Below are positions 1 to 64,000 of a DNA stretch of 64,000 bases, in pieces; positions within the stretch are counted from its first letter, which is position 1, and each line of letters starts with the position of its first letter. The notes under the pieces are model-generated. The model searched no databases. It had not been told where the DNA came from and saw only the letters and a program-made list of their open reading frames with translations. Both the position numbers and the translations under genes were made by a program. Source of the stretch: Acidimicrobiia bacterium (GTDB lineage: Bacteria > Actinomycetota > Acidimicrobiia > Acidimicrobiales > Bin134); NCBI GenBank assembly GCA_022822905.1, contig JAJDYE010000017.1, positions 1 to 64,000 of the forward strand, written 5' to 3'.

Positions 1-2
1 GC

Positions 3-176
3 AGCGTCGCCTTCGCCCCCGACGAGACCTCCAAGACCGTGCGGGTCCCGCTCATCGACGACCGCGCCGGCGGCGAGGGAGCCGAGACGTTCAATCTGAG
101 TCTGCGCCTGACCGACACCGCCCACGCCACACTCGCCGACAACCAAGCACAAGGCACCATCACCGACAACGACTGA
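3..176 (+). CDS. C-terminal end of a Calx-beta-type extracellular protein (5' truncated by window)
   Basis: The frame is open from the first complete codon (base 3) to TGA at 174-176, giving 57 residues. The pattern is KTVRVPLIDD, then EGAETFNLSL, ending with GTITDND. This is the C-terminal half of a Calx-beta domain, whose usual end is 'F.v.L....g..i......GtI.ndD'. Such domains are calcium-binding beta-sandwich modules found in large secreted or surface proteins. The rest of the protein lies outside the window, so its full architecture is unknown. Confidence 0.75.
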   Translation, partial: SVAFAPDETSKTVRVPLIDDRAGGEGAETFNLSLRLTDTAHATLADNQAQGTITDND

Positions 177-312
177 GGCGAACTTCAGCCTCGCAGCCGG
201 TGGCGGGCCCGCAGAAAGAGGGTCGCCCGCTGGCGGGTTGCACACCAGCCCACTTGGCTGTACGCCTTTTCGACCATCCAACGCGAAGTGGGGGTGCCAT
301 ATCATCGCCGCA

Positions 313-1848
313 ATGAGCGGTGATCAGATGCCGGTGCTGGTGGGCGTGGCCCAGTACGTGGGAAGGGAAACCGATCCGACGACCGCACCCGACCCGTTGA
401 CCATGATGGCCGACGTGGCCTCCCGTGCGGCCTATGACTCTGGCGTGGGCAATTCCCTGTTTGCCCACGTTGACACCCTCTTTCATATCCCATCGGCCTA
501 CTGGACTCCGGCGAATGGCGCCGCGCTGGTTGCCGAGCGGTTGGGCATCGACCGCCGGGCCCGGATCCAGAACACCGGAGGCGGTGGAGAGATCGGCGTT
601 TTGGCCGCCAACCACCTGGCTGCGGAGATCATGGCCGGACGCACCGAGGTGGCGGTGATGACCGGAGGGCAGGCATGGAAGACGTTCGAGCGGGCTGAGG
701 CAGCCGGGGTGGAGCTGAACTGGCCGACCGGCGGCTATCCTTCTGGGGCCGATGAGCGGTTCGGCGGCGCCGCCCAGCCCATGGTGTCGGAACTCGAGGA
801 GCGCCATCGCCTCACCCGCCCCATCCAGGCCTACCCCCTGTTCGAGAACGCCCTGCGGGCCGCCCAGGGAATGTCACTGGCTGAGCACGCCCAGCGGCTG
901 GGCCAGATGATGACCGAGTTCACCGCGGTGGCCGCCGCCAACCCCTACGCCTGGTTCCCCACCGAGCGCAGCGCCGAGGAGCTGTACACCCCTACGGCAG
1001 AGAACCGAATGATCGGGTTTCCCTATGCCAAGTACCTGAACTCGGTCTTGAACACCGACCAGGCCGGAGCCTACGTCATGACCTCGGCGGCCAAAGCCCG
1101 GGAACTGGGAATACCCGAGGATCGCTGGGTGTACTGGTGGGGTGGCCACAATGCCTCCGAGGAGGCATGGTTCGCCAGCACCCGGCCCAACTTCGCCGAG
1201 TGCCCGTCGATGAAGGATTCCTCGCTGGGCGCGCTGGGCCAAGCCGGGGTGGGCGTGGACGACATCGCCCTGTTCGACTTCTACTCCTGCTTCCCCGTGG
1301 CGGTGCGGATGGCCTGTGCCATGCTGGGCATCGACGAGCTGGACTCCCGCCCGTTCACCGTCACCGGAGGCCTGCCCTACGCCGGCGGCCCAGGCTCGGC
1401 CTACAACATGAATTCAATAGCCGCCATGGTCGAGCGGCTGCGCGAAGACGACCGCTCGGTCGGAATGATCACCGGCAACGGCTTCTTTTTGACCAAGCAC
1501 GCCGCCGCGGTGCTGTCAGCCCGACCCAAGCAGGGTGGCTGGGACCGGCCCGAGGGCCCACCCCCGTCGGTCGCCATGGAAACCGCCCCGGCCATCCCCA
1601 ACGATTCGGCTATGGGTCGAGGCCGCATCGAGGCCTACACCGTGATGCACGACCGCGACGGCCAACCCGCCACCGGCTACATCTGCGGCCGCCTCGACGA
1701 CAACGGCGACGAAGGCCGACGCTTCTTGGCCAACACCCCCGAAGACCCCGACTTGCTCCGCGACCTACTCGCCGCCGAGGCCGTCGGCCGTACCGGCCAC
1801 GTACGCCAAGACCCCGCCACCGGCCGCTGCGTATTCACCCCGGCCTGA
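313..1848 (+). CDS. Thiolase-like acetyl-CoA acetyltransferase family protein, non-canonical active site
   Basis: This 511-aa protein starts MSGDQMPVLVGVAQ, like thiolase-superfamily acetyl-CoA acetyltransferases of actinobacteria; an upstream in-frame ATG at 238 would add an unlikely extension. The fold signatures are there (N-terminal VLVGVAQ, central AFYSC-type segment FDFYSCFPVAV, late GGLPYAGGPGSA). Where a thiolase has its nucleophilic Cys (Q..CGSG) this protein has IQNTGGGGEIG, so the usual acyl-enzyme Cys is missing. It resembles SCP-x/Ltp-type thiolase homologues with a C-terminal extension. A role in CoA-thioester (lipid or sterol side chain) metabolism is inferred; true thiolase activity is doubtful. 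Confidence 0.75.
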   Translation: MSGDQMPVLVGVAQYVGRETDPTTAPDPLTMMADVASRAAYDSGVGNSLFAHVDTLFHIPSAYWTPANGAALVAERLGIDRRARIQNTGGGGEIGVLAANHLAAEIMAGRTEVAVMTGGQAWKTFERAEAAGVELNWPTGGYPSGADERFGGAAQPMVSELEERHRLTRPIQAYPLFENALRAAQGMSLAEHAQRLGQMMTEFTAVAAANPYAWFPTERSAEELYTPTAENRMIGFPYAKYLNSVLNTDQAGAYVMTSAAKARELGIPEDRWVYWWGGHNASEEAWFASTRPNFAECPSMKDSSLGALGQAGVGVDDIALFDFYSCFPVAVRMACAMLGIDELDSRPFTVTGGLPYAGGPGSAYNMNSIAAMVERLREDDRSVGMITGNGFFLTKHAAAVLSARPKQGGWDRPEGPPPSVAMETAPAIPNDSAMGRGRIEAYTVMHDRDGQPATGYICGRLDDNGDEGRRFLANTPEDPDLLRDLLAAEAVGRTGHVRQDPATGRCVFTPA

Positions 1849-1873
1849 GCCAGAGGCGGGCGGCGCTCGACGA

Positions 1874-2527
1874 TTAGTCGGTGGCGATGCCCACGGGGCA
1901 GGAGACGCCGGTGCCGCCTAGGCCGCAGTAGCCGTTGGGGACTTTGGCCAGGTACTGCTGGTGGTAGTCCTCGGCGTAGTAGAAGGTCGGGGCGGCGATG
2001 ATCTCGGTGGTGATCTCGCCGTAGCCGGCGTCCCGCAGACGAGCGCCGAACATATCGCGAGATGCCTCGGCAGCCACCTTCTGGTCGGCGTCGAAGTAGT
2101 AGATCCCCGACCGGTACTGGGTGCCGACGTCGTTGCCCTGGCGCATACCCTGGGTGGGGTCGTGGTTCTCCCAGAACAGCGCCAGCATCTGCTCGTAGCT
2201 GGTGGCCTCGGGATCGAACACGGCCAGCACTGCCTCGTTGTGGCCGGTGAAGCCGGAGCAGACCTCCTGATAGGAGGGGTTGGGGGTGAAACCCGCGGCG
2301 TAGCCCACCGCGGTGGTGAACACACCGGACGCCTGCCAGAACACCCTCTCTGCTCCCCAGAAGCAGCCCATTCCCACCATGACCTGCTCCATGGCGTTGG
2401 GGAACGGCGGCTTCAACGGGTTGCCGTTCACGAAGTGGGCCTCCGGCACCGGCATCTCCTCTTCCCGCCCCGGAAGCGCATCGGTCGGGTCCACCATCAT
2501 CGACTTCTTAATACCGAACAAGGCCAT
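1874..2527 (-). CDS. msrA: Peptide methionine-S-sulfoxide reductase MsrA
   Basis: MsrA reduces methionine-S-sulfoxide in oxidised proteins, using thioredoxin. The 217-aa product has the diagnostic GCFWGAE motif at residues 54-60, with catalytic Cys55. It also has the [16 protein letters not shown] block and a C-terminal [10 protein letters not shown] segment supplying resolving cysteines. The start at MALFGIKK (ATG at 2527) gives a family-typical length. An upstream in-frame start at 2596 would add 23 residues with no family similarity. It stands alone, convergent with the thiolase-like gene 25 bp away and divergent from the secreted protein at 2710. Confidence 0.95.
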
Positions 2528-2709
2528 GCCCTGAAGTGTAGAGGCTGCCGCAAGCAATCCCCTCCGGTTGCCTAGCCGGTCTGTAAAAGCATCCAACCGG
2601 TGTCAATAGGGCGCTGAGGTCGTTTGGCCGCATTGATGCTGCATAGTCTTGCCGTCGCGTCTCAAACGAAGACTGTCGTATACGGGCACTAGCTGCTGAG
2701 GAGTTCGGG

Positions 2710-5325
2710 GTGAATCAAACTAAGAAGACAAGGCGGACGGCGGCAGCCGCTGGGGTGGCCGTCGCGCTGTTGGCCGGGGTGCTGGCCTTTGGCGGGGCTG
2801 GAGCGGCCTCAGCCCAAGAGCCAGCGATGATCAGCGAAGACGAGGTGACCACCCAAGCGGAGCCGAGCTGCGAGGTTGTCGATTTGGGGGCGCTGGGCAA
2901 TGCTCCGGGCAGCTCGCTGGAAGCGGGCGGCCGCTGGACCACCGAGGACTGCGATTCGCGTTTCCGCCTCGACAGCGATGCCCACACCTATCGGTTCGAG
3001 ATTGCAGCCACGGGACGAATCAGAGTCGACTTGAACTCCTCCGAAGGCGACTCCTACCTCTATCTGCTGGACGAGGACGGCAATCGGATTACCGAGAATG
3101 ATGACGGCGGCGTGGGTGCCCTCGACGCTCGCATCGAGCGCGAGCTCCAGGCGGGCACCTATCTGATAGAGGCCACCACCACCCCGGGCCGGGTGCGGGG
3201 AGAGGCTGACTTCACTGTGGCGGTGACCCAAGTAGCCACCTGCGCCCCGCAGGCGTTGGGCGAGTTGACTACCGATCAAGACATCGAAGTAACGGGCTTT
3301 TGGACCCCCGAGTCCTGCCAGTCGATTTTCCTTACCGGACACCCGTCCAACTACTTCGTGTTCACCCTGCCCGAGGGCGCCCGGGTGCGGGTCGACCTGA
3401 CTTCGGAGATCGGCGATCCGGTGCTGATTGTGGCACCTATCGTGGCCCTGCGGTCGGTGGTTCCCGGCCAAGTCGCCCACAACGACGATTCAGGCGGTAC
3501 CCGCAACTCCCGCATCGAGCAGTACTTCCCGGCCGATGTCTACGGGGTAGAGGCCACCACCTTCCGGAACAGAGACCTTCAGGGTCCCCGGATCGATTTC
3601 ACCCTCACCCTCACCATCGTGGAAGAAGAGGCCAGCCAGCGCAGCCCCTTGTTGAAAATCGAAGAAATCGACATCCCTACCGAGGTGGTGGCCGGTGACC
3701 CGCTGACCATCAACTACCGCATCGGCAACGCGGGCGGCGACGAATTCCCCGACCAGGAAAGCCACGCCATCTTGTACGCGATCGGACCCCGGGTGTTCGA
3801 CCGCATCGGCCCTGTGCTCTCGAACCTCTGGCCCGCCGGCGCCTCTTACCACACCAGCGAGGCAACAGCGAGCGCGACGAGCACGACGACGGAGCAAGTA
3901 GTCCCACACTCGGTGACATTCGACAGAACCGGCCCCACCTGGGTGTTCAACGCGGTCATCGCCCGCGACGGCAACGAGGACGAGCTCGGATTCCACGGCC
4001 TCTGGCACGACCTGATGGTGCTGAGCAATCCAACCTACGGCCCGGTGCTGGTGGAAGTCGACGGCCAGGTCTATTCGGTCTCAGCGGAACTCAACGAAGA
4101 CGTGGAAGGTGAGGATGAAGAAGGGACGGTGGTCACCACGGTGTCCTCCGTGGACGACCCCGAAGCCGAAATCGACGCCGAGACTCAGGAGAGGGCCCAT
4201 TACGCCGCCGGGGTGCGCACGCAGCTGCTCGAGGGCATTTTCGACCGACCGGCGATTGCGAATCTGCCTGAATCCGAATCACCCGCAGAAGTCGCGGTAC
4301 ACAGCCCTTCGTCGAGCGCGGTGCGCAATGTGGCCGCTGCTCAATATGCGGCAGTGGTCCAAGCTTCAGGACTGCCCGAGACGTTGGCCGCCGGCGAGGC
4401 GATGAGCCCGGTAGCCGTCGAGAGTCTGGTGCTCGAGCTGGCCGACGGGGCATCAGCATCCTACGCATACCTGGCTGATTCTTGGCGCGCGCTGTTGGAG
4501 CGGATTGACAACGGCGAAGCGTTGACCTTCGAAGAGGCATCGGCCGTCCAGGCCCAGCTCGCCTACGTCGAACACGTGACTGCGCCAATAGCCTCGGCTG
4601 GAGAGATCGTGGCATCGGCGCGAGCTGCTGAGCTGGGCTGGGACGATCCTGAAATCCAGGCGATGCTGTCTGCCCAACCCAGCTGCGACACCGGAGAAGA
4701 CCCGCTCAGCGAGCCGCTGGCGCTGGCCGGCATCGAAGGTGCCGAGGCCCTGGAAAAACTCGATGCCGAGATGAGAGCCGCCCTATTCGCGTACGTCGTG
4801 GCCATCGACAACGTGCTCTGCGCGGTGGAGAACGTGGATGCGGCCAATTCCCGGTTCCTCGAGCGCCTCGGCCTAGACCAGAGCGAGCAGCTCCTCGAGT
4901 TAATCGAACCAGAGACGCTTCCCGAGCCCGAGGAAGACCCCGAGCCTGATCCGCCGATTGCCCTGCGTGTTATGGCCCGACTAGGCGAAGACGGTCGCAT
5001 TGAGCATGGCGTGGAGCTGTCCAGCGGCTTCCAGATCCTGCCCGAGCGGCGCTACCTGCCCGCCGATACACAGGTTGGCATGTGGTACTTCACCTTGGAC
5101 CTGGATTTGGACGACACGCCGATCGGCCAAATCCGCGCCCGCCGCCTAGCCGACGGGCGGGTCGAGATGGGTTTCCGCGACTTCCACGGCGACTCTTATG
5201 TCCCAGACATCGCCTACCTGCCCGCCGACCTAGCCGAGGGCGTGTGGTACCGCAGCAGCCTCATCGAAGTCTCCAGGCCCCCCAAGCCAGATATGGAGGA
5301 CGAATCCGCCGACGAAGACGGCTAG
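2710..5325 (+). CDS. Large secreted protein with two PPC-like domains
   Basis: The 871-aa product begins with a GTG codon preceded by GAGGAG (2698-2703), 6 nt upstream. Residues 1-36 form a Sec signal peptide with cleavage after ASA. Two similar beta domains follow at about 50-160 and 165-285; both have the pattern of bacterial pre-peptidase C-terminal (PPC) domains (YRFEI...GRIRVDLNSS...LYLLDEDGNRI...AGTYLIEA). A segment near 300-420 looks like a CARDB/adhesion-type module. Residues 480-740 are helical and acidic, and the C-terminal 100 residues hold two copies of a YLPAD...G.WY motif. No protease catalytic site is visible. Function is unknown, probably surface-associated or extracellular. 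Confidence 0.8.
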   Translation: MNQTKKTRRTAAAAGVAVALLAGVLAFGGAGAASAQEPAMISEDEVTTQAEPSCEVVDLGALGNAPGSSLEAGGRWTTEDCDSRFRLDSDAHTYRFEIAATGRIRVDLNSSEGDSYLYLLDEDGNRITENDDGGVGALDARIERELQAGTYLIEATTTPGRVRGEADFTVAVTQVATCAPQALGELTTDQDIEVTGFWTPESCQSIFLTGHPSNYFVFTLPEGARVRVDLTSEIGDPVLIVAPIVALRSVVPGQVAHNDDSGGTRNSRIEQYFPADVYGVEATTFRNRDLQGPRIDFTLTLTIVEEEASQRSPLLKIEEIDIPTEVVAGDPLTINYRIGNAGGDEFPDQESHAILYAIGPRVFDRIGPVLSNLWPAGASYHTSEATASATSTTTEQVVPHSVTFDRTGPTWVFNAVIARDGNEDELGFHGLWHDLMVLSNPTYGPVLVEVDGQVYSVSAELNEDVEGEDEEGTVVTTVSSVDDPEAEIDAETQERAHYAAGVRTQLLEGIFDRPAIANLPESESPAEVAVHSPSSSAVRNVAAAQYAAVVQASGLPETLAAGEAMSPVAVESLVLELADGASASYAYLADSWRALLERIDNGEALTFEEASAVQAQLAYVEHVTAPIASAGEIVASARAAELGWDDPEIQAMLSAQPSCDTGEDPLSEPLALAGIEGAEALEKLDAEMRAALFAYVVAIDNVLCAVENVDAANSRFLERLGLDQSEQLLELIEPETLPEPEEDPEPDPPIALRVMARLGEDGRIEHGVELSSGFQILPERRYLPADTQVGMWYFTLDLDLDDTPIGQIRARRLADGRVEMGFRDFHGDSYVPDIAYLPADLAEGVWYRSSLIEVSRPPKPDMEDESADEDG

Positions 5326-5410
5326 CGACTCCAGTGGGAACCCACTCGCGATGGGCGGTAGGCTCAGCGGCCTACCGTGGTATGAACCCATAGTCCATAG
5401 GGGGAAATTG

Positions 5411-7447
5411 ATGGCTGTCGCACCGGAGAAGATCCGCAACGTCGCGCTGGTGGGGTCGCAGGGATCGGGAAAGACCACGCTCGCTGAGGCGCTGCTGTAC
5501 CGGGCCGGGGTCATCGACCGCACGGGCCGGGTGGAGGAAGGCACCACGGTTTGCGACTTCAGCCCCGAGGAGAAGGCCGCCACCCACAGCCAATCGCTGG
5601 CTCTGGCCAGCTTCGACTGGCACGGCCACAAGATCAACCTGATCGACACGCCGGGCGCTCCCGACTACGCCGGCGAGCTGCACGCCGCCCTCCAAGTGGC
5701 CGATCTTCTGGTGTTCGTGATCGACGCCTCCAGCGGGGTGGACCACCGGGCCACCGCCATCTGGCGCCAAGCTGCCGACGCCGGCCTGCCCCGCATCGTG
5801 TTCGTGAACAAGCTCGACCGGGAGCACGCCAGCTTCGAGAGCGTCCTCACCGAACTGCAAGACGCCTTCGGTGCCGGAGTCGCCCCACTGGAGTTGCCTA
5901 TCGGCGCGGGTCCAAGCTTCCACGGCATCGCCGACCTGCTCACCGACAAGGCCTACATCTACGACAGCGGTGCTGCCGAAGAGACCCAGATTCCCGAGGA
6001 GATGGAGGATCAGGAAGCCGAGGTCCACGAGCAGCTCGTGGAAGGCATCGTGGTGGCCGACGACGACATGTTGGAGCAGTACCTCGACGGCAATTTCCCC
6101 AGCCCGGCCGAGCTTGAGGTGGTGCTCGGGCGGGGCGTGGCCGATGGATCGGTATTCCCCGTGGTGTGCGGCTCGGCTACCGGGCCGATTGCGGTGGATC
6201 GGTTGGCCAACTTCCTGGTGGAGATCGGCCCCGCGCCCACCTCTCGGGCCATGACCGTCACCATGAGCGACATCGACTCCGAGCCGGCCTGCGATCCCAA
6301 CGGCGACCAGCTCGCCTGCGTGTTCAAGACCATCAGCGACGACTACGTGGGCCAGATATCTCTATTCCGAGTGCTGTCGGGCACCATCAACCGGGACGAC
6401 AACCTCACCAACTCCACTTCTGGCGACAGCGAGAGACTGCGGGGTTTGGTCAGCCTGGTGGGAGGCTCGCAGCAGGACATCGACGGCATCTCCGCGGGAG
6501 ACATCGGCGGGGTCACCAAGCTCCAGCAGACCCGCACCGGCGACACCCTCACCAACGCTGGACGGGCCGTGGTCCAGATGGAGCCCTGGCCCGAGCCGGT
6601 GCTGGCCTACGGGCTGGTTCCCAAGACCCGGGCCGCCGAGGACAAGTTGGGCACCGGTCTGCGGCGTCTCACCGACGAAGACCCGTCGCTGCTTCTGGAG
6701 CGCAGCGAGGAGACCCATCAGACCCTGCTATGGGGGTTGGGCGAGGCCCATCTCCGGCTGGCCATTGCCCGTCTCGACCGGATGGGCATAGAGGTGGAGA
6801 CCGAAGATCTGCGGGTCCCCTATCGCCAAACCGTCACCGGCAACGGGGACGCCGAGGGCAAGCACAAGAAGCAGTCCGGCGGGCACGGGCAGTTCGGGGT
6901 GGCCTATGTGCGCATCGAGCCCCTGCCCCGGGGCAGCGGCTTCGAGTTCGTGGACGCCATAACCGGGGGCTCGATTCCCCGGTCGTATATCCCCGCCGTG
7001 GAGGCCGGCATCCGCGACGCCATGGCCGACGGGGGCGATCTGGGATTCCCCATCGTGGATGTTAAGGCCACGCTGTACGACGGCAAGCACCACTCGGTGG
7101 ACTCATCCGAATTCAGCTTCAATATGGCCGGCAAGCTGGCGTTCAGCGCGGCCTTCGCCCAGGCCAACCCGGTGGTGCTGGAGCCCATGGCCCAGGTGGA
7201 GATCACCGTTGCCCCGGAGTATCAGGGCGACGTGATGGGCGACCTATCGTCCCGCCGAGGCCAAGTGCAGGGCACTGACGCGGGACCGTGGGGCGAGCAG
7301 GTGATCCACGCCATCGTCCCCGAGGCGGAGCTGGTGCGCTATGCCATCGAGCTGCGCTCGCTCACCGGCGGCCGGGCCCGGTTCAAGGCCGAGCGGGTGG
7401 CCTACGAGATCCTCAGTGGCGCCCTCCCCGAAGCAGCCACTGCCTGA
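5411..7447 (+). CDS. Elongation factor G-like GTPase (EF-G2/FusA2 type)
   Basis: This 678-aa translational GTPase paralogue has all five EF-G domains by length. G1 is GSQGSGKTT (15-23), G3 is DTPGAPDY (79-86) and G4 is NKLD (133-136). Canonical EF-G has DTPGHVDF; here the catalytic His of G3 is Ala, as is usual in the actinobacterial EF-G-like group, so ribosome-stimulated hydrolysis may differ. The start MAVAPEKIRN follows a GGGGGA purine run; an earlier ATG at 5351 is less likely. It is not next to the str operon (rpsL-rpsG-fusA-tuf), so it is the paralogue rather than the housekeeping factor. Confidence 0.9.
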   Translation: MAVAPEKIRNVALVGSQGSGKTTLAEALLYRAGVIDRTGRVEEGTTVCDFSPEEKAATHSQSLALASFDWHGHKINLIDTPGAPDYAGELHAALQVADLLVFVIDASSGVDHRATAIWRQAADAGLPRIVFVNKLDREHASFESVLTELQDAFGAGVAPLELPIGAGPSFHGIADLLTDKAYIYDSGAAEETQIPEEMEDQEAEVHEQLVEGIVVADDDMLEQYLDGNFPSPAELEVVLGRGVADGSVFPVVCGSATGPIAVDRLANFLVEIGPAPTSRAMTVTMSDIDSEPACDPNGDQLACVFKTISDDYVGQISLFRVLSGTINRDDNLTNSTSGDSERLRGLVSLVGGSQQDIDGISAGDIGGVTKLQQTRTGDTLTNAGRAVVQMEPWPEPVLAYGLVPKTRAAEDKLGTGLRRLTDEDPSLLLERSEETHQTLLWGLGEAHLRLAIARLDRMGIEVETEDLRVPYRQTVTGNGDAEGKHKKQSGGHGQFGVAYVRIEPLPRGSGFEFVDAITGGSIPRSYIPAVEAGIRDAMADGGDLGFPIVDVKATLYDGKHHSVDSSEFSFNMAGKLAFSAAFAQANPVVLEPMAQVEITVAPEYQGDVMGDLSSRRGQVQGTDAGPWGEQVIHAIVPEAELVRYAIELRSLTGGRARFKAERVAYEILSGALPEAATA

Positions 7448-7475
7448 TTCAGTGGTCTATCGGTAGACTGGACAG

Positions 7476-7775
7476 ATGCCCGAGCCGGAAGAAACCGAGG
7501 ATCTGGCAACCGGGAATCCGGCTAGGAAACGTGATGGCGAAGCCGAGGATCTGGAGTTCCAGTGGTCCGATCCGCGGGACTACGAGCCGCCCGAAGGGGT
7601 GATGCAAAAGGTCACCGGCTCTGCGGGCGGCTCGGCCATCGGCGCGGCCATGGTGGCCTTGGGCGAGATTCTGGAGCCGGAGAAGGTTCGGGTGGAGATC
7701 CAGCAGGAAGACGACGAGCCCGAGCCCGATATGCCCTTCACCATCGACTTCGGCGACCTGCCCCCGCTGACCTAG
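7476..7775 (+). CDS. Small acidic protein of unknown function
   Basis: The 99-residue product starts MPEPEETEDL and is rich in Glu and Pro at both ends. A central GSAGGSAIGAAMVALGEIL segment is hydrophobic but too glycine-rich to be a confident membrane helix. It lies 28 bp after the EF-G-like gene on the same strand and its 3' end overlaps the convergent MFS gene by 38 bp. I do not recognise a family. Reading-frame composition matches neighbouring genes, so it is probably real. Confidence 0.55.
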   Translation: MPEPEETEDLATGNPARKRDGEAEDLEFQWSDPRDYEPPEGVMQKVTGSAGGSAIGAAMVALGEILEPEKVRVEIQQEDDEPEPDMPFTIDFGDLPPLT

Positions 7776-9204
7776 CGGTTCCCAGTCCAGGCGACCACCG
7801 GGCCGAGAAGGCCGACGCCGAGGCAATGGCCGCCGCCAATAGGAAGATGGCGAAGAACCGCTCCGAGGAGTCACTCGGGCCCAACACGGTGATCATGATG
7901 GTGATGCCGGTAGCCGCTCCGATGTGGCCGATCATCTGCAACGATCCCGTGGCCACACCCAGATCGGCATCGTCCACAGAGTTGGCCACCCCGGCCACCG
8001 CGGGGGTCCGGATGGCCCCTTGACCAACACCGGCCACAAACAGCAGCACGATCACCCCAGCCAGCCAACCGGCCAAGACGGAAGCCCCGGTTGCGGCCAG
8101 TGCTGCTGACATGGTGAGCGCGCCGACGATCATGATCGTCCTCCCCCCTACCCGCGACTCCACCCGTCCGGCGTACCACGCTCCCACGCTGAACCCCACC
8201 GGCCGGGCGATGAGCGCCGCCGATATCCGGCTGACATCGGTGATCCCAAACGACCGCTCCAACATGAAGGGCGCCACCACCAGCGTGCCCATATACGCCA
8301 TGTGGCCCAAGAATGTGACCAGGTTGGGGATCACGAACCCGCGCCGGGCCAGGAACTCCAATGGAAAAAGCGGGTCGGCGGTCTGGCGCTCGACGGCGGC
8401 GAACACCGCAAGGGCCACAGGACTGACCGCCAATCCAGCCACGACGAGCGGGTGGCCCCAGCCCCATTCCGGGCCTCGGTTGATGGCCATGAGCAACCCG
8501 GTCACCGCCACACCCAAGCTGACCGCTCCGCCCACATCGAAACGCACTTCGGGCTTGCGAGCGGTGTCGGGCAGCAGGGGGATGGCGGCCAATAGCGCGA
8601 TCAGCGAGGGCACTGCTTGGATGTAGAAGATGGCCCTCCAGCCGAAGGCGTCCACCATGAACCCGCCAAACGCCACTCCAATGGCCGGGGACATGGCAGT
8701 GACCGCCGACCAATAGCCCAAGGCCAACGCCCGCTCCCGACGGGCAAACACCGTCATGATGATGGCCATGGACGCGGGGAGCGTGGCCGCCCCGATGAAC
8801 GAGCCGAGGGTGCGCATGGCCACTAGCGCGCCCACATTCCACGACAGGGCGGTCAACACCGTGAACCCCGTGGCGAAGGCGTACCCCCACAGGTACAGCC
8901 GCCGGTGGCCGTACAGATCGCCGATCTTGCCGGCGATGGGGGTGCCCACCGCCATGGCGATGAGCGGCGCGGTCTGCACCCAGCTCACCGCGCTCTCCGA
9001 CGTATGGAGATCGTTGGCGATTTCGGGCAACGACGCCGACAGCACCGTGATGGGAAAGCTGGTGGAGGCGATCCCGGCCATGGTGAGTCCCAGTACCGCC
9101 CAGCGGTAGTGGGGCCAATCCTGAAACCGCCGGCGCCGGTCACCCCATTGCGACTTGGTGCTCACCCCCCGATGCCGGTCGGTTCGCGGTGGTTCGGTGC
9201 TCAC
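7738..9204 (-). CDS. MFS drug/metabolite exporter
   Basis: The product is 488 aa from the GTG at 9204. That GTG overlaps the TGA of the upstream reductoisomerase-like gene (GTGA, 9201-9204), which implies translational coupling. A second GTG at 9165 would give 475 aa. The protein has 12-14 hydrophobic segments and MFS motif A after TM2 (GKIGDLYGHRR). The TM arrangement and length resemble the DHA2-like multidrug group. The substrate is unknown; pairing with a dehydrogenase-like enzyme suggests export of a small metabolite, which is inference only. Confidence 0.85.
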   Translation of the reverse strand: MSTEPPRTDRHRGVSTKSQWGDRRRRFQDWPHYRWAVLGLTMAGIASTSFPITVLSASLPEIANDLHTSESAVSWVQTAPLIAMAVGTPIAGKIGDLYGHRRLYLWGYAFATGFTVLTALSWNVGALVAMRTLGSFIGAATLPASMAIIMTVFARRERALALGYWSAVTAMSPAIGVAFGGFMVDAFGWRAIFYIQAVPSLIALLAAIPLLPDTARKPEVRFDVGGAVSLGVAVTGLLMAINRGPEWGWGHPLVVAGLAVSPVALAVFAAVERQTADPLFPLEFLARRGFVIPNLVTFLGHMAYMGTLVVAPFMLERSFGITDVSRISAALIARPVGFSVGAWYAGRVESRVGGRTIMIVGALTMSAALAATGASVLAGWLAGVIVLLFVAGVGQGAIRTPAVAGVANSVDDADLGVATGSLQMIGHIGAATGITIMITVLGPSDSSERFFAIFLLAAAIASASAFSARWSPGLGTARSAGAGRRSRW

Positions 9205-10184
9205 CCCCCGGCGGCAGGGCCGGCATCGGGCCCGAGCTTGGCCCGCAGATCGTCTTCGACGGCCTTGATCAGCTCCCCGGCGTGCTGGTCGCGCAGCTCG
9301 GCCAATGTCGGCGCTCCGACGGCCGCCTCGGCGTCCCACTCGTCGGCGAAACGGCCTGAGGTGATGTCCTCCACCAGTTCCTTCATGGTGGTGGCCACGT
9401 CCACATGGTCGAACCGACCTCGCCGCGAGAGCTGGCCGTACTGGCTGGCCGGGGAGTGGTGCTCGAGTTGGGCCACGAAGCCCTCCTCCCGCAGTAGCCG
9501 GTAATTGCGCTCTACCTCCCCGGAGTAGAACAACTCGGTGGTGATGGCCTCCAGCGGGATGCCCAGCTCCAGCATCACCAACACGAAGTTGGTGTTCACA
9601 TGGGTTAGCACCGGCGACAGCAACTGCTCCACCGCCAGGTCGAGTACCGCCTCTTGGTGGGGCGTCATGGCGATAGCGCCTTGGCGGAGTCCGCCGATGC
9701 CCTTGGCCACCGCCAGCATTCGGGCCTCAGCGGTGCCGGTGGCGTCGCGGTGTACCCCCACCGCAGTGATGAACCCGACCCCTTCTTCGTAGCAGCGCCG
9801 CACCTCGGGGCCCAGCATCCGAGGGGCAACCATGGCGAGGTCGCCGTCGGGAGTGAACCGGTCGAAGGCCAGGGTGTAGCCGCTGGCCACGATGGTGAGC
9901 GCTTCGGGACGAGGGGCGAGGCCCAAACTGGGGATGGAGTCGTCGGGAATCAGCACGCAGATGACATCGGCCGACGAGGCGTCAGCGATGTCTCCGGCGT
10001 CGAATCCGTCGGCGATAGCCTGCTCGCGGGTCTCGTCGGCTCGCACATGGACCGACACCGACAGCCCCGAATCGCGCAGATTGAGCGCCCACGGCCTTCC
10101 CTGGTTGCCGTAGCCCACCACAGCCACCTGCTGGTCGGCCAGGACGGCGAGATCAGCATCTTTCTCGTAGAAAAAATCGGTCAT
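9201..10184 (-). CDS. Ketol-acid reductoisomerase-like NAD(P)-binding protein
   Basis: The 327-aa product has an N-terminal Rossmann motif VVGYGNQGRPWALNLRDSG (GYGNQG at 24-29), as in IlvC, and the C-terminal helical domain of class I enzymes. Compared with IlvC, catalytic Asp and Glu are kept (D182, E186 in LDLAVEQ) and one C-terminal Glu is kept (E217). The second C-terminal Glu position is Ser221, and the conserved His of the FAHGF motif reads ASGY. It is therefore probably not the branched-chain amino-acid enzyme but a divergent paralogue with another substrate. No ilvB or ilvN genes are adjacent. It is coupled to the MFS exporter downstream. Confidence 0.8.
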   Translation of the reverse strand: MTDFFYEKDADLAVLADQQVAVVGYGNQGRPWALNLRDSGLSVSVHVRADETREQAIADGFDAGDIADASSADVICVLIPDDSIPSLGLAPRPEALTIVASGYTLAFDRFTPDGDLAMVAPRMLGPEVRRCYEEGVGFITAVGVHRDATGTAEARMLAVAKGIGGLRQGAIAMTPHQEAVLDLAVEQLLSPVLTHVNTNFVLVMLELGIPLEAITTELFYSGEVERNYRLLREEGFVAQLEHHSPASQYGQLSRRGRFDHVDVATTMKELVEDITSGRFADEWDAEAAVGAPTLAELRDQHAGELIKAVEDDLRAKLGPDAGPAAGG

Positions 10185-10261
10185 CGCCCTACTCTCCCAA
10201 ATCGGCGGTGGATCAGCCGAGGCGAGCCTTCGTCTTCGTCGGTCTTGTGCCAGTATTTGGC

Positions 10262-11509
10262 ATGAACGCCACTGCGTCTTCGGTCGTTCCGCTGGAGCCT
10301 CGGACGATCATCGATCCTCAGGTTTGGGCCAATCCCTATCCGCTCTACGAACGACTGCGCCGGGAGCATCCGGTGTGGTTGGTGCCGGGGCTCGACATGG
10401 CCTTTGTGGCCACCCACGAGCTCATTGTGGACGCCCTCCGTCGGATCGACGACTTCTCCAACCACCTCGACGTGTTGCTGGCCACCGGCGACGACGGCAA
10501 TCCCGTGCTGTTCCGCACCGACGAGTTCGGCGAGGGCACCACCACCCTGGCCACCGCCGATCCTCCTGAGCACACCGTTCATCGGAGCGTGGTGTTTCCC
10601 GAGCTGGTGGCTCGCCGTATGGAAGCCATGCGAGCTGAGATCGAGACTTTCGTCGACGAGCAGTTCGCGGCGGCCCATTCGCAGGGCACCAGGGTTGAGT
10701 GGGCCAACACCGTGGCCCATCCCGTTCCCGCTCGGGTCATTGGGCGTCTGATCGGACTGCCCGATGAAAGCTGGCCCGATGTGATGGATTGGGCCCTCCA
10801 GGGCGGGCGGCTGTTGGCCGGCTTCCACACGCGAGAAACCATGAACGCCATCTCCCAGGACAACTCCCACTCGAGCCGCTTCTTGTACGCCAAGCTCGCC
10901 GAAGCCGGCAACAACCCGGGTGACGATCTGCTCGGAGTGTGCGCCAAGGCAATGGCCAACGGTGACATCAGCAGGGGCGAAGCCATAGGCACACTCACGG
11001 TGCTCCTCGGCGCAGGCGGGGAGTCCACAGCATCGCTCATCGGCAACGCGGTGCGAATGCTGGCCGATGATCCCGCCCTCCAAGAACAGATCCGGGCTGA
11101 CCACAGCCTTTTGGAGAACTTCATCGAGGAGGCCGTGAGGCTGGAGTCGCCGTTTAGGGGCCACTATCGCCAGGTCAAGCGCGATTGCGAACTAGGTGGC
11201 GTGACCCTCAAGGGCGGCACCACCGTCTTTCTGCTGTGGTCGTCGGCCAATCGGGACCCTGCCGAGTTCGACCGACCCGGCGAGGTGGTGTTGGACCGCC
11301 GGATCCCCCGCAGCCACCTGTCCTTCGGCCGGGGCATTCACCACTGCGTGGGCGCTCCGCTGGCCCGACTGGAGACCCTCTGCTCGCTAGGGCGTCTGCT
11401 GCAAGACACTTCGTGGTTCAGTGTGGCCGACGACGACTCACCTCGTTGGGAGAAGAGCATGTTCGTGCGCCGCCACGAATACCTGCCCCTAGACGTGACC
11501 TGGAATTAG
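10262..11509 (+). CDS. Cytochrome P450
   Basis: The 415-aa soluble bacterial P450 has the I-helix motif LGAGGESTAS (usual A-G-x-[DE]-T), the K-helix ExxR (EAVRLESPFR) and the haem-binding loop FGRGIHHCVG with Cys362 as the thiolate ligand. The start at MNATASSV is chosen because the upstream extension (ATG at 10208) overlaps the divergent promoter region. It would hydroxylate a hydrophobic substrate using ferredoxin electrons; no ferredoxin or reductase gene is adjacent. It is convergent with the sterol-methyltransferase-like gene, but a common pathway cannot be read from the sequence. The CYP family was not assigned. Confidence 0.92.
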   Translation: MNATASSVVPLEPRTIIDPQVWANPYPLYERLRREHPVWLVPGLDMAFVATHELIVDALRRIDDFSNHLDVLLATGDDGNPVLFRTDEFGEGTTTLATADPPEHTVHRSVVFPELVARRMEAMRAEIETFVDEQFAAAHSQGTRVEWANTVAHPVPARVIGRLIGLPDESWPDVMDWALQGGRLLAGFHTRETMNAISQDNSHSSRFLYAKLAEAGNNPGDDLLGVCAKAMANGDISRGEAIGTLTVLLGAGGESTASLIGNAVRMLADDPALQEQIRADHSLLENFIEEAVRLESPFRGHYRQVKRDCELGGVTLKGGTTVFLLWSSANRDPAEFDRPGEVVLDRRIPRSHLSFGRGIHHCVGAPLARLETLCSLGRLLQDTSWFSVADDDSPRWEKSMFVRRHEYLPLDVTWN

Positions 11510-11540
11510 TGAGCGGCCAATAGCGCGATCAAAGCGCCGC

Positions 11541-12605
11541 TCAAAGGGGTTTGCGGGCTAAAAAGCAGTACAGGGGCGAAAAGATGCCGGTTTTGCCTCC
11601 CGCGACATAGGCATTGGCGGTGCGGTCCATACGCCTGACTACCTCCGCGGTGCCCTTGGGAAAGATCCTGACCAATTCAGCCGTCTTGGTTAATCCGACC
11701 AGCGTCTTTCGGCCCAGTGGTGTCCTGCGCAGGGCGTTGCCAAGAGTATTGCGTTGACTGGCCATCGGCTGATACCACGGAGTGGTCAGACCATCCTCAC
11801 CAACGGCGTGGTCCCTTGCCTCAAGTATCTCAAATCCCACTGCTTCGAGGGCTCTGTCCACCTCGCCCATGGTCGCGATCTCATTGAGCGCGATGCCGTG
11901 CCTCAGTTCTTCCTTGATCCCCTGGTGCCGGTCGTTGTCAGGATCGAACTCGTCAGTCATGCACATTTCCTGACCCCACAGGAGGGCTCCGGGCTTCAGC
12001 ACACGGAAGATCTCAGCAAATGCGCCCTCCTTGTCGGGTGCATGGCACGTCGACTCAATGGCGTATCCCCGGTCGAAGGTGCCATCGGCGATGGCGCCCA
12101 TGTCCATGAAGCTGCACGATAGGTACTCAACCATGTGGTCGAGCCCGGCCGCAGCATTCAACGACTTCGCCTTGTTTAGCTGGTACTCGCTGCTGTTGAC
12201 TCCGACAACCTTGACTCCGGCGTCGCGGATGACCTGGCGCATCGGACCGCCGACCCCACAGCCGACATCGATCACCTTCATGCCTTCTTGCAACTCCAGC
12301 TTGGAGATCATCAGGCGTTGATGACGGAGCTTTGATTGCTCCAGGCTCTCCTGGGGAGACAGCGGCGCAAAGTGAAGTGATTCACCCCAACCGAACACCA
12401 TTACCTCGGTGAAAAGGTCGTAGTACTCCTTGACGGTATCGGCGTGGTCGTAGTCTGTCGTGTCTGCATCACCCGATGACGCTCTGCCCGTCCATCCGTC
12501 GAATTGCTGTATCCGGCTGCGGGCGTCTGTACCTGAGTACGCGTCTTTCAACCCGACGGACAGCTTGTGGAACTGCCTCAACTGCTTGGTTATCGGGTCC
12601 TGCAT
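11541..12605 (-). CDS. Sterol C24-methyltransferase-like SAM methyltransferase
   Basis: The 354-aa product matches the Erg6/SMT family along its whole length, not just in the SAM fold. Region I reads VFGWGESLHF (yeast YEYGWGSSFHF) and the SAM motif reads IDVGCGVGGPMR. The signature AIESTCHAPDKEG corresponds to AIEATCHAP, followed by RVLKPG. The family C-terminus is present too: TPWYQPM, then GGKTGIFSPLYCFLARKP (yeast GGKSKLFTPMMLFVARKP). Cyclopropane synthases and UbiE-type enzymes lack the STCHAP and GGK..F.P elements. It would transfer methyl to the C24 alkene of a sterol side chain. No squalene epoxidase or oxidosqualene cyclase is in the window, so the substrate source is unknown. The first Tyr of region I is not conserved. 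Confidence 0.85.
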   Translation of the reverse strand: MQDPITKQLRQFHKLSVGLKDAYSGTDARSRIQQFDGWTGRASSGDADTTDYDHADTVKEYYDLFTEVMVFGWGESLHFAPLSPQESLEQSKLRHQRLMISKLELQEGMKVIDVGCGVGGPMRQVIRDAGVKVVGVNSSEYQLNKAKSLNAAAGLDHMVEYLSCSFMDMGAIADGTFDRGYAIESTCHAPDKEGAFAEIFRVLKPGALLWGQEMCMTDEFDPDNDRHQGIKEELRHGIALNEIATMGEVDRALEAVGFEILEARDHAVGEDGLTTPWYQPMASQRNTLGNALRRTPLGRKTLVGLTKTAELVRIFPKGTAEVVRRMDRTANAYVAGGKTGIFSPLYCFLARKPL

Positions 12606-12717
12606 TCCCTACCCAACTAGAAACTCGTAGGCTGAGCGTGGCACTGCAATCAGCCCGCTTCGTCGGGTCACCGTAGCCGAACAAGCCGACTGCTCCCCAA
12701 GCGCAGCGCCAGCGGGG

Positions 12718-13509
12718 ATGACCAGTAGTGTTCCGTGTGTGAGCGATCTCTCCGGCCGGACCGGCGGTGCGCTGGTCACCGGGGGCAGCGGCGGCATCGG
12801 CGCGGCCATCTGCGAGATGCTGGCCCAGCGGGGCTGTTCGGTGGCGTTCACCTATCGAACGAACTCTGAGGCGGCCGAGGCAGTGGCGGCTTCGGTAAGG
12901 GAGGCCGGCGTGGATGCCCACATCGGGAACCCGGCCCTGGAAGACCCCGATGAGCTCCGGGCATTCGCCGACGAGGCGGCCGATCGGCTCGACGGGCTGC
13001 ACACGGTGGTGAGCGCAGCTGGTCCCCATGTGCCTCAGATGTACTTGTCGCAGACCGACCCCGACCTATTCGCCCGCCAGATCGACGCCGACGTGGTGGG
13101 CGCATTCAACCTGACAGTGGCCGTGCTCCCCCATTTGCGGGCAGTCGGCGGCAACATCGTGTACGTGACCACCGCGGCCACCACCGTGTTCCCCAAACGC
13201 GACGCCCTGTCGTCGATCCCCAAGGGCGCAGTGGAGTCTTTGATGCGGGCGGTGGCCGTGGAGGAAGGTCGATTCGGAGTGCGGGCCAACTGCGTGGGGC
13301 CGGGAATGCTGGAAGACGGCATGGCCGCCCGGCTCATGGCCGATGGTGACTTGGACGACCGAGCCTTGGAGGTGGCCCGCACCAACATCCCACTGGGCCG
13401 ATTCGGCAAGGCGGTGGACATCGCCGAGGCCGCCTGCTTTTTGGCCTCTGACGCGGCCAACTACATCAGCGGCCAAAAGCTCGACATCGACGGCGCGTTC
13501 ACCATCTGA
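12718..13509 (+). CDS. Short-chain dehydrogenase/reductase family protein with degenerate active site
   Basis: This 263-aa Rossmann protein has TGGSGGIG at 21-28 (NADP-type glycine motif), AAGPH in place of NNAG, and the C-terminal SDR block (NCVGPGML..., ASDAANYISGQKLDIDGA). The catalytic YxxxK is missing its Tyr: Lys169 is present but the Tyr position is Ser165, and the catalytic Ser region reads TTAATT. Redox catalysis of the usual type is doubtful. A GTG at 12739 (VSDLSGRTGG) is an equally plausible start and would give 256 aa. Transcribed divergently from the methyltransferase gene. Confidence 0.85.
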   Translation: MTSSVPCVSDLSGRTGGALVTGGSGGIGAAICEMLAQRGCSVAFTYRTNSEAAEAVAASVREAGVDAHIGNPALEDPDELRAFADEAADRLDGLHTVVSAAGPHVPQMYLSQTDPDLFARQIDADVVGAFNLTVAVLPHLRAVGGNIVYVTTAATTVFPKRDALSSIPKGAVESLMRAVAVEEGRFGVRANCVGPGMLEDGMAARLMADGDLDDRALEVARTNIPLGRFGKAVDIAEAACFLASDAANYISGQKLDIDGAFTI

Positions 13510-13519
13510 TACCTCGCGC

Positions 13520-14341
13520 CTAGTCCCACTCCTCCACCGTGACCCGGTGCATGAGGCGGCGCTCCGCGTAGTCGGGGACGGCGAAGTGCTGGACGGCGCG
13601 ATTGTCCCAGAAGGCGATGGAATCGGCAGCCCAGCGGAAGCGGCACTGGAACTCGGGGGAGCGCACATGGTTCAACAAGAACGGCAACAGCACATCGCTT
13701 TCGGCCTCGGTTACCCCCACCAGGCGGGTGGTGAAGTTGCTGTTCACGAACAGGGTCCGCCGCCCGGTCTCGGGGTGGACTCGCACCACCGGTCGGATCA
13801 GCTCCGGGTACTCGGCTTGCATCGGCTCCAAGTGCTCTTTCGCGAAACCCTCGTCGATCGCCCGGGTGAGGGTGTAGGTGAGGTCGTGGGCCGCTTCGAG
13901 GCCGTCGATCAGCGCCCGCATCGGCTCTGACAGCGCCTCATAGGCCTTGTACATGTTGGCGAAACAGGTGTCGCCGCCCACCTCGGGCAACTCCACCGCT
14001 CGGAGGACGGAACCGAGCGGCGGGTTGGGCATGTAGGTGTTGTCGCTGTGCCAGCGTGCGGCCAGTCCGCCCACCGGGGCGATCTGATCGAGCACCGTGA
14101 TGGCCGGATGGGTGTCCAGCTTGGGGCCGAACGGGGCCACGTTGATGGGGCCGAATCGCTGGGCGAAGGCCAAATGCTGGTCGGGGGTGATGGGTTGGTC
14201 GCGAAAGAACACCACCAGATGGTCGAGCAGCGCCTGGCGGATGGCGGCCACCGTGGGGTTGTCGAGTTGTTCCCGCAAATCCACCCCGAAGATCTCGGCC
14301 CCGATGTCAGAGGTAAGCGGGCGGATGTCCAGGGTGGCCAC
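13520..14341 (-). CDS. TauD/TfdA-family 2-oxoglutarate/Fe(II) dioxygenase
   Basis: The 273-aa product starts at GTG 14341, four bases after the MarR stop codon. The iron-binding facial triad is visible: H98-x-D100 in RWHSDNTY and H252 in AVQHFAV. The 2-oxoglutarate-binding Arg follows in the ERRLMHRV segment, where family members have the conserved R. The N-terminal IGAEIFGVDL and the FFRDQPITPDQH blocks are typical of TauD, TfdA and related hydroxylases of sulfonates, herbicides or carnitine-like acids. Co-transcription with a MarR regulator suggests induction by an aromatic or acidic substrate, which is not identifiable here. Confidence 0.9.
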   Translation of the reverse strand: MATLDIRPLTSDIGAEIFGVDLREQLDNPTVAAIRQALLDHLVVFFRDQPITPDQHLAFAQRFGPINVAPFGPKLDTHPAITVLDQIAPVGGLAARWHSDNTYMPNPPLGSVLRAVELPEVGGDTCFANMYKAYEALSEPMRALIDGLEAAHDLTYTLTRAIDEGFAKEHLEPMQAEYPELIRPVVRVHPETGRRTLFVNSNFTTRLVGVTEAESDVLLPFLLNHVRSPEFQCRFRWAADSIAFWDNRAVQHFAVPDYAERRLMHRVTVEEWD

Positions 14342-14345
14342 CGGA

Positions 14346-14849
14346 TTACTCGTCTTGCTCGGCGAAATCTCCGGCGTCTTTTCGGAGGGTGCGGATGGCA
14401 TTGTCCAACGCGCCCAAGGTTTGAGCCGACAGGCCGGCCAGGCCGAACTCGATGTCGGCCAAAGCGTCGGCCGCCTTGGCCACCACCCGGCGTCCCTCGT
14501 CGGAAATCTCGGCCAGCACGGTGCGACGGTCATCGGCGTGGGGTACTCGTCGAACCAGCCCGTCGCGCTCAAGGCGGTCGATGGCGTTGGTGACACTGGT
14601 GGGGTGGACCATCAGTCGATTGCCCATCTTCCCCAGCGGAAGTGAGCCGCGCCGAGAGAAATGGAGCAGGGCCAGCGCCTCGAATCGGGAGAAGGTCAGG
14701 TCGAACGGGGCCAGGGCTTCATTGATCCGTCCGATCACCAGCTGGTTGGCCCGAGTGATCGACGTGGCCGCCGACATGGCATCGATAGCCCGCCATTCGT
14801 TGGCTTCCCAGTTTCGCCGGGCCTCGCTGATGGGGTCGAAAGGCAGCAT
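14346..14849 (-). CDS. MarR-family transcriptional regulator
   Basis: The 167-aa product has the winged-helix arrangement of MarR: LTFSRFEALALLHFSRRGSLPLGKMGNRLMVHPTSVTNAIDRLERDGLVRR is the HTH, followed by the wing PHADDRRTVLAEIS. The DDRR motif in the wing is diagnostic. It is the first gene of a two-gene unit with the dioxygenase and likely represses it and itself. A TAGAGT -10 hexamer (14864-14859) lies 9 nt before the ATG, so the mRNA is probably leaderless. Confidence 0.92.
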   Translation of the reverse strand: MLPFDPISEARRNWEANEWRAIDAMSAATSITRANQLVIGRINEALAPFDLTFSRFEALALLHFSRRGSLPLGKMGNRLMVHPTSVTNAIDRLERDGLVRRVPHADDRRTVLAEISDEGRRVVAKAADALADIEFGLAGLSAQTLGALDNAIRTLRKDAGDFAEQDE

Positions 14850-14926
14850 CCCACCGTCACTCTAGGTGACGACCGCTCGGCCCACCTTGGTCGGCGGGCG
14901 ATCCATCCACCAGCCTCCCCAATGGT

Positions 14927-14932
14927 TACTCT
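14927..14932 (+). promoter_or_regulatory. -10 hexamer of first ABM gene
   Basis: TACTCT fits TANNNT and lies 31 nt before the ATG of the ABM-domain gene at 14964; a GAGGAGA ribosome site follows. The same arrangement (TACGCT, 32 nt, GAGGAGA) precedes the paralogue at 16551, so the promoter was copied with the gene. No convincing -35 is visible. Confidence 0.4.
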
Positions 14933-14963
14933 GTAGCCGCTCGCCCCACCGTGAGGAGACCTC

Positions 14964-15263
14964 ATGATCGTTGTCGCCGGATCCGTTTCCGTCCCTGCTG
15001 AGAACTCTGAGGCGTTCATGTCTGCCGCTGCCGACGTCTCTGCCGCGTCGCGCACCCTGGACGGCAACATCGACTACTGCATCTCGGTGCAGTCGCCTGG
15101 CGTTTTTCGGTTTTTGGAGATATGGGATACCGAGGAAGCCATGATGGCTCAATTCGCCGCCCCCCCTTTCGGTGCGTTCCAGGCCGCAGTCAGCAAGCTG
15201 GGCATGGCCGGGATGGACGGCAAGAAATACGAAATCTCCTCAGTCGCCCCGCTGTTCGGATAG
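14964..15263 (+). CDS. Antibiotic-biosynthesis-monooxygenase (ABM) domain protein, copy 1
   Basis: The 99-aa protein has the small ferredoxin-like alpha/beta fold of the ABM/YgiN family: an MIVVAGSVSVPAE strand, a helix with A..S...DGNIDYC, then FRFLEIWDTEEAM and a C-terminal KKYEIS strand. Family members are dimeric quinol or polyketide monooxygenases acting without cofactor, or structural homologues. The ribosome site is GAGGAGA, 6 nt upstream. It has a close paralogue at 16551, on the other side of the RCC1-like gene, with about two thirds of residues identical including the entire C-terminus (MDGKKYE.SSV.PLFG). Confidence 0.8.
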   Translation: MIVVAGSVSVPAENSEAFMSAAADVSAASRTLDGNIDYCISVQSPGVFRFLEIWDTEEAMMAQFAAPPFGAFQAAVSKLGMAGMDGKKYEISSVAPLFG

Positions 15264-15285
15264 CGCGGGGGATGGCCTCTACGCG

Positions 15286-15317
15286 TTGACTTGGCCGGGG
15301 GGGGGGGGGGGTACATT
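15286..15317 (+). promoter_or_regulatory. Promoter with a 15-G tract in the spacer (candidate phase-variable promoter)
   Basis: The -35 TTGACT (15286-15291) and -10 TACATT (15312-15317) are separated by 20 nt, of which 15297-15311 is an uninterrupted run of 15 G. The -10 is 8 nt before the ATG at 15326, as in other leaderless promoters of this window. A 17-nt spacer would need G12. Slippage of a G run between -35 and -10 is the known switching mechanism of Neisseria porA. Whether the tract varies here is inference, and homopolymer sequencing or assembly error must be excluded. Confidence 0.55.
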
Positions 15318-15325
15318 GGCCTGTC

Positions 15326-16432
15326 ATGCACAAGAAGTACTTGGTAATTGTGGTCGCACTGGTCATCAGCGCAGTCGCCGCTGTCGGAGGGACAGCGGCG
15401 GCCCAAAGCTCAGGAGGCATCTCCTCCCAGGACATCGCAGCGCGCGACCAGCTCATCGCCAACCAGGAGAACCTCCTGAACACCTACCGCTGCCTGTTCA
15501 ACACCGACACAGCCGCCGTGCCCGGCGGCTGCCCTGATCCCGACACCATCACCCCCGCCGCCGCCCCCCAAAACCCCACCCAAAACGACCTCGACATCAG
15601 AGACCAACTAATCCAAAACCAAGAAGCACTCCTGAACACCTACCGCTGCCAACACAACATCGACACCCAACTCGTCCCCGGCGGCTGCCCCACAACAAAC
15701 ACCGACCCGCCCGAACCCGACAACACCGCCGCGGTCCGGTACACCGCCATCGCAGCAGGCGGTGGGCATTCGTGCGCCATCGCCGAAGACCGCACCATCA
15801 CCTGCTGGGGATTCAACAGTGATGGCCAGGCGGACGCGCCCGCAGGCGCCTACACCGCCATCGCAGCAGGCGATTGGTATTCGTGCGCCATCGCCGAAGA
15901 CCGCACCATCACCTGCTGGGGAGACAGCAGTTATGGCCGGTTGGACGCGCCCGCAGGCGCCTACACCGCCATCGCAGCAGGCGGTGGGCGTTCGTGCGCC
16001 ATCGCCGAAGACCGCACCATCACCTGCTGGGGACCCAGTGGTAATGAACGGTTGGACCCGCCCGCAGGCGCCTACACCGCCATCTCCTCAACAGGCGGTG
16101 GGTATTCGTGCGCCATCGCCGAAGACCGCACCATCACCTGCTGGGGACCCAGTGCTTATGACCAGTTTGACCCGCCCGCAGGCACCTACACCGCCATCTC
16201 AGCAGGCACTGACTATTCGTGCGCCATCGCCGAAGACCGCACCATCACCTGCTGGGGATTCAGTGGTAATGATGGCCGGTTGGACGCTCCCGCAGGCGCC
16301 TACACCGCCATCGCAGCAGGCGGTGGGCATTCGTGCGCCATCGCCGAAGACCGCACCATTACCTGCTGGGGACGCCATTTTGAAGGCCAGTTGGACGCGC
16401 CCGGAGGCACCTACACGGCAGCTCGTTCCTAG
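15326..16432 (+). CDS. Secreted RCC1-like tandem-repeat protein
   Basis: The 368-aa product has a signal peptide (residues 1-26, cleavage after AAA/Q). It then has two copies of a 30-residue Cys-containing unit (41-70 and 93-122: DQLI.NQE.LLNTYRC...DT..VPGGCP). From residue 139 come six repeats of 37-38 residues with the core SCAIAEDRTITCWG...GQ.DAPAG, plus the start of a seventh. The WG...G.. pattern is that of RCC1/beta-propeller repeats, each with two Cys. It probably folds as a surface or secreted propeller that binds a partner; no enzymatic motif is visible. Expression may be switched by the G tract in its promoter. Confidence 0.85.
   Translation: MHKKYLVIVVALVISAVAAVGGTAAAQSSGGISSQDIAARDQLIANQENLLNTYRCLFNTDTAAVPGGCPDPDTITPAAAPQNPTQNDLDIRDQLIQNQEALLNTYRCQHNIDTQLVPGGCPTTNTDPPEPDNTAAVRYTAIAAGGGHSCAIAEDRTITCWGFNSDGQADAPAGAYTAIAAGDWYSCAIAEDRTITCWGDSSYGRLDAPAGAYTAIAAGGGRSCAIAEDRTITCWGPSGNERLDPPAGAYTAISSTGGGYSCAIAEDRTITCWGPSAYDQFDPPAGTYTAISAGTDYSCAIAEDRTITCWGFSGNDGRLDAPAGAYTAIAAGGGHSCAIAEDRTITCWGRHFEGQLDAPGGTYTAARS
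15740..16411 (+). repeat. Six in-frame 111/114-bp tandem repeats
   Basis: Units begin with TACACCGCCATC at 15740, 15851, 15962, 16073, 16187 and 16301, with a partial unit at 16412, so periods are 111, 111, 111, 114, 114 and 111 bp. The first 70 bp of each unit are nearly identical, while the roughly 15 codons after CWG vary. All unit lengths are multiples of three, so unit gain or loss would keep the frame. The array codes for the RCC1-like repeats. Confidence 0.9.
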
Positions 16433-16512
16433 AGCTTAGGGGCCACAAGGCATAAGCGGGCTGCGACTGCGCAGCCCATCGGCCCGATCCCAGGATCCAG
16501 GCCTCCGGTGGC

Positions 16513-16518
16513 TACGCT
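16513..16518 (+). promoter_or_regulatory. -10 hexamer of second ABM gene
   Basis: TACGCT fits TANNNT and lies 32 nt upstream of the ATG at 16551. The surrounding sequence (GCCTCC before, GAGGAGA ribosome site after) matches the region upstream of the paralogue at 14964. Confidence 0.4.
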
Positions 16519-16550
16519 GTGAGCGCTCATAACCACTCTGAGGAGATCCC

Positions 16551-16850
16551 ATGATTGTCATTGCCGGCACCGGCTCACTTCCCCCCGAGAACACCGATGC
16601 GTTTATGGCGGCCGCCAATGAGATGGCCGCGGCGTCTCGAGCTGAAGACGGCAACATCGAGTACTGCTTCTCGGTGGAGGCACCGGGCAAGATCCGCTTC
16701 TTCGAAATCTGGGAGAGCGAAGAAGCGCTGGGCGCCCACTTCACCGTCCCCCACATCGCGGCATTCGGCGCAGCCATCAGCGAGTTGGGCATCACCGGGA
16801 TGGACGGCAAGAAGTACGAGGTTTCCTCGGTCAGCCCGCTGTTCGGATAG
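16551..16850 (+). CDS. ABM-domain protein, copy 2
   Basis: The 99-aa protein is a paralogue of the one at 14964, same length without gaps: MIVIAGTGSLPPEN at the start, DGNIEYCFSVEAPGKIRFFEIWESEEAL in the middle and GMDGKKYEVSSVSPLFG at the end. It has a GAGGAGA ribosome site. The two copies flank the RCC1-like gene on the same strand, so either the RCC1 gene was inserted between tandem duplicates or the three genes were assembled as a unit. The reaction is unknown; ABM proteins often oxidise quinols or aromatic polyketides. Confidence 0.8.
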   Translation: MIVIAGTGSLPPENTDAFMAAANEMAAASRAEDGNIEYCFSVEAPGKIRFFEIWESEEALGAHFTVPHIAAFGAAISELGITGMDGKKYEVSSVSPLFG

Positions 16851-16862
16851 GCGGTTCGCCCA

Positions 16863-16880
16863 CCCGCCGCATTCGGCGGG
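16863..16880 (+). terminator. Short GC hairpin after ABM copy 2
   Basis: CCCGCCG (16863-16869), loop CATT, CGGCGGG (16874-16880) is a perfect 7-bp stem 13 bp after the ABM stop codon and 24 bp before the next gene. There is no T run, so it is at best a weak or Rho-assisted terminator. Confidence 0.35.
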
Positions 16881-16904
16881 GCCAGAACGGGCAAACTGAA
16901 CACG

Positions 16905-17894
16905 GTGGAGGACTATTTCCAGCAGTTGGTGCGCTCTTGGCGCAGCGTCACCTCCCGAACGGTGCGCGAGGCCGTGGCCGTTTTGTTGCTGCTTATCGTG
17001 GTGTTCGGCGCGGGGTTCTCCGCGCTCTCCACCTACGCCAATCTGGTGGTGTTCAACGAGGATCGCTTTGCTGAGGAGCTCGCCGACATCTTCGACGACG
17101 AAGATGTCCACAAGGTGGTGGCGACATCTTTCACCGCCACCGCAATAGAGATGGCCGACCTGCCGGTGACACCGGCGGGCTCCGCCGGGGCACAGCAGGT
17201 GATCCAGCAGGAGATCCCGGCAGTGGTGAGCGAGCTGCTCACCGAGGAGGCCAACGACGGCCTGCTGGATCGGGCGGTGCGCCAGGCCCATGGCGATGTG
17301 CTGGCCGTTGAGGGAGGCACCTTGGTGGCCAATCCGCCGATTCGGAGCGTCGAAGTGGATTTGGGGCCGATCTTCAATCAAGCGCTGGACGAGATCGTGG
17401 CCAACGAAGAGCTGGCCTTTCTGGGCACCGTGACGCCTCCTCACGATGCCGGAGTAGTGACCGTTCTTCAACGGGCCCAGCCGGGCGATCGGTTCTGGGA
17501 ATTCCTCGGCCAGCTCCAAGACCGGCGGTCCTCCACCATCACCCTGATTCTGCTGTGCGGCATCGGGGCGCTGTTGATAGCACCGTCTCGCACTCGGGTG
17601 GTGTGGAGCATCGGCACCGGCATTGTGGCCATGGCCGGCATCTTGGGCGTGGGGATCTACGGCTCTCGGGCGCTGTTGGCCGTGCTCATCGACAACACCG
17701 ACACCGTGCGGGCGGCCCAATCGATCCACGAGGCTCTGCTGGACGACTTGGGCGGTCGACTGGTGGGCATGGCCCTCATCGGCGTGCTGATGATCGTGAT
17801 CGGCGCCGTCGCCGGCTGGCTCTGGCGCAAATTCGGCCCCACTCCCCCCGAAGAGAAGGCCCTCGCCGTGTCGGAGGCCGGCCCGGTGGTGTGA
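16905..17894 (+). CDS. Membrane protein with large extracytoplasmic domain
   Basis: The 329-aa product starts at GTG. There is one transmembrane helix near residues 22-43 (AVAVLLLLIVVFGAGFSALS), and a region of about 165 residues, predicted outside, with acidic and helical character. Three more helices lie between about 206 and 305, followed by a short charged tail. The topology of one TM, a loop domain and three TMs is seen in uncharacterised actinobacterial membrane proteins. No catalytic motif was found. It follows the ABM gene by 54 bp and may be co-transcribed. Confidence 0.7.
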   Translation: MEDYFQQLVRSWRSVTSRTVREAVAVLLLLIVVFGAGFSALSTYANLVVFNEDRFAEELADIFDDEDVHKVVATSFTATAIEMADLPVTPAGSAGAQQVIQQEIPAVVSELLTEEANDGLLDRAVRQAHGDVLAVEGGTLVANPPIRSVEVDLGPIFNQALDEIVANEELAFLGTVTPPHDAGVVTVLQRAQPGDRFWEFLGQLQDRRSSTITLILLCGIGALLIAPSRTRVVWSIGTGIVAMAGILGVGIYGSRALLAVLIDNTDTVRAAQSIHEALLDDLGGRLVGMALIGVLMIVIGAVAGWLWRKFGPTPPEEKALAVSEAGPVV

Positions 17895-17904
17895 CGCCGA
17901 GCAG

Positions 17905-18687
17905 CTACGAGCCGGTGAAGACTGCTTTGCCGGGGCCGTTTTCTAGGAAGCTGGCCACGCCGGTGTGGGCGTCTTCGGTGTCGAAGCAGGAGGCGAAGGC
18001 TTCCACCTCCACTTCTAGGGCTTCATCGAGGGGTAGGAAGTAGCCATCGAGGATGGCTTTTTTGGCCAGGGTTATCGCCGCGGGGCCTGCGGCGTAGCGG
18101 GCGGCTAGCTTCACGGCCTCGTCGTACACCTCTTCGTCGGGGTAGACGGCTGAGGCCAGTCCGATGGCCACTGCTTCGTCGGCTCGCACGTTTCGCCCGC
18201 TGTAAATCAGCTCCTTGGCTTTGGTAATACCCACCAGGCGACTCAGGCGCTGGGTGCCTCCTCCGCCGGGGATGAGGCCCAGCAAGATCTCTGGTTGGCC
18301 TAGCACAGCGCCCTTCCCCACCAGGCGGAACTCGGCTGCCATGGCCAGCTCGCATCCCCCGCCGAGGGCGTAGCCGTTGACCGCGCAGATGGTGATCTGA
18401 GGCAACTCCTCCAGCGCGCGGAATGCGTCGTTGATCCTCTGGCTCAGATCCCGGCCCCCGGCGGCATCCAACCCCGAGAACTCGTTGATGTCGGCGCCAG
18501 CGGCGAACACTTTCGGTCCACCCCAGATCACCGCCGCCCGAATGTCGGTGCGTCCGGCCAGTTCGTCGGCGGCTTGGTGCAACTCGGCCACTACCTGGGC
18601 ATTCAGTGCATTGACCTTGGGGCGGTCCAGCCGAAGGGTGGCCACTCCTTCCGCCTCACCGGTTTCAATCCGCACGAATTCGCCCAT
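17905..18687 (-). CDS. Enoyl-CoA hydratase/isomerase (crotonase family)
   Basis: The 260-aa product hydrates 2-enoyl-CoA in beta-oxidation. The oxyanion-hole segments FAAGADINEF and NGYALGGGCELA are clear. Both catalytic glutamates of true hydratases are present: E113 in GGGCELA and E133 in GQPEILLGLIPGGGGTQRL. The start at ATG 18687 (MGEFVRIE) has AAGGAG 8 nt upstream; the longer frame to 18735 has no family support. It is divergent from the acyl-CoA ligase at 18775 and both may act on the same acyl chain, though the sequence does not show the substrate. Confidence 0.93.
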   Translation of the reverse strand: MGEFVRIETGEAEGVATLRLDRPKVNALNAQVVAELHQAADELAGRTDIRAAVIWGGPKVFAAGADINEFSGLDAAGGRDLSQRINDAFRALEELPQITICAVNGYALGGGCELAMAAEFRLVGKGAVLGQPEILLGLIPGGGGTQRLSRLVGITKAKELIYSGRNVRADEAVAIGLASAVYPDEEVYDEAVKLAARYAAGPAAITLAKKAILDGYFLPLDEALEVEVEAFASCFDTEDAHTGVASFLENGPGKAVFTGS

Positions 18688-18774
18688 GGCCACGCTCCTT
18701 GCTGTTCGGACCCGCCAACCGTATTCCCCCCACAACGCAGGTACTCAGTTGTCCCGAAATGGCACACTCGGGAG

Positions 18775-20268
18775 ATGTGGGCCGAAACCATCAGGGCGTC
18801 GGGGAAGCGGTTTTCCGACCGTCCGGCCCTGGTGGCGGAGGAGGATTGGTCGGTCAGCTTTGCCCAGTTCGACCGCCTGACCGACGAGGTGGCCGTCGGG
18901 CTAGCCCGACGGGGAGTGAGCCACGGCCAGGTGGTGGCTCTGCTGGTGCCGTCGTCGGTGGACTACATCGTGCTCTATGGCGCTCTGGCCAAACTAGGGG
19001 CCATCACCGCCGGGGTGAGCAGCCGCCTGCCCGCTCCTGAGCGCACCGTGCTGGTAAACGAGGTGGCCGGGGCCGACCGGGCCATTGCCACCGCGGCCAT
19101 GGCCGATGGCGTGGCGCTCGACATCGACGTGATCGAAGTCGCCCTCGCCGACGGGCCCGGCTCGGTGTGCGCTGATCTGCGGGTGCGAGACGAGGCCCCA
19201 CCACCGCTGCCTCCTGATAGCGACCGGCCGGTGGCGGTGGTGTTCACCTCGGGGACCACCGGCGTGCCCAAGGGGGCCACGTTCACCGATCGGATCTTGG
19301 CCGACATCGCCATTGTGGACACCGGCAACGGCTGGGGGGAGGGCGGCCCCATCACCTCCAACACCCAAATGGCCCACATAGGAGTGATGGGCAAGATCCC
19401 CGCTCAGTTCGCGGTGGGCACCACCCTGCATGTGGTCGACAAGTGGAGTGCCACCGCGGTGCTCGACGCCGTGTCCCGCTACCGAATGCCTGCGGTGGGC
19501 GGAGTGGCCCCCCAGATCGCCCTCATGCTTCGCGATCCAGACTTCGACCAATACGACTTCTCATCAGTCAAGCTCGTGGTCACCGGTGGGGCGCCTTCGC
19601 CGCCCAATGTGATCGAGGAGGCTCGGCAGCGGTTCGAGGCCGACTGGACCCAGCGCTACGCCTGCACCGAGGTAGGCGGAATAGGAACCTTTACCTGGAT
19701 CGACGCTCCGATGGAGGAGATGCTCTACACCGTGGGGCGGCCCCGGCCCGGCATCAAGGTCGAGGTGCGCGATCCCGACAGCGACCAGGCCGTGCCGGCC
19801 GGAACAGTTGGCGAGGTCTGCTTCCAATCCCCCACGGTGATGGCGGGGTACTGGCGAAACCCGGAGGCCACCGCGGAGGCGCTAAAGGGCGGCTGGCTCT
19901 ATTCCGGCGACCAGGGCTGGATCGACGACACCGGCTGCCTGCGACTGGTGGGCCGCCGGGGGGAGGGCTTCCACCGAGGCGGCTATGTGGTGTTCCCGGT
20001 GGAGGCCGAGAAGGTGCTGGCCTGGCACCCCAAGGTGGCCGGCGTCTGCGTGGTGCCCCGGCCCGACGAGGTGATGGGCGCCGTCGGAGTAGCCGTGGTC
20101 ATCCCCGCCGATCCCAACGACCCGCCCACCCTGGAAGAGCTGCGATCCTTCGGCCAGCAGCACATCGCCGACTACAAACTCCCCGAGCACCTCCGCCTAA
20201 CCAACGCGTTCCCTCTAACCCCCATGTCCAAAATCGACCGCCAAGCCCTCGAAGACCAAGAGGCCTAA
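18775..20268 (+). CDS. AMP-dependent acyl-CoA ligase
   Basis: The 497-aa product is an ANL-superfamily adenylating enzyme. The P-loop is VFTSGTTGVPKGATFTD and the A5 region is CTEVGGIGTF. The A8 hinge SGDQGWIDDTGCLRLVGRRGEGFHRGGYVV and the catalytic Lys region near the end (MSKIDRQAL) are present. It makes acyl-CoA from a carboxylate, ATP and CoA. The start at ATG 18775 (MWAETIRASG) fits family length. Its 3' end overlaps that of the convergent acyl-CoA dehydrogenase by four bases. The chain specificity is unknown. Confidence 0.9.
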   Translation: MWAETIRASGKRFSDRPALVAEEDWSVSFAQFDRLTDEVAVGLARRGVSHGQVVALLVPSSVDYIVLYGALAKLGAITAGVSSRLPAPERTVLVNEVAGADRAIATAAMADGVALDIDVIEVALADGPGSVCADLRVRDEAPPPLPPDSDRPVAVVFTSGTTGVPKGATFTDRILADIAIVDTGNGWGEGGPITSNTQMAHIGVMGKIPAQFAVGTTLHVVDKWSATAVLDAVSRYRMPAVGGVAPQIALMLRDPDFDQYDFSSVKLVVTGGAPSPPNVIEEARQRFEADWTQRYACTEVGGIGTFTWIDAPMEEMLYTVGRPRPGIKVEVRDPDSDQAVPAGTVGEVCFQSPTVMAGYWRNPEATAEALKGGWLYSGDQGWIDDTGCLRLVGRRGEGFHRGGYVVFPVEAEKVLAWHPKVAGVCVVPRPDEVMGAVGVAVVIPADPNDPPTLEELRSFGQQHIADYKLPEHLRLTNAFPLTPMSKIDRQALEDQEA

Positions 20269-21461
20269 CGCGGTTCCCTGGGCAAGCCTAAGACCCCTTC
20301 TCCAACGCCATTCTTCATCACTTCATCAGTGCCTCCACCGATGCGCATGGCGCAAGCACCGAGCAGCAATTGCTTCCAGGCGTAGGTGCCCCATTCTCCG
20401 GTGTCGGCACAGATGCGGGGGCCCAGTAAGCGGGCGATCATCGACGCCGCCCAGTTCACATGCCGGGCGGTGGCGTACTTGGTGGCGGCCGGGGCCAGTG
20501 GGGGCTGCCGGTTGGTGTTCCATTCCACCAGCCGATATCCGATGTAGAGGCGGGCCAGGTCTTGGCGCACCACCGGGTCGTTGGCCAGTCCGAAATGCCG
20601 GGCCAACTGGACGACCTTCTCGGGGGCTGCCAGCCCTACCAGCCCGCTGCCGCCGTAGCCCGCCCCCCTTGAGCCGATCGAGGCCCGCTCCGATTGCAGC
20701 GAGGTGCGGAACACCGACCATCCGGCGTTGGCGTCGCCCACCCGGAGGCGGTCGCTTATGCGGGCGTCGTCGAAGAAGACCTCGTTGAACTCCGATCCGC
20801 CGATCATCTGCCGCAAAGGGCGCACGTCGGTCCCTGGGGTGTCCATCGGATAGATGAAGGCAGTGATGCCCTTGTGTTTGGGCGCGTCGGTGTCGGTGCG
20901 GGCTAGAAGCAACCCGATGTCGGAGAAATGGGCCCGGGAACTCCACACTTTTTGTCCATTGATCACCCATTCGCCGCCATCAGCGGTGGCCCGGGTGCTG
21001 AGGGAGGCCAAATCCGACCCGGCCCCCGGCTCGCTCAGAAGCTGGCAGGCCAAGATCTCCCCCTGGAACAGCCGAGCCAGGTAACGCTCTTTCAGCCAAT
21101 CGGAGCCGTGGGCCAGGATTGTGGGGGCCACCACTCCCAGGGAACTGCCGAACATGGTCTGCGACGGCACCCGAAAGCCGGCCTCCAGATCGAGATAGGC
21201 CCGCTCGTACTCCGGACCGAGACCCCGGCCTCCGTACTCGGGCGGTCCGGTGATCCACCCGAACCCCGCCTCCCACATCTTGGCCCGCCACTGCTGGGCG
21301 GCCCTGACTGCCGCTTCCTCCTCAGCCGGGCTCTTCTCCGCGTACACGGTGATCTCATCGGAGCCCATTCCCCAGCTGAACTCGTCCCGCACAGCCCGCT
21401 CAGCGCTGGCATCCAAGAATGCCCTAGCCTCGGCTGCGAACTCTGCCAGGGTGGGCGCCAC
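20265..21461 (-). CDS. Acyl-CoA dehydrogenase
   Basis: The 398-aa product (GTG start at 21461, VAPTLAEFAAEA) belongs to the FAD-dependent acyl-CoA dehydrogenase family. It has the flavin and substrate motif SEPGAGSDLASL, the INGQKVWSS segment, FFDDARI, and the C-terminal GGTDEVMKNGVGE block. An in-frame ATG at 21575 would add 38 residues with no homology-like features. It oxidises acyl-CoA to enoyl-CoA, passing electrons to ETF; actinobacterial members of this group often work on sterol or long branched chains, which is not resolvable here. Confidence 0.9.
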   Translation of the reverse strand: MAPTLAEFAAEARAFLDASAERAVRDEFSWGMGSDEITVYAEKSPAEEEAAVRAAQQWRAKMWEAGFGWITGPPEYGGRGLGPEYERAYLDLEAGFRVPSQTMFGSSLGVVAPTILAHGSDWLKERYLARLFQGEILACQLLSEPGAGSDLASLSTRATADGGEWVINGQKVWSSRAHFSDIGLLLARTDTDAPKHKGITAFIYPMDTPGTDVRPLRQMIGGSEFNEVFFDDARISDRLRVGDANAGWSVFRTSLQSERASIGSRGAGYGGSGLVGLAAPEKVVQLARHFGLANDPVVRQDLARLYIGYRLVEWNTNRQPPLAPAATKYATARHVNWAASMIARLLGPRICADTGEWGTYAWKQLLLGACAMRIGGGTDEVMKNGVGEGVLGLPREPR

Positions 21462-21629
21462 ACCACGAGTCTGGCCGTTTTGTTTGCCCCAGGAAAAGGC
21501 CAGACTCCGGCGAACAGTCCCACAATCAGCATCCTTGCCCCCTAACGAAATGAGATGTAGTTTCATAGCAGGCAATATGAAGTGGGAACCGGCTCCTATG
21601 AGCTGGGCAGGAGAAATCGGGGGTATGGC

Positions 21630-22328
21630 ATGTTGTCGTCATTAACTGCGTTACAGCGCGGAGGCGTTTACATCTTGTTCGGGGGGGTGGTATCCGCCGT
21701 CGGCAGGGCACTCAAGCCGGGAGTTCTCATTGACAGTGTGGACTGGAACAACGTCGACGGCATAGTGCAAGCCATGGCTGACAACGAGGTTCTCACCCAT
21801 ACCTCAGCGGTTTTGTACGCCTTCGGTCTGATGTTCGTCCTCACCGGCCTCAATAGCATCAGGCACTTCGTGACCGACCAAGGCCTGGTGGGAGACGTGG
21901 TACGCGGCGGGACGCTGCTGGGCATGCTGTCCCTCCTCGTCGTCGGTGTGATCGAGGGGTTCGACCACATGGCAGTCAGGGTGCTGGACGACGGCATCGG
22001 CGGAAGCAGCAGCATGGACATCGCAGTATCCATGCAGTCGGCCAAGCTCGGAATCATCCTGATCGCCTGGCCCGTGCTCTACGCATCGATCGGAGTTGCC
22101 GGCCTGGGCGGCATACGCTTGCTGCCCTCAGGCATACACCGGATGGTTCAGGGCATCGCCTCACTGGTGATGTTGGCAACCGCACTGCTTCTTCTCATGG
22201 CCGCAGCAATTGACTCCAACGGCTTCTGGAACGCCGTCAGCCTCATCACCGCCATCGTGCTGGCACTCTGGATCATCGCACTGAGCCATGCGTCCTACAA
22301 CGGAAAGGTCTCTGCTTCGACTTCGTAG
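21630..22328 (+). CDS. Polytopic membrane protein of unknown function
   Basis: The 232-aa product starts MLSSLTALQRGGVYILFGG and has about six hydrophobic helices: roughly 12-28, 61-80, 95-115, 134-158, 172-192 and 200-220. The only polar stretch of note lies between TM3 and TM4 and includes a DH pair in EGFDHMAVR. No known family was recognised. It is divergent from the acyl-CoA dehydrogenase gene; 172 bp without other features follow it. Confidence 0.6.
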   Translation: MLSSLTALQRGGVYILFGGVVSAVGRALKPGVLIDSVDWNNVDGIVQAMADNEVLTHTSAVLYAFGLMFVLTGLNSIRHFVTDQGLVGDVVRGGTLLGMLSLLVVGVIEGFDHMAVRVLDDGIGGSSSMDIAVSMQSAKLGIILIAWPVLYASIGVAGLGGIRLLPSGIHRMVQGIASLVMLATALLLLMAAAIDSNGFWNAVSLITAIVLALWIIALSHASYNGKVSASTS

Positions 22329-22500
22329 TGACAGCCGAACTTCACGACATACCAGAGGTCGGAGCTGACGCGAACCGCAGTCTTCAAGCTCTGACTGTTT
22401 GGGCGACCTCGATGGCGCAGTGGCCTGAGGCGGGTGGCTGAGTCTTCCTGCTTGCTGGTCGCTGCGCCATTTGAGCGTCTGATCGGCTAAGCAAGGTCCT

Positions 22501-23439
22501 ATGACACCGCTGATCTCCATCAACCTCCGCACGTTCGCCGCCGCCGACCCCGGCCCGGGAGGCTGGCAGCCCGTACTGGATCTGGCCAAAGCGGCCGACG
22601 ACGCCGGGGTGGACAAAGTGGTGGTGAGCGATCACGTGGTGTTCGGCGAGAATCTGGAGGCCTACGGCCAAGCCGAGCTGGGGGGCATGGCCGGCGGCCG
22701 CCAGCCCACCGGCCCCGACGGTCATTGGCTGGAGCCCACCACCGTGCTGACGGGGCTGGGCGCCATAACCAGCAACCTCCGGCTGGGCAACAACATCTTG
22801 TTGGCGGCGCTGCGCCGCCCGGTGATCCTGGCCAAGTCGCTGGCCACCCTCGACGTGCTCACCGGCGGCCGGGTGGACCTCGGCGTGGGCGTGGGATGGC
22901 AGGCCGAGGAGTATGAGGCCGCCGGCCTCGACTTCGCCAACCGGGGCCGCCAGCTCGACCACACCCTCGCGGTGTGCCAGGCCCTGTGGAGTTCCTGCCC
23001 GGCAGACTTCAGCGACGACCAACTCGAGTTCTCCCGCATCTACATGCAGCCCCAGCCGGTGCAGCCCGGCGGGGTGCCCATCTGGGTGAGCGGCACGGTC
23101 AACCCCCGGGCCATGCGCCGCCTGGCCCGGTTCGGCTCGGGATGGATCCCCTGGGGCGACGCCATGGCCGGCGACATGGAATCCCACATCGGCCAAATGC
23201 GCGAGGCGGTAGCCGGCTATGACCGCGACCCGTCGGACCTCGGCGTTGTCGGCACCCTGCCAATCGTGCGCACCGACGACGGCGTGGACCTGGCCGCCAC
23301 CATGGACAGCGTTCCCGCCCTAGTAGAAGCCGGAGTCACCGACTTCCGAGCCCACCTCCCCATCCCCTCCGACGCAGCCGAGGCCCACGACTACCTAGCC
23401 CAAGTAGTAGCCGCCTTCCGCCCCGCCGCCGGCCGCTAA
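22501..23439 (+). CDS. LLM-class (F420-type) flavin-dependent oxidoreductase
   Basis: The 312-aa product has the bacterial-luciferase-like TIM barrel. Landmarks are DKVVVSDHVVFG, TTVLTGLGAITSNLRLGNNILL, the family fingerprint RRPVILAKSLATLDVLTGGRVDLGVGVGWQ.EEYEAAGLDF, and IWVSGT near residue 197. The AKSLATLD...G...GVG pattern is typical of F420-dependent reductases rather than FMN monooxygenases, but the cofactor is inferred. A paralogue with the same architecture starts at 63208. The gene stands alone; the palindromic repeat at 23559 lies between it and the convergent metallopeptidase gene. Confidence 0.88.
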   Translation: MTPLISINLRTFAAADPGPGGWQPVLDLAKAADDAGVDKVVVSDHVVFGENLEAYGQAELGGMAGGRQPTGPDGHWLEPTTVLTGLGAITSNLRLGNNILLAALRRPVILAKSLATLDVLTGGRVDLGVGVGWQAEEYEAAGLDFANRGRQLDHTLAVCQALWSSCPADFSDDQLEFSRIYMQPQPVQPGGVPIWVSGTVNPRAMRRLARFGSGWIPWGDAMAGDMESHIGQMREAVAGYDRDPSDLGVVGTLPIVRTDDGVDLAATMDSVPALVEAGVTDFRAHLPIPSDAAEAHDYLAQVVAAFRPAAGR

Positions 23440-23459
23440 CGGGACGGAAACATCCTCCG

Positions 23460-23607
23460 CCCCCGGTAGCCTCCATTCGGCTGCCTTAGGGCGGCTATCG
23501 CGGCATCCCCCCAAGTCGTTGCCCCGCACTTGAGAGCCCTATACGATTATTGGCCTAGACCCCGGAACCGTCCCTGCTTCGGCAAACGGCCGGGGTTACG
23601 CCTTTCT
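23460..23607. repeat. Composite intergenic repeat, copy 1
   Basis: The left part (about 23460-23510) matches 35553-35610, with shared blocks GGTAGCCTCCATTCGGCTGCC and CGCGGCATCCC; the right part is the 40-bp palindrome at 23559-23596 plus its tail. The element lies in the convergent gap between the LLM gene and the restriction operon and marks the left edge of the accessory island. Confidence 0.6.
23559..23596 (+). repeat. Dispersed palindromic repeat, copy 1
   Basis: The arms ACCCCGG (23559-23565) and CCGGGGT (23590-23596) enclose a conserved core with an inner CCG/CGG pair and a TGC-TTCG-GCA mini-hairpin. The conserved tail TTACGCCTTTCT follows. The other copies are at 35638, 36483 and 37425. 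Confidence 0.85.
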
Positions 23608-23631
23608 CCCTTTCCTGAACAACTGTTCTGC

Positions 23632-24381
23632 CTACCTCTCGTGAACTGACCCGAGCCAGATGTTCTTACCGAAGGTTGCGAGAACTGACTTGTGGGTTTC
23701 GTAGGCGGGCATGAGGCGGGCGACGATGGCCCAGAATTCGGGGGTGTGGTTGGTTTCGTGGAGGTGGGCGAGTTCGTGGACGAGGATGTAGTCGATGAGG
23801 CTGGGCGGGAGTTGGAGGGCGGCCCAGTGGACGTTGATGCTTTGGGGACCTTCGGTGGGGCGGGCTGAGCCCCACCGGTAACCGAGGTCGCGTACCGCGA
23901 CGCTGACGTCGTCCTGGCCCATCCGCTTGACCCAGGGGCGGATTCTCCTTTGGAGCCATTGCGTGCCGGTGGTGGTGTACCAGCGGCGCATCGCTGCAGC
24001 ACCTTCGCCGGCCTGAGACGGGTTCATTTGGAAGCGCCCTCGTTCGAGGCGTATCTCCGTAACCCCTTCGGTGAGCGTGAGCCGGTAGCTGCGGCCGAGG
24101 TAGGCGAACCCTTCCCCTTCTACGAACTGCTTGGTGATCGGCGGGCCGGTGAGGGCGTCCTTCTCGGCAAGCTTGCGGTACACCCATTGGCGTTTGTCGT
24201 TCACGAACTGGGTAGCCCGCTCCACAGAGGTGTCGTGGGGTGCCTTGAGAACCAGGGTGGCGTCGCGCTCAACGGTGATCTCAATGGTGGTGCGTTCACT
24301 GGCCGGTGCGACCACCAGAGCGAGGTCTCCGACAACCAACTCTGGTAGCTCGTGGATGGAAGCCAAAGCCGTAGTAGCCAT
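23632..24381 (-). CDS. YgjP/SprT-like zinc metallopeptidase (DUF45)
   Basis: The 249-aa product carries the zinc motif HELAH (202-206) with a third ligand H212 in ETNHTPEFW, in the typical YgjP-like C-terminal context (LIDYILVHELAHL...FW..V...MP.Y). The YRWGSARPTEG..INVHWAL-type block precedes it. Its ATG overlaps the hsdR stop by one base (TGATG), so it is translationally coupled to the type I restriction operon. Proteins of this family often travel with hsd genes; its role there is not established. It may process or regulate the restriction complex, which is inference. Confidence 0.88.
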   Translation of the reverse strand: MATTALASIHELPELVVGDLALVVAPASERTTIEITVERDATLVLKAPHDTSVERATQFVNDKRQWVYRKLAEKDALTGPPITKQFVEGEGFAYLGRSYRLTLTEGVTEIRLERGRFQMNPSQAGEGAAAMRRWYTTTGTQWLQRRIRPWVKRMGQDDVSVAVRDLGYRWGSARPTEGPQSINVHWAALQLPPSLIDYILVHELAHLHETNHTPEFWAIVARLMPAYETHKSVLATFGKNIWLGSVHER

Positions 24382-27300
24382 CAGAGCCGGTGTTGGTTGG
24401 CCTTGGCGAGATCAACAAGGTCGACGGCTAGCTCATCGAGGCTCTTGTACTCGAACAGGTCGCTCTGGTCGAGATTGCGCTTGATGCTCTTGCGGAGCTC
24501 GTCTTGCTTTGTGGGATTGTCCCAAAACCGCACGGTACTAATGGTCTTGCTGACATCCGTGACCAGGTTGTGGGTGAGCTCGATGAGAAGGTCAGCGGCA
24601 TCTGGATTAGAGCTGGCCACCTTGTCGGCCATGAGACCGTGGAAGGGCAGCTCTGTGTCTGGATCGAGCCCGGTGTCGTCCTCGTCGCTGCGCCCCGCAT
24701 TGATCTGCGCAATCAACTCTTCGAACTCCAGGGCGATCTGATCCCATCGGTCCTCAAGCCTCTCGAGAATCTCGTCGACCCGTTTCGAGAGCTTTCCGTA
24801 GTAGGCGGGATCCTCGTCGATGTGCTCTCGGATGTGGTGGCGCACCGCGTGCTCCATCTCCGACGCCTTGGCCCGGTCCGTGCTGACCCCTTTGAGGCGA
24901 ATCCGAAAATCAGGGTCTGTGATTCTCGCTGGAGCGATCTTCTGGGTCAGGTCGAGCACGGTGATGTGCTCATCAATCAGCCGGCGGACCTTCTCCTTGT
25001 ACTTGAGCGGGTCGAAATCCCCTTCCGGTGTGTCCCGATATCGACGCCGAGTGCGAATCTGGATCTCGCTGAACAGATTGATGTCGTCCACATAGGGCAG
25101 TGCCTCGGGTCGTGGCAGCACGATGTCAAACGTGCTGAGGAATATTCGCAGCGCCACGTCGAACTCAGCCCGGAGCCGCTCATCTCTCAGCAACCAAACG
25201 CAAGCCTCCAGAGCCTCTTCGGTCGCAGCCGGTTCCACTCCCCGCTGAACAAAGAGCTGGCGAACCCGCTGACGCTGCGGTTCCAACTTCTCGATCTCCG
25301 CGGTCAACGGCCGCAGCGCACCTTCGACATCGGGATCAATCTCCCCGTCGTCGCCGGCATAGGCGGCAAGGGCCTGAGTGAGCTGAGACGACACTCCGTA
25401 GTAATCCACCACCAACCCATGGGACTTCTTCGGAGCAGTCCGGTTGACTCGGGCGACGGCTTGAAGCAGCTCGGCCTCTTGGATCATCCGATCGAGGTAC
25501 AGGGCTTGGGCCCACGGTGCATCGAACCCTGTAAGCAGCATCGACTTCACGATCAGCAGCCCCAACGAGCTGTGGCCCTCGACGCCAGCTCCTAGCGGAA
25601 GCTTGAAGCTGTTGATATGTGCCTGTTGTTGCTGCTTGTCGGTCCACTCGGCGTAGTGCGGCGGGTCGTTGTGGTCCCCAGAGATGACTGGCGCAAATTC
25701 AAGGGCGCGGATCAAATCGATCTGCCCCACAGCGGCCCGCAGGAACGACTCGTCAGGATCAATCATCCCTCTAGAGCCGTCAAGTGATTCACCCCCAAGC
25801 TCTTCTAGCTCGACGACCAACTCATCGCGTGCCGAGTTCAATGCGTCGTAGTACCGCAGACACGCCTCCCGGCTGGTGGCCACAATCATGCCCTTGAATC
25901 GGTCGGGCATCACCGTGGCGATGTAGTGGCGCAAGATGTCCTTTGCCTTGGCGGCGATCAGCTCAGGCGCCTCTAGCACTTGGGCGGTAGTGGCGTACTT
26001 CTTCTGAAGGATTTCGCGCTGAAGTTCGGTGGGATCGCGGAACCAGCGGAAGAACACCTCGTCCATCCTCGACGCGCCGCTGACCGCCGCGTCGGTCGTG
26101 CGCCCCTCATAGAAGATCGGCACCGTGGACTCATCGGCTTCCGACTGGGCCAGCGTGTACCGATCGATGTAGTTGCCGAAGATCTCGAGCGTCTTCTTTC
26201 GCTTGCCCATGATGATCGGCGTGCCGGTGAATCCGATGCGTGCCGCATTCGGTAACGCGTTCATCAAGTTGGCGTGCAGCGTCGACGCCTGTGACCGGTG
26301 GGCCTCATCAACCATGACAAGAATCGACTCCGACTCGTTCAGAACCCCAAACTCCTCCTCATCCGTCAGCCCATCGCCGTTCCCGCCAGGGGTGTCGCGA
26401 TACTTCTGGATCATCGCCATCACCACAGCCGGACCTGGCTGCCCCAGCAGTCCCCGCACTTCGGCCGCGCTGCGAGCGACTTTCACCGTCTCGCCGGTCA
26501 AAGCCGCCGTGTCGCGCAGCTGCACCTCCAAATCAGAGCGGTCGGTGACCAGAACGATCTTGAACTTACGAAGCTCGGGATGGCTGCGCATCACCCGAAT
26601 CAAGAACACCATGGTCAAGCTCTTGCCCGACCCCTGGGTATGCCAGATGATCCCACCCCGCCGATCAACGTGACCGTCTTCGTTCCGAGTGGCTCCGGTC
26701 AACAGCCTCTGCAATGCCTTCTGCACTCCCCGGTACTGCTGATACCGGCACACCAGCTTGATGGTGCGACCCGAGCCGGCGTCCATGAACAGGGTGAAAT
26801 GCCTCACGATGTCGAGCAACCTCTCTGGCGCCAACATCCCAGCCGTCAACACCTCCTGCTGAGTGACCGCCTCCAAAAGCATGCCAAGGGATTCTGCGAC
26901 CTCTGCCTTTAACGAGGGATGAGGGTCTTTCCATGCCAGGTAGTGCTCTGGCAAAGCTGAGAACGTTCCTGCCTCTGCCCGTTCCCCAGTAGTAGCCACC
27001 GTGAACTGATTCGTCCAAAACAGCTGCTCTGAGCCCTCCGTGCCTTCAACGTCTCGCTGATTGGCATACCGGCGAAGCTGTTCAATTGCATCTGTTATCC
27101 CGCTCTCTGCCCCCGGTGGCTTGGCCTCGATCACCACCAGTGGGATTCCATTCACGAACAGCGTCACATCCGGCCGGATATTCGGCCTCTTCCCCGGAGT
27201 CGCCACCGAAAACTGCGACACCGCCAGAAAGTCGTTGGCCGACCAGTCATCCCAGCAGATGTAGTCGACGATCTGCTCCCGTCCACCATCCAACCCCGGA

Positions 27301-27617
27301 ACCGCAAACCCGCCCAGCAAGAGCTCCGATGACCGCCGGTTCGCTTCCAACAGTCCTGCCCCCGCAGGCACTGCCCGCAACTCCGCTATCGCCGATTTGA
27401 CCCGCCCCTGGTCGAGCCACGGCTCCCCGTCTTGTCCAACATTGATCCGCCGAAGGGCCGACCCCAACCGCCGCTCCAACAGCACATCTCGCTCAGAGTC
27501 CCGGTCAACAGCATCAGCCTCCTGACGCTCCCTCCAAATCAGCGTCTCCCACCCCAGCAACCTCAGATGTTCGAGCAGCGGTCTCTCAACCCGCTCCCAC
27601 TCAGGACCTGAACTCAC
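24381..27617 (-). CDS. hsdR: Type I restriction endonuclease subunit R
   Basis: The 1078-aa product has an N-terminal PD-(D/E)xK nuclease (RPDVTLF with D150, E164-A-K166). The DEAD-type translocase motor follows: TQGSGKS 327-333 (Walker A), DEAH 437-440, FTGTP 463-467. After the motor comes a long helical region that docks to the methylase. It cleaves DNA lacking HsdM/HsdS modification, after ATP-driven translocation. Its ATG overlaps the hsdS stop by four bases. Length and motif order are complete, so the subunit should be functional. Confidence 0.96.
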   Translation of the reverse strand: MSSGPEWERVERPLLEHLRLLGWETLIWRERQEADAVDRDSERDVLLERRLGSALRRINVGQDGEPWLDQGRVKSAIAELRAVPAGAGLLEANRRSSELLLGGFAVPGLDGGREQIVDYICWDDWSANDFLAVSQFSVATPGKRPNIRPDVTLFVNGIPLVVIEAKPPGAESGITDAIEQLRRYANQRDVEGTEGSEQLFWTNQFTVATTGERAEAGTFSALPEHYLAWKDPHPSLKAEVAESLGMLLEAVTQQEVLTAGMLAPERLLDIVRHFTLFMDAGSGRTIKLVCRYQQYRGVQKALQRLLTGATRNEDGHVDRRGGIIWHTQGSGKSLTMVFLIRVMRSHPELRKFKIVLVTDRSDLEVQLRDTAALTGETVKVARSAAEVRGLLGQPGPAVVMAMIQKYRDTPGGNGDGLTDEEEFGVLNESESILVMVDEAHRSQASTLHANLMNALPNAARIGFTGTPIIMGKRKKTLEIFGNYIDRYTLAQSEADESTVPIFYEGRTTDAAVSGASRMDEVFFRWFRDPTELQREILQKKYATTAQVLEAPELIAAKAKDILRHYIATVMPDRFKGMIVATSREACLRYYDALNSARDELVVELEELGGESLDGSRGMIDPDESFLRAAVGQIDLIRALEFAPVISGDHNDPPHYAEWTDKQQQQAHINSFKLPLGAGVEGHSSLGLLIVKSMLLTGFDAPWAQALYLDRMIQEAELLQAVARVNRTAPKKSHGLVVDYYGVSSQLTQALAAYAGDDGEIDPDVEGALRPLTAEIEKLEPQRQRVRQLFVQRGVEPAATEEALEACVWLLRDERLRAEFDVALRIFLSTFDIVLPRPEALPYVDDINLFSEIQIRTRRRYRDTPEGDFDPLKYKEKVRRLIDEHITVLDLTQKIAPARITDPDFRIRLKGVSTDRAKASEMEHAVRHHIREHIDEDPAYYGKLSKRVDEILERLEDRWDQIALEFEELIAQINAGRSDEDDTGLDPDTELPFHGLMADKVASSNPDAADLLIELTHNLVTDVSKTISTVRFWDNPTKQDELRKSIKRNLDQSDLFEYKSLDELAVDLVDLAKANQHRL

Positions 27618-28780
27618 GCTGCAACCGTCCGAACCCGCCCAAACAGGAGATCAGCAGCAAGCACACTTCTGATATCAATCATCTTGCGAAGAATCGCCGT
27701 TTCGGATTCGATCCGGCGTTCAAACGATCCAGCGAGACGGGCGATGGTTTCCTGGACATCCAACGGCGGAATAGCAATTTGGAATTCAGCCAATTCTCGG
27801 CGGTTAACCTTTGGCATGCCACTACTGCGTCCAGACACCGACACAGCAAAGCGCGAGAATCGTTGTCCTAAAATAACTGAAGCAAGATATCCTCCGTGAA
27901 TTTTTGAAGACGGAGAGAGCGGATACATGTCCGCAGAACACAGGCCGTCAAATGTAGCCAGCCAAGCCTTCCTCAATTCTGGACGGATCTTGGAGTAAAT
28001 CACATCCCCAGTTTTGAATTGATATTTTCCACTGATCGCTCCTTGCTCTCTTGCCGTAACGCGATTCATGAGGATACCCTCTCCGTTAGCCACGATATGA
28101 TCTGGAGCGACAAGCACTAAGGAACAAAAGGGCTCACGACGCGGATCTACCTGACCATTTGGCGGCGAAACGACCTCAAGCAATGACTTATGGCCATACT
28201 GACCTTCAATAGCGGAGAGCTGGCTCTCGACTGCGCCATTCCGCAAGGACGATAACTTCGCAACAACTTTTTCGGTGGCTTGCATAACATCGTCAATAGC
28301 GTCGAGAACGTCCGCAACCCGTTTTTGCTCCTCCAAAGGCGGAAGCGAGATGGGAATTTTTGCGAACACCTCAAAGCGGATGGAACCTCTACGGTCAACT
28401 GAAGCTTGCTCATGTATCTTGTACTGAGCAATGAGTTCAGGGGATTTGAGTAAGTGAATCAAATATCTCTGATCAACGTGCTGTTGAACTGAGAACACCG
28501 TATACATTGGGCTTACGCAGCCAGTTTCCTTGCGTTCGTTTAGACCAATAGAACCCTCTGGCAAGTGATTTGTTGCGTAGGCAAACCATCCAGGTTTGAC
28601 TATTCGATATGCGGACAGATCATCACTAAAAATCTGGCGCCCCTTAAAATATTTGAGAGACGGCACAAGACCTTCGTGTTTGGTCGAACTAAGGACTACT
28701 GGAGCGGGACTGGCACCGACACGCGCGATTTCTCGCTGCAATACATCTCCAAGGCGACAGGCACTCCAGAATTCAGCCAT
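27614..28780 (-). CDS. hsdS: Type I restriction specificity subunit S
   Basis: The 388-aa product has two target-recognition domains, each followed by a conserved helical spacer. The first spacer reads [21 protein letters not shown] and the second reads [19 protein letters not shown]. The start at [13 protein letters not shown] (ATG 28780) overlaps the end of hsdM by 8 bp. An upstream ATG at 28891 lies well inside hsdM and is rejected. The recognition domains are visibly AT-richer than hsdR and hsdM, as is common for exchangeable TRDs. The two TRDs imply a bipartite target that cannot be read from sequence. Confidence 0.93.
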
Positions 28781-31154
28781 ATCCCAAGTCCTTGAAGTGC
28801 TTTTGAAGTCGAGTAGATGCGGCACCACGTTCGGATTCGAGTTGGCTAAGGGTATTGCCATACTTGTTAGCAAGGTTCTCGAACCATGCAACTATGTTGC
28901 GCTCGACGGTAGCAAAGTGGCTAGCTGCGAGCTCCTCGATCCGGCTGCGTAGTACTCCTACGGCTTCGCCGGGAGCATCATTAGGTTGCATGTCCTGAAG
29001 AGCATGGTGGGCTTCTATGAGTAGTCCGTCATCGAGGGATTTCAGTGCTCTTTTGACTCTGGCGCGCTCAGCCTTCAATAGCTTGACCTCAGCCGGGCTG
29101 ACCATATCCTCGTCTGGCTCATCGTCATCCTCCGGGGCTTCGACAGCATTGATCTCAACAACAAGGCGGGCATGTTCGAGCACAAGGTCGGACCTCGCTG
29201 CGAGCTGGCTCCCTGCAAGGAGTTGGATAGCTGTCTGATCAGCCAGATCGGGGGCGTTCTTCTCATCTTGGCTGGCTTCAGCGGTAGTGAGCCAAGCTTC
29301 GATCGCTGCCTTCCACCCTCGGTTGGCGGCAGTCTGGAGCTCGTTGATGCTCTCCTGCCACCATGTGGCAACCATCCCCGCAGCCTCAAAACGGTCCAAT
29401 CCAGCAGATGCCATACAGATGGTGAAACTGTCCACAAATTGGCGTCGCAGAGCAGCAAGGTCGTCGGCAACATGCAAGGCCAGAAGTCTTGGCTCAACAG
29501 TCTCGGACCACCACTGAGGCCAGGGACTTGCGGCAGCCTGCTGCGTGACGGCATACCTAATTGCGCTGTGGGCAGCGTCTCTGCCCTTGTCGGAGGCGAT
29601 GTTGTGGCACCACTCGGCGTAACCGTCGCCCCGGTCAGCAAAGAGGGTTTCAGCATCCAAACCAGCTCGTTGCAGCAGATCCTTCGCTGCATCAATCTCA
29701 GCCATGGGCACACCACCGTGGAGATGGGCTCGCACGTCCTGCGGTTCCGGCGGCGGTGCGTTGTCGGCGTAACGGCGGATGTTGCAATTGAAGTCGTTGT
29801 CGGCAAGTTCATCGATGGTGACAACCTTGGCGAAGCCGTCAACATCGACGAAGTCCTGATAAGTGACGGCGATCTTCTCTTCATCTTGAGGTCGCAAGTA
29901 GTTCTGGGCCCGGCCCTCGCCAAATTCGCGATCGGCATTGATGAACAACACCTTCCCCACCCGCTCCCGTGGCTTCGAGTCCTTGGCCCGCAGTATCAAT
30001 ATGGCGGCAGGTATGCCGGTGCCATAGAAGAGGTTTGGACCTAGGCCAATGACCGTGTCGAGCAGGTCGTCCTCGATGATCTTCCTGCGGATTTCGCCCT
30101 CGGCCCCACCCCGGAACAACACACCATTAGGCATGACGGTGGCGACAACACCATCGACCTTGAGCACGGCCAGCATGTGCTGCAAGAACATGAGGTCGGC
30201 CTTCTTGCCACCTTCCGGGGTGTAGCCGTAGCGGAACCGCTCAGTGTGCGTCAGGGAGTCCTTGTCGTAGTTCTGGCTGAAGGGTGGATTGGTGATCACG
30301 CAGTCAAACCGCTTGAGCTCTCCACCCTTGGTGTGCTCGGGGGTGGTCAAGGTGTCGTTGTTGCGTAGGTCGGCGTCCCGGATGCCGTGCAGAAGCATGT
30401 TCATCTTCGAGATCGACCATGTCGTGCCGTTGTTCTCCTGGCCGGCGAGTTCGAGATTTTCCGGGTTGCCACCGTTATCGGCCACATGGTTGCGGGCGTA
30501 GATCAACATGCCGCCCGACCCCGAGCACGGGTCGTACACCGACATCCCCTCCTGGGGATCAACGAGCCGCACCATCAGCTGCACCACGGGCCGGGGTGTA
30601 TAGAACTCGCCGCCCTTCTTGCCGGCCGAGTCAGCAAAGTCTCGGATCAGATACTCATAGGCCGCGCCCAGTAGATCAGGGAATTCAAAGTCCTCGTTGC
30701 GAAGCCGGTACTTCGAGAAGTGGTCGATCAGATCCCGCCACTTCTTGTCAGACACCGTCGTATTGCCCACCCGACGGTTGAAGTCGATGTGTTGCAGCAC
30801 CCCCTCCAGCGCTTGATTCTCCTCCTCCAGGGCGGCCAGGGCCTTGTTCAACCCATCTCCGACCTGATGATGCAGCTCGTCCCGCAAGTACTCCCACCGA
30901 GCGATCTTCGGCACGAAAAACGCATCTTCGTAGAAATCCGCATCGTCCGCCCGCCTCTCCGCCTCTTCCTCGCTGCGACCCCGATCAAGCTCCCTCTCCA
31001 CGAGGCGTTGCCGCTCCTGCTCGAACACATCGCTCGCCCGTTTCAGAAACAGAGCCCCGAAAATGTACTCCTTGAACTCCGACGCATCCATCTTCCCCCG
31101 CAAGATGTCCGCTGCCGCAAACAAATGCCTCTCAAGCTGGGGCAACGTAAGCAT
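28773..31154 (-). CDS. hsdM: Type I N6-adenine methyltransferase subunit M, with long C-terminal extension
   Basis: The 793-aa product has an HsdM_N-type helical N-terminus ([36 protein letters not shown]), SAM motif DPCSGSGG (208-215) and catalytic NPPF (289-292). These define the amino-methyltransferase that protects host DNA. The catalytic core ends near residue 500. A further 290 residues, helical, acidic and ending in a coiled-coil-like segment, extend it beyond the usual 500-550 aa. A similar long form occurs in some type I systems and may replace part of the S-subunit scaffold. First gene of the operon; divergent from the SIR2 gene, 149 bp away. Confidence 0.95.
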
Positions 31155-31290
31155 GCGCAGACAATAGAGCAGCCCCTCACTCCATGCTGACTCTCGACCG
31201 GAAGTTGGCTAGGGCTGGCAACGAGGCTGCCTCCCTTGCCAGAGCCTTTAGCCGTCTGATCAGGATCAACAAACTGTCACTGGAAGCGGG

Positions 31291-31296
31291 TAGGTT
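31291..31296 (+). promoter_or_regulatory. -10 hexamer of SIR2 gene
   Basis: TAGGTT (TANNNT) sits 7 nt before the ATG at 31304, which supports that start and a leaderless mRNA. No good -35 match is present at the expected distance. Confidence 0.4.
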
Positions 31297-31303
31297 CGCA
31301 GAC

Positions 31304-33016
31304 ATGCCTTCTAATCCTCTGGTTTCGCTCGCGTCCAGCATTCATGCAGGTCCCAAGACGTTTGCTCTGCTGCTTGGTTCCGGTGTCAGTGCTAGCTCCG
31401 GGGTGCCCACCGGTTGGCAAGTAGCGCTTGAACTTATGGGGCGACTTGCCCTCCTTCGAGGCGAAGACGTTGGGGACGACCCCATCGCCTGGTATCGCGA
31501 ACACAGTGGTGGCGAGCCCGACTACTCGGCGTTGCTTACCGAGTTAGCCACGTCCCCAGCTGATCGCCGCAATCTGCTAGAGCCCTCCTTCGAACCAACA
31601 GAGGATGAACGAGCGGAAGGTCTGAAGCTCCCCACAATTGCCCACAACTCCATCGCCAAGCTCGTTGCTGACGGATTCGTTAAGGTGATCGTGACAACCA
31701 ACTTCGACAGACTGCTCGAAATTGCACTAGCGGAGGCGGGAGTCCACCCCCATGTAGTCTCCAGCCCTGCTCACGCCACTAGTGCGTTGCCCCTCACTCA
31801 CAGTCGGTGCTCAATCATCAAGGTGCATGGTGACTACCTGTCTCCTCATCTAAAAAACACTGTCGATGAGCTTGAGCAGTACGACCCCGCTATCGATCAG
31901 CTACTCGACGAAGTCTTCGACCAGTACGGACTCTTGGTCTGTGGATGGTCGGGAATGTGGGATCCTGCCCTTCGGAACGCGATTCTTCGATCACCAGGGC
32001 GGAGGTTCGCGACGTACTGGCTTCACCGCGATCCTCTCGAGTCCGGCACCCAAGAGATCGTGAATCACAGAGACGCCATTGCCGTCCAGATTCAAGATGC
32101 CGACAGCGCGTTTGGTTCTCTCGCTGACATGGTTGACGCCCTCACTGGCGCTGCCGACCAGCGACCTCAAGACACAGCATTTGCAGTCGCTCAACTAAAA
32201 AAGTACCTACCAGACCCAATCCACCGGATCAAACTTCATGATCTTCTGACTTCAGAGACAAACAGAACCATTGACGAGTTCCGCGACCTAAGTGTTGATG
32301 GCGAACTGGACAGTCAACGATATGCAGAACAAATGAGATCCTATGAAGGTGCAACCGCCGGACTGCTTAAGCTATTGACAACCGGGGCATTTTTCGCCGA
32401 TCGAGAGGAACATGACCAGCTTCTGTCTAGATGTGTGGAGCGAATAGCAACCCGAAGTGTGACGCATTCAGGAAAGACTCTACTTATCAATATGCAGCAG
32501 TATCCGACTCTTCTAGCACTCCATGCAGTGGCTTTGGGAGCTATTGCTGCCGATCGTCTAGAACCGATAGCCCTTGTTTTAGGAGCCATTAGAGTAAAGA
32601 ATTCGGAGCAGGATTACTCTATAGGAGTTGCTGTAAGCTCCTGGTGGGTTCTGGATACTGATTGGGTAAAGAAAAGCATTAGCGAGTTGGAGAGCCACAA
32701 GACACCAATCTCGGAACGGCTCCTATACTGCATGCGATCAGCATCACACGAGATTATTCCGGACGATAAGCGACTGGAAGATCTATTCGATGAAGTCGAA
32801 TACTTGTTGGGGCTCTGCTACGCATTCCAATTTGGTAATGGTCCTGTGGGGAGAGCGACATGGCGCAGAAGGCAAACGAACCAAGACCCGGGTGAGATAA
32901 TTGATCGACACTTTGGCTTGTTCAGAAACTTGAAAGTGTTTCCTCAACGAGAACAATACGACAATACCTGTAGGTCTTACGACGAGTTGATCCGATCAAG
33001 CTACTACAGATTGTAG
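31304..33016 (+). CDS. SIR2-domain defence-type protein
   Basis: The 570-aa product has an N-terminal SIR2-like NAD-binding domain: LLLGSGVSASSGVPTGW (25-38), VTTNFDRLLE (130-139), IKVHGDY with H175, and VCGWSGMWD (212-220). These are the hallmarks of bacterial SIR2_2-type domains, many of which deplete NAD upon phage infection. The C-terminal 300 residues are helical and match no domain I recognise; they may sense infection. Starting further upstream at 31184 is possible but unsupported. GC falls markedly in the last 600 bp, a sign of transfer. Divergent from the hsd operon, so it may be a partner or simply an island neighbour. Confidence 0.85.
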   Translation: MPSNPLVSLASSIHAGPKTFALLLGSGVSASSGVPTGWQVALELMGRLALLRGEDVGDDPIAWYREHSGGEPDYSALLTELATSPADRRNLLEPSFEPTEDERAEGLKLPTIAHNSIAKLVADGFVKVIVTTNFDRLLEIALAEAGVHPHVVSSPAHATSALPLTHSRCSIIKVHGDYLSPHLKNTVDELEQYDPAIDQLLDEVFDQYGLLVCGWSGMWDPALRNAILRSPGRRFATYWLHRDPLESGTQEIVNHRDAIAVQIQDADSAFGSLADMVDALTGAADQRPQDTAFAVAQLKKYLPDPIHRIKLHDLLTSETNRTIDEFRDLSVDGELDSQRYAEQMRSYEGATAGLLKLLTTGAFFADREEHDQLLSRCVERIATRSVTHSGKTLLINMQQYPTLLALHAVALGAIAADRLEPIALVLGAIRVKNSEQDYSIGVAVSSWWVLDTDWVKKSISELESHKTPISERLLYCMRSASHEIIPDDKRLEDLFDEVEYLLGLCYAFQFGNGPVGRATWRRRQTNQDPGEIIDRHFGLFRNLKVFPQREQYDNTCRSYDELIRSSYYRL

Positions 33017-33134
33017 GGCTGGCGAACCATTATCTATAAATCTATCGCAAGACATCTTCACAATGCCGTTCTGTGTCGGGGGTGTGTGGTCGATGGAGTG
33101 GCCAAGGTGTTGGCCTCTGATTCGAGAAGTTAGC

Positions 33135-33326
33135 TCACTTTGCGGGTGGAAGATCTTCCTCGGTCAGCACGTCACCCCAGATCAACCAAAGGTCACGTAG
33201 CAGAGGGCTGTCGAGACGGTCCTCCTTGCCGAACTCGTAGAAGCCGCGCAATCCCAGCCCGGTAGCGTCTGCGTTCCTCCTCAGCATCTCAACGATGTCC
33301 TCTCGAGGGACGGTCAAACTGGCCAT
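33135..33326 (-). CDS. Small conserved protein, copy A (63 aa)
   Basis: The product begins MASLTVPREDIVEMLRRNAD and ends DVLTEEDLPPAK. It has an AGGAGG-type ribosome site directly upstream, overlapping the stop codon of the 272-aa gene. A paralogue lies at 35153-35359: 56 of the first 60 residues are identical. It is helical and acidic with a conserved LRDLWLIWGD segment. I do not recognise a family. Position after a larger gene with 9 bp spacing suggests a toxin-antitoxin or immunity-like partner role, which is inference. Confidence 0.7.
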   Translation of the reverse strand: MASLTVPREDIVEMLRRNADATGLGLRGFYEFGKEDRLDSPLLRDLWLIWGDVLTEEDLPPAK

Positions 33327-33335
33327 GGAGTCCTC

Positions 33336-34154
33336 CTAAGCGTCGTAATCTCGGATTTCTTCGGCCCAGTCCTGCTGCTGTCGCAGCAGCGACACGCACA
33401 GCATCACGGCGAGAAGCGCGTTCTCTTTGGACAGATGCTCGACTGTTGGCCGGTGGACCGTCGCGTGCCGGGAAACGGTGTCAGGGATCTTCTCATCCTG
33501 CCCTCCGTGGAACGGCGTGAAGAACTTCGGAATCGGCGCAATTAGAGCGTTGCGATGAACTTTGACCGGTTTGGGCGCGTCGGGGCCAGCAGCATCCAGT
33601 TCGATCTCGGCAAGCATGTACCTGTACTTGCGTTTTTTGCGTTTCTCTTCCCATTCCTGCTCCGCCTGGCTGCTCTCAAATGTCTGAACGCGCGGCACGG
33701 ACGCCCATTGGGCGAGCGGCTCGCCGACCGCGACGGCCAAGGCCATCGCAGCTTCATGGAAACCCGCCTGATAGGCGTCCAGCGAACGACCGATGAGCGT
33801 GCGCAACTCGCTGACCCACGAGTCCGAGCACTCATCGAGAAGCAAGCGGCACTGGGCCACGACCTCCGCTTCACTCGCCATCAGCACATCCATGCGGTCC
33901 CTTGGCGCGGCAGCGACCAGCGCCTTCAGAACGGGTGTTGGCGGAACCCACACCACGGGGATGCCACTATCGACAGCAACGAGCAGGATCTCCTCGGGCC
34001 GCAGACCGCACCCGCGCCAATTCTCCGGCCGAATCAGCCGCAGAGCAGCCGAAAGTGCTCGGTTGGTCTTGGCCTTTTCGAGAACATCCGCATCGTCGAC
34101 ATGGTCGAACTGATCCAAGATCTCCCGCAATGTAATATTGCGTCTCTCCGTCAC
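33336..34154 (-). CDS. Unknown 272-aa protein of the island cassette
   Basis: The start is GTG 34154 (VTERRNITLREILDQF) with GGGAGG 9 nt upstream; an ATG at 34205 lacks a ribosome site. The N-terminal 150 residues are helical. A very charged stretch EWEEKRKKRKYRYM is near 185-198. The C-terminus has PDTVSRHATVHRPTVEHLSKENALLAVMLCVSLLRQ, whose R-H-x3-H arrangement followed by a hydrophobic helix is reminiscent of the NRHxxxHG motif in uncharacterised phage-defence proteins. No firm family. The next gene starts 9 bp downstream, so the two are co-transcribed. Confidence 0.65.
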   Translation of the reverse strand: MTERRNITLREILDQFDHVDDADVLEKAKTNRALSAALRLIRPENWRGCGLRPEEILLVAVDSGIPVVWVPPTPVLKALVAAAPRDRMDVLMASEAEVVAQCRLLLDECSDSWVSELRTLIGRSLDAYQAGFHEAAMALAVAVGEPLAQWASVPRVQTFESSQAEQEWEEKRKKRKYRYMLAEIELDAAGPDAPKPVKVHRNALIAPIPKFFTPFHGGQDEKIPDTVSRHATVHRPTVEHLSKENALLAVMLCVSLLRQQQDWAEEIRDYDA

Positions 34155-34377
34155 GCAGCCCAGCCTCCCAAAACCAATAAAGCACCACCATCCGCATAGA
34201 TACATACCAGCGGACTGTTGAGTTCACGATATGGAGGCCACTCCTGAAAAGTTGGCCGAGGTGCCCTTCCCCAACCCACCGGCGCGGGCCTGAGCTCTGG
34301 CGTGGCCCAAACCGTGTAAGGCGTTGGGCATCGTCCAATATAAGTTCCTATAGAGTCCACATAGACATAACAATCTA

Positions 34378-35112
34378 CTAGCAAGAAGTGTCTTCACCCT
34401 CGTCATAATCTGTCAAGCGTAACCGCGAATTATACTCGTCCTCATTTTCCTCGGGAACATAAGCAATGGGTATAGACTCCCCCAGTAAACAAGCCTCTAC
34501 AAGCCAATCCTGTTCAAGAGGCGAAAACGCTCCCACATCGTCTTCAAATCTAAAGTCAAAAAATCGCCACAGACCCATAAACCCAAAATCGATATATACA
34601 GGATTCGTTGCTGCACTCCATTTGTGTAGCAGACGGCTTCTGCTCATCCACTTCACATATCGCACTAGTGGACGCAATAAGATCTCGCCTTGCCACATAA
34701 GTCCAAGGTTGAAATAATTCGGGTTCACACTTCCACGATCACCATTTACAATCCATATCATCTCTTTGTAAAAGCTCTCACGGCTAGCGAGTTCTTCAAA
34801 CGACATTGGAGAGTTCTGAAATTCGATTACAAGACCGTGTGGTGTCTTGACATCAGCAATATGCTTTTCGCCGGTTCGATCATCAAAATGTACAATTTCT
34901 TGCCAATCTTCCGGAAACAGATTCTTCCATCCACGATGCCACTCGGATTCCGGTCCCCACCATGGATCGCAATTGGTCCCTGGCATGTGCGCCCAATGCC
35001 AGATTATGTATCGGCCACATTTGGCCACCATTTCTCCATCACAATATTGGCAGTTGCCTCGAAGTCCCTTTTTCGGTCTACTTCGTTCGCCATCAACGAG
35101 TGCAAATTGCAT
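34378..35112 (-). CDS. CoiA-like nuclease-fold protein
   Basis: The 244-aa product matches the layout of competence-protein-CoiA-like proteins. There is a Cys pair for zinc (CQYCDG at 21-26) with a following HWAH, then SEWHRGWKN, then the nuclease core HIADVKTPHGLVIEFQNSPMS (D...E-x-Q, a PD-(D/E)xK variant) and RESFYKEMIWIVNG. DNA cleavage or binding is inferred from the family. The gene is clearly AT-richer than chromosomal neighbours, a sign of horizontal transfer. It lies 40 bp after copy B of the small protein and 223 bp before the 272-aa gene on the same strand. Confidence 0.78.
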   Translation of the reverse strand: MQFALVDGERSRPKKGLRGNCQYCDGEMVAKCGRYIIWHWAHMPGTNCDPWWGPESEWHRGWKNLFPEDWQEIVHFDDRTGEKHIADVKTPHGLVIEFQNSPMSFEELASRESFYKEMIWIVNGDRGSVNPNYFNLGLMWQGEILLRPLVRYVKWMSRSRLLHKWSAATNPVYIDFGFMGLWRFFDFRFEDDVGAFSPLEQDWLVEACLLGESIPIAYVPEENEDEYNSRLRLTDYDEGEDTSC

Positions 35113-35152
35113 AGAGAGAACCGAACTCCACTTTCTTTTCGTTGACTTGGGG

Positions 35153-35359
35153 CTATGCCAAGGATTCGTCTTCCGCTGACGGTAGGTCTTCTTCGGTTAG
35201 CACGTCACCCCAGATGAGCCACAAGTCCCGTAGGAGAGGGTGATCGAGGCGGTCTTCTTTGCCGAGTTCGTAGAAGCCGCGCAATCCCAGCCCAGTCGCA
35301 TCGGCGTTCCTCTTCAGCATCTCAACGCTGTCCTCTCGAGGGACGGTCAAGCTGGCCAT
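35153..35359 (-). CDS. Small conserved protein, copy B (68 aa)
   Basis: This is a near copy of the protein at 33135: identical through most of the first 60 residues, with four substitutions (positions 11, 16, 32, 40), and a longer tail DESLA. The DNA just upstream, GACGCTTAGGAGG, is also identical to that before copy A, where it includes the stop codon of the 272-aa gene. The duplicated segment therefore began within the 3' end of a preceding gene, so a lost or replaced partner upstream of copy B is likely. Function unknown. Confidence 0.7.
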   Translation of the reverse strand: MASLTVPREDSVEMLKRNADATGLGLRGFYELGKEDRLDHPLLRDLWLIWGDVLTEEDLPSAEDESLA

Positions 35360-35409
35360 GGGGACCTCCTAAGCGTCTGCCCAGAGTGTGGCATCCGGAG
35401 CGCTTTCGC

Positions 35410-35526
35410 TTAGAGCATATTGACAACGGTGACAACCAGTGCCACTGCTCGCTCAGTGAGGTCCTGCCCTGAACCGGGGTTCACGGTCCAAACATTTCCT
35501 GGTGGCGTCCCCGCTTTCCATCCCAC
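35410..35526 (-). pseudogene. Possible C-terminal gene remnant (38 codons)
   Basis: On the minus strand a short frame from GTG 35526 to TAA 35410 reads WTVNPGSG, then LTERAVALVVTVVNML, which looks like the end of a folded protein rather than random sequence. No start with a ribosome site is evident, and the frame is closed upstream by TAG. It may be a leftover of a gene deleted when the island was rearranged. Weak evidence; it could be chance. The remainder of the 35360-35700 gap holds the composite repeat. Confidence 0.2.
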
Positions 35527-35552
35527 TGCCGGCAACTAGTCGAACCGGAACC

Positions 35553-35676
35553 ACCCCCGCTCCCGGTAGCCTCCACTCGGCTGCCTGACAGCAGCTCTCG
35601 CGGCATCCCGCCGCCCTCACTTCCCCCACAAAGACGTAACCCCGGCCGTTTGCCGAAGCAGGGACGGTTCCGGGGT
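35553..35676. repeat. Composite intergenic repeat, copy 2
   Basis: 35553-35610 repeats the left flank seen at 23460 (GGTAGCCTCCACTCGGCTGCC, CGCGGCATCCC). The 40-bp palindrome then follows in the opposite orientation (35638-35676), whereas in copy 1 it is forward. The element ends 24 bp before the Abi-like gene. Confidence 0.6.
35638..35676 (-). repeat. Dispersed palindromic repeat, copy 2 (inverted)
   Basis: The arms AACCCCGG (35638-35645) and CCGGGGT (35670-35676) match, with the core read on the minus strand. The core is identical to copies 1 and 3. Together with copy 3 (36483) it brackets the Abi-like gene as an inverted pair. Confidence 0.85.
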
Positions 35677-35700
35677 CTTCAAGAGTGAGGATACCGGCCC

Positions 35701-36387
35701 ATGCCCCAGCCGTCCACCTTCGATCCGGTTGTCATCCGCGACCGCCTCAGCCCCGACCGCCTGCGCTCCTACCTCCAGGATTGCAACGACGATCTGCACC
35801 GGGCACTCGACCTCTACGCCTGGAACGCTCACATCGCCGCTGCGTTCCTCGAAGACCTCGGTCGGCTAGAAGTCGTGCTCCGCAACCGCTTCGACGAGGC
35901 CCTGACTGACCTCACTGCATCGGCTGGTGTGCCACATCCGTGGTTCGACCACAGAACCCTGTTTCCCAGCCGTAACAGCAAGCACATGCTCAAGGCGATC
36001 GCAAAGGCTAAACAGCGGGCAGCGAGAAGCGGGAGGCACCAGATCACTAATAGCGGGGTTATCGTCGAACTTGGATTCGGGTTCTGGCGTTATCTTTGCG
36101 CGCCGCGCTACCACACCACGATGTGGGTTCCTGTCCTAGGTGCCCAGTTCCCAGACCATCCCTCCGCGGGCAACACAGCTCGAATACGGTCCGATGTGGA
36201 ATCCCGGATGAGGCAACTCCACTTCCTGAGAAACCGAGTGGCGCACCACAGGCCCGTCCATCGCCGAGCCTTAGCTAAGGACGCTGTCATGATCTTGGAG
36301 CTCGTCCAGTGGATGTGTCCCGACGCTCACGCCTGGATGTCTGGGCTGTCTCCTGTCCCTGCGGTACTTGCAACCCGACCTGTTTGA
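35701..36387 (+). CDS. Abi-like (HEPN-type) protein
   Basis: The 228-aa product has the Abi_2-like arrangement found in many actinobacteria: LSPDRLRSYLQDCNDDLHRALDLYAWNAHIAAAF..L..LEVVLRNR near the N-terminus and LRNRVAHHRPV near residues 176-186. R177-x4-H182 is the Rx4-6H motif of HEPN ribonucleases. Such proteins are linked to abortive infection by RNA cleavage. No antitoxin (for example an MNT nucleotidyltransferase) is next to it. It sits between inverted copies of the palindromic repeat, as though carried by them. Confidence 0.8.
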   Translation: MPQPSTFDPVVIRDRLSPDRLRSYLQDCNDDLHRALDLYAWNAHIAAAFLEDLGRLEVVLRNRFDEALTDLTASAGVPHPWFDHRTLFPSRNSKHMLKAIAKAKQRAARSGRHQITNSGVIVELGFGFWRYLCAPRYHTTMWVPVLGAQFPDHPSAGNTARIRSDVESRMRQLHFLRNRVAHHRPVHRRALAKDAVMILELVQWMCPDAHAWMSGLSPVPAVLATRPV

Positions 36388-36482
36388 CCATCACCCCATT
36401 TGGGTCGAAGCCCACCGCATCTGCGACAGACACCGAAAAACTGTTGACGCAAGCAGCAGCCCTCGGTAGGCTGAACAGCCTA

Positions 36483-36522
36483 AACCCCGGAACCGTCCCT
36501 GCTTCGGCAAACGGCCGGGGTT
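36483..36522 (+). repeat. Dispersed palindromic repeat, copy 3
   Basis: The arms AACCCCGG (36483-36490) and CCGGGGTT (36515-36522) enclose a core identical to copies 1 and 2. The tail reads ACGCCGTTTCT. It is 95 bp downstream of the Abi-like gene. Between 36388 and 36646 nothing else is recognisable. Confidence 0.85.
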
Positions 36523-36646
36523 ACGCCGTTTCTTGTGCAAGCTGACAGCTCTTTTGTGTGCCACTACACATCAGCCCAGTCCCTTCGCCGCAACTCTGGC
36601 TTGCCTCTGATGTCGTGGCGGGGCCTCCCTTGCCCCTGTGATGGCG

Positions 36647-36847
36647 TTAGCTCAGTCGCAGCGACCTCGAAGATGCTTCAGCCTCGCGGCGATGCCGGGC
36701 CATCTCAAACAGATCGTCATGAAGGGTCTCACGCTGCTGGGCTGTCAACATCTGCTCGATTGACCGAAGCGTCGTGCTCCCTGCCTTGCTTTCTGCCTTT
36801 GGCAGTATTTCCTGTCCTTGTGATGCCTGCTGATTCGCCACGTTCAC
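36647..36847 (-). CDS. Small hypothetical protein (66 aa)
   Basis: A GTG start at 36847 has the strong ribosome site AAGGGGG 6 nt upstream. The product is helical and charged (LRSIEQMLTAQQRETLHDDLFEMARHRREAE), typical of a small regulatory or antitoxin-like protein. The opposite-strand frame of 154 codons over the same bases is Cys- and Ser-rich without structure and is judged spurious. It lies divergent from the decayed XRE gene. No family recognised. Confidence 0.5.
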   Translation of the reverse strand: MNVANQQASQGQEILPKAESKAGSTTLRSIEQMLTAQQRETLHDDLFEMARHRREAEASSRSLRLS

Positions 36848-36892
36848 AAGCTACCCCCTTCTGCTTCGTGGCTCGCGACTCAGAGATAAATC

Positions 36893-37326
36893 ATGTTCTT
36901 GGCTCACCTGCTACGAAGCTTTGGCTCACGTTGCGACAATGCGCTCCCTGCGACCGTCTTGGATGCACGGCTCGTGCGGCCGTCTCGCAGAACCTTTGAT
37001 GCGGCCTTAGCGGGGCGGACGCTTGTCCTCCGGGAAGATCACTTCGGGGCGTCGCTGGCCAATCCGAAATCTCAGCGGCTTACTTGCAGAAGCTTGAACG
37101 AGGACGGGTTGAGGAGCCTTCACCCCGGATTTTGCAGAGGCTCTCAGATGCGCTTCGGATCGATTACAGCCGACTTATGCAGCTTGCAGGCTACAAACTT
37201 CCGAGTAGCCGCCGTCCGACTAGCCCACTCGCAACTCGCTTTGCAGATGCTCGATAAACAGAGGCCGAAGAGCGAGCAGTAGCAGTATTCATCGACCACC
37301 TCGTCCAGCAAAGGGAAGAAGAATAG
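36893..37326 (+). pseudogene. Decayed XRE-family regulator (frameshift plus nonsense codon)
   Basis: Joining two frames gives a recognisable XRE helix-turn-helix. Frame 2 gives AGRTLVLREDHFGASLA; at about 37055-37062 it shifts to frame 1, which continues GQSEISAAYLQKLERGRVEE, then PSPRILQRLSDALRIDYSRLMQLAGYKLP. This is the classic 'S.aYLsklErG...Ps...L..la.aL......l..laGy' pattern. An in-frame TAA at 37255-37257 interrupts it before TEAEERAVAVFIDHLVQQREEE (stop 37324), which is the usual tail of this subfamily. At least two lesions make it a pseudogene. The 5' end is not certain. Confidence 0.7.
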
Positions 37327-37424
37327 CGCTGGCAGAGCCTGCAATGGCTACCTACAAGTCGAGGAACCGACCGAAGGGAAAGGGAGGTGCGCTGCCCGCA
37401 ACTCCCTGTATATTTCATGGTCTA

Positions 37425-37464
37425 AACCCCGGAACCGTCACTGCTTCGGCAAACGGCCGGGGTT
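37425..37464 (+). repeat. Dispersed palindromic repeat, copy 4
   Basis: The arms AACCCCGG (37425-37432) and CCGGGGTT (37457-37464) are intact; the core differs from the others by one base (CGTCACTGC instead of CGTCCCTGC). The tail TTACGCCTTTCT is conserved. It lies 32 bp before the 3' end of the convergent MFS gene, at the right edge of the island. The rest of 37327-37496 holds nothing else recognisable. Confidence 0.85.
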
Positions 37465-37496
37465 ACGCCTTTCTGGGACATTGCCACTGCTGTTCG

Positions 37497-38723
37497 TCAC
37501 CCTGGCGCCGTTCTGAACCAGGGGTCGCGGTCTATCAGTTTGCTGACTGTGGTGACGAGGATGAGGAGGGCGGCGGAGAGGGCGGCGCCGGTCCATAGGA
37601 CTAGGCGGGTGTCGCCTATGGCCAGGAGGCCGGCGACGGCGGCGGGGCCGCCGACTTGGCCGATGCGGATGGCGGTGCCCCAGGCGGCCACCATCACGGC
37701 CCGGTGCTCATTGGGGGCCAGCGAGGCGGCTCGGCTTTGCAGCGGGACCACCACCATCTGATCGGCGGCACCGAGCACGAGCACCGGGGCGATGATCACC
37801 GCCAGCGAGGGCGATGCCGCCATCCCCGTCAGGCAGATGACGAAGCCCACGTAGCCCGCCCGCACGATGGCCGAAGTGGAGTAGCGGCCGGCGATACGGC
37901 CCATGCTCAAGGCCACCAGTCCCGCCGACACCGCGGGCAGCGACTGGATCAGCCCCCGAATCCCAGCCGAGGCGCCGAACTCATTGTCGAGGTGGATGGG
38001 CATGGTGGTGATCCCGACGGCGAAGAAGATGAGGAATGTGAACGGGGCCACCAACAGCAGAACGCCCACCTCGGGCCGTATCAGATGAGGGCGAGCTTGG
38101 CGGAGCTGGTGGCGCAACGGCTCAGGGGTGCGCCGCTCGTCAGGAGGCAGCAGGGTGGCTGCAAACAGGGCCAGCACGATGGTGGCGGCGTGCATGGCGA
38201 ACGGTCCCCGCCAGCCGAACAGCTCGGTGAGCAGGCCGCCTGCGGCGGGCAGCGCCGCTACGCTCAAGTTCATGGCCAGCGCGTTCTGGCCGATGATCCG
38301 GGTGCGCTCTACTCCCTCGTAGTTGTCGCCGATGATGACCAGCGCCAGGCTCAGGAATCCCGATGATCCCAGCCCCTGGATGAACCGGAATGTCAGCAGC
38401 ATGGCCAGGTTTGTCGACGCCATGATCACCAGGCCGGCCAGCCCGAACAACAGCAAACAGGGCACAATGATGCGGCGGCGCCCGTAGCGGTCGGCGGCTA
38501 CCCCGATCACCGAGGCCATGAACAGGCCGGGGGCGTGGGCGGTCATCAAGATGAACACCGAGGTTTGGTCGGAAATGTCAAACGCCTTGGCGATGTCGGG
38601 GATGGCGGGGGCAATGGAAGCGTTCGGGAGTATCACCGCGGCCCCGATCAACCACACCACCACGAGCTGCGACCGCCGAAGCCCCACGTCTCGACGGTAT
38701 TGCCCCACCGCGTCGGATGGCAT
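37497..38723 (-). CDS. MFS transporter
   Basis: The 408-aa product has about 12 hydrophobic helices and motif A DRYGRRR after TM2 (VIGVAADRYGRRRIIVPC). The ERTRIIGQNALAMNLSVAALPAAGGLLTELFGWR block resembles drug:H+ antiporters of the DHA1 type. The start MPSDAVGQYRRD precedes the first helix at about residue 20. No coupled gene tells the substrate. It is divergent from the lipoprotein at 38765 (41 bp apart). Confidence 0.88.
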   Translation of the reverse strand: MPSDAVGQYRRDVGLRRSQLVVVWLIGAAVILPNASIAPAIPDIAKAFDISDQTSVFILMTAHAPGLFMASVIGVAADRYGRRRIIVPCLLLFGLAGLVIMASTNLAMLLTFRFIQGLGSSGFLSLALVIIGDNYEGVERTRIIGQNALAMNLSVAALPAAGGLLTELFGWRGPFAMHAATIVLALFAATLLPPDERRTPEPLRHQLRQARPHLIRPEVGVLLLVAPFTFLIFFAVGITTMPIHLDNEFGASAGIRGLIQSLPAVSAGLVALSMGRIAGRYSTSAIVRAGYVGFVICLTGMAASPSLAVIIAPVLVLGAADQMVVVPLQSRAASLAPNEHRAVMVAAWGTAIRIGQVGGPAAVAGLLAIGDTRLVLWTGAALSAALLILVTTVSKLIDRDPWFRTAPG

Positions 38724-38764
38724 GATCTGAGCGTGGAGAAGGTGGCAACCCGGGCCGAAGAGTC

Positions 38765-39127
38765 GTGAGCTTCCGGCGGATCGCTCTATTGCTGGCGGTG
38801 GTGTTGCTCGCTGCCGGCTGCACTACCAAGACCAAGGAGCTTCCCCAAGGGCCGCCCCGGGAGATCCGCATCATCAACAACGTGGAGGTGGCCGACGACG
38901 ACCGCATCCTCACCGTCCGCTACTGGGGCACCGAGTGCGAGGAGTTCAGCGACTCCGAAGTTGACTACGGCATCACTCAGATCAAAATCACCGTCTACGC
39001 CCAGGTCATCACCGAGGAGTGCCAGCGCTCCGGTCTCCAGCAAACCGCTGACATTGCCCTCGACCAACCCCTAGACAACCGCATCATCATCGACGCCAAC
39101 ACCGACACCGTGGTCTGGGAGCCCTAG
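38765..39127 (+). CDS. Small lipoprotein
   Basis: The 120-aa product has a GTG start and a lipoprotein signal MSFRRIALLLAVVLLAAGC with the lipobox LAAGC (Cys19). The mature part is beta-rich with two further Cys (ECEEF and EECQ), probably forming a disulfide. No family is recognised. Its last four bases overlap the end of convergent menC. Confidence 0.75.
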   Translation: MSFRRIALLLAVVLLAAGCTTKTKELPQGPPREIRIINNVEVADDDRILTVRYWGTECEEFSDSEVDYGITQIKITVYAQVITEECQRSGLQQTADIALDQPLDNRIIIDANTDTVVWEP

Positions 39128-40110
39128 CGGCCCTCCCTGGCGACTGCGGGACTATGGGGTGGGAGGGGGCAGCGGCCGCCAGCAATAGTCGGCAAATCGG
39201 CAACATCGCGGGTGAACAGCGCGGGCGTGATGGCGCCGTGGACTTGTTGGGGACCTGGGAGGGCGACAGCCACGCTCAGGGCGGCGTGCTGGCCGATGGC
39301 GGAGTCTAGGTAGTTGGTGACGACAACTTTGCGGCCTTGGTTGGTCCAGCGGCGGGCGGCGGCATAGGCCGAGCAGGGACCTCCGAGGGCCATGGGCTTG
39401 ACCACCACGACGGAAATTGACTCGGGCAACTCGGCATCAACAGAGGCCAGGCTGTCGTCAACCGCTACGGGGACCGGGGACCGCTCGGCTACCAGAGCCA
39501 GGGCTTCTATTCCTGCCACCGGCTCTTCCACGTACTCGATATCGAATTGCTCCAAGCGGGACAGCGCAGCCACGGCTTGATCCACGGTCCATGCTCCGTT
39601 GGCGTCGAGCCGAAGGCGACAACTATCCCCAATGGAATCTCGCACGGCGGCTACCGCAGCTACGTCGACCTCGATATCGGACGCGCCCACCTTCAGCTTG
39701 GCCGTGCCATAGCCGTCAGTCACCGCGGCGACCGCATCTTCGGCATCGGCAACAAGGGCGTTGAGCTCCACTGCATCGGCCACTGGCCCGCCCTCGGAGA
39801 GCATCTCAGCCTGGGTTTGGCCACTCTGCTGGGCTTCCATATCGAGCAAGGCCAACTCGACTGCGCTGTGGGCAAACCGCTCGGAGGGCAAGTTTCCAAG
39901 ATCGGGATCAGTCGCCCACTCCTCTAATGCCTCCCGTGTGGCCGACAGATCAGCACCGGGCCATCCAGGCAGGGGCATGGCTTCTCCCCAGCCGTATACG
40001 GCGCCTTCGGAGATCTGAATCAGAATTCCATCTCTTTGGGTGATGGCTCCCCGGCTAGTCATCACCGGAAGGCGCAGCTTGAGTGAGACCTCGCTCAGCT
40101 CGACACGCAT
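39124..40110 (-). CDS. menC: o-Succinylbenzoate synthase MenC
   Basis: The 328-aa enolase-superfamily enzyme dehydrates SHCHC to o-succinylbenzoate in menaquinone synthesis. Catalytic landmarks are AKLKVG (K-x-K base), the metal ligands in RLDANGAW, VEEP and VAVDDSL, and the second catalytic Lys in VVVKPMALGG. The start at MRVELSEV (ATG 40110) fits the family; the longer frame to 40293 lies inside menH. It overlaps menH by 16 bp and is the last gene of the operon. Confidence 0.92.
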   Translation of the reverse strand: MRVELSEVSLKLRLPVMTSRGAITQRDGILIQISEGAVYGWGEAMPLPGWPGADLSATREALEEWATDPDLGNLPSERFAHSAVELALLDMEAQQSGQTQAEMLSEGGPVADAVELNALVADAEDAVAAVTDGYGTAKLKVGASDIEVDVAAVAAVRDSIGDSCRLRLDANGAWTVDQAVAALSRLEQFDIEYVEEPVAGIEALALVAERSPVPVAVDDSLASVDAELPESISVVVVKPMALGGPCSAYAAARRWTNQGRKVVVTNYLDSAIGQHAALSVAVALPGPQQVHGAITPALFTRDVADLPTIAGGRCPLPPHSPAVAREGR

Positions 40111-40847
40111 TGGATCACCGCTGCTGCGGTGGCGTCGGGGGCTTCTAGGTGAGCGGCATGGCCTGCGCCGGGGATCAAATGGACGGTTGCTTGAGGAATG
40201 ACCGCAGCCATTTGCTGGGCGATGGCCACGAACTTGGAGTCGTCTGAGCCCGCGATGAGGACGCAGGGCATGGACAGCTCTGACAACCGACAACCGATGG
40301 GGTCGACCGCTCCGGCCCCCATGCCCCGCAGACTGTGGGCCAAGCCTCGGGGGTCGCAGCCCAGCCGCTGGGCCCGCAGTTCAGTCTGCTGATCGGCTGG
40401 CAGTCGGGTTCGCTGGGTCGCAAACAGCGGTCGATCGGCCCAATGGTCGGCGAACCATTCGATGCCCTCTGATTCGATCCGGTCGGCCAGGGCTTCGTCG
40501 GCGACGATGCGCTCGGCCCGCTCCGCGGAATCGTCGATGCCGGCTCGGGCCCCGATGAGGGCTAGCGCAACAACACGGTAGGGATGGGCCAACGCCACGT
40601 GGAGCGCGACCCGACCACCCATCGAATAGCCCACCAGGGCGAACTGCTCTAGATGAGCGGTGGCCGAAACCACACCAGCTACTGCGGCAGCCATGGAGTA
40701 GTCAGTCGGATCGTCGGAGACTGGCCCCAATCCGTGGCCGGGAAGGTCCAGAGCCAGCACCGGGCCGGGAAGCCGGCTGGTGAGCGGCGCCATGGCTGCG
40801 GCCGAGCCGGTGAAGCCGTGCAGGACCACTGTGGCCGTCTGGTTCAT
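40095..40847 (-). CDS. menH: SHCHC synthase MenH (alpha/beta hydrolase)
   Basis: The 250-aa alpha/beta-hydrolase has an HGFTGSAAAM oxyanion region, nucleophile elbow GYSMGG, a late Asp in AGSDDSKF and the catalytic His in GAGHAAHLE. The GFTGS.....L motif and the location between menD and menC identify it as MenH, which eliminates pyruvate from SEPHCHC. Its start overlaps the menD stop by four bases (ATGA). Confidence 0.88.
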   Translation of the reverse strand: MNQTATVVLHGFTGSAAAMAPLTSRLPGPVLALDLPGHGLGPVSDDPTDYSMAAAVAGVVSATAHLEQFALVGYSMGGRVALHVALAHPYRVVALALIGARAGIDDSAERAERIVADEALADRIESEGIEWFADHWADRPLFATQRTRLPADQQTELRAQRLGCDPRGLAHSLRGMGAGAVDPIGCRLSELSMPCVLIAGSDDSKFVAIAQQMAAVIPQATVHLIPGAGHAAHLEAPDATAAAVIQCVSS

Positions 40848-42505
40848 TCGACCAGATCAGCAAGCTGTTTGCGCTGCTTGATGGCTGTCCCGTGGTCGAT
40901 GGGGACTTCGATCAACGTCGCCCCAGAGGCCTTCGTGATGGCCTGCACCAGGTCATCAGCCCGTCCGGTCCGGTGGTAGTTGACGCCCAGCCCCTCGGCC
41001 AGTTTGCCGAAACCGACTCCATGAGGCGTGTGGAACAGTTCACCAAAGTGGATGTCGGACCTGCCCTCTGCCACCGGCAGCAGCGAGAAGATGCCACCGC
41101 CGTCGTTGTTGGGCACCACAACGGTGAGGTCGGCATCCGACAAGGATGTGGCCAACAACCCGCCGATGTCGTGCAGCAGCGCTACATCGCCGACCAATGC
41201 GACCACCGGCTGGCCCAGCGCTAGGGAAGCCCCGAGGGCCGATGACACGACGCCGTCGATGCCATTGGCTCCTCGATTGACCAGCACCCGGCGGGGTAGA
41301 GCATCAGGAGGCCAGAAAGAGGTGACATCCCGAACCGGCATGCTGCTCGACGCGTAAACCGCCACCTCCGATGGGAGGGCTCGCAGCAGGGTGGCGGCCA
41401 GCAGCGGCTCCAGTAGGTCATCAGACCCCAAGACCGCCTCTGTCCGGTCCCAGGCGTCAGCGGCGGCTTCGATCCAGTCCACCGCCCAGGCGTCTTCGGC
41501 GGAGGTCATCTGACCGGCAGCCGCACCCAGCAAGACCGCCGGGTCGGAAGCCAACGCAGCCGTCCAACCGAGCGACGGGTCTTCCCATCGGCGGCGCGGG
41601 TCCATCAGCAGTCGGTCGGATGCTGGGCAAGTATCCACAAAATCGATAACTGCCCGATTGCTGGGAGGTCCGCCGATGCGGACCAGCACGTCGGGGGCCA
41701 GATCAGCGCGGCCCAATACCCCCTCGGCTCCATCCAAGACCAGCGACCCTCGACCTCGGAGCTGGGATCCGGCGTCGGCCACCACTGGCCACCCCGCCGC
41801 TTCGGCGAAGCCGACGATGGCCGCGGCACCGGCATCGTCCACATCCAGCGCTCCGGCCACGATCAGCCCCCGACGGCCGGCCATCCCTCGCAGAGCCTCT
41901 ATGTCGGTTTCAACAAGTGGCCGAACGGGTACCGGTGGCCGACCAACCGTTGAATTGAACTCGGGAACCGGGCCTTGGGGCTCCAGCGGCTTGCGGAACG
42001 GCCAATTCAGGTGCACCGGACCCGGATCCGGCCCGGCCCCGGCTGCGGTGGCCGCCCGCACTGCCAGTCGGGTGAAATAGCCGGGATCGTCGAAGTCGCA
42101 CGGGGTCTCGGCGTACCAGCGGACGTGGTCGCCGTACAGCTTCACCTGGTCGATGGTCTGGCCCGCTCCGGCGTCACGTAACTCGGGCGGACGGTCCGCG
42201 GTGCATACCACCAGTGGCACCCCGCTGTGGTGGGCCTCCACCACCGCCGGCAGATAGTTGGCCGCCGCGGTGCCCGACGTGCACACCAGCGCCACCGGAC
42301 GACCCGACGCCTTGGCCATGCCCAGGGCACAGAATCCGGCCACCCGCTCGTCGAGCTGCACGGTGACCCGCAGCCGCTCCTGGTTGCGAGCCGACACCGC
42401 CAAAGAAGTGGACCGGGACCCGGGCGACACCACCACATCGGTCATCCCACAGGCCGCAAGCTCGGCCCAAAACCGCCCGGTGGCCTGATAGGCGAGGTCG
42501 GTCAT
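40844..42505 (-). CDS. menD: SEPHCHC synthase MenD
   Basis: The 553-aa thiamin-diphosphate enzyme joins isochorismate and 2-oxoglutarate. The N-terminal PGSRSTSLAVSAR and the glutamate in QLDERVAGFCALGMAKASGRP are MenD signatures. The ThDP/Mg motif runs from GDVALLHDIGGL to VPNNDGGGIFSLLP. The start at MTDLAYQATGRFW (ATG 42505) overlaps the menF stop by four bases. The longer in-frame extension to 42697 is inside menF and rejected. Confidence 0.95.
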   Translation of the reverse strand: MTDLAYQATGRFWAELAACGMTDVVVSPGSRSTSLAVSARNQERLRVTVQLDERVAGFCALGMAKASGRPVALVCTSGTAAANYLPAVVEAHHSGVPLVVCTADRPPELRDAGAGQTIDQVKLYGDHVRWYAETPCDFDDPGYFTRLAVRAATAAGAGPDPGPVHLNWPFRKPLEPQGPVPEFNSTVGRPPVPVRPLVETDIEALRGMAGRRGLIVAGALDVDDAGAAAIVGFAEAAGWPVVADAGSQLRGRGSLVLDGAEGVLGRADLAPDVLVRIGGPPSNRAVIDFVDTCPASDRLLMDPRRRWEDPSLGWTAALASDPAVLLGAAAGQMTSAEDAWAVDWIEAAADAWDRTEAVLGSDDLLEPLLAATLLRALPSEVAVYASSSMPVRDVTSFWPPDALPRRVLVNRGANGIDGVVSSALGASLALGQPVVALVGDVALLHDIGGLLATSLSDADLTVVVPNNDGGGIFSLLPVAEGRSDIHFGELFHTPHGVGFGKLAEGLGVNYHRTGRADDLVQAITKASGATLIEVPIDHGTAIKQRKQLADLVE

Positions 42506-43626
42506 GTGACCACATCCAAAATCGCAGCCAACTTGATGTCGGTCTCTACCAGTTCCTGCTCGGGGTCGGACCCGGCCACGATGCCCGCCCCTGCACAAAG
42601 GCGCATCCCGCTGGGGCCTATCAACGCCGATCGCAAGGCCACATAGAACGAGCCGCACCCTCGGTGGTCGATCCACCCCACCGGACCGGCGTACCATCCT
42701 CGGTCAAGCCCCTCATGCTCGGCGATCCACTGCTGGGCGAACGTTGTCGGCGTGCCCCCCACCGCCGGTGTGGGGTGGAGGGCGCCCGCCAGCCGCAGCG
42801 CCATGCCGGGCTCAGGGGCGATCCGCCCGCTGACCGTGGTGGCCAGGTGGTGAATGCCAGGCAGAGTCCGAACTTCGGTATCGCCGGTTGGGTCTAGCGC
42901 CACTCCGGCTAGGGCTAGGCGGGTGCGGAGGTATTCCACCACATAGTGGTGCTCGGCCTGCTCCTTGGGATCGGCGGCCAACCGCTCGGCGATTGCGGCG
43001 TCGTCGGCTGGTGTGGCCCCTCGAGGAGCGGTGCCTGCCACTGCGTAGGTGGTGACCACATCGCCGTTGAGTTCCGCCAGAACCTCGGGGCTGGCGCCCA
43101 CAAAGCACGACGTCCCCCGGCCGAAGCCGAACACCGCACACGACTCGAAACGGCTCGACAGCCGAGCCAGCACCACCGCGGGGTCGATGATGCCCACCGC
43201 CTCCACCTCTCGGGCCACCACCACCTTGGCCAGCTCCCCGGCATCGATGGCGTCGGCAGCCTGCTTCACCGCATCCCGATAGGTGGCCCGAGTTCCATCT
43301 TCAACCTGCAGGGCGTTGCCGTCGTCTGTGCGGCCTGCCCCTTGTGCCGACCCCCGAACAACCCGCTCCGGTACCACCAACCGCCCGCTCGGGTATCCGT
43401 CCCATGCCCCTGTTCCCGACCGATCGGCAAAACCGAAGCCAGCAAAGGCGACCTCCCCCTCGGCCAGCAGCTCAGCAGCGGCCGCCGCGGCGGCCTCAAA
43501 CCGCCAACGACCATCTACCTCAACAGCCCGCGCCGCTCCCAACCCGGCTATGGCGTCGGCGCCCGGCGCCCCCCAATACACCCGGTCGTCGCCGGACCAC
43601 GAGGCGAATTCCTCAAGAGGGGTCAT
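42502..43626 (-). CDS. menF: Isochorismate synthase MenF
   Basis: The 374-aa chorismate-binding enzyme converts chorismate to isochorismate, the entry step of menaquinone synthesis. It has KVVVAREVEA (a conserved Lys), FGFGRGTSCFVGASPEVL, TYAVAGTAPRG, HYVVEYLRTRL, and the C-terminal HPTPAVGGTP...YAGPVGWID block. Location directly before menD argues against a siderophore or salicylate role. Its ATG overlaps the HTH gene stop by four bases. Confidence 0.93.
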   Translation of the reverse strand: MTPLEEFASWSGDDRVYWGAPGADAIAGLGAARAVEVDGRWRFEAAAAAAAELLAEGEVAFAGFGFADRSGTGAWDGYPSGRLVVPERVVRGSAQGAGRTDDGNALQVEDGTRATYRDAVKQAADAIDAGELAKVVVAREVEAVGIIDPAVVLARLSSRFESCAVFGFGRGTSCFVGASPEVLAELNGDVVTTYAVAGTAPRGATPADDAAIAERLAADPKEQAEHHYVVEYLRTRLALAGVALDPTGDTEVRTLPGIHHLATTVSGRIAPEPGMALRLAGALHPTPAVGGTPTTFAQQWIAEHEGLDRGWYAGPVGWIDHRGCGSFYVALRSALIGPSGMRLCAGAGIVAGSDPEQELVETDIKLAAILDVVT

Positions 43627-44045
43627 TTCACCCGCTCCGCCAACCGGACTGCCGCTCTGCTGAGCAGGGTGCGGCGGAAGTGCTCGCCCACCAGGGCCAC
43701 CACCTGGGGCACTAGCGCCTCCACCAACGGAGTCAGATTCTCCAGATCCTTGCTGGTCAATTCGTTGGTGCCCATGGCATCCAAGAACAGGTCCACCGCC
43801 TCATCCACCACCGCCTCCACGTTGCGGGCGTGGCGAACCGCCAGCGCGGCCAAGTCGGGAACGCTCACCCCGACGGCAACGAGGGCGGCACCGGCTTCCA
43901 GCATCGTGACCGCATCCTCTTTGAACCGACCGTGGTGGTCGGGGATCAACAGCCCGGCATCGATGGCCAAGTCCACTTGCTCCGCGGCCAAGCCCGATGC
44001 TTCGATCAACTCAGCCCGGCTGAGCCCCTCAGGTTCCACCCCCAA
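43623..44045 (-). CDS. MerR-like HTH protein inside the menaquinone operon
   Basis: The 140-aa product has LSRAELIEASGLAAEQVDLAIDAGLLIPDHHGRFKEDAVTMLEAGAALVAVGVSVPDLAALAVRH. This is a MerR-type winged-helix arrangement: HTH, then a wing with 'GLl', then a long helix. Residues 85-140 are helical. The effector-binding Cys of metal-sensing MerR proteins is not present. It overlaps the upstream ligase by 17 bp and menF by 4 bp, so it is made together with both. It may sense a quinone or acyl-CoA intermediate; that is inference. Confidence 0.7.
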   Translation of the reverse strand: MGVEPEGLSRAELIEASGLAAEQVDLAIDAGLLIPDHHGRFKEDAVTMLEAGAALVAVGVSVPDLAALAVRHARNVEAVVDEAVDLFLDAMGTNELTSKDLENLTPLVEALVPQVVALVGEHFRRTLLSRAAVRLAERVK

Positions 44046-45717
44046 AGCGTAAACGCGTCTCGCCTTCAGTCCCCATTAGGGCCGCGGCCCGAGCCCGCAG
44101 TTCGTGGCGATCAGGCCGACCGGAATCCAGCAGCGGCCAGTCCTTCTCTTCCACCACGAAGAACCGCTTGGGGATCTTGAAGTTGGCGATCTGGCCTCGA
44201 CACGCTTCCATTAGGTCGTCGGAGGTCTCTTCGGCTCCGTCGTGCAACTCCACGAATGCCACCACCGCCTCGCCCCACAGCGGATCGGGCACCCCTACCA
44301 CGATGGCGAACTTCACCGCCTCCAGATTGTCCTCGCAGAAGATCTCCACCTCGCGCTCCGACACGTTCTCCCCGCCGGTCTTGATCATCAGCTTGTAGCG
44401 GCCTCGGAAGTACAGGTTTCCAGCCTCGTCCATGAAGCCGTAGTCACCGGAGTGGAAGAACCCCTCGTCGTCGAAGGCCTCAGCCGTGGCCTCGGGCATC
44501 CCCACATACTCGATGAACGTGCCCCAACCCCGAAAGCAGATCTCTCCGGGCTCTTCAGGGGCACAGCGCTGGCCGGTCTCGGGGTCTTTGATCACGAACT
44601 CCATGCCCGGCATGGGCCGGCCATTGGCGTCGTAGCGCACCTTGGGATCGGTCTCGCACCGGGGAGTGATCGACCCCAGCCCGCCCGACTCGGTAGAGCC
44701 GTACACCTGGGCCACCGTCTCCCAGTTCCAATCGGGCAACACGCTGCGCAGAAAGCTGCCGGTGGCCCCCACGTTGCACTTGCGCACCGAACTGCGGTCC
44801 ACCGTGCGGTACTCGGGGGCGTTGCGCATCATGGTGAGCTTGGTGTCGAACGCCCCCATCACGGTGATCTTCGACCGCTCCATCTCCTTGAGCACCTTGC
44901 CGGTCTCGTACACCCCCACCAGACACGAGGTCATGCCCACCAAATGGGGCATGGTCAGGTTCCACACGATGCCCCCGGTGTGGAACACGGGGTTGGAGGC
45001 CACGAACCGGTCTTCGGGCACCAACCCCAGAGCGTGCTGCAATCCGGTGGCCGCCCCCACCATGCCCCGGTGGGCGATCAGCGCCGGCTTGGGAGCGGCG
45101 GTAGAGCCCGAGGTGAAGATGATGTAGGCCAGGTCGTCCCCTCCCACTTCACTTGCCGGCTCCAGCTCGACACCTCCATCAGTGCCGTACACCCGATCTC
45201 GCTCCACCGACGGGGCCACCCACCCGTCGTCGTCCAACGGCAGCACCACCGTCTCGGCGATGGACCCGAACTCGGCCGCCACCGGTGACAGTCTCGCTGC
45301 CATGTCCACGTCGCGGAACCGGTCCACGGTAATCAGCAGCTCGGGCCGGGCCAGCGTGAACAGGTGCTCCAACTCGGCGGCCATATATGACGTGTTGATG
45401 GGCACCCCGATGGCGCCCAGTCGAGCCAGGGCGTAGTGCAGCACCGCCCAATCGGGATTGGGGTGGAACAGAAACGCCACCCGGCTGCCGTGGCCCACCC
45501 CCATCTCGGCCAAAGCAGCGGCGGACCGCAGCGACCGGCTGGCCAGATCCCGGTAACTGATGAGGACAGTCCCGGTGATGAAGGCATCGTTGTCGGGCAC
45601 CCGCTGGGCCGTGCGCCACAGCATCTCCCAGGTGGACAGCTGGGTATTGGCGATCAAGTCGGCGGCCAGCGCAGCGTCGTAGTCTGCCTGAGCGGTGGCC
45701 TCCATAGGTGTCGCCAT
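44029..45717 (-). CDS. Acyl-CoA ligase heading the menaquinone operon
   Basis: The 562-aa ANL ligase has the P-loop TSGSTAAPKPALIAH (the usual G before P replaced by A). It also has YGSTESGGLG at A5, SGDYGFMDEAGNLYFRGRYKLMIKTGGENVSEREVE at A7-A8, and a C-terminal Lys region (GRPDRHELR) that lacks the usual PK-TGK form. It resembles FadD-type fatty acid ligases more than MenE. Because it overlaps the operon, a MenE-like role (o-succinylbenzoate activation) was considered but is not supported by sequence. A second ATG at 45705 is possible. Confidence 0.85.
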   Translation of the reverse strand: MATPMEATAQADYDAALAADLIANTQLSTWEMLWRTAQRVPDNDAFITGTVLISYRDLASRSLRSAAALAEMGVGHGSRVAFLFHPNPDWAVLHYALARLGAIGVPINTSYMAAELEHLFTLARPELLITVDRFRDVDMAARLSPVAAEFGSIAETVVLPLDDDGWVAPSVERDRVYGTDGGVELEPASEVGGDDLAYIIFTSGSTAAPKPALIAHRGMVGAATGLQHALGLVPEDRFVASNPVFHTGGIVWNLTMPHLVGMTSCLVGVYETGKVLKEMERSKITVMGAFDTKLTMMRNAPEYRTVDRSSVRKCNVGATGSFLRSVLPDWNWETVAQVYGSTESGGLGSITPRCETDPKVRYDANGRPMPGMEFVIKDPETGQRCAPEEPGEICFRGWGTFIEYVGMPEATAEAFDDEGFFHSGDYGFMDEAGNLYFRGRYKLMIKTGGENVSEREVEIFCEDNLEAVKFAIVVGVPDPLWGEAVVAFVELHDGAEETSDDLMEACRGQIANFKIPKRFFVVEEKDWPLLDSGRPDRHELRARAAALMGTEGETRLRFGGGT

Positions 45718-45729
45718 CGGTGGGCACGT

Positions 45730-45735
45730 TATCCT
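45730..45735 (+). promoter_or_regulatory. -10 hexamer of LLM gene
   Basis: TATCCT lies 8 nt before the ATG at 45744, in the 26-bp divergent gap to the ligase. It supports the MHGGLRFGLF start and a leaderless message. Confidence 0.45.
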
Positions 45736-45743
45736 CTCGCCTC

Positions 45744-46919
45744 ATGCATGGAGGACTGCGGTTCGGCTTGTTCCAAGCACCGTTCCACGCCCATTGGAAG
45801 AATCCGACCCTGCAGCTCCAGCGGGACTTGGACTTGTGCGAGTGGCTCGACCACCTCGGTTTCGACGAGTACTGGTTCGGAGAGCACCACTCCGGCGGCT
45901 GGGAGATCATCACCTCTCCCGACCTGATGATCGCCGCGGCCTCCCAGCGGACCAGCCGAATCAAGCTGGGCACCGGCGTGGTGTCGGTTCCCTACCACAC
46001 CCCCTTCCAAGTGGCCGAGCGCATGGTGCTGCTCGACCACCTCACCAAGGGACGGGTGATGTTCGGAGTAGGTCCCGGCGCCCTGCCGTCGGACGCCTAC
46101 ATGATGGGCATGGACCCCAAAGAGACCCGGCCCCGAATGGAGCAGGCCCTAGAGGCCATCTGCCACCTGCTGCGCTCCGACGAGCCGCTCACCATGGAAA
46201 CCCACTGGTTCAAGCTCCGCGAGGCCCGCTTGCAGCTCTCTCCCTACTCCGACCCGCTGTTCGACATCTGCATGGCCACCACGGTGTCGCCCAACGGCCC
46301 CCGCAGTGCCGGGCAGTTCGGCGGCGCCGTGCTGTCGATGAGCGCCACCACTGACGCCGGTTTCGAGGCGCTGGGCACCCACTGGGACATCTGGAACATG
46401 AAGGCCCAAGAGCACGGCCACACCGCCGACCGGTCCAAGTGGCGCATCGTGGCACCGGTCCATATTGCCGAGACCACCGAGCAGGCCTTCAAAGACGTGG
46501 AGCACGGCATCGAGCCGTGGGTGCGCTACTTCCGGGAGGTGGTAGCCCTGCCCGGTGCCCCCGACACCGACGACCGGGATGAGTTCGTCCGAGCCATGGT
46601 GGACGGTGGCTTCGCGGTGATCGGCACCCCCGACGACGCGGCTGCTCTGGTCGACCGGCTGTGGGAGCAGTCGGGCGGGTTCGGCGCGCTGCTGGTGTTT
46701 GGCAACGACTGGGCCAACCCGCAAGCCACGAGACGCTCCTTCGAGCTGTTGATCGAGGAAGTGGCCCCCCGCTATCAGGGGTCGATCCGGCGGCGCACCA
46801 GCTCGCACGCTTGGACCGCGGCCAACCGGGAGGAATTCCTAGGCCGGGCCGCGGCGGCCGGCCAAGAAGCCCGGGAGCGCCACGAGGCCGAGATGGCCGC
46901 CAAGCAGGAGCAGCAGTAA
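45744..46919 (+). CDS. LLM-class flavin-dependent oxidoreductase
   Basis: The 391-aa product has the luciferase-like barrel: LDLCEWLDHLGFDEYWFGEHHSGGWE, then IKLGTGVVSVPYHTPFQVAERMVLLDHLTKGRVMFGVGPGALPSDA. The EHH and the RVMFGVGPG signatures are typical of the larger alkanal monooxygenase-like group, using FMN or F420. The most similar protein in this window is that at 52954, which has the AVEHHF variant. The start is ATG 45744; a longer frame from 45708 would run into the divergent ligase. It may oxidise an aldehyde or alkanoate; the substrate is not determinable. Confidence 0.88.
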   Translation: MHGGLRFGLFQAPFHAHWKNPTLQLQRDLDLCEWLDHLGFDEYWFGEHHSGGWEIITSPDLMIAAASQRTSRIKLGTGVVSVPYHTPFQVAERMVLLDHLTKGRVMFGVGPGALPSDAYMMGMDPKETRPRMEQALEAICHLLRSDEPLTMETHWFKLREARLQLSPYSDPLFDICMATTVSPNGPRSAGQFGGAVLSMSATTDAGFEALGTHWDIWNMKAQEHGHTADRSKWRIVAPVHIAETTEQAFKDVEHGIEPWVRYFREVVALPGAPDTDDRDEFVRAMVDGGFAVIGTPDDAAALVDRLWEQSGGFGALLVFGNDWANPQATRRSFELLIEEVAPRYQGSIRRRTSSHAWTAANREEFLGRAAAAGQEARERHEAEMAAKQEQQ

Positions 46920-46947
46920 GGCCGACACCGGGCCCGGGGCTGCCGAC

Positions 46948-47994
46948 CTAGAGGGCCTGCTCAATCCAGCTGGTGTCGCCCGACTCCCAGGCATCCAGGT
47001 GCTGGGCCAGGTTCCCGGTGTTCAGGGGAATCTGGGTGAATGCGGGCCACGAGCGCATCTTGCCCTCCACGGTCAGCGCCAGTCCCCGGGGCACCACCGC
47101 CGACTCCACGAAGATCCAGTAGATGATGCAGTAGTGGACCCATTTGGGGTCGGGCTCGGTACCGGTGGCCTCGGCGTACAGTGCAGCCAGCTCGTCCCAG
47201 GTGATCAGCATGCCCATCAGCTCGGGTTGGCGACGGCGGGACAGCGGGTGACAGAAGAAGCCCAAGTCCAGTAGCGGAGGCCCCACCGCAGCCCGCTCCC
47301 AGTCGAGCACCGCCACCAGCTCATCCCCTCGGAAGGCCAGATTGCCGATGCGGTAGTCACCGTGGCTGAGCACCGGTGGGGCATCGGGCATCTCGGCGGC
47401 GTGGTCGAGCAGGAACCGGGCGGCGTCTCGCAGGATGGGTAGGGGTGAGAACGTCGGGTACACGTCGCGCTCCACGTTGCCCATCCACCGGTTGATGAGC
47501 CCGGCCATCAACTCGGCGCCAGCGACCCCCGGAGGGCCGGTCACCAGTTCCGGCAGCCCGGCCGCCGCCCAGTCGAGGCAATGGAGCTTGCCCATGACGT
47601 CGATGATCTGCTCGGCGGTCCGGCGGCGGCCGGACTCGGTTTGCCAGACGGGCCAGTCGTCCAGCTGGGCGAGGTGGGGGAAGTCGGCGTCCACATGGGC
47701 CATGGCGAAGAACGGCTGCCCGATCAGCTCGGGGTCGTCGCACGCCCCCCGCAACTCGGGCACCGGGATGCCCGCCGAGGCGGCGGCTTGATGTACGGCT
47801 ACCTCTTTGTGCACGTCGTAGGGGTCGATGGTGCCGTAGGAGGGCGCCCGCTTGACAACCACCCGCTCGCCGTCGTCGAGGTCCACAGTGAACACGTCCC
47901 AGGAGAGCCCTCCGGTCCGAGCCTCCACCCCGAGCACCCCGCGGCCGAACCAGTCGGCCAGGGCGGCGGTTTGCTCGGGGGTGAGCGCGGTCAC
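46948..47994 (-). CDS. Phosphotransferase (APH/ACAD10-like kinase)
   Basis: The 348-aa protein-kinase-fold enzyme has RVVVKRAP (ATP Lys), catalytic VLSHGDYRIGN (HxDxxxxN) and metal-binding VLDWERAAVGPPLLDLGFF. Proteins of this subgroup are close to the N-terminal domain of ACAD10 and phosphorylate hydroxyacyl-CoAs before dehydration; that substrate is inferred from the family. The start is GTG 47994, overlapping the VOC gene stop (GTGA), so the two are coupled. Confidence 0.88.
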   Translation of the reverse strand: MTALTPEQTAALADWFGRGVLGVEARTGGLSWDVFTVDLDDGERVVVKRAPSYGTIDPYDVHKEVAVHQAAASAGIPVPELRGACDDPELIGQPFFAMAHVDADFPHLAQLDDWPVWQTESGRRRTAEQIIDVMGKLHCLDWAAAGLPELVTGPPGVAGAELMAGLINRWMGNVERDVYPTFSPLPILRDAARFLLDHAAEMPDAPPVLSHGDYRIGNLAFRGDELVAVLDWERAAVGPPLLDLGFFCHPLSRRRQPELMGMLITWDELAALYAEATGTEPDPKWVHYCIIYWIFVESAVVPRGLALTVEGKMRSWPAFTQIPLNTGNLAQHLDAWESGDTSWIEQAL

Positions 47995-48437
47995 TGGCGG
48001 GTGACGAATTCGATCAGAACGCCGTCGGGGTCACGCACTGCGAACGCCCGGATCGACGACCGGCCCACCTTCAGGGTCCCCGGCGGGCCGAGTATGTCGA
48101 CTCCGGCGGCCGATAGCCGCTCATAGAACCCGTCCACATCGTCCACCCCCACCGCGATGCGGGGGATGCCGATGCTCTTCCAGGTGAGCGGTCGCCCCGG
48201 ATCGGGAGTGGTCCACTCCAGCAGGTCGATGTAGGGCCCGCGCAGGTTGTCGCCGAAGGCCAAGAAGGCAGCCCGGTGGCCGGTGTCGCCGGTCTCCCCT
48301 TGGCTCTCCATGAACTCGCTGCGGTCCTTGGCCGACTCGTCCACCACCACCCCGCCCAACAGGTCCCGATAGAACTCCAGAGAGCGGTCGAGATCGCTCA
48401 CGCAGATGTTGACGTGGATGAGGTGGTCCATGCGCAT
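47991..48437 (-). CDS. VOC-superfamily (glyoxalase-like) protein
   Basis: The 148-aa product has two beta-alpha-beta-beta-beta modules: MDHLIHVNICVSDLDRSLEFYRDLLGG and IPRIAVGVDDVDGFYERLSAAGVDI, ending in the metal-ligand strand DPDGVLIEFV with Glu. His (HLIHVN) and Glu ligands are kept, so it should bind a divalent metal. Members include glyoxalase I, methylmalonyl-CoA epimerase and ring-cleaving dioxygenases; the specific reaction is not clear. Coupled to the kinase downstream. Confidence 0.85.
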   Translation of the reverse strand: MRMDHLIHVNICVSDLDRSLEFYRDLLGGVVVDESAKDRSEFMESQGETGDTGHRAAFLAFGDNLRGPYIDLLEWTTPDPGRPLTWKSIGIPRIAVGVDDVDGFYERLSAAGVDILGPPGTLKVGRSSIRAFAVRDPDGVLIEFVTRQ

Positions 48438-48483
48438 GACCCCACAGGGTAACGGCTCTGGTCATTGCCGCTTCGAGGTGGGT

Positions 48484-48489
48484 TATCGT
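48484..48489 (+). promoter_or_regulatory. -10 hexamer of acyl-CoA ligase gene
   Basis: TATCGT lies 9 nt before the ATG at 48499 in the divergent gap to the VOC gene, consistent with a leaderless message and with the chosen start. Confidence 0.4.
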
Positions 48490-48498
48490 CGGAGCGCT

Positions 48499-50055
48499 AT
48501 GAGCTTCGCCTCGCTCCTGCTGGAGCCCGAACTGGCAGCAGGACCCGACACTCCTGGTGTGATCGTCGCCCGCCCCGAAGGAGACGAGATCACCAGCTAT
48601 TTCGACCTGGTGGACGCGGCCCAGCGGATGGCCGCCACCCTGGGCGACGCCGGAGTGGAACCTCGCACCCCGGTGGCCTGTTTGCTGCCGCCCAGCGCCG
48701 ATGTGGTGGCCGCCTTCTTCGGCACTTGGGCAGCCGACGGGGTGTATGTGCCGGTGAACCCCCGACTGTCCGATAGCGAGATCGCCTACATCCTCGACGA
48801 CGTGAACCCTGCCGCGGTGATCGGCTCGCCCGACCAGCTCGCCCGGGTAACGGCCCCAATCACCTGCATCGCGGCCGACGGCAAGCTGGGTTGGTCAGTG
48901 GCCCAACGCCGGGACACCGGATCGGCCTCCCACGATCCAGGCATCGCCATTGTGTCGTTCACCTCGGGCACCACCGGTCGGCCCAAGCCAATCGAACTTC
49001 AGTCCAGCGCGGTGATCCGGCTCATGGACACCATCATCACCACAGTGCGCAAGGGCAGGGAGCTCACTGAGCGCCCGGAGATGCCCCACGTCATCCCGGT
49101 GTCCACTTCGCTGTGGGCCGGCATCTACAACGTGATCTTCGCGGTGCGCACCGGCAGCCCTGCGCTGCTCATGCCCCGGTTCGACGCCCTGGAGTACGCC
49201 CGGGTGGTGGGCCAATACCAGATCGCCTCCACGGTGATTCCCCCGGCCGCCATCACCATGCTGAACGACGAGCCCGGCATCGAGAGCCTCGATCCGCTGA
49301 AAATCGTCCGCTCCATTACCGCTCCGCTGTCGCCGTTGCAGGCCCGCCGCTTCTACCAGCGGTTCGGGGTCATGGTGCTCAACGGGTACGGCCAGACCGA
49401 GGTCGGCGGGGAAATCGTCGGCTGGACCGCCCGAGACTTCCGGGAGCACCCCGAGAAGCTAGGGGCCGTGGGGCGGCCCTACCAGGGGGTTGAGATTCAG
49501 TTTTCAAGGAGCGATGCCGACGTCTCTGACACCGAGACCGACGACACCAGCCACCGTATCGACGACAGTGACAACGAGAGCCGGGAGCAATCCGGCGTGC
49601 TGTGGGTGCGCACGGCCTACACCGCGTCCTTGGACCCGGAAGGGCGGCTTGGCGACCGGCTCGACGGCGAAGGTTTTTTCCGCACCGGCGACATCGCCCG
49701 CCTCGACGAAGACGGATTCCTGTGGATCGAGGGTAGGGAGTCGGACATGATCAACCGAGGCGGGCTGAAGGTGTTCCCGGCCGAGGTGGAGGAGGTGCTG
49801 TTGCTATCGGAGTCGGTGTCCGACGTCGCCGTGGTGGGAGTGCCCGACCACCGGTTGGGCGAGGTGCCCTATGCCTTCGTGGTACCTGTTGATGCCGGCA
49901 CCGCCCCCGACCCCGGCGACCTGGAGGAGCTGTGCCGCCAGCACTTGGCCCCCTACAAGGTGCCGGTGGCCTTCGAGACCCTCGAGACATTGCCCCGAAG
50001 CGAGGTGGGCAAGGTGCTGCGCCGAGTGCTGGTCGACCGGGCCACCGCTACCTGA
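48499..50055 (+). CDS. AMP-dependent acyl-CoA ligase
   Basis: The 518-aa ANL enzyme starts at MSFASLLLEPEL. The P-loop is SFTSGTTGRPKPIEL, A5 is NGYGQTEVGGE, A7-A8 is RTGDIARLDEDGFLWIEGRESDMINRGGLKVFPAEVEE, and the C-terminal catalytic Lys is in LPRSEVGKVLRR. An unusual acidic, Ser-rich insert (SDADVSDTETDDTSHRIDDS) sits near residues 335-360, between A5 and A7. First gene of a plus-strand operon with the acyl-CoA dehydrogenase 8 bp downstream, so it probably supplies that enzyme with acyl-CoA. Confidence 0.9.
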   Translation: MSFASLLLEPELAAGPDTPGVIVARPEGDEITSYFDLVDAAQRMAATLGDAGVEPRTPVACLLPPSADVVAAFFGTWAADGVYVPVNPRLSDSEIAYILDDVNPAAVIGSPDQLARVTAPITCIAADGKLGWSVAQRRDTGSASHDPGIAIVSFTSGTTGRPKPIELQSSAVIRLMDTIITTVRKGRELTERPEMPHVIPVSTSLWAGIYNVIFAVRTGSPALLMPRFDALEYARVVGQYQIASTVIPPAAITMLNDEPGIESLDPLKIVRSITAPLSPLQARRFYQRFGVMVLNGYGQTEVGGEIVGWTARDFREHPEKLGAVGRPYQGVEIQFSRSDADVSDTETDDTSHRIDDSDNESREQSGVLWVRTAYTASLDPEGRLGDRLDGEGFFRTGDIARLDEDGFLWIEGRESDMINRGGLKVFPAEVEEVLLLSESVSDVAVVGVPDHRLGEVPYAFVVPVDAGTAPDPGDLEELCRQHLAPYKVPVAFETLETLPRSEVGKVLRRVLVDRATAT

Positions 50056-50063
50056 GCCAACCA

Positions 50064-51308
50064 ATGAGCGTGTTCGACCTGCTGCCCATCGATCGAGACA
50101 CCGCCGTCGACGAGGCCGAGAAGATCGTGGACGAGTGGGTGGCCCAAACGGTGCCTGCCGTATGGCAAGAGGCGGCTCTCGCCGGTGGCCGAGCCGCCCT
50201 GCACCAGGTCCGCACGCCGGCCGACTACGACGCCTGGTACCCGCAGTACGCCCGCAGCGGTTTGGTGGCCCCCACCTGGCCCCGCCAATTCGGCGGCCTC
50301 GGGGTGGGCAATCGGGTATCCCGGGCCATCGAGGCCCGACTGGCCCCCTACAACCTGGTGCGCCGCAACCAGCTCGGCCTCACTCTGGCCGGGCCCACCA
50401 TCTTGACCTTCGGCACCGACGAGCAGAAGGCCCGGCTGATCCCGCCAATCGTCACCGCCGAGCAAATCTGGTGCCAGTTCTTCAGCGAGCCCGGTGCCGG
50501 GTCCGATCTGGCCTCGCTGGCCACCCGGGCGGTGCGCGACGGCGATGAGTGGGTGCTCACCGGCCAGAAGGTGTGGTCCACCCAGGCGGTGGTCGCCGAC
50601 TACGCCATCTGCTTGGCCCGCACCGACCCTGACGCTCAAAAGAGGGCTGGCATCACCTACTTCCTGTTGAACATGCGCCAACCCGGCCTCGACGTGCGCC
50701 CGCTGCGCACCATCAGCGGTGAGGAGGACTTCGCCGAGACGTTCATCGACGGTGCCCGGGTGCCCGACCGCGACGTGCTGGGCGAGGTCAACGACGGCTG
50801 GCGGCTGGCCAACGCCACCTTGAGCGGTGAGCGCCTGGCGGTGTCGGGACCGGGGTCGGGAGGCCAGAGCCGGATCGGCTCGGGTACGGAGCGTCTCATC
50901 GAGCGAGCCAAGGAATCGGGCCAATGGGATGACCGACTGGTGCGCCAGCAGCTCATGCGGCTGTGGACCGACGAGCAGATCGTGCGCTGGACCAACGCCC
51001 GGGTGCGCGACACCCTGCGGTCGGGCCGCCCGCCGGGACCGGAGGCGTCAGTGGGCAAGCTCATGTACAGCCAGCTCAACCAGCGGGTGCAGACCACCGG
51101 GGTAAACCTGCTGGGATCGCCAGCCATGGCCTGGGAAGAGGGCCACATCGCCGACTACGTGGTACTCAACTTCTTGCACAGCCGGGCCGAGACCATTGCC
51201 GGGGGCACCACCGAGGTGCAGCGCAACATCGTGGGCGAGCGGGCACTGGGCCTGCCCCGCGAGCCTGACCCCTACAAGGGCCTCGCCTGGAAAGATGTGC
51301 CCCGATGA
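50064..51308 (+). CDS. Acyl-CoA dehydrogenase
   Basis: The 414-aa product starts MSVFDLLPIDRDTAVDEAEK. It has WCQFFSEPGAGSDLASL (flavin and substrate motif), LTGQKVWSTQAVVADYAI, FAETFIDGARVP, and the C-terminal AETIAGGTTEVQRNIVGERALGLPREP. It is the same subfamily as the enzyme at 20265 (long N-terminal helix and GTDEVMKN/GTTEVQRN end). The start lies 8 bp after the ligase stop. It oxidises the acyl-CoA made by the preceding ligase, by inference from the operon. Confidence 0.92.
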   Translation: MSVFDLLPIDRDTAVDEAEKIVDEWVAQTVPAVWQEAALAGGRAALHQVRTPADYDAWYPQYARSGLVAPTWPRQFGGLGVGNRVSRAIEARLAPYNLVRRNQLGLTLAGPTILTFGTDEQKARLIPPIVTAEQIWCQFFSEPGAGSDLASLATRAVRDGDEWVLTGQKVWSTQAVVADYAICLARTDPDAQKRAGITYFLLNMRQPGLDVRPLRTISGEEDFAETFIDGARVPDRDVLGEVNDGWRLANATLSGERLAVSGPGSGGQSRIGSGTERLIERAKESGQWDDRLVRQQLMRLWTDEQIVRWTNARVRDTLRSGRPPGPEASVGKLMYSQLNQRVQTTGVNLLGSPAMAWEEGHIADYVVLNFLHSRAETIAGGTTEVQRNIVGERALGLPREPDPYKGLAWKDVPR

Positions 51309-51689
51309 TTGGAACAAGCCGTGTTCTATGAGGTGATGGGGGCGCTGCTGAAGGCGGCGGCCGACCCAGTGGCCACCCAAAACGCCCAAGGCGACGACGT
51401 CGACCGGTTCCACGCCCAGCGCGTGGCCCAGATGCTGGAGCGCATCGGCGGTGCCTGGCCCTACCTGCTCGATGCCCTCTGCCAAGAAAACGAGATCCTG
51501 GCCGATGCCCTGGGGGTCGAAAGTGAAGACCGCGACCCCCTAGCCGAAAACCGGCGCCTGCTGGAACTAGCCGAGCACACCATGGCCACCACCGATAATG
51601 CCGATACCCGCCTCAGCCTGCGGGCCGCTCTGGCCGAGACCGCCCACTTGCAGCGAGCCGCCCTGCGAGCCGGCCGGCAAGCCCGCTAG
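51309..51689 (+). CDS. Small helical protein of unknown function
   Basis: The 126-residue all-helical product is rich in Ala and Glu (ADALGVESEDRDPLAENRRLLELAEHTM). The TTG at 51309 follows the acyl-CoA dehydrogenase stop codon directly; a GTG at 51321 is an alternative start. It lies in the same operon as the ligase and dehydrogenase. No family recognised; its position suggests an accessory role for these enzymes. Confidence 0.6.
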   Translation: MEQAVFYEVMGALLKAAADPVATQNAQGDDVDRFHAQRVAQMLERIGGAWPYLLDALCQENEILADALGVESEDRDPLAENRRLLELAEHTMATTDNADTRLSLRAALAETAHLQRAALRAGRQAR

Positions 51690-51721
51690 CGGTCCACCTG
51701 TTCCCCAAGAAATAGGGCAGG

Positions 51722-51727
51722 TACTCT
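51722..51727 (+). promoter_or_regulatory. -10 hexamer deciding the amidohydrolase start
   Basis: TACTCT ends 1 nt before the first ATG (51729) but 7 nt before the second (51735). In the leaderless pattern of this window the transcript would begin at 51735, so the second ATG is favoured. Confidence 0.45.
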
Positions 51728-51734
51728 CATGGCC

Positions 51735-52916
51735 ATGACCGCGCTCGACTACCGGCTGGTGGACGCCGACAATCACTGCTTCGAGCCCCGAGACTCCTTC
51801 ACCCGCTATATCGAGCCCGTATTCCGAGATCAGGCCGTACACCAGGAAATCCGCGACGACGGCAAAGAGTGGATCATGATCGGCGAGCAGCCGCTCACCT
51901 TCCTGCCCGGCCACGATCTGTACGACAACGTGGGCAAGCCGGGCTCGCTCAAAGAGAAGCTGCGCCGCATGAAGAAGACGGGAGAGGCCGAGGAATTCTC
52001 CATCTTCGAGCCGGTGCGCCCCGAGTACCTGGACCGCGACCTGCGCCTCGACGTCATGGACGCCCAGAATGTGGAGGCCTGCCTGATGTTCCCGTCGGTG
52101 GGGGTCACTGTGGAGCACTTCATGGCCACTCCCGAGCAGTGCTACGCCAACTTCCACGCCTTCAACCGCTGGCTGCAAGACGACTGGGGCTTCGCCTACC
52201 AGAACCGCATCTACGCCCCGCCCATGCTGTCGCTGTGGGATCTCGACGCCGCGGTGGCCGAGCTGGAGTGGGTGCTGAGCGAGGGGGCCAAGGTGATCGC
52301 CCTGCGTCCCGGCCCCCAGTATGGGCGCTCACCCTCCGACCCCTACTTCGACCCGTTCTGGGCCCGGTTGAACGAGGCCGGCGGCTCGGTGGCCTTCCAC
52401 CTCACCGAGTCGGGCTACAACGAGATGGTGTCCCCTTATTGGGGCTACGAGCCCAACCCGTCGAACTTCACCATGTCAGCCTGGCAGTGGACCAACTGCT
52501 ATGGCGACCGCCCCATCATGGAGACGCTGTCGGCGCTGGTGTTTGAGAACTTCTTCGGCCGGTTCCCCAACATCACCGCGGTATCAGTGGAGAACGGCGC
52601 CGAATGGGCCCCGTACCTGGTGCGGCTCATGAACAAGATGCGGGGCATGGGCCGCAACGGCCCGTGGATCGGCGGCCGCCTCCCGGCCCGGCCCCCCGAG
52701 ATCTTCGCCCAGCACGTGCTGGTCACCCCCTACCCCGAAGACGACGTGGCCGCCATCGTGCGGGACATGGGCGCCGACTCCATCGTGCTCGGCTCCGACT
52801 GGCCCCACGCCGAGGGCCTCCCCCAACCGGCCGACTTCATCCACCAGCTGGAAACCCTCCCCGCCGAAGACCAGCGCAAAATCATGCGCGACAACGGCCT
52901 CCGCTTGGTGGGCTGA
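51735..52916 (+). CDS. Amidohydrolase-2 family metal-dependent hydrolase
   Basis: The 393-aa TIM-barrel product starts MTALDYRLVDADNHCFEP. It has DADNHCFEP in place of the usual DxHxH strand-1 motif, the central His in VAFHLTESGY, and the C-terminal catalytic Asp in VLGSDWPHAEG. The family includes decarboxylases (ACMSD-like) and lactonases. With Asn in place of one His of the first motif, metal binding may be altered. It lies 45 bp after the preceding hypothetical gene but has its own putative promoter. Substrate unknown; neighbours point to acyl-CoA or aromatic acid metabolism. Confidence 0.88.
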   Translation: MTALDYRLVDADNHCFEPRDSFTRYIEPVFRDQAVHQEIRDDGKEWIMIGEQPLTFLPGHDLYDNVGKPGSLKEKLRRMKKTGEAEEFSIFEPVRPEYLDRDLRLDVMDAQNVEACLMFPSVGVTVEHFMATPEQCYANFHAFNRWLQDDWGFAYQNRIYAPPMLSLWDLDAAVAELEWVLSEGAKVIALRPGPQYGRSPSDPYFDPFWARLNEAGGSVAFHLTESGYNEMVSPYWGYEPNPSNFTMSAWQWTNCYGDRPIMETLSALVFENFFGRFPNITAVSVENGAEWAPYLVRLMNKMRGMGRNGPWIGGRLPARPPEIFAQHVLVTPYPEDDVAAIVRDMGADSIVLGSDWPHAEGLPQPADFIHQLETLPAEDQRKIMRDNGLRLVG

Positions 52917-52953
52917 GGCTCGATTCCTGGCGAGGCCGCAGGCGGCCCCGGTC

Positions 52954-54087
52954 TCAGGAGTCCTTGGGAGTCGGGGTGTAGTTCTCGAGCTCGGGGATGA
53001 TCTCTTTGCCCAGGAGCTCGATGGTGCGCATGATCGACTCGTGGGAGTGGTAGCCGAACTGCACGTAGCAGATGAGCTGGTCAACGCCGATGTCGGCGTA
53101 GTGCTTCATCTTCTCGTAGCAGGTGTCCACATCGCCCACCACGATCATGTCGGCCTCGTCGAAGTGGTGGATGAGATCGTCGATCCCCTCCTCCATGAGC
53201 GGCTTGAGCAGCGGGAAGGTGGCGTCCCGCTCTTCCTGTGACAGCTCGGGCAGCTCCCAATCGAGGGTGAACTGGGCCAGGTTGGAGTACCACCACTCCA
53301 CCGACTTCCACACCTCGTTGTCCAGCACCTGCTGGGGCGTGTCGGCGCAGTGCACCAAGGTGTAGGCCGCGGTGGCGTTGGTGGTCACGTCGGTGATGGG
53401 CTCGGGGTTCTCGGCCGCGGCCCGGTAATTGCGGATGTGGCGGGCCATGGCCTCCAACGGCTGCATGATGGAGAACGACAGCATGCCCATGCCCGCCTTG
53501 CCGGCCACTGCGGCGGAGTTCTCCGAGGCGCACGCCATCCACGCAGGCGGATGGGGGTACTGCATCGGCTTGGGGGTGACCATGCGCTTGGGGAACTTGA
53601 ACTGGGGCGAGTCGTACTCGAAGTACTCCTCCCGCCACATGCCGCACACGATCTCGATGGCCTCTTTCCAGTCGTCCCGAGAGCGCTCCCGGTCGACTCC
53701 GAAGGCGATCTGCTCCATGGGGGTGGACCGGCCGGTACCCCACACCGCCCGGCCGTTGGACAAGATGTCTACAGTCGCCACTTTCTCGGCGATGCGCTGG
53801 GGCGGGATGAAGCCGAACGGCGTGAGGGTCACGCCGAAGCCCATCTTGATGTTCTCGGTCACCATCGAAAGAGCACCGAGCAGCACCTCAGAAGCCGGAC
53901 AATGCGAGCGCCCCTCCCGGAAGTGGTGCTCCACGGCCCAGATGGTGTTGAAACCGAAGGTGTCGGCCAGCTTGATCTGCTCGACAGCGTCCTTGTAGGC
54001 CTTCTGCTCCCGCTCCCGTTGGCCCCAGGGATGGGGCTTTCCCCACGGCTTGGGGGCGTCCACTTCGTACAGCAAGTCCAACTTCAT
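52954..54087 (-). CDS. LLM-class flavin-dependent oxidoreductase
   Basis: The 377-aa product starts MKLDLLYEVDAPKPWG. Landmarks are TIWAVEHHFREGRSHCPASEVLLGALS, IKMGFGVTLTPFGFIPPQRIAEKVATVDILSNGRAVWGTGRS and PPAWMACASENS. The AVEHHF motif is typical of the alkanesulfonate/luciferase-like group. It is 28 bp downstream of the formylglycine-generating enzyme gene on the same strand, so the two may be co-transcribed. Substrate unknown. Confidence 0.88.
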   Translation of the reverse strand: MKLDLLYEVDAPKPWGKPHPWGQREREQKAYKDAVEQIKLADTFGFNTIWAVEHHFREGRSHCPASEVLLGALSMVTENIKMGFGVTLTPFGFIPPQRIAEKVATVDILSNGRAVWGTGRSTPMEQIAFGVDRERSRDDWKEAIEIVCGMWREEYFEYDSPQFKFPKRMVTPKPMQYPHPPAWMACASENSAAVAGKAGMGMLSFSIMQPLEAMARHIRNYRAAAENPEPITDVTTNATAAYTLVHCADTPQQVLDNEVWKSVEWWYSNLAQFTLDWELPELSQEERDATFPLLKPLMEEGIDDLIHHFDEADMIVVGDVDTCYEKMKHYADIGVDQLICYVQFGYHSHESIMRTIELLGKEIIPELENYTPTPKDS

Positions 54088-54115
54088 GGCGGCGACGATA
54101 CCGACCGGCCTGCGA

Positions 54116-54997
54116 TCAGCGCACTTTGGAGCCGGACCCCGGACCGACGTCAGCGTCGGCATCGGCGGCTAGACGGAAACCCATATTCCCGGTAGTGGAA
54201 TTGGGTTCGTTGGCGTGGCGGGCCGCCACCCGATAGCGGTTGCAGTAGGAGTCGTGGCACAGATACGACCCACCCCGGATAGCTCTGACCCGCCCCTGAG
54301 GTGGCCCTGTCGGATCGATCAAGGGCCGCTCAGGCGGGAATCGGTTTTCGAACCAATCGGCGCACCACTCCCACACGTTGCCCGAGCAGTTGTACAAGCC
54401 GAACCCGTTGGGCTCGTATTCGTCCACCGGCGCAGTGCCCACATAGCCGTCCTCGGCGGTGTTGTGGCTGGGAAACTCCCCCTCCCAGATGTTCAGCCGG
54501 GGCTGTCCGTCGGGGCTCATCTCGTCGCCCCACGGCAACCGGGCCTGCACCAGTCCGCCCCGGGCGGCGTGCTCCCACTCGGCCTCGCTCGGCAATCTGG
54601 CTCCATACCAGGCGGCGCAGGCCGCGGCGTCGAACCATGAAACGTGCACCACTGGGTGGTTGCCCCGATCTTCGACCGACGACTGGGGTCCCTCCGGCTG
54701 GGACCAGCACGCTCCCTCCACCTGCCGCCACCACTCGGCACCTACCACGCCTCGGGTGGGCTGGAAGTCGTCGGGGAGCAGCCCCCCGAACACGAACGAC
54801 CACCCCTCCTGTTCAGCGATGGTCTTGTGTTCGGTGGCCTCCACGAAGGCGGCGAATTCGTCGTTGGTCACCGCCGTGGCCGCGATCTGGTACGGCCTCA
54901 GCACCACCTCTCGCACCGGACCCTCGCCGTCGCCCTCGAACCACACCTCCTCGGTGCCCATGAGAAACGACCCGCCACCCAGTGAAACGAACTCCAC
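54116..54997 (-). CDS. Formylglycine-generating enzyme (sulfatase activator)
   Basis: The 293-aa product starts at GTG 54997 (VEFVSLGGGSFLMGTEE). The C-terminal core GGSYLCHDSYCNRYRVAAR holds both active-site cysteines C247 and C252, followed by PNSTTGNMGFR. This is the signature of copper-dependent FGE, not of the related EgtB or PvdO proteins. FGE turns the Cys of a CxPxR sulfatase motif into formylglycine. No sulfatase is in the window, so the client is elsewhere or unusual. Its start is 23 bp from the divergent EthD-like gene. Confidence 0.9.
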   Translation of the reverse strand: MEFVSLGGGSFLMGTEEVWFEGDGEGPVREVVLRPYQIAATAVTNDEFAAFVEATEHKTIAEQEGWSFVFGGLLPDDFQPTRGVVGAEWWRQVEGACWSQPEGPQSSVEDRGNHPVVHVSWFDAAACAAWYGARLPSEAEWEHAARGGLVQARLPWGDEMSPDGQPRLNIWEGEFPSHNTAEDGYVGTAPVDEYEPNGFGLYNCSGNVWEWCADWFENRFPPERPLIDPTGPPQGRVRAIRGGSYLCHDSYCNRYRVAARHANEPNSTTGNMGFRLAADADADVGPGSGSKVR

Positions 54998-55007
54998 CCC
55001 AGCGTCA

Positions 55008-55013
55008 TAGCAT
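55008..55013 (+). promoter_or_regulatory. -10 hexamer of EthD-like gene
   Basis: TAGCAT lies 6 nt before the ATG at 55020, in the short divergent gap to the formylglycine-generating-enzyme gene; a leaderless message is likely. Confidence 0.45.
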
Positions 55014-55019
55014 GAAACG

Positions 55020-55751
55020 ATGAAGACAACCGGAATCATCTTCGCCGGACTCGACTGCGACGCCGACGCTATTGAGGGCTGGAACCGCTGGTACGACTTA
55101 GAGCACCTGCCCCCCAACATCGCCCTGACCGATGTGATGCACGGCCGCCGCTACGTGGCCCCTCCCAGCCACCAAGAGCTGCGGCCAGAGGGCTGCGATG
55201 AGGCATTCTCGGGTGGGCGCAGCGCCTTTCTCACCATCTACTGGCTGTGCGGCGACGTCGATGGGGTGATGGCCACCATGACCGACTACCGGGAGGTGCT
55301 GGTGGAGGCTGACCGGATGTTCCCCGACGAGAAGAAGATCGTGCGGTTGGGCGATGCCCTGGCCCTCGACTGGGCGGTGGCCGATCCAGCGCTGAAGGCA
55401 GATCCCGGCGACATCCCCCACATCTCCCACACCGACATTCATGTGGTGCTGCGCCGGGGTCTGGGCGATCAGCACTGGCACCACGCCATTTACGCTCCCG
55501 CGGCGGTGGCGGTAGAGGGTGTGCATGCGGTGGTGTCGTTCACTTCCCGATTTGCTCCCGACACCGCCATCGACCTGCACATGATTGAAGGCGACCCCGC
55601 CGAGGTGGTCCCCGCTCTGCGGGCCGCCACCCCCTCCCGGCCCGCGACTACCGACGTCGGCATGGACGGGCCGTTCCAGCTCATCGAGCCGCTGCGCTAC
55701 CCGTGGGCCGAGCAGATCCGCGGGTCATGGATGCCCCAAACGGTCGCCTGA
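55020..55751 (+). CDS. EthD/dimeric alpha-beta-barrel-like protein
   Basis: The 243-aa product has an N-terminal segment NRWYDLEHLPPNIALTDVMHGRRYV, which follows the EthD/DABB pattern 'w..wY..eHlP......pG...arRY'. A second, more diverged half starts near residue 140 (HTDIHVVLRRG...HHAIYAP). Such proteins are small stress- or degradation-related dimers without a fixed reaction. The overlap with the next gene is 25 bp. Assignment is to fold only. Confidence 0.6.
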   Translation: MKTTGIIFAGLDCDADAIEGWNRWYDLEHLPPNIALTDVMHGRRYVAPPSHQELRPEGCDEAFSGGRSAFLTIYWLCGDVDGVMATMTDYREVLVEADRMFPDEKKIVRLGDALALDWAVADPALKADPGDIPHISHTDIHVVLRRGLGDQHWHHAIYAPAAVAVEGVHAVVSFTSRFAPDTAIDLHMIEGDPAEVVPALRAATPSRPATTDVGMDGPFQLIEPLRYPWAEQIRGSWMPQTVA

Positions 55752-56737
55752 GCGACCCGGCGTCGCTGCGGCGGGCCAAGCGGCGGGCCACCGGCCTGCT
55801 GCTGGCTGCCGCCGCCCTGTTTGTGGTGATGCACCTGCTCACCGATGGCGACGGCTGGGCCGGCTACGTTGAGGCGGCCGCCGAGGCAGCCATGATCGGT
55901 GGTTTGGCCGACTGGTTCGCGGTGACCGCCCTGTTCAAACACCCGCTGGGGATTCCCATCCCCCACACCGCCATCATCCCCCGGCGCAAAGACGCCATCG
56001 GCGCCAGCCTGGGTGAGTTCGTGCAGGACAACTTCTTCGACCCCGACGACCTGGCTCATTGGGTGGCCGATCGGGCTCCCGCCGAGGCCCTAGGGCGATG
56101 GCTGGCTGCTGAGGGGGATGCCGGGCTGGTTTCAGGACCCGCCCTCGGCCGGCTGCTGGAGTCGATGGTCGATGGCGGGCACCACCGCTCAATGGTGGAT
56201 GCCGCCGTGGAGCGGGCCGACCGCTTCTTGGTGGACAACTACGAGGTGCTTCGGGATCGCATCGTGGAAGAAGCGCCCGTGTACACCCCCAAAGTGCTCG
56301 ACCACCACATCTTCACCCGCCTCCACCGGGGGGTGCGGGGAGTGCTGGCCGACATGGCCGACGATCCCAACCACGAGTTGCGCCTGAGCATCGACGCCGG
56401 GCTGAGAAGCTACGCCCAGCGCCTCCAGACCAACCAGCGGTTGGCCACCAGAGTGGAAGCAGTGCTGGCCCGGGCCGGTGAGTCATTGCAAAGCGACTCC
56501 ACCCTCCAAAACCGGGTGGACCGATGGCTGGTTTCCGCAGTGGGACTGTTGGCCCGCCATGCCCAAGCCGAAGTGGCCAACGTGATCGGCAGCACCGTGG
56601 CCCGCTGGGATGCCGACGACACCAGCGACCGCATCGAACGCCGAGTTGGCCGCGACCTCCAGTTCATCCGCATCAACGGCACCCTCATAGGCGCCCTCGC
56701 CGGCCTGGCCATCCACGGGGTGGGTCAGCTGCTCTAG
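55727..56737 (+). CDS. DUF445 family membrane protein
   Basis: The 336-aa product has a hydrophobic N-terminal helix (ATGLLLAAAALFVVMHLL) and the DUF445 signature GGLADWFAVTALFKHPLGIPIPHTAIIPRRKDAIG...LGEFVQDNF. A long helical, partly coiled-coil body follows, and a C-terminal hydrophobic helix IRINGTLIGALAGLAIHGVG. Family function is unknown (YjiN-like). The ATG at 55727 overlaps the previous gene by 25 bp; its end overlaps the convergent ligase by four bases. Confidence 0.88.
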   Translation: MDAPNGRLSDPASLRRAKRRATGLLLAAAALFVVMHLLTDGDGWAGYVEAAAEAAMIGGLADWFAVTALFKHPLGIPIPHTAIIPRRKDAIGASLGEFVQDNFFDPDDLAHWVADRAPAEALGRWLAAEGDAGLVSGPALGRLLESMVDGGHHRSMVDAAVERADRFLVDNYEVLRDRIVEEAPVYTPKVLDHHIFTRLHRGVRGVLADMADDPNHELRLSIDAGLRSYAQRLQTNQRLATRVEAVLARAGESLQSDSTLQNRVDRWLVSAVGLLARHAQAEVANVIGSTVARWDADDTSDRIERRVGRDLQFIRINGTLIGALAGLAIHGVGQLL

Positions 56738-58263
56738 TCGCCGAATTGGGCCCGGAGCTCGTGCTTCAACACTTTGCCGGTGGCATTACGCGGTAGCGAA
56801 TCCACGATCTCAATCTGCTCAGGGATCTTCTGGGGCATGATGCCCGACGACCGGAAATAGTCCCCCACCTCGGCCAGCGTGAGCCCGTCAGCACCGGAAT
56901 CCAGTTCCACCACCGCACAAACACGCTCCCCCCGCTCCTCGTCGGGCAGCCCGATCACTCCAGCGTCGAGCACCTTCGGATGAGCGAAGAGCAAGTCCTC
57001 GATCTCGGTGGCCGAGATGTTCTCCCCCTTGCGGATGATGATGTCCTTCACCCGGCCGGTGAGTGTTACGTACCCCTCGGCGTCCAGGAAACCCACGTCC
57101 CCGGTATGGAACCAGTCTCCGTCGAATGAGGCGGCGGTCAACTCCTCGTCCATGTAGCCCCGGCACACCATCGGTCCCCGGATCCACAGTTCCCCTTCCA
57201 CGCCAGCTTCGGCCGGTTCGCCGTCGAAGCCCACCACCTTGATCTCCGCTCCGGCCAGCGGTCGGCCCTCCGTCTCGGCCAGTTTCTCGTCGGGATCATC
57301 GGGGGTGTTCTGGGCGATTATCGGCGCCTCGGTCATCCCCCATGCGTGGCCGCACCCCCGTCCGCCCATCTCAGCCATCACCTCGTAGTGCTGGGACGCG
57401 GGCATGGGCGCGCCACCTCCGGAGCAAAGCCGGAGCTGCGGCAGGATCGGCTCACCGGGCTGTTTGCGCTGCTCAGCCAGAAATGCCATGAAGAAGGCCG
57501 GGCCGCCTCCCACCAATGTGACGCCGTGGCGGGCGAACAGCTCAGTGGTCTCAGTCGGGTCGAACGCCTCGGCAATTACCAGCGTGCAACCCGAGCTCAG
57601 CGAAACCGAAAGGTTGGACACCCCGCCGATATGGGCAAAGGGGAAGGCAAGCCCGAACTGATCCTCTGCGGTCACATGCTGGCGCTCCACCATGGCAATG
57701 CCCGATGCCATGACCGAAGTGTCGCAGTGGCGGGCGCCCTTAGGGTTCGATGTGGTCCCCGACGTGTAGTACACCCACCGGATTTCCTTGGGATCTTCTG
57801 GGACAGGAATACCGTCCAGCACCGACACATCCCCCATAGGCAATTCCCCGTCGCTCACCACTACGTCCAATTCGTCGACATCGGCGGCGATCCCCTCAGC
57901 CATGGCCTGATAATCGAACCCCCGCCATACCGACGGCACCAAAAACAGCCGGGCCCCTGTCTGACGAATGCAAAACCCCACTTCCCGCTCCCGATAAACC
58001 GGAATGATCGGGTTCTGCACCGCTCCCAGCCGAGCCAGCGCCGCCTGCAACACCAGCGTGGTGGGCCAAGTAGGCAACTGCCAAGAAACTGATACTCCCG
58101 GCCCCGCCCCTAACTCAACCAACCCCGCCGCCGCCCGCAACGCCGCATCCCAATACTCCCGAAATGACAGCTCCCCACCCCGATCATCAATGATCATCCG
58201 AGCATCCGGAGTCAACTCCGCCCGCCGCTCAACCATCCCCCAGAAGGTTCCACCGCTTAGCAC
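56734..58263 (-). CDS. AMP-dependent acyl-CoA ligase
   Basis: The 509-aa ANL enzyme starts at GTG 58263. The P-loop is YYTSGTTSNPKGARHCD, A5 is HAWGMTEAPI, A7-A8 is HTGDVGFLDAEGYVTLTGRVKDIIIRKGENISATEIEDLL, and the catalytic Lys is in LPRNATGKVLKHELR. It resembles cyclohexanecarboxylate or fatty-acid ligases of actinobacteria. A -10 TAGAGT at 58275-58270 lies 6 nt before the GTG, supporting this start. No neighbours on the same strand. Confidence 0.9.
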   Translation of the reverse strand: MLSGGTFWGMVERRAELTPDARMIIDDRGGELSFREYWDAALRAAAGLVELGAGPGVSVSWQLPTWPTTLVLQAALARLGAVQNPIIPVYREREVGFCIRQTGARLFLVPSVWRGFDYQAMAEGIAADVDELDVVVSDGELPMGDVSVLDGIPVPEDPKEIRWVYYTSGTTSNPKGARHCDTSVMASGIAMVERQHVTAEDQFGLAFPFAHIGGVSNLSVSLSSGCTLVIAEAFDPTETTELFARHGVTLVGGGPAFFMAFLAEQRKQPGEPILPQLRLCSGGGAPMPASQHYEVMAEMGGRGCGHAWGMTEAPIIAQNTPDDPDEKLAETEGRPLAGAEIKVVGFDGEPAEAGVEGELWIRGPMVCRGYMDEELTAASFDGDWFHTGDVGFLDAEGYVTLTGRVKDIIIRKGENISATEIEDLLFAHPKVLDAGVIGLPDEERGERVCAVVELDSGADGLTLAEVGDYFRSSGIMPQKIPEQIEIVDSLPRNATGKVLKHELRAQFGD

Positions 58264-58269
58264 AGCAAG

Positions 58270-58275
58270 ACTCTA
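58270..58275 (-). promoter_or_regulatory. -10 hexamer of acyl-CoA ligase (minus strand)
   Basis: TAGAGT on the minus strand lies 6 nt before the GTG start at 58263, fitting the leaderless arrangement. Confidence 0.45.
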
Positions 58276-58357
58276 AACCCACACCGACGGGCGACCGATA
58301 GGCAGGGCGACGGCCTATCTGCATAAATGGTTTGCTTCAGCCTGTTGGCCAAGTTCT

Positions 58358-58391
58358 CTAGTTGACTAGATAACTAGATGACTTATAGATT
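58358..58391 (+). promoter_or_regulatory. Palindromic operator overlapping the promoter of the GntR-LacI regulator
   Basis: The 20-bp site at 58358-58377 has symmetric arms CTAGTT and AACTAG around a central CTAG, with only the two spacer dinucleotides asymmetric. It contains the -35 TTGACT (58362-58367). The -10 TAGATT (58386-58391) follows after 18 bp and lies 8 nt before the ATG at 58400. Bound regulator would block RNA polymerase, so autorepression is predicted; no second copy was seen upstream of the transporter genes. Confidence 0.65.
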
Positions 58392-58399
58392 CTTGACCC

Positions 58400-59542
58400 A
58401 TGAGCGGAGCTGAGGCCAACGACCTGCTCGCCCTGCGGCTTGGCATCGATCGAGCAGGACGAACACCGATTGCGACCCAGATCGCTGAGCAACTCACCTC
58501 AAGGATCGCCTCCGGAGTCCTAGAAGCGGGCGATCGGCTTCCGGCGACGAAAGATGTAGCCGAGCACCTTGAAGTCAATGTCCACACAGTTCGCGCGGCC
58601 TACGCCCAGCTCGCCGACGACGACGTCATCACGATGCAGCGGGGTAGTCGGGCTGTCGTGCTGGGTTATGACGCCAATACCGCCCGTTCGGGCCGGGCCA
58701 GTGCCCCCACATTCATGATCGGCGTCATGGTGCCTCACTTCTCCGACTACTACGCCGAATTCCTTCAGGCAATAGCGCAGTCAGCAGAAGTCGAGGGCTG
58801 GCTTCCCGTCATCTGTCAAACGCGGCAGTACGAAACAGGGACAGTGGCCCGATACCTCGATCAGATGGTGAGCCGCGGCGTGGACGGTGTGATTGCCCTG
58901 CACTACGAGACCCCGGATGACATCGAGACGACGGCAGTGCTGGCGGCGGCGGCTGAACTCCTGCCGCTGGTGTTCGTCGATAGCGCCCCTCTCGACTTTG
59001 GTTCACGGATTGCCGTAGATCGCGTCGCGGGCTCGCTGGAGGCAACCAAGCACCTCCTCCGCCACGGTCGTCAACGCGTCGCCTTCATCTCAACCCCGAC
59101 CGGATGGAGTTCGGGCATCGAGCTTCGAGACGGGTACGCAAGAGCGCTTGATGAAGTGGGGCTCGAACTCGATTCCGATCTCGTCATAGCCGCGAGCGAC
59201 ATGTCGCTGGATGCCGGTGCGAAAGCAGCCGCCGACCTGATGCTGCTCAACGAGCCGCCGGACGCAATCTTTTGCGCTGGGGACATTCTTGCCTTGGGTG
59301 CCCTTCGACATCTGCGGGACATACAGCTTCGGGTTCCCGACGACGTGGCCATCATGGGTTACGGCGAGTTGCCGTTCTCTTCGTTGGCAGGTCCGCCACT
59401 TTCGTCATCTCGTCTCCCGGCACGCGAACTAGGAGATCTGGCCGTCGCCACCCTCCGAGATGCCATCGATGACGGCGGACGCAAAGAGATCGGACCGATT
59501 CAGACCTCCCTCACAATTCGGCGGTCTTGTGGCAGCCGATAA
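58400..59542 (+). CDS. GntR-LacI chimeric transcriptional regulator
   Basis: The 380-aa product has an N-terminal GntR winged helix (about 20-95: PIATQIAEQLTSRIASGVLEAGDRLPATKDVAEHLEVNVHTVRAAYAQL, then a MQRGSR wing). A LacI/PBP1-type ligand domain (about 104-375: FMIGVMVPHFSDYYAEFLQAI, GVDGVIALHY, DAIFCAGDILALGALRHL, DVAIMGYGELPF) follows. The ligand is probably a sugar or nucleoside-like compound. It is the first gene of the transporter operon and very probably its local repressor; it starts in a promoter carrying a palindromic operator. Confidence 0.9.
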   Translation: MSGAEANDLLALRLGIDRAGRTPIATQIAEQLTSRIASGVLEAGDRLPATKDVAEHLEVNVHTVRAAYAQLADDDVITMQRGSRAVVLGYDANTARSGRASAPTFMIGVMVPHFSDYYAEFLQAIAQSAEVEGWLPVICQTRQYETGTVARYLDQMVSRGVDGVIALHYETPDDIETTAVLAAAAELLPLVFVDSAPLDFGSRIAVDRVAGSLEATKHLLRHGRQRVAFISTPTGWSSGIELRDGYARALDEVGLELDSDLVIAASDMSLDAGAKAAADLMLLNEPPDAIFCAGDILALGALRHLRDIQLRVPDDVAIMGYGELPFSSLAGPPLSSSRLPARELGDLAVATLRDAIDDGGRKEIGPIQTSLTIRRSCGSR

Positions 59543-59589
59543 CCGTGCCGAGTGAAGTACACGACTTCGCCGGGCTGAAAGGAAATCCA

Positions 59590-60690
59590 ATGAACCTGAG
59601 AAATGTGCTCATCAAATGGCTCGCAATTCTGGCTGTGTTGGCCTTGGTGACCTCGGCCTGCGGGAACGACGACGATGCCCCAGCTCAAAGCGAGCCGGAA
59701 GCCACCGAAGCCCCCAGCGATGCTGAACCAGCCCCCGAGCCTGAACCCGAACCCGAACCCACCTCAGAGCCTGAGCCAGAGCCAACCCCGCAAGAATTGC
59801 GAGACGTCTCGATTCGGCTGCCATGGTTCCCCAGCGCTCAGTTCGCTGGAACGTATGTCGCGGCGGCAAAGGGCTTCTTCGAAGAGGAGGGGCTAAACGT
59901 CACCGTCAATCCCGGTGGATTCGATGTGAACAGCATCACGCTTGTGGCTGCAGGCACCGACGACTTCGGCCTGCACGACACGAATTCTCTGCTATTCGCG
60001 GCTGGGGAGGAGATTCCCCTCGTGACGGTGGCCACATACCTCCACGCCCACCCTGGTGCCATCATGGCGCTTGAGTCTTCAGGCTTTGAGTCACTGTCAG
60101 ACCTCGTGGGTGCCACGATTGGCTTCCAGGAAGGCGGGCCGTGGCAGCTCACCCAGGCGATGCTCACTCAGAATGGAATCGATCCCGACTCACTCAACCA
60201 GGTCGCAGTCGGGTTCGATCTCACACCGTTGTTTGAGGGTGACATCGATCTGCTGACGGTGTTCTCCACCAACGAACCGATCCTTGCAGTGCAGCAAGGC
60301 TTCCCCGTGGACGTCTTCATACCCTTCGACTACGGAGTTCAGGCGTCAGCCAATGCACTGTTCACCACAACCAATTTCCGGCAAGACAACCCGGAGGTGG
60401 TGTGCGGGATGGTCCGCGCTATAGCAAAGGGCTGGCAGTACGCGTTCGATAATCCACAAGAGGCCGTCGACATCGTCATCGCCGTGGATCCAGACAACCT
60501 CACGGCCGAGAAGGAGTCGGCTTCCCTCGAGGCGGTTCAACGAAGCGTCCTGTCTGAGGCCGCTCTCGCTGATGGAATAGGGACCATGACGGCCGAGCGG
60601 TGGCAGACCGTCGAGGGCGTCATTCGCCAGTACGGCGGATTCGAGGCCGACATCGATCTTGAGGCCGTCTACGACGACTACTGCTTCTGA
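59590..60690 (+). CDS. ABC transporter substrate-binding lipoprotein (NMT1/THI5-like)
   Basis: The 366-aa product starts MNLRNVLIKWLAILAVLALVTSAC (lipobox TSAC, Cys24), with AAAGGA upstream. A Pro-Glu linker (EPEPEPEP-type, about 35-68) tethers the binding domain. The domain begins RLPWFPSAQFAGTYVAAAKGFFEEEGLNVTV, the NMT1/SsuA fold signature for pyrimidine precursors, nitrate, taurine or aromatic sulfonates. The rest (FDLTPLFEGDIDLLTVF, FIPFDYGVQASANALFTT) fits pyrimidine-precursor binders such as ThiY and RibY-like proteins. Ligand not certain. Confidence 0.88.
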   Translation: MNLRNVLIKWLAILAVLALVTSACGNDDDAPAQSEPEATEAPSDAEPAPEPEPEPEPTSEPEPEPTPQELRDVSIRLPWFPSAQFAGTYVAAAKGFFEEEGLNVTVNPGGFDVNSITLVAAGTDDFGLHDTNSLLFAAGEEIPLVTVATYLHAHPGAIMALESSGFESLSDLVGATIGFQEGGPWQLTQAMLTQNGIDPDSLNQVAVGFDLTPLFEGDIDLLTVFSTNEPILAVQQGFPVDVFIPFDYGVQASANALFTTTNFRQDNPEVVCGMVRAIAKGWQYAFDNPQEAVDIVIAVDPDNLTAEKESASLEAVQRSVLSEAALADGIGTMTAERWQTVEGVIRQYGGFEADIDLEAVYDDYCF

Positions 60691-60709
60691 TTCTCCCCTC
60701 CAGGGAATA

Positions 60710-60743
60710 GCGTGGTCGGTGCAGGCGTCGGCACCGACCACGC
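60710..60743 (+). promoter_or_regulatory. Perfect 13-bp hairpin between binding-protein and phosphorylase genes
   Basis: GCGTGGTCGGTGC (60710-60722) and its exact reverse complement (60731-60743) flank an 8-nt loop, 19 bp after the lipoprotein stop. No T run follows, so full termination is unlikely. A role as 3' mRNA stabiliser giving more binding protein than permease, or as a partial attenuator, is inferred. Confidence 0.6.
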
Positions 60744-60774
60744 AATTCTCCCGGCCCCGACGAGAGGAGCCTTA

Positions 60775-61557
60775 GTGGCGATACTGGACAAGAATGCAAG
60801 GACGCTCCACGCACGGCAGTATCACCTGCATGTGAGTCCAGGCGATGTCGGGAAATACGTGCTTTTGCCCGGCGATCCAGCCCGTGTGCTCATGATCGCC
60901 GAGCATCTGGAAGACCCCCGCGAGATCGCCTTCCATCGCGAGTACCGAACCGTGACCGGGAACTTCAGGGGCATCAACGTAAGCGGCACGTCAACCGGCA
61001 TCGGGTGTCCATCCGCGGCCATCGCGGTTGAAGAGCTGGCCAATGTTGGCGCAACCCACTTCATTCGCGTCGGCAGCAGCGCCGCCTACGTTCCCGAAAT
61101 CGCCCAGGGCGATCTGATTGTCAACACCGCGACAATGCGCCTTGACGGCACTAGTGCCGCCTACGTCGACCCGAGATTCCCGGCAGTGGCCGATCATTTC
61201 CTCGCTCGACATCTGATCGATGCCGCTCGCGACCTCGCCGCCGAACGCGGGTTCGGCGTGCATGTGGGCGTCAACGCATCCAGTGATGCGTTCTACGCCG
61301 AGACGCCAGAGTTCATCGAAGAACTCCAGAAGCACCGCATCTCCAATGTGGAGATGGAGAGCTCAGCGATCTTCACAATCGCTCACTTGAGGGGCCTGTG
61401 CGCGGCGATGGTCTGCGCCGTGTCCTACAACTACATGCAACCCGACGACGTCGACTTGGAGAAAGAGAACCACGCTCTTGTGGCGGGTTGGGACAATGCG
61501 ATCGCCGTGGCGCTTGAGGCGATTGCCCGCTACGAGGCAGACGAAAACATGCCATGA
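60775..61557 (+). CDS. Nucleoside phosphorylase (uridine phosphorylase-like)
   Basis: The 260-aa product starts at GTG 60775 with AGAGGAG 5 nt before it. PNP/UDP family I signatures are present: LLPGDPARV (phosphate-binding Gly-Asp-Pro), RVGSSAAYVPEIAQGDLIV, and the base/ribose-binding ISNVEMESSAIFTIA. It cleaves a (deoxy)nucleoside with phosphate to base and sugar-1-phosphate. Presence in an importer operon suggests that the imported compound is a nucleoside or is converted to one. The preferred base cannot be fixed; the motif set is closest to uridine phosphorylase. Confidence 0.9.
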   Translation: MAILDKNARTLHARQYHLHVSPGDVGKYVLLPGDPARVLMIAEHLEDPREIAFHREYRTVTGNFRGINVSGTSTGIGCPSAAIAVEELANVGATHFIRVGSSAAYVPEIAQGDLIVNTATMRLDGTSAAYVDPRFPAVADHFLARHLIDAARDLAAERGFGVHVGVNASSDAFYAETPEFIEELQKHRISNVEMESSAIFTIAHLRGLCAAMVCAVSYNYMQPDDVDLEKENHALVAGWDNAIAVALEAIARYEADENMP

Positions 61558-62363
61558 CCAACAGCGGGGGGATCACGATTGACGGCGTCGGGATGCAATT
61601 CGACGGCCGCCAAGGCGTGACCGCACTAGATGGGATCGATCTCGACATCTCCGCTGGGGAATTCGTGACGCTCGTCGGGCCCTCAGGATGCGGCAAGTCG
61701 ACGCTGCTCCGAATCGTGAGTGGGCTCTTGGAGCCGACATCCGGGCGCGTAGACGTCAGCGGAAAAACTCCGAATCAAGCAAGACGAGACGTCGACTTCG
61801 GGTTCGTATTCCAAGAACCGGCACTGTTCCCGTGGCTTCGAGTCCTCGGCAATGTCCTATTGCCAGGCCGCGTTCTCGGTCGCAGGAACCCCAACAAGGG
61901 ACCTGAAAGCGCAGAAATCGCGCGAGAACTGCTGCGCGATGTCGGACTGGAGGGATTCGAAAACCACTACCCGGGCCAGATCTCTGGGGGCATGCAGCAA
62001 CGAGTCGCTCTCGCCCGCGCGCTCAGCTACGGCCCCAAAATCCTGCTGATGGACGAACCCTTTGGAGCACTCGACGAGTTCACCCGCGACCGCCTCAACC
62101 TGCAACTTCTCGATGTCTGCAACAAGGCTGGTTCAACGGTGCTCTTCGTCACCCACAGCATCCAGGAGGCGATCTTCTTGGCCGACCGGGTTGTGGTGCT
62201 CAGTCCCAGGCCGGGAAGCATCGCTCGGATCGCCGACGTTCCGTGGCCCAAACCGCGAGCTTTGGAAATCCGCTACGAACCCGAATTTGCCGCACTGACG
62301 GGCGAGTTGCGGGGTCTCCTCACGGTCGAAGACGAGGTTGAGTCGGCGATGAACCAGCCATGA
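61554..62363 (+). CDS. ABC transporter ATP-binding protein (NitT/TauT type)
   Basis: The 269-aa ATPase has Walker A GPSGCGKST, Q-loop FVFQEPALFPW, signature SGGMQQRVALARAL, Walker B ILLMDEPFGALDE and H-loop VTHSIQEA. The FPW after the Q-loop and the DEPFGALDE form are usual for the nitrate/taurine/thiamine-precursor importer group. Its ATG overlaps the phosphorylase stop by four bases. It energises uptake with the permease at 62360. Confidence 0.95.
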   Translation: MTNSGGITIDGVGMQFDGRQGVTALDGIDLDISAGEFVTLVGPSGCGKSTLLRIVSGLLEPTSGRVDVSGKTPNQARRDVDFGFVFQEPALFPWLRVLGNVLLPGRVLGRRNPNKGPESAEIARELLRDVGLEGFENHYPGQISGGMQQRVALARALSYGPKILLMDEPFGALDEFTRDRLNLQLLDVCNKAGSTVLFVTHSIQEAIFLADRVVVLSPRPGSIARIADVPWPKPRALEIRYEPEFAALTGELRGLLTVEDEVESAMNQP

Positions 62364-63154
62364 GCGACACTCGAGAGCGCAGGAACATCGCCAACGCGTT
62401 GCTGAGGTTCTTGCCTTCAGCCGCGGTCTTCGTGGCTGGCCTCGTCGCTTGGGAATTGTGGGTCAATGTCCGAGATGTGCCCGCATATCTCTACCCGAGC
62501 CCATCTGAGATCGGAGGGGAGTTGCGGGACGAAGGCCTGTCGCTTGCAGTTGACGACCTCCGCTGGACGATGATCGAGGCGGTCTTGGGGTTTCTCCTCG
62601 GCAGCGGGGCCGCCATGTTCGCTGCGGTCGTGTTCGTCCATGCCAAGTTCCTTGAGCGCGTGCTCTTTCCCTGGGCGATTGTGTTGCAGACGGTGCCAAT
62701 CGTCGCTGTCGCGCCGCTTCTCACCATCTGGTTCGGTTTCACGCTCACCCCCAAGGTGTTGATTGCCGCGCTGATCTGCTTCTTTCCTGTACTGGTCAAC
62801 ACAACCAAGGGCCTGCGATCAATCAGCACTCAGGCCGTCGAACTCATGAGCATCCTTTCGGCAAGCAAGTGGTCGATCTTTTGGCGGGTGCGCATCCCAA
62901 GCTCCCTGCCCTACGTTTTCGCTGGTCTGAAAGTGGCATCATCGCTGTCGGTAATCGGCGCAATTGTCGCCGAATTCACCGGGGCTGATCGAGGGATCGG
63001 CTTCGTCATCATCCAGGCCAGCTATCGACTCGACACTCGCTTGATGTTCGCCGGGATTGCCCTCTCCTCGGCAGCAGGAGTTCTCTTCTTCAACGTCATA
63101 GGCGCACTCGAGCGACTCGCGCTGCGTTGGCCGGACGCCCGGCTTGATCGATGA
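62360..63154 (+). CDS. ABC transporter permease (NitT/TauT type)
   Basis: The 264-aa membrane protein has about six helices and the EAA loop QAVELMSILSASKWSIFWRVRIPSSLPYVFAGLK, which docks to the ATPase. It pairs with the lipoprotein and ATPase as a homodimeric importer channel. Its ATG overlaps the ATPase stop by four bases (ATGA). Last gene of the operon. Confidence 0.94.
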   Translation: MSDTRERRNIANALLRFLPSAAVFVAGLVAWELWVNVRDVPAYLYPSPSEIGGELRDEGLSLAVDDLRWTMIEAVLGFLLGSGAAMFAAVVFVHAKFLERVLFPWAIVLQTVPIVAVAPLLTIWFGFTLTPKVLIAALICFFPVLVNTTKGLRSISTQAVELMSILSASKWSIFWRVRIPSSLPYVFAGLKVASSLSVIGAIVAEFTGADRGIGFVIIQASYRLDTRLMFAGIALSSAAGVLFFNVIGALERLALRWPDARLDR

Positions 63155-63207
63155 TCTAGCGGCCCCGCCAAACCGCCAGAGGATGGCAAACCCGCCAAAC
63201 TAGAGCC

Positions 63208-64000
63208 ATGCCAACCCTGTCCGTCACCCTGCCGTCGTTCGGCCCCATCTTCAGAGACAACAACTTCCACCAAATTTCCGATCTGGCCCAGATGGCCGAA
63301 CAGGCTGGGGTGGACCGCATCATGCTCACCGATCACGTGGTCATGGGCGCCCACACCGACAAGTATCCATACGGCCCCTTCCCCTTCCCTCCGGAGACTG
63401 CTTGGCTCGAACCGCTGGCCTCAATCGCCCACATGGCTGCGGTCACCGAGCGTGTTCGATTCAGCACCAAGATCCTGATCGCCCCCCTTCGCCCCGCCGC
63501 GGTGCTGGCCAAGACGCTGGCAACCATGGACGTGCTTTCTCAGGGCCGTCTGGAGGTGGGCATGGGGACGGGTTGGCAGCGCGAGGAATACGAGGCTGCT
63601 GGCATCCCCTGGAAGGAGCGGGGCCGGCGGCTCACCGACACCATCGCGGCCTGCAAGGCGCTGTGGCGGGACTCTCCGGCCTCGTTCCAGTCGGCCACCG
63701 TCAACTTCGACGACATCTGGTGCGAGCCAAAGCCGGCCCAGCCGGGCGGGATACCGATCTGGGTGGCCGGGGCACTTCACCGCAACAATCTGGCCCGTCT
63801 CGTGGAGCACGCCAACGGCTGGATCCCGCCTCCCTACGGCAACCTCGAAGAAGTGGCCGATGGAGTGAGCACACTCCGAGACGCCCTCGCCGCCGCTGGC
63901 CGGACCGTCGACAGCTTCGGCGTCCAGGGCGACATCAACGCGGTGCCTGGCGATGACGGCCGCCCCTCCATCAAAGCCAGCATGGGCGCAGCCGCAGATT
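63208..64000 (+). CDS. LLM-class (F420-type) oxidoreductase, 3' end outside window
   Basis: 264 codons are open from ATG 63208 to the window edge with no stop. They read MPTLSVTLPSFGPIF, then RIMLTDHVVMGAH, RFSTKILIAPLRPAAVLAKTLATMDVLSQGRLEVGMGTGWQREEYEAAG and IPIWVAGA. The block order and the AKTLATMD..S.GR.EVG.GTGWQ..EYEAAG fingerprint match the protein at 22501, so the two are paralogues. The cofactor is probably F420. It is 53 bp after the permease but unlikely to belong to that operon. Confidence 0.88.
   Translation, partial: MPTLSVTLPSFGPIFRDNNFHQISDLAQMAEQAGVDRIMLTDHVVMGAHTDKYPYGPFPFPPETAWLEPLASIAHMAAVTERVRFSTKILIAPLRPAAVLAKTLATMDVLSQGRLEVGMGTGWQREEYEAAGIPWKERGRRLTDTIAACKALWRDSPASFQSATVNFDDIWCEPKPAQPGGIPIWVAGALHRNNLARLVEHANGWIPPPYGNLEEVADGVSTLRDALAAAGRTVDSFGVQGDINAVPGDDGRPSIKASMGAAAD

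Follow-up and report, generated by a model that had tools for sequence, protein, structure and literature searches.

A poly-G tract in a promoter spacer as a probable contingency locus upstream of a predicted secreted RCC1-like protein of Acidimicrobiia

A run of 15 G residues separates a -35-like from a -10-like element just upstream of a gene for a predicted secreted RCC1-like repeat protein in an acidimicrobiian genome (G000; 3.80 Mb in 42 contigs). It lies in what we call the window, the whole 64-kb stretch of DNA analyzed here. We consider it likely that this tract is a contingency locus in the spacer of a sigma-70-type leaderless promoter, subject to slipped-strand phase variation via spacer length in a manner similar to the porA and opc promoters of Neisseria. 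Replication slippage would add or remove G residues in the run, bringing TTGACT and TACATT closer together or further apart and changing their relative helical phase, and the shift in spacing would turn transcription of the downstream gene up or down, randomly in each cell. The locus would be one member of a set of such switches in the genus, comprising both promoter tracts and 5' coding tracts. A preliminary description of the same DNA had already proposed a phase-variable promoter; its reading of the hexamers stands, and is now joined by the recurrence of the layout, its enrichment, spacers of 15-20 nt, and length differences among close relatives, all of which are features of sequence that render the switching itself probable.

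Anatomy of the proposed promoter

The upstream region can be dissected into the following features, each obtained by direct reading:

15286-15291, forward strand: -35-like element TTGACT; TTGA followed by C, T, or A recurs 5' of the tract in relatives
15292-15311, forward strand: promoter spacer of 20 nt, TGGCC plus G15; 25 nt in the G005 orthologue
15292-15296, forward strand: TGGCC, the first part of the spacer
15297-15311, forward strand: G15 homopolymer, the proposed slippage site; same position in the paralogues on contigs C36 and C32
15312-15317, forward strand: -10-like element TACATT; TAnnnT lies directly 3' of the tract in relatives
15317/15318-15325, forward strand: gap of 8 nt between the -10-like element and the start codon, TGGCCTGTC
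15326-16432, forward strand: ORF of 368 aa, with its ATG start at 15326

The letters bear out exactly what had been described earlier, namely 15 G between the two hexamers in a 20-nt spacer that ends, with the -10-like element, 8 nt before the start, and the accompanying arithmetic that a 17-nt spacer needs G12 is likewise correct. The usual optimum for the spacer of a sigma-70 promoter is ~17-18 nt. Since the G15 spacer exceeds this by 2-3 nt, the assembled state is, by general promoter knowledge, probably low or off, and by the same token G12-G13 (a spacer of 17-18 nt) would represent the strong state. A sigma-70 consensus scan requiring a 16-18 nt spacer found no promoter at this locus, as expected if the sequenced state is indeed off. 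We infer that a leaderless mRNA would begin 5-9 nt past TACATT, within or at the end of the 8-nt gap. An Rfam search of positions 14000-18000 matched no RNA family.

Within the window, the tract is the sole run of at least 8 of any base: G/C runs of length 5 number 128, those of length 6 number 25, and those of length 7 number 2, after which the next is G15. Under a fourth-order Markov model of the window, 0.0001 runs of at least 15 are expected, against the one observed.

The predicted secreted product and its cassette

The gene and its surroundings comprise the following features:

14964-15263, forward strand: flanking gene with an ABM domain, upstream copy (Pfam search)
15267-16503, forward strand: inserted cassette of promoter, tract, and gene between the two ABM genes (boundaries approximate)
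15326-16432, forward strand: gene for the secreted RCC1-like repeat protein of 368 aa (Pfam RCC1_2, E=1.4e-36; nearest solved chains BLIP-II; propeller model)
15326-15406, forward strand: signal peptide MHKKYLVIVVALVISAVAAVGGTAAAQ (by eye, boundary approximate; helix 3-20 in the structure model)
15443-15532, forward strand: two-Cys N-terminal module RDxLIxNQExLLNTYRC..VPGGC, copy 1 (sequence comparison)
15599-15688, forward strand: two-Cys N-terminal module, copy 2 (sequence comparison)
15716-16405, forward strand: RCC1-like repeats (Pfam search)
16551-16850, forward strand: flanking gene with an ABM domain, downstream copy (Pfam search)

The RCC1 repeats pass the curated cut-off (PF13540, 123.8 bits against a cut-off of 22), and the nearest solved sequence is BLIP-II (1.3e-19). 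A single-sequence structure model of moderate confidence (pLDDT 63, pTM 0.50) shows two helices and a propeller-like domain, with which Foldseek recovers the RCC1/UVR8/ACR4 propellers at ~1e-14, yet with a TM of only 0.42-0.49 by query. The product thus has RCC1_2 repeats in common with BLIP-II and other RCC1-repeat beta-propellers; it differs from BLIP-II in its additional N-terminal two-Cys modules, and beta-lactamase inhibition is without support. From the signal-peptide-like N-terminus we infer that the protein is probably exported and may be displayed at the surface. The two-Cys module is matched by no Pfam or NCBIfam model; all 22 genus genomes compared here (one per species) contain 5-40 matches to it. 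Across the genus, the module (RDxLIxxQExLLNxYRC...VPGGC, alignment A1) precedes unrelated C-terminal domains.

Most other species of the genus, G003 and G019 among them, have the two ABM genes side by side and lack the cassette, indicating that the promoter and the gene came in jointly on one insert of ~1.24 kb. Among the genus genomes compared, the cassette is common to G005 only, which thereby furnishes the sole orthologue of the window locus. There the flanks are 94.5% identical, the tract is interrupted by T residues (G7TG7TG3T), giving a spacer of 25 nt, i.e., 5 nt more than in the window, and the gene is broken by a stop after four codons.

Recurrence of the layout before other secreted proteins

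Comparable arrangements are seen at several other loci. Within G000, a paralogue on C36 (C36:15190) is preceded by TTGATT-CGTT-G15-TACAGT and then ATG; a second, on C32, stands at a contig that begins with T-G26-TTATATT followed by GTG; and a third, on C31, shows a decayed tract, G6TG8CGGCG4, before TAGGTT. In the remaining species the layout takes the form TTGAAA-N5-G15-TATCGT followed by ATG (G008), TTGACA-N4-G11-TAAATT followed by GTG (G015), TTGAC-N2-G13/G12-TAGATAAT (G003 and G019), and TTGACA..G8/G9-TACGCT (G004/G001). In G004 the tract layout occurs twice before RTX-repeat proteins, and in G312, from another family of the class, TTGATT-N9-G11-TAGTAT precedes a secreted LRR protein. The C-terminal domains of the tract-bearing genes therefore differ, including RCC1, collagen-like (G000 C23:189224), RTX, and LRR, suggesting an association of the tract with the promoter and with secreted repeat proteins rather than with one protein family. 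The presence of the same layout before other secreted proteins, with differing run lengths, further suggests that it is probably a random on/off or dimmer switch. The idea that every paralogue carries a tract was rejected, as most paralogues in the genus are without one, and the genus scan found no TTGA/G-tract/TAnnnT site in the single-contig genomes G007 and G014.

Long G runs are also in excess of expectation. G000 has 26 G runs of at least 9; its G/C runs of at least 10 number 23 against ~5 expected under the same fourth-order model, and those of at least 15 number 9 against 0.003 expected, with four of the nine near contig ends. A genus scan for TTGA-N3-12-G8-N0-16-TAnnnT recovered 14 sites, mostly before secreted repeat proteins, against 3 for the reversed pattern, and one for G9-TAnnnT-N5-9-RTG recovered 5 against 0. 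We also collected 128 internal G tracts of at least 10 from the genus without regard to promoters. Both promoter elements flank 6 of these (mean of 0.22 and maximum of 3 in 2,000 trials with shuffled flanks; 0 in the C-strand control), and neither element is found at 113. The spacer between the hexamers measures 15-20 nt in all six flanked tracts, against 24% of the null hits. TAnnnT alone was not significantly enriched around the 128 tracts (p 0.13).

These counts bear on the possibility that the tract is real and slippery with little or no effect on expression, being a mutational by-product in a dispensable, recently inserted gene that is possibly locked off at 20 nt. Consistent with this are the restriction of the cassette to the window and G005 (with an interrupted tract and a broken gene in the latter), the decayed tract before the C31 paralogue, and the lack of tracts at most paralogues in the genus. 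However, tracts with both elements and spacers of 15-20 nt exceed chance, and they recur before different secreted genes in several species, whereas drift would not position them between hexamers; hence, we regard this explanation as unlikely. The same spacing argues against an action of the tract in RNA (with transcription starting upstream, so that the run falls in the 5' UTR and alters translation, in the manner of espR) or as a DNA G-quadruplex blocking the polymerase. A run of 15 G can in principle form a quadruplex, and the 7-G tract in the 5' UTR of espR does act after transcription (PMC11898584). However, at several loci TAnnnT follows the tract immediately and stands 5-9 nt 5' of the start codon, which fits a leaderless start downstream of the tract, and the distances between the hexamers group around the promoter optimum, making such an action quite improbable. 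A contingency tract in a promoter spacer is thus the reading we retain.

Tract-length variation between relatives

Comparison with other MAGs, which had been suggested as a check, found both tract lengths that differ between close relatives and the same layout in other species. Over 794 bp at the promoter, G004 and G001 differ by 3 substitutions and a sole indel, G8/G9, which sets the distance from TTGACA to TACGCT at 17/18 nt. Between G003 and G019 the promoter tract is G13/G12. A comparison of G000 C31 with G019 over 3,010 bp shows zero substitutions, and its three indels each fall in a repeat: G11/G9, then a CT repeat, then G12/G11. In the comparison of G000 C15 with G019, the difference G16/G12 is the only indel in 3 kb. 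Since homopolymer counts in assemblies may err by 1-2 through PCR slippage, differences of 4 or 5 bases weigh more than those of 1 or 2.

Poly-G artefacts are common, a caveat attached to the run at the outset, and several long G runs do lie at contig ends (C32 of G000 starts in G26 and C29 ends 5 nt past G21). The window tract, in contrast, is internal and has homologous sequence to either side of it, the G005 orthologue is G-rich at the same place with T interruptions, and the same layout is found in paralogues and other species. Hence, a sequencing or assembly artefact, whether Illumina two-colour poly-G or a mis-sized homopolymer, is very improbable as the source of the run, even if the exact count of 15 G may be off. 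That the tract is instead coding and switches the reading frame from an upstream start codon is scarcely credible, notwithstanding the other G000 tracts in 5' coding regions (of recombinases and of the C9/C41 secreted proteins), as its open frame has no in-frame start codon 5' of ATG 15326. Of the codons further 5', TTG 15286 is part of the -35 and, with 15 G, stands in a different frame, and the frame opened by the nearby ATG 15272 closes at the TGA within TTGACT.

Other homopolymer tracts

Several further tracts were observed in these genomes. One secreted-protein gene (L240 in G003, L243 in G019) combines two variable G tracts that are independent of each other, G13/G12 in the promoter spacer and, shortly downstream, G14/G7 in the 5' coding region. 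Two secreted-protein-like genes of G000 (L072 and L094, on C9 and C41), the latter with no Pfam match, have a C14 run directly after ATGA, and judging from the sequence these runs are likely 5' coding contingency tracts. Four tyrosine-recombinase genes of G000 carry poly-C of 13-21 around the start codon: C15:1500 (L073; Phage_integrase, 7e-12), C23:38294 (L077), C31:85893 (L085), and C38:3244 (L091). The run in the G019 orthologue of the C15 recombinase is 12, against 16 in G000. At least three of them (L073, L077, and L085) adjoin a divergent secreted-protein gene; each is a candidate for a frame-switched recombinase beside a surface gene. A methylase-like gene has G12 and a broken frame in G000 (L086, L087; C31:116475, 117799), and G11 and an open frame in G019 (L254, on C8); its frame is shifted by the G12/G11 indel of the substitution-free 3,010-bp comparison described above. 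It has no Pfam or NCBIfam match; in our reading it is similar to Type IIG/PglX enzymes in their C-terminal part. Long G tracts lie at or close to contig breaks at the start of C32, the end of C29, and the end of C35 in G000 and at the start of C47 in G003; the C32 and G003:C47 breaks both occur at the tract of one gene and its orthologue.

Relation to known switches and biological implications

In Neisseria meningitidis, porA and opc have poly-G or poly-C between -35 and -10 (van der Ende 1995 and Sarkari 1994, as cited in PMC5084427). The window locus resembles these in placing a G/C homopolymer in the promoter spacer of a gene whose product is predicted to be exported and may be at the surface, and slippage would alter the spacing. 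It differs in its phylum, its predicted leaderless start, and the presence of the same layout before several unrelated secreted repeat proteins. A closer phylogenetic precedent is HPT_37 of Cutibacterium acnes, with 5C/7C between -35 and -10, a leaderless transcript, and a twofold difference in expression (PMC4746626). Both are actinobacterial, with a homopolymer in the promoter spacer and a leaderless start (predicted for the window locus), but HPT_37 has a much shorter tract, is clade-linked rather than fast-switching, and belongs to a metabolic (ubiE-like) gene. Switching by frameshift at G tracts has been demonstrated for pglX of Streptomyces coelicolor (PMC4365076) and for the pili of Bifidobacterium breve (PMC9187656); unlike the window locus, these tracts are coding, and comparable ones occur elsewhere in G000. 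Mycobacterium tuberculosis offers actinobacterial regulatory homopolymers upstream of genes in espR and espACD, the latter being poly-A near the promoter and, unlike that in the window, outside the spacer (PMC11898584). In light of HPT_37, pglX, and the Bifidobacterium pili, the view in the preliminary description that such a switch would be unusual in an actinobacterium was overstated. The kind of switch is already known, and what is notable is its scale and setting. The literature searched contained no account of phase variation in sponge Acidimicrobiia.

As to this setting, the relatives are named as MAGs under Acidimicrobiia bacterium, uncultured Acidimicrobiales, and Candidatus Poriferisocius, and from these names their hosts are probably sponges. 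We tentatively propose, with somewhat less than even confidence, that these probably sponge-dwelling Acidimicrobiia carry a large phasome, made up of promoter spacers of variable length, tracts in the 5' coding regions of secreted repeat proteins, tyrosine recombinases switched by frame next to secreted genes, and a methylase-like gene switched in the same way. It is the scale of this phasome in uncultured Acidimicrobiia that is of interest. If it is real, some contigs broken at homopolymers, and some "pseudogenes" of these assemblies, may represent switch states and not errors. Random surface switching via promoter spacing, best known from human pathogens, would then also exist in uncultured, probably sponge-dwelling actinobacteria. 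There it could contribute to the evasion of phages or to host recognition, and each cell would present its own combination of surface and defence traits to its host or to phages.
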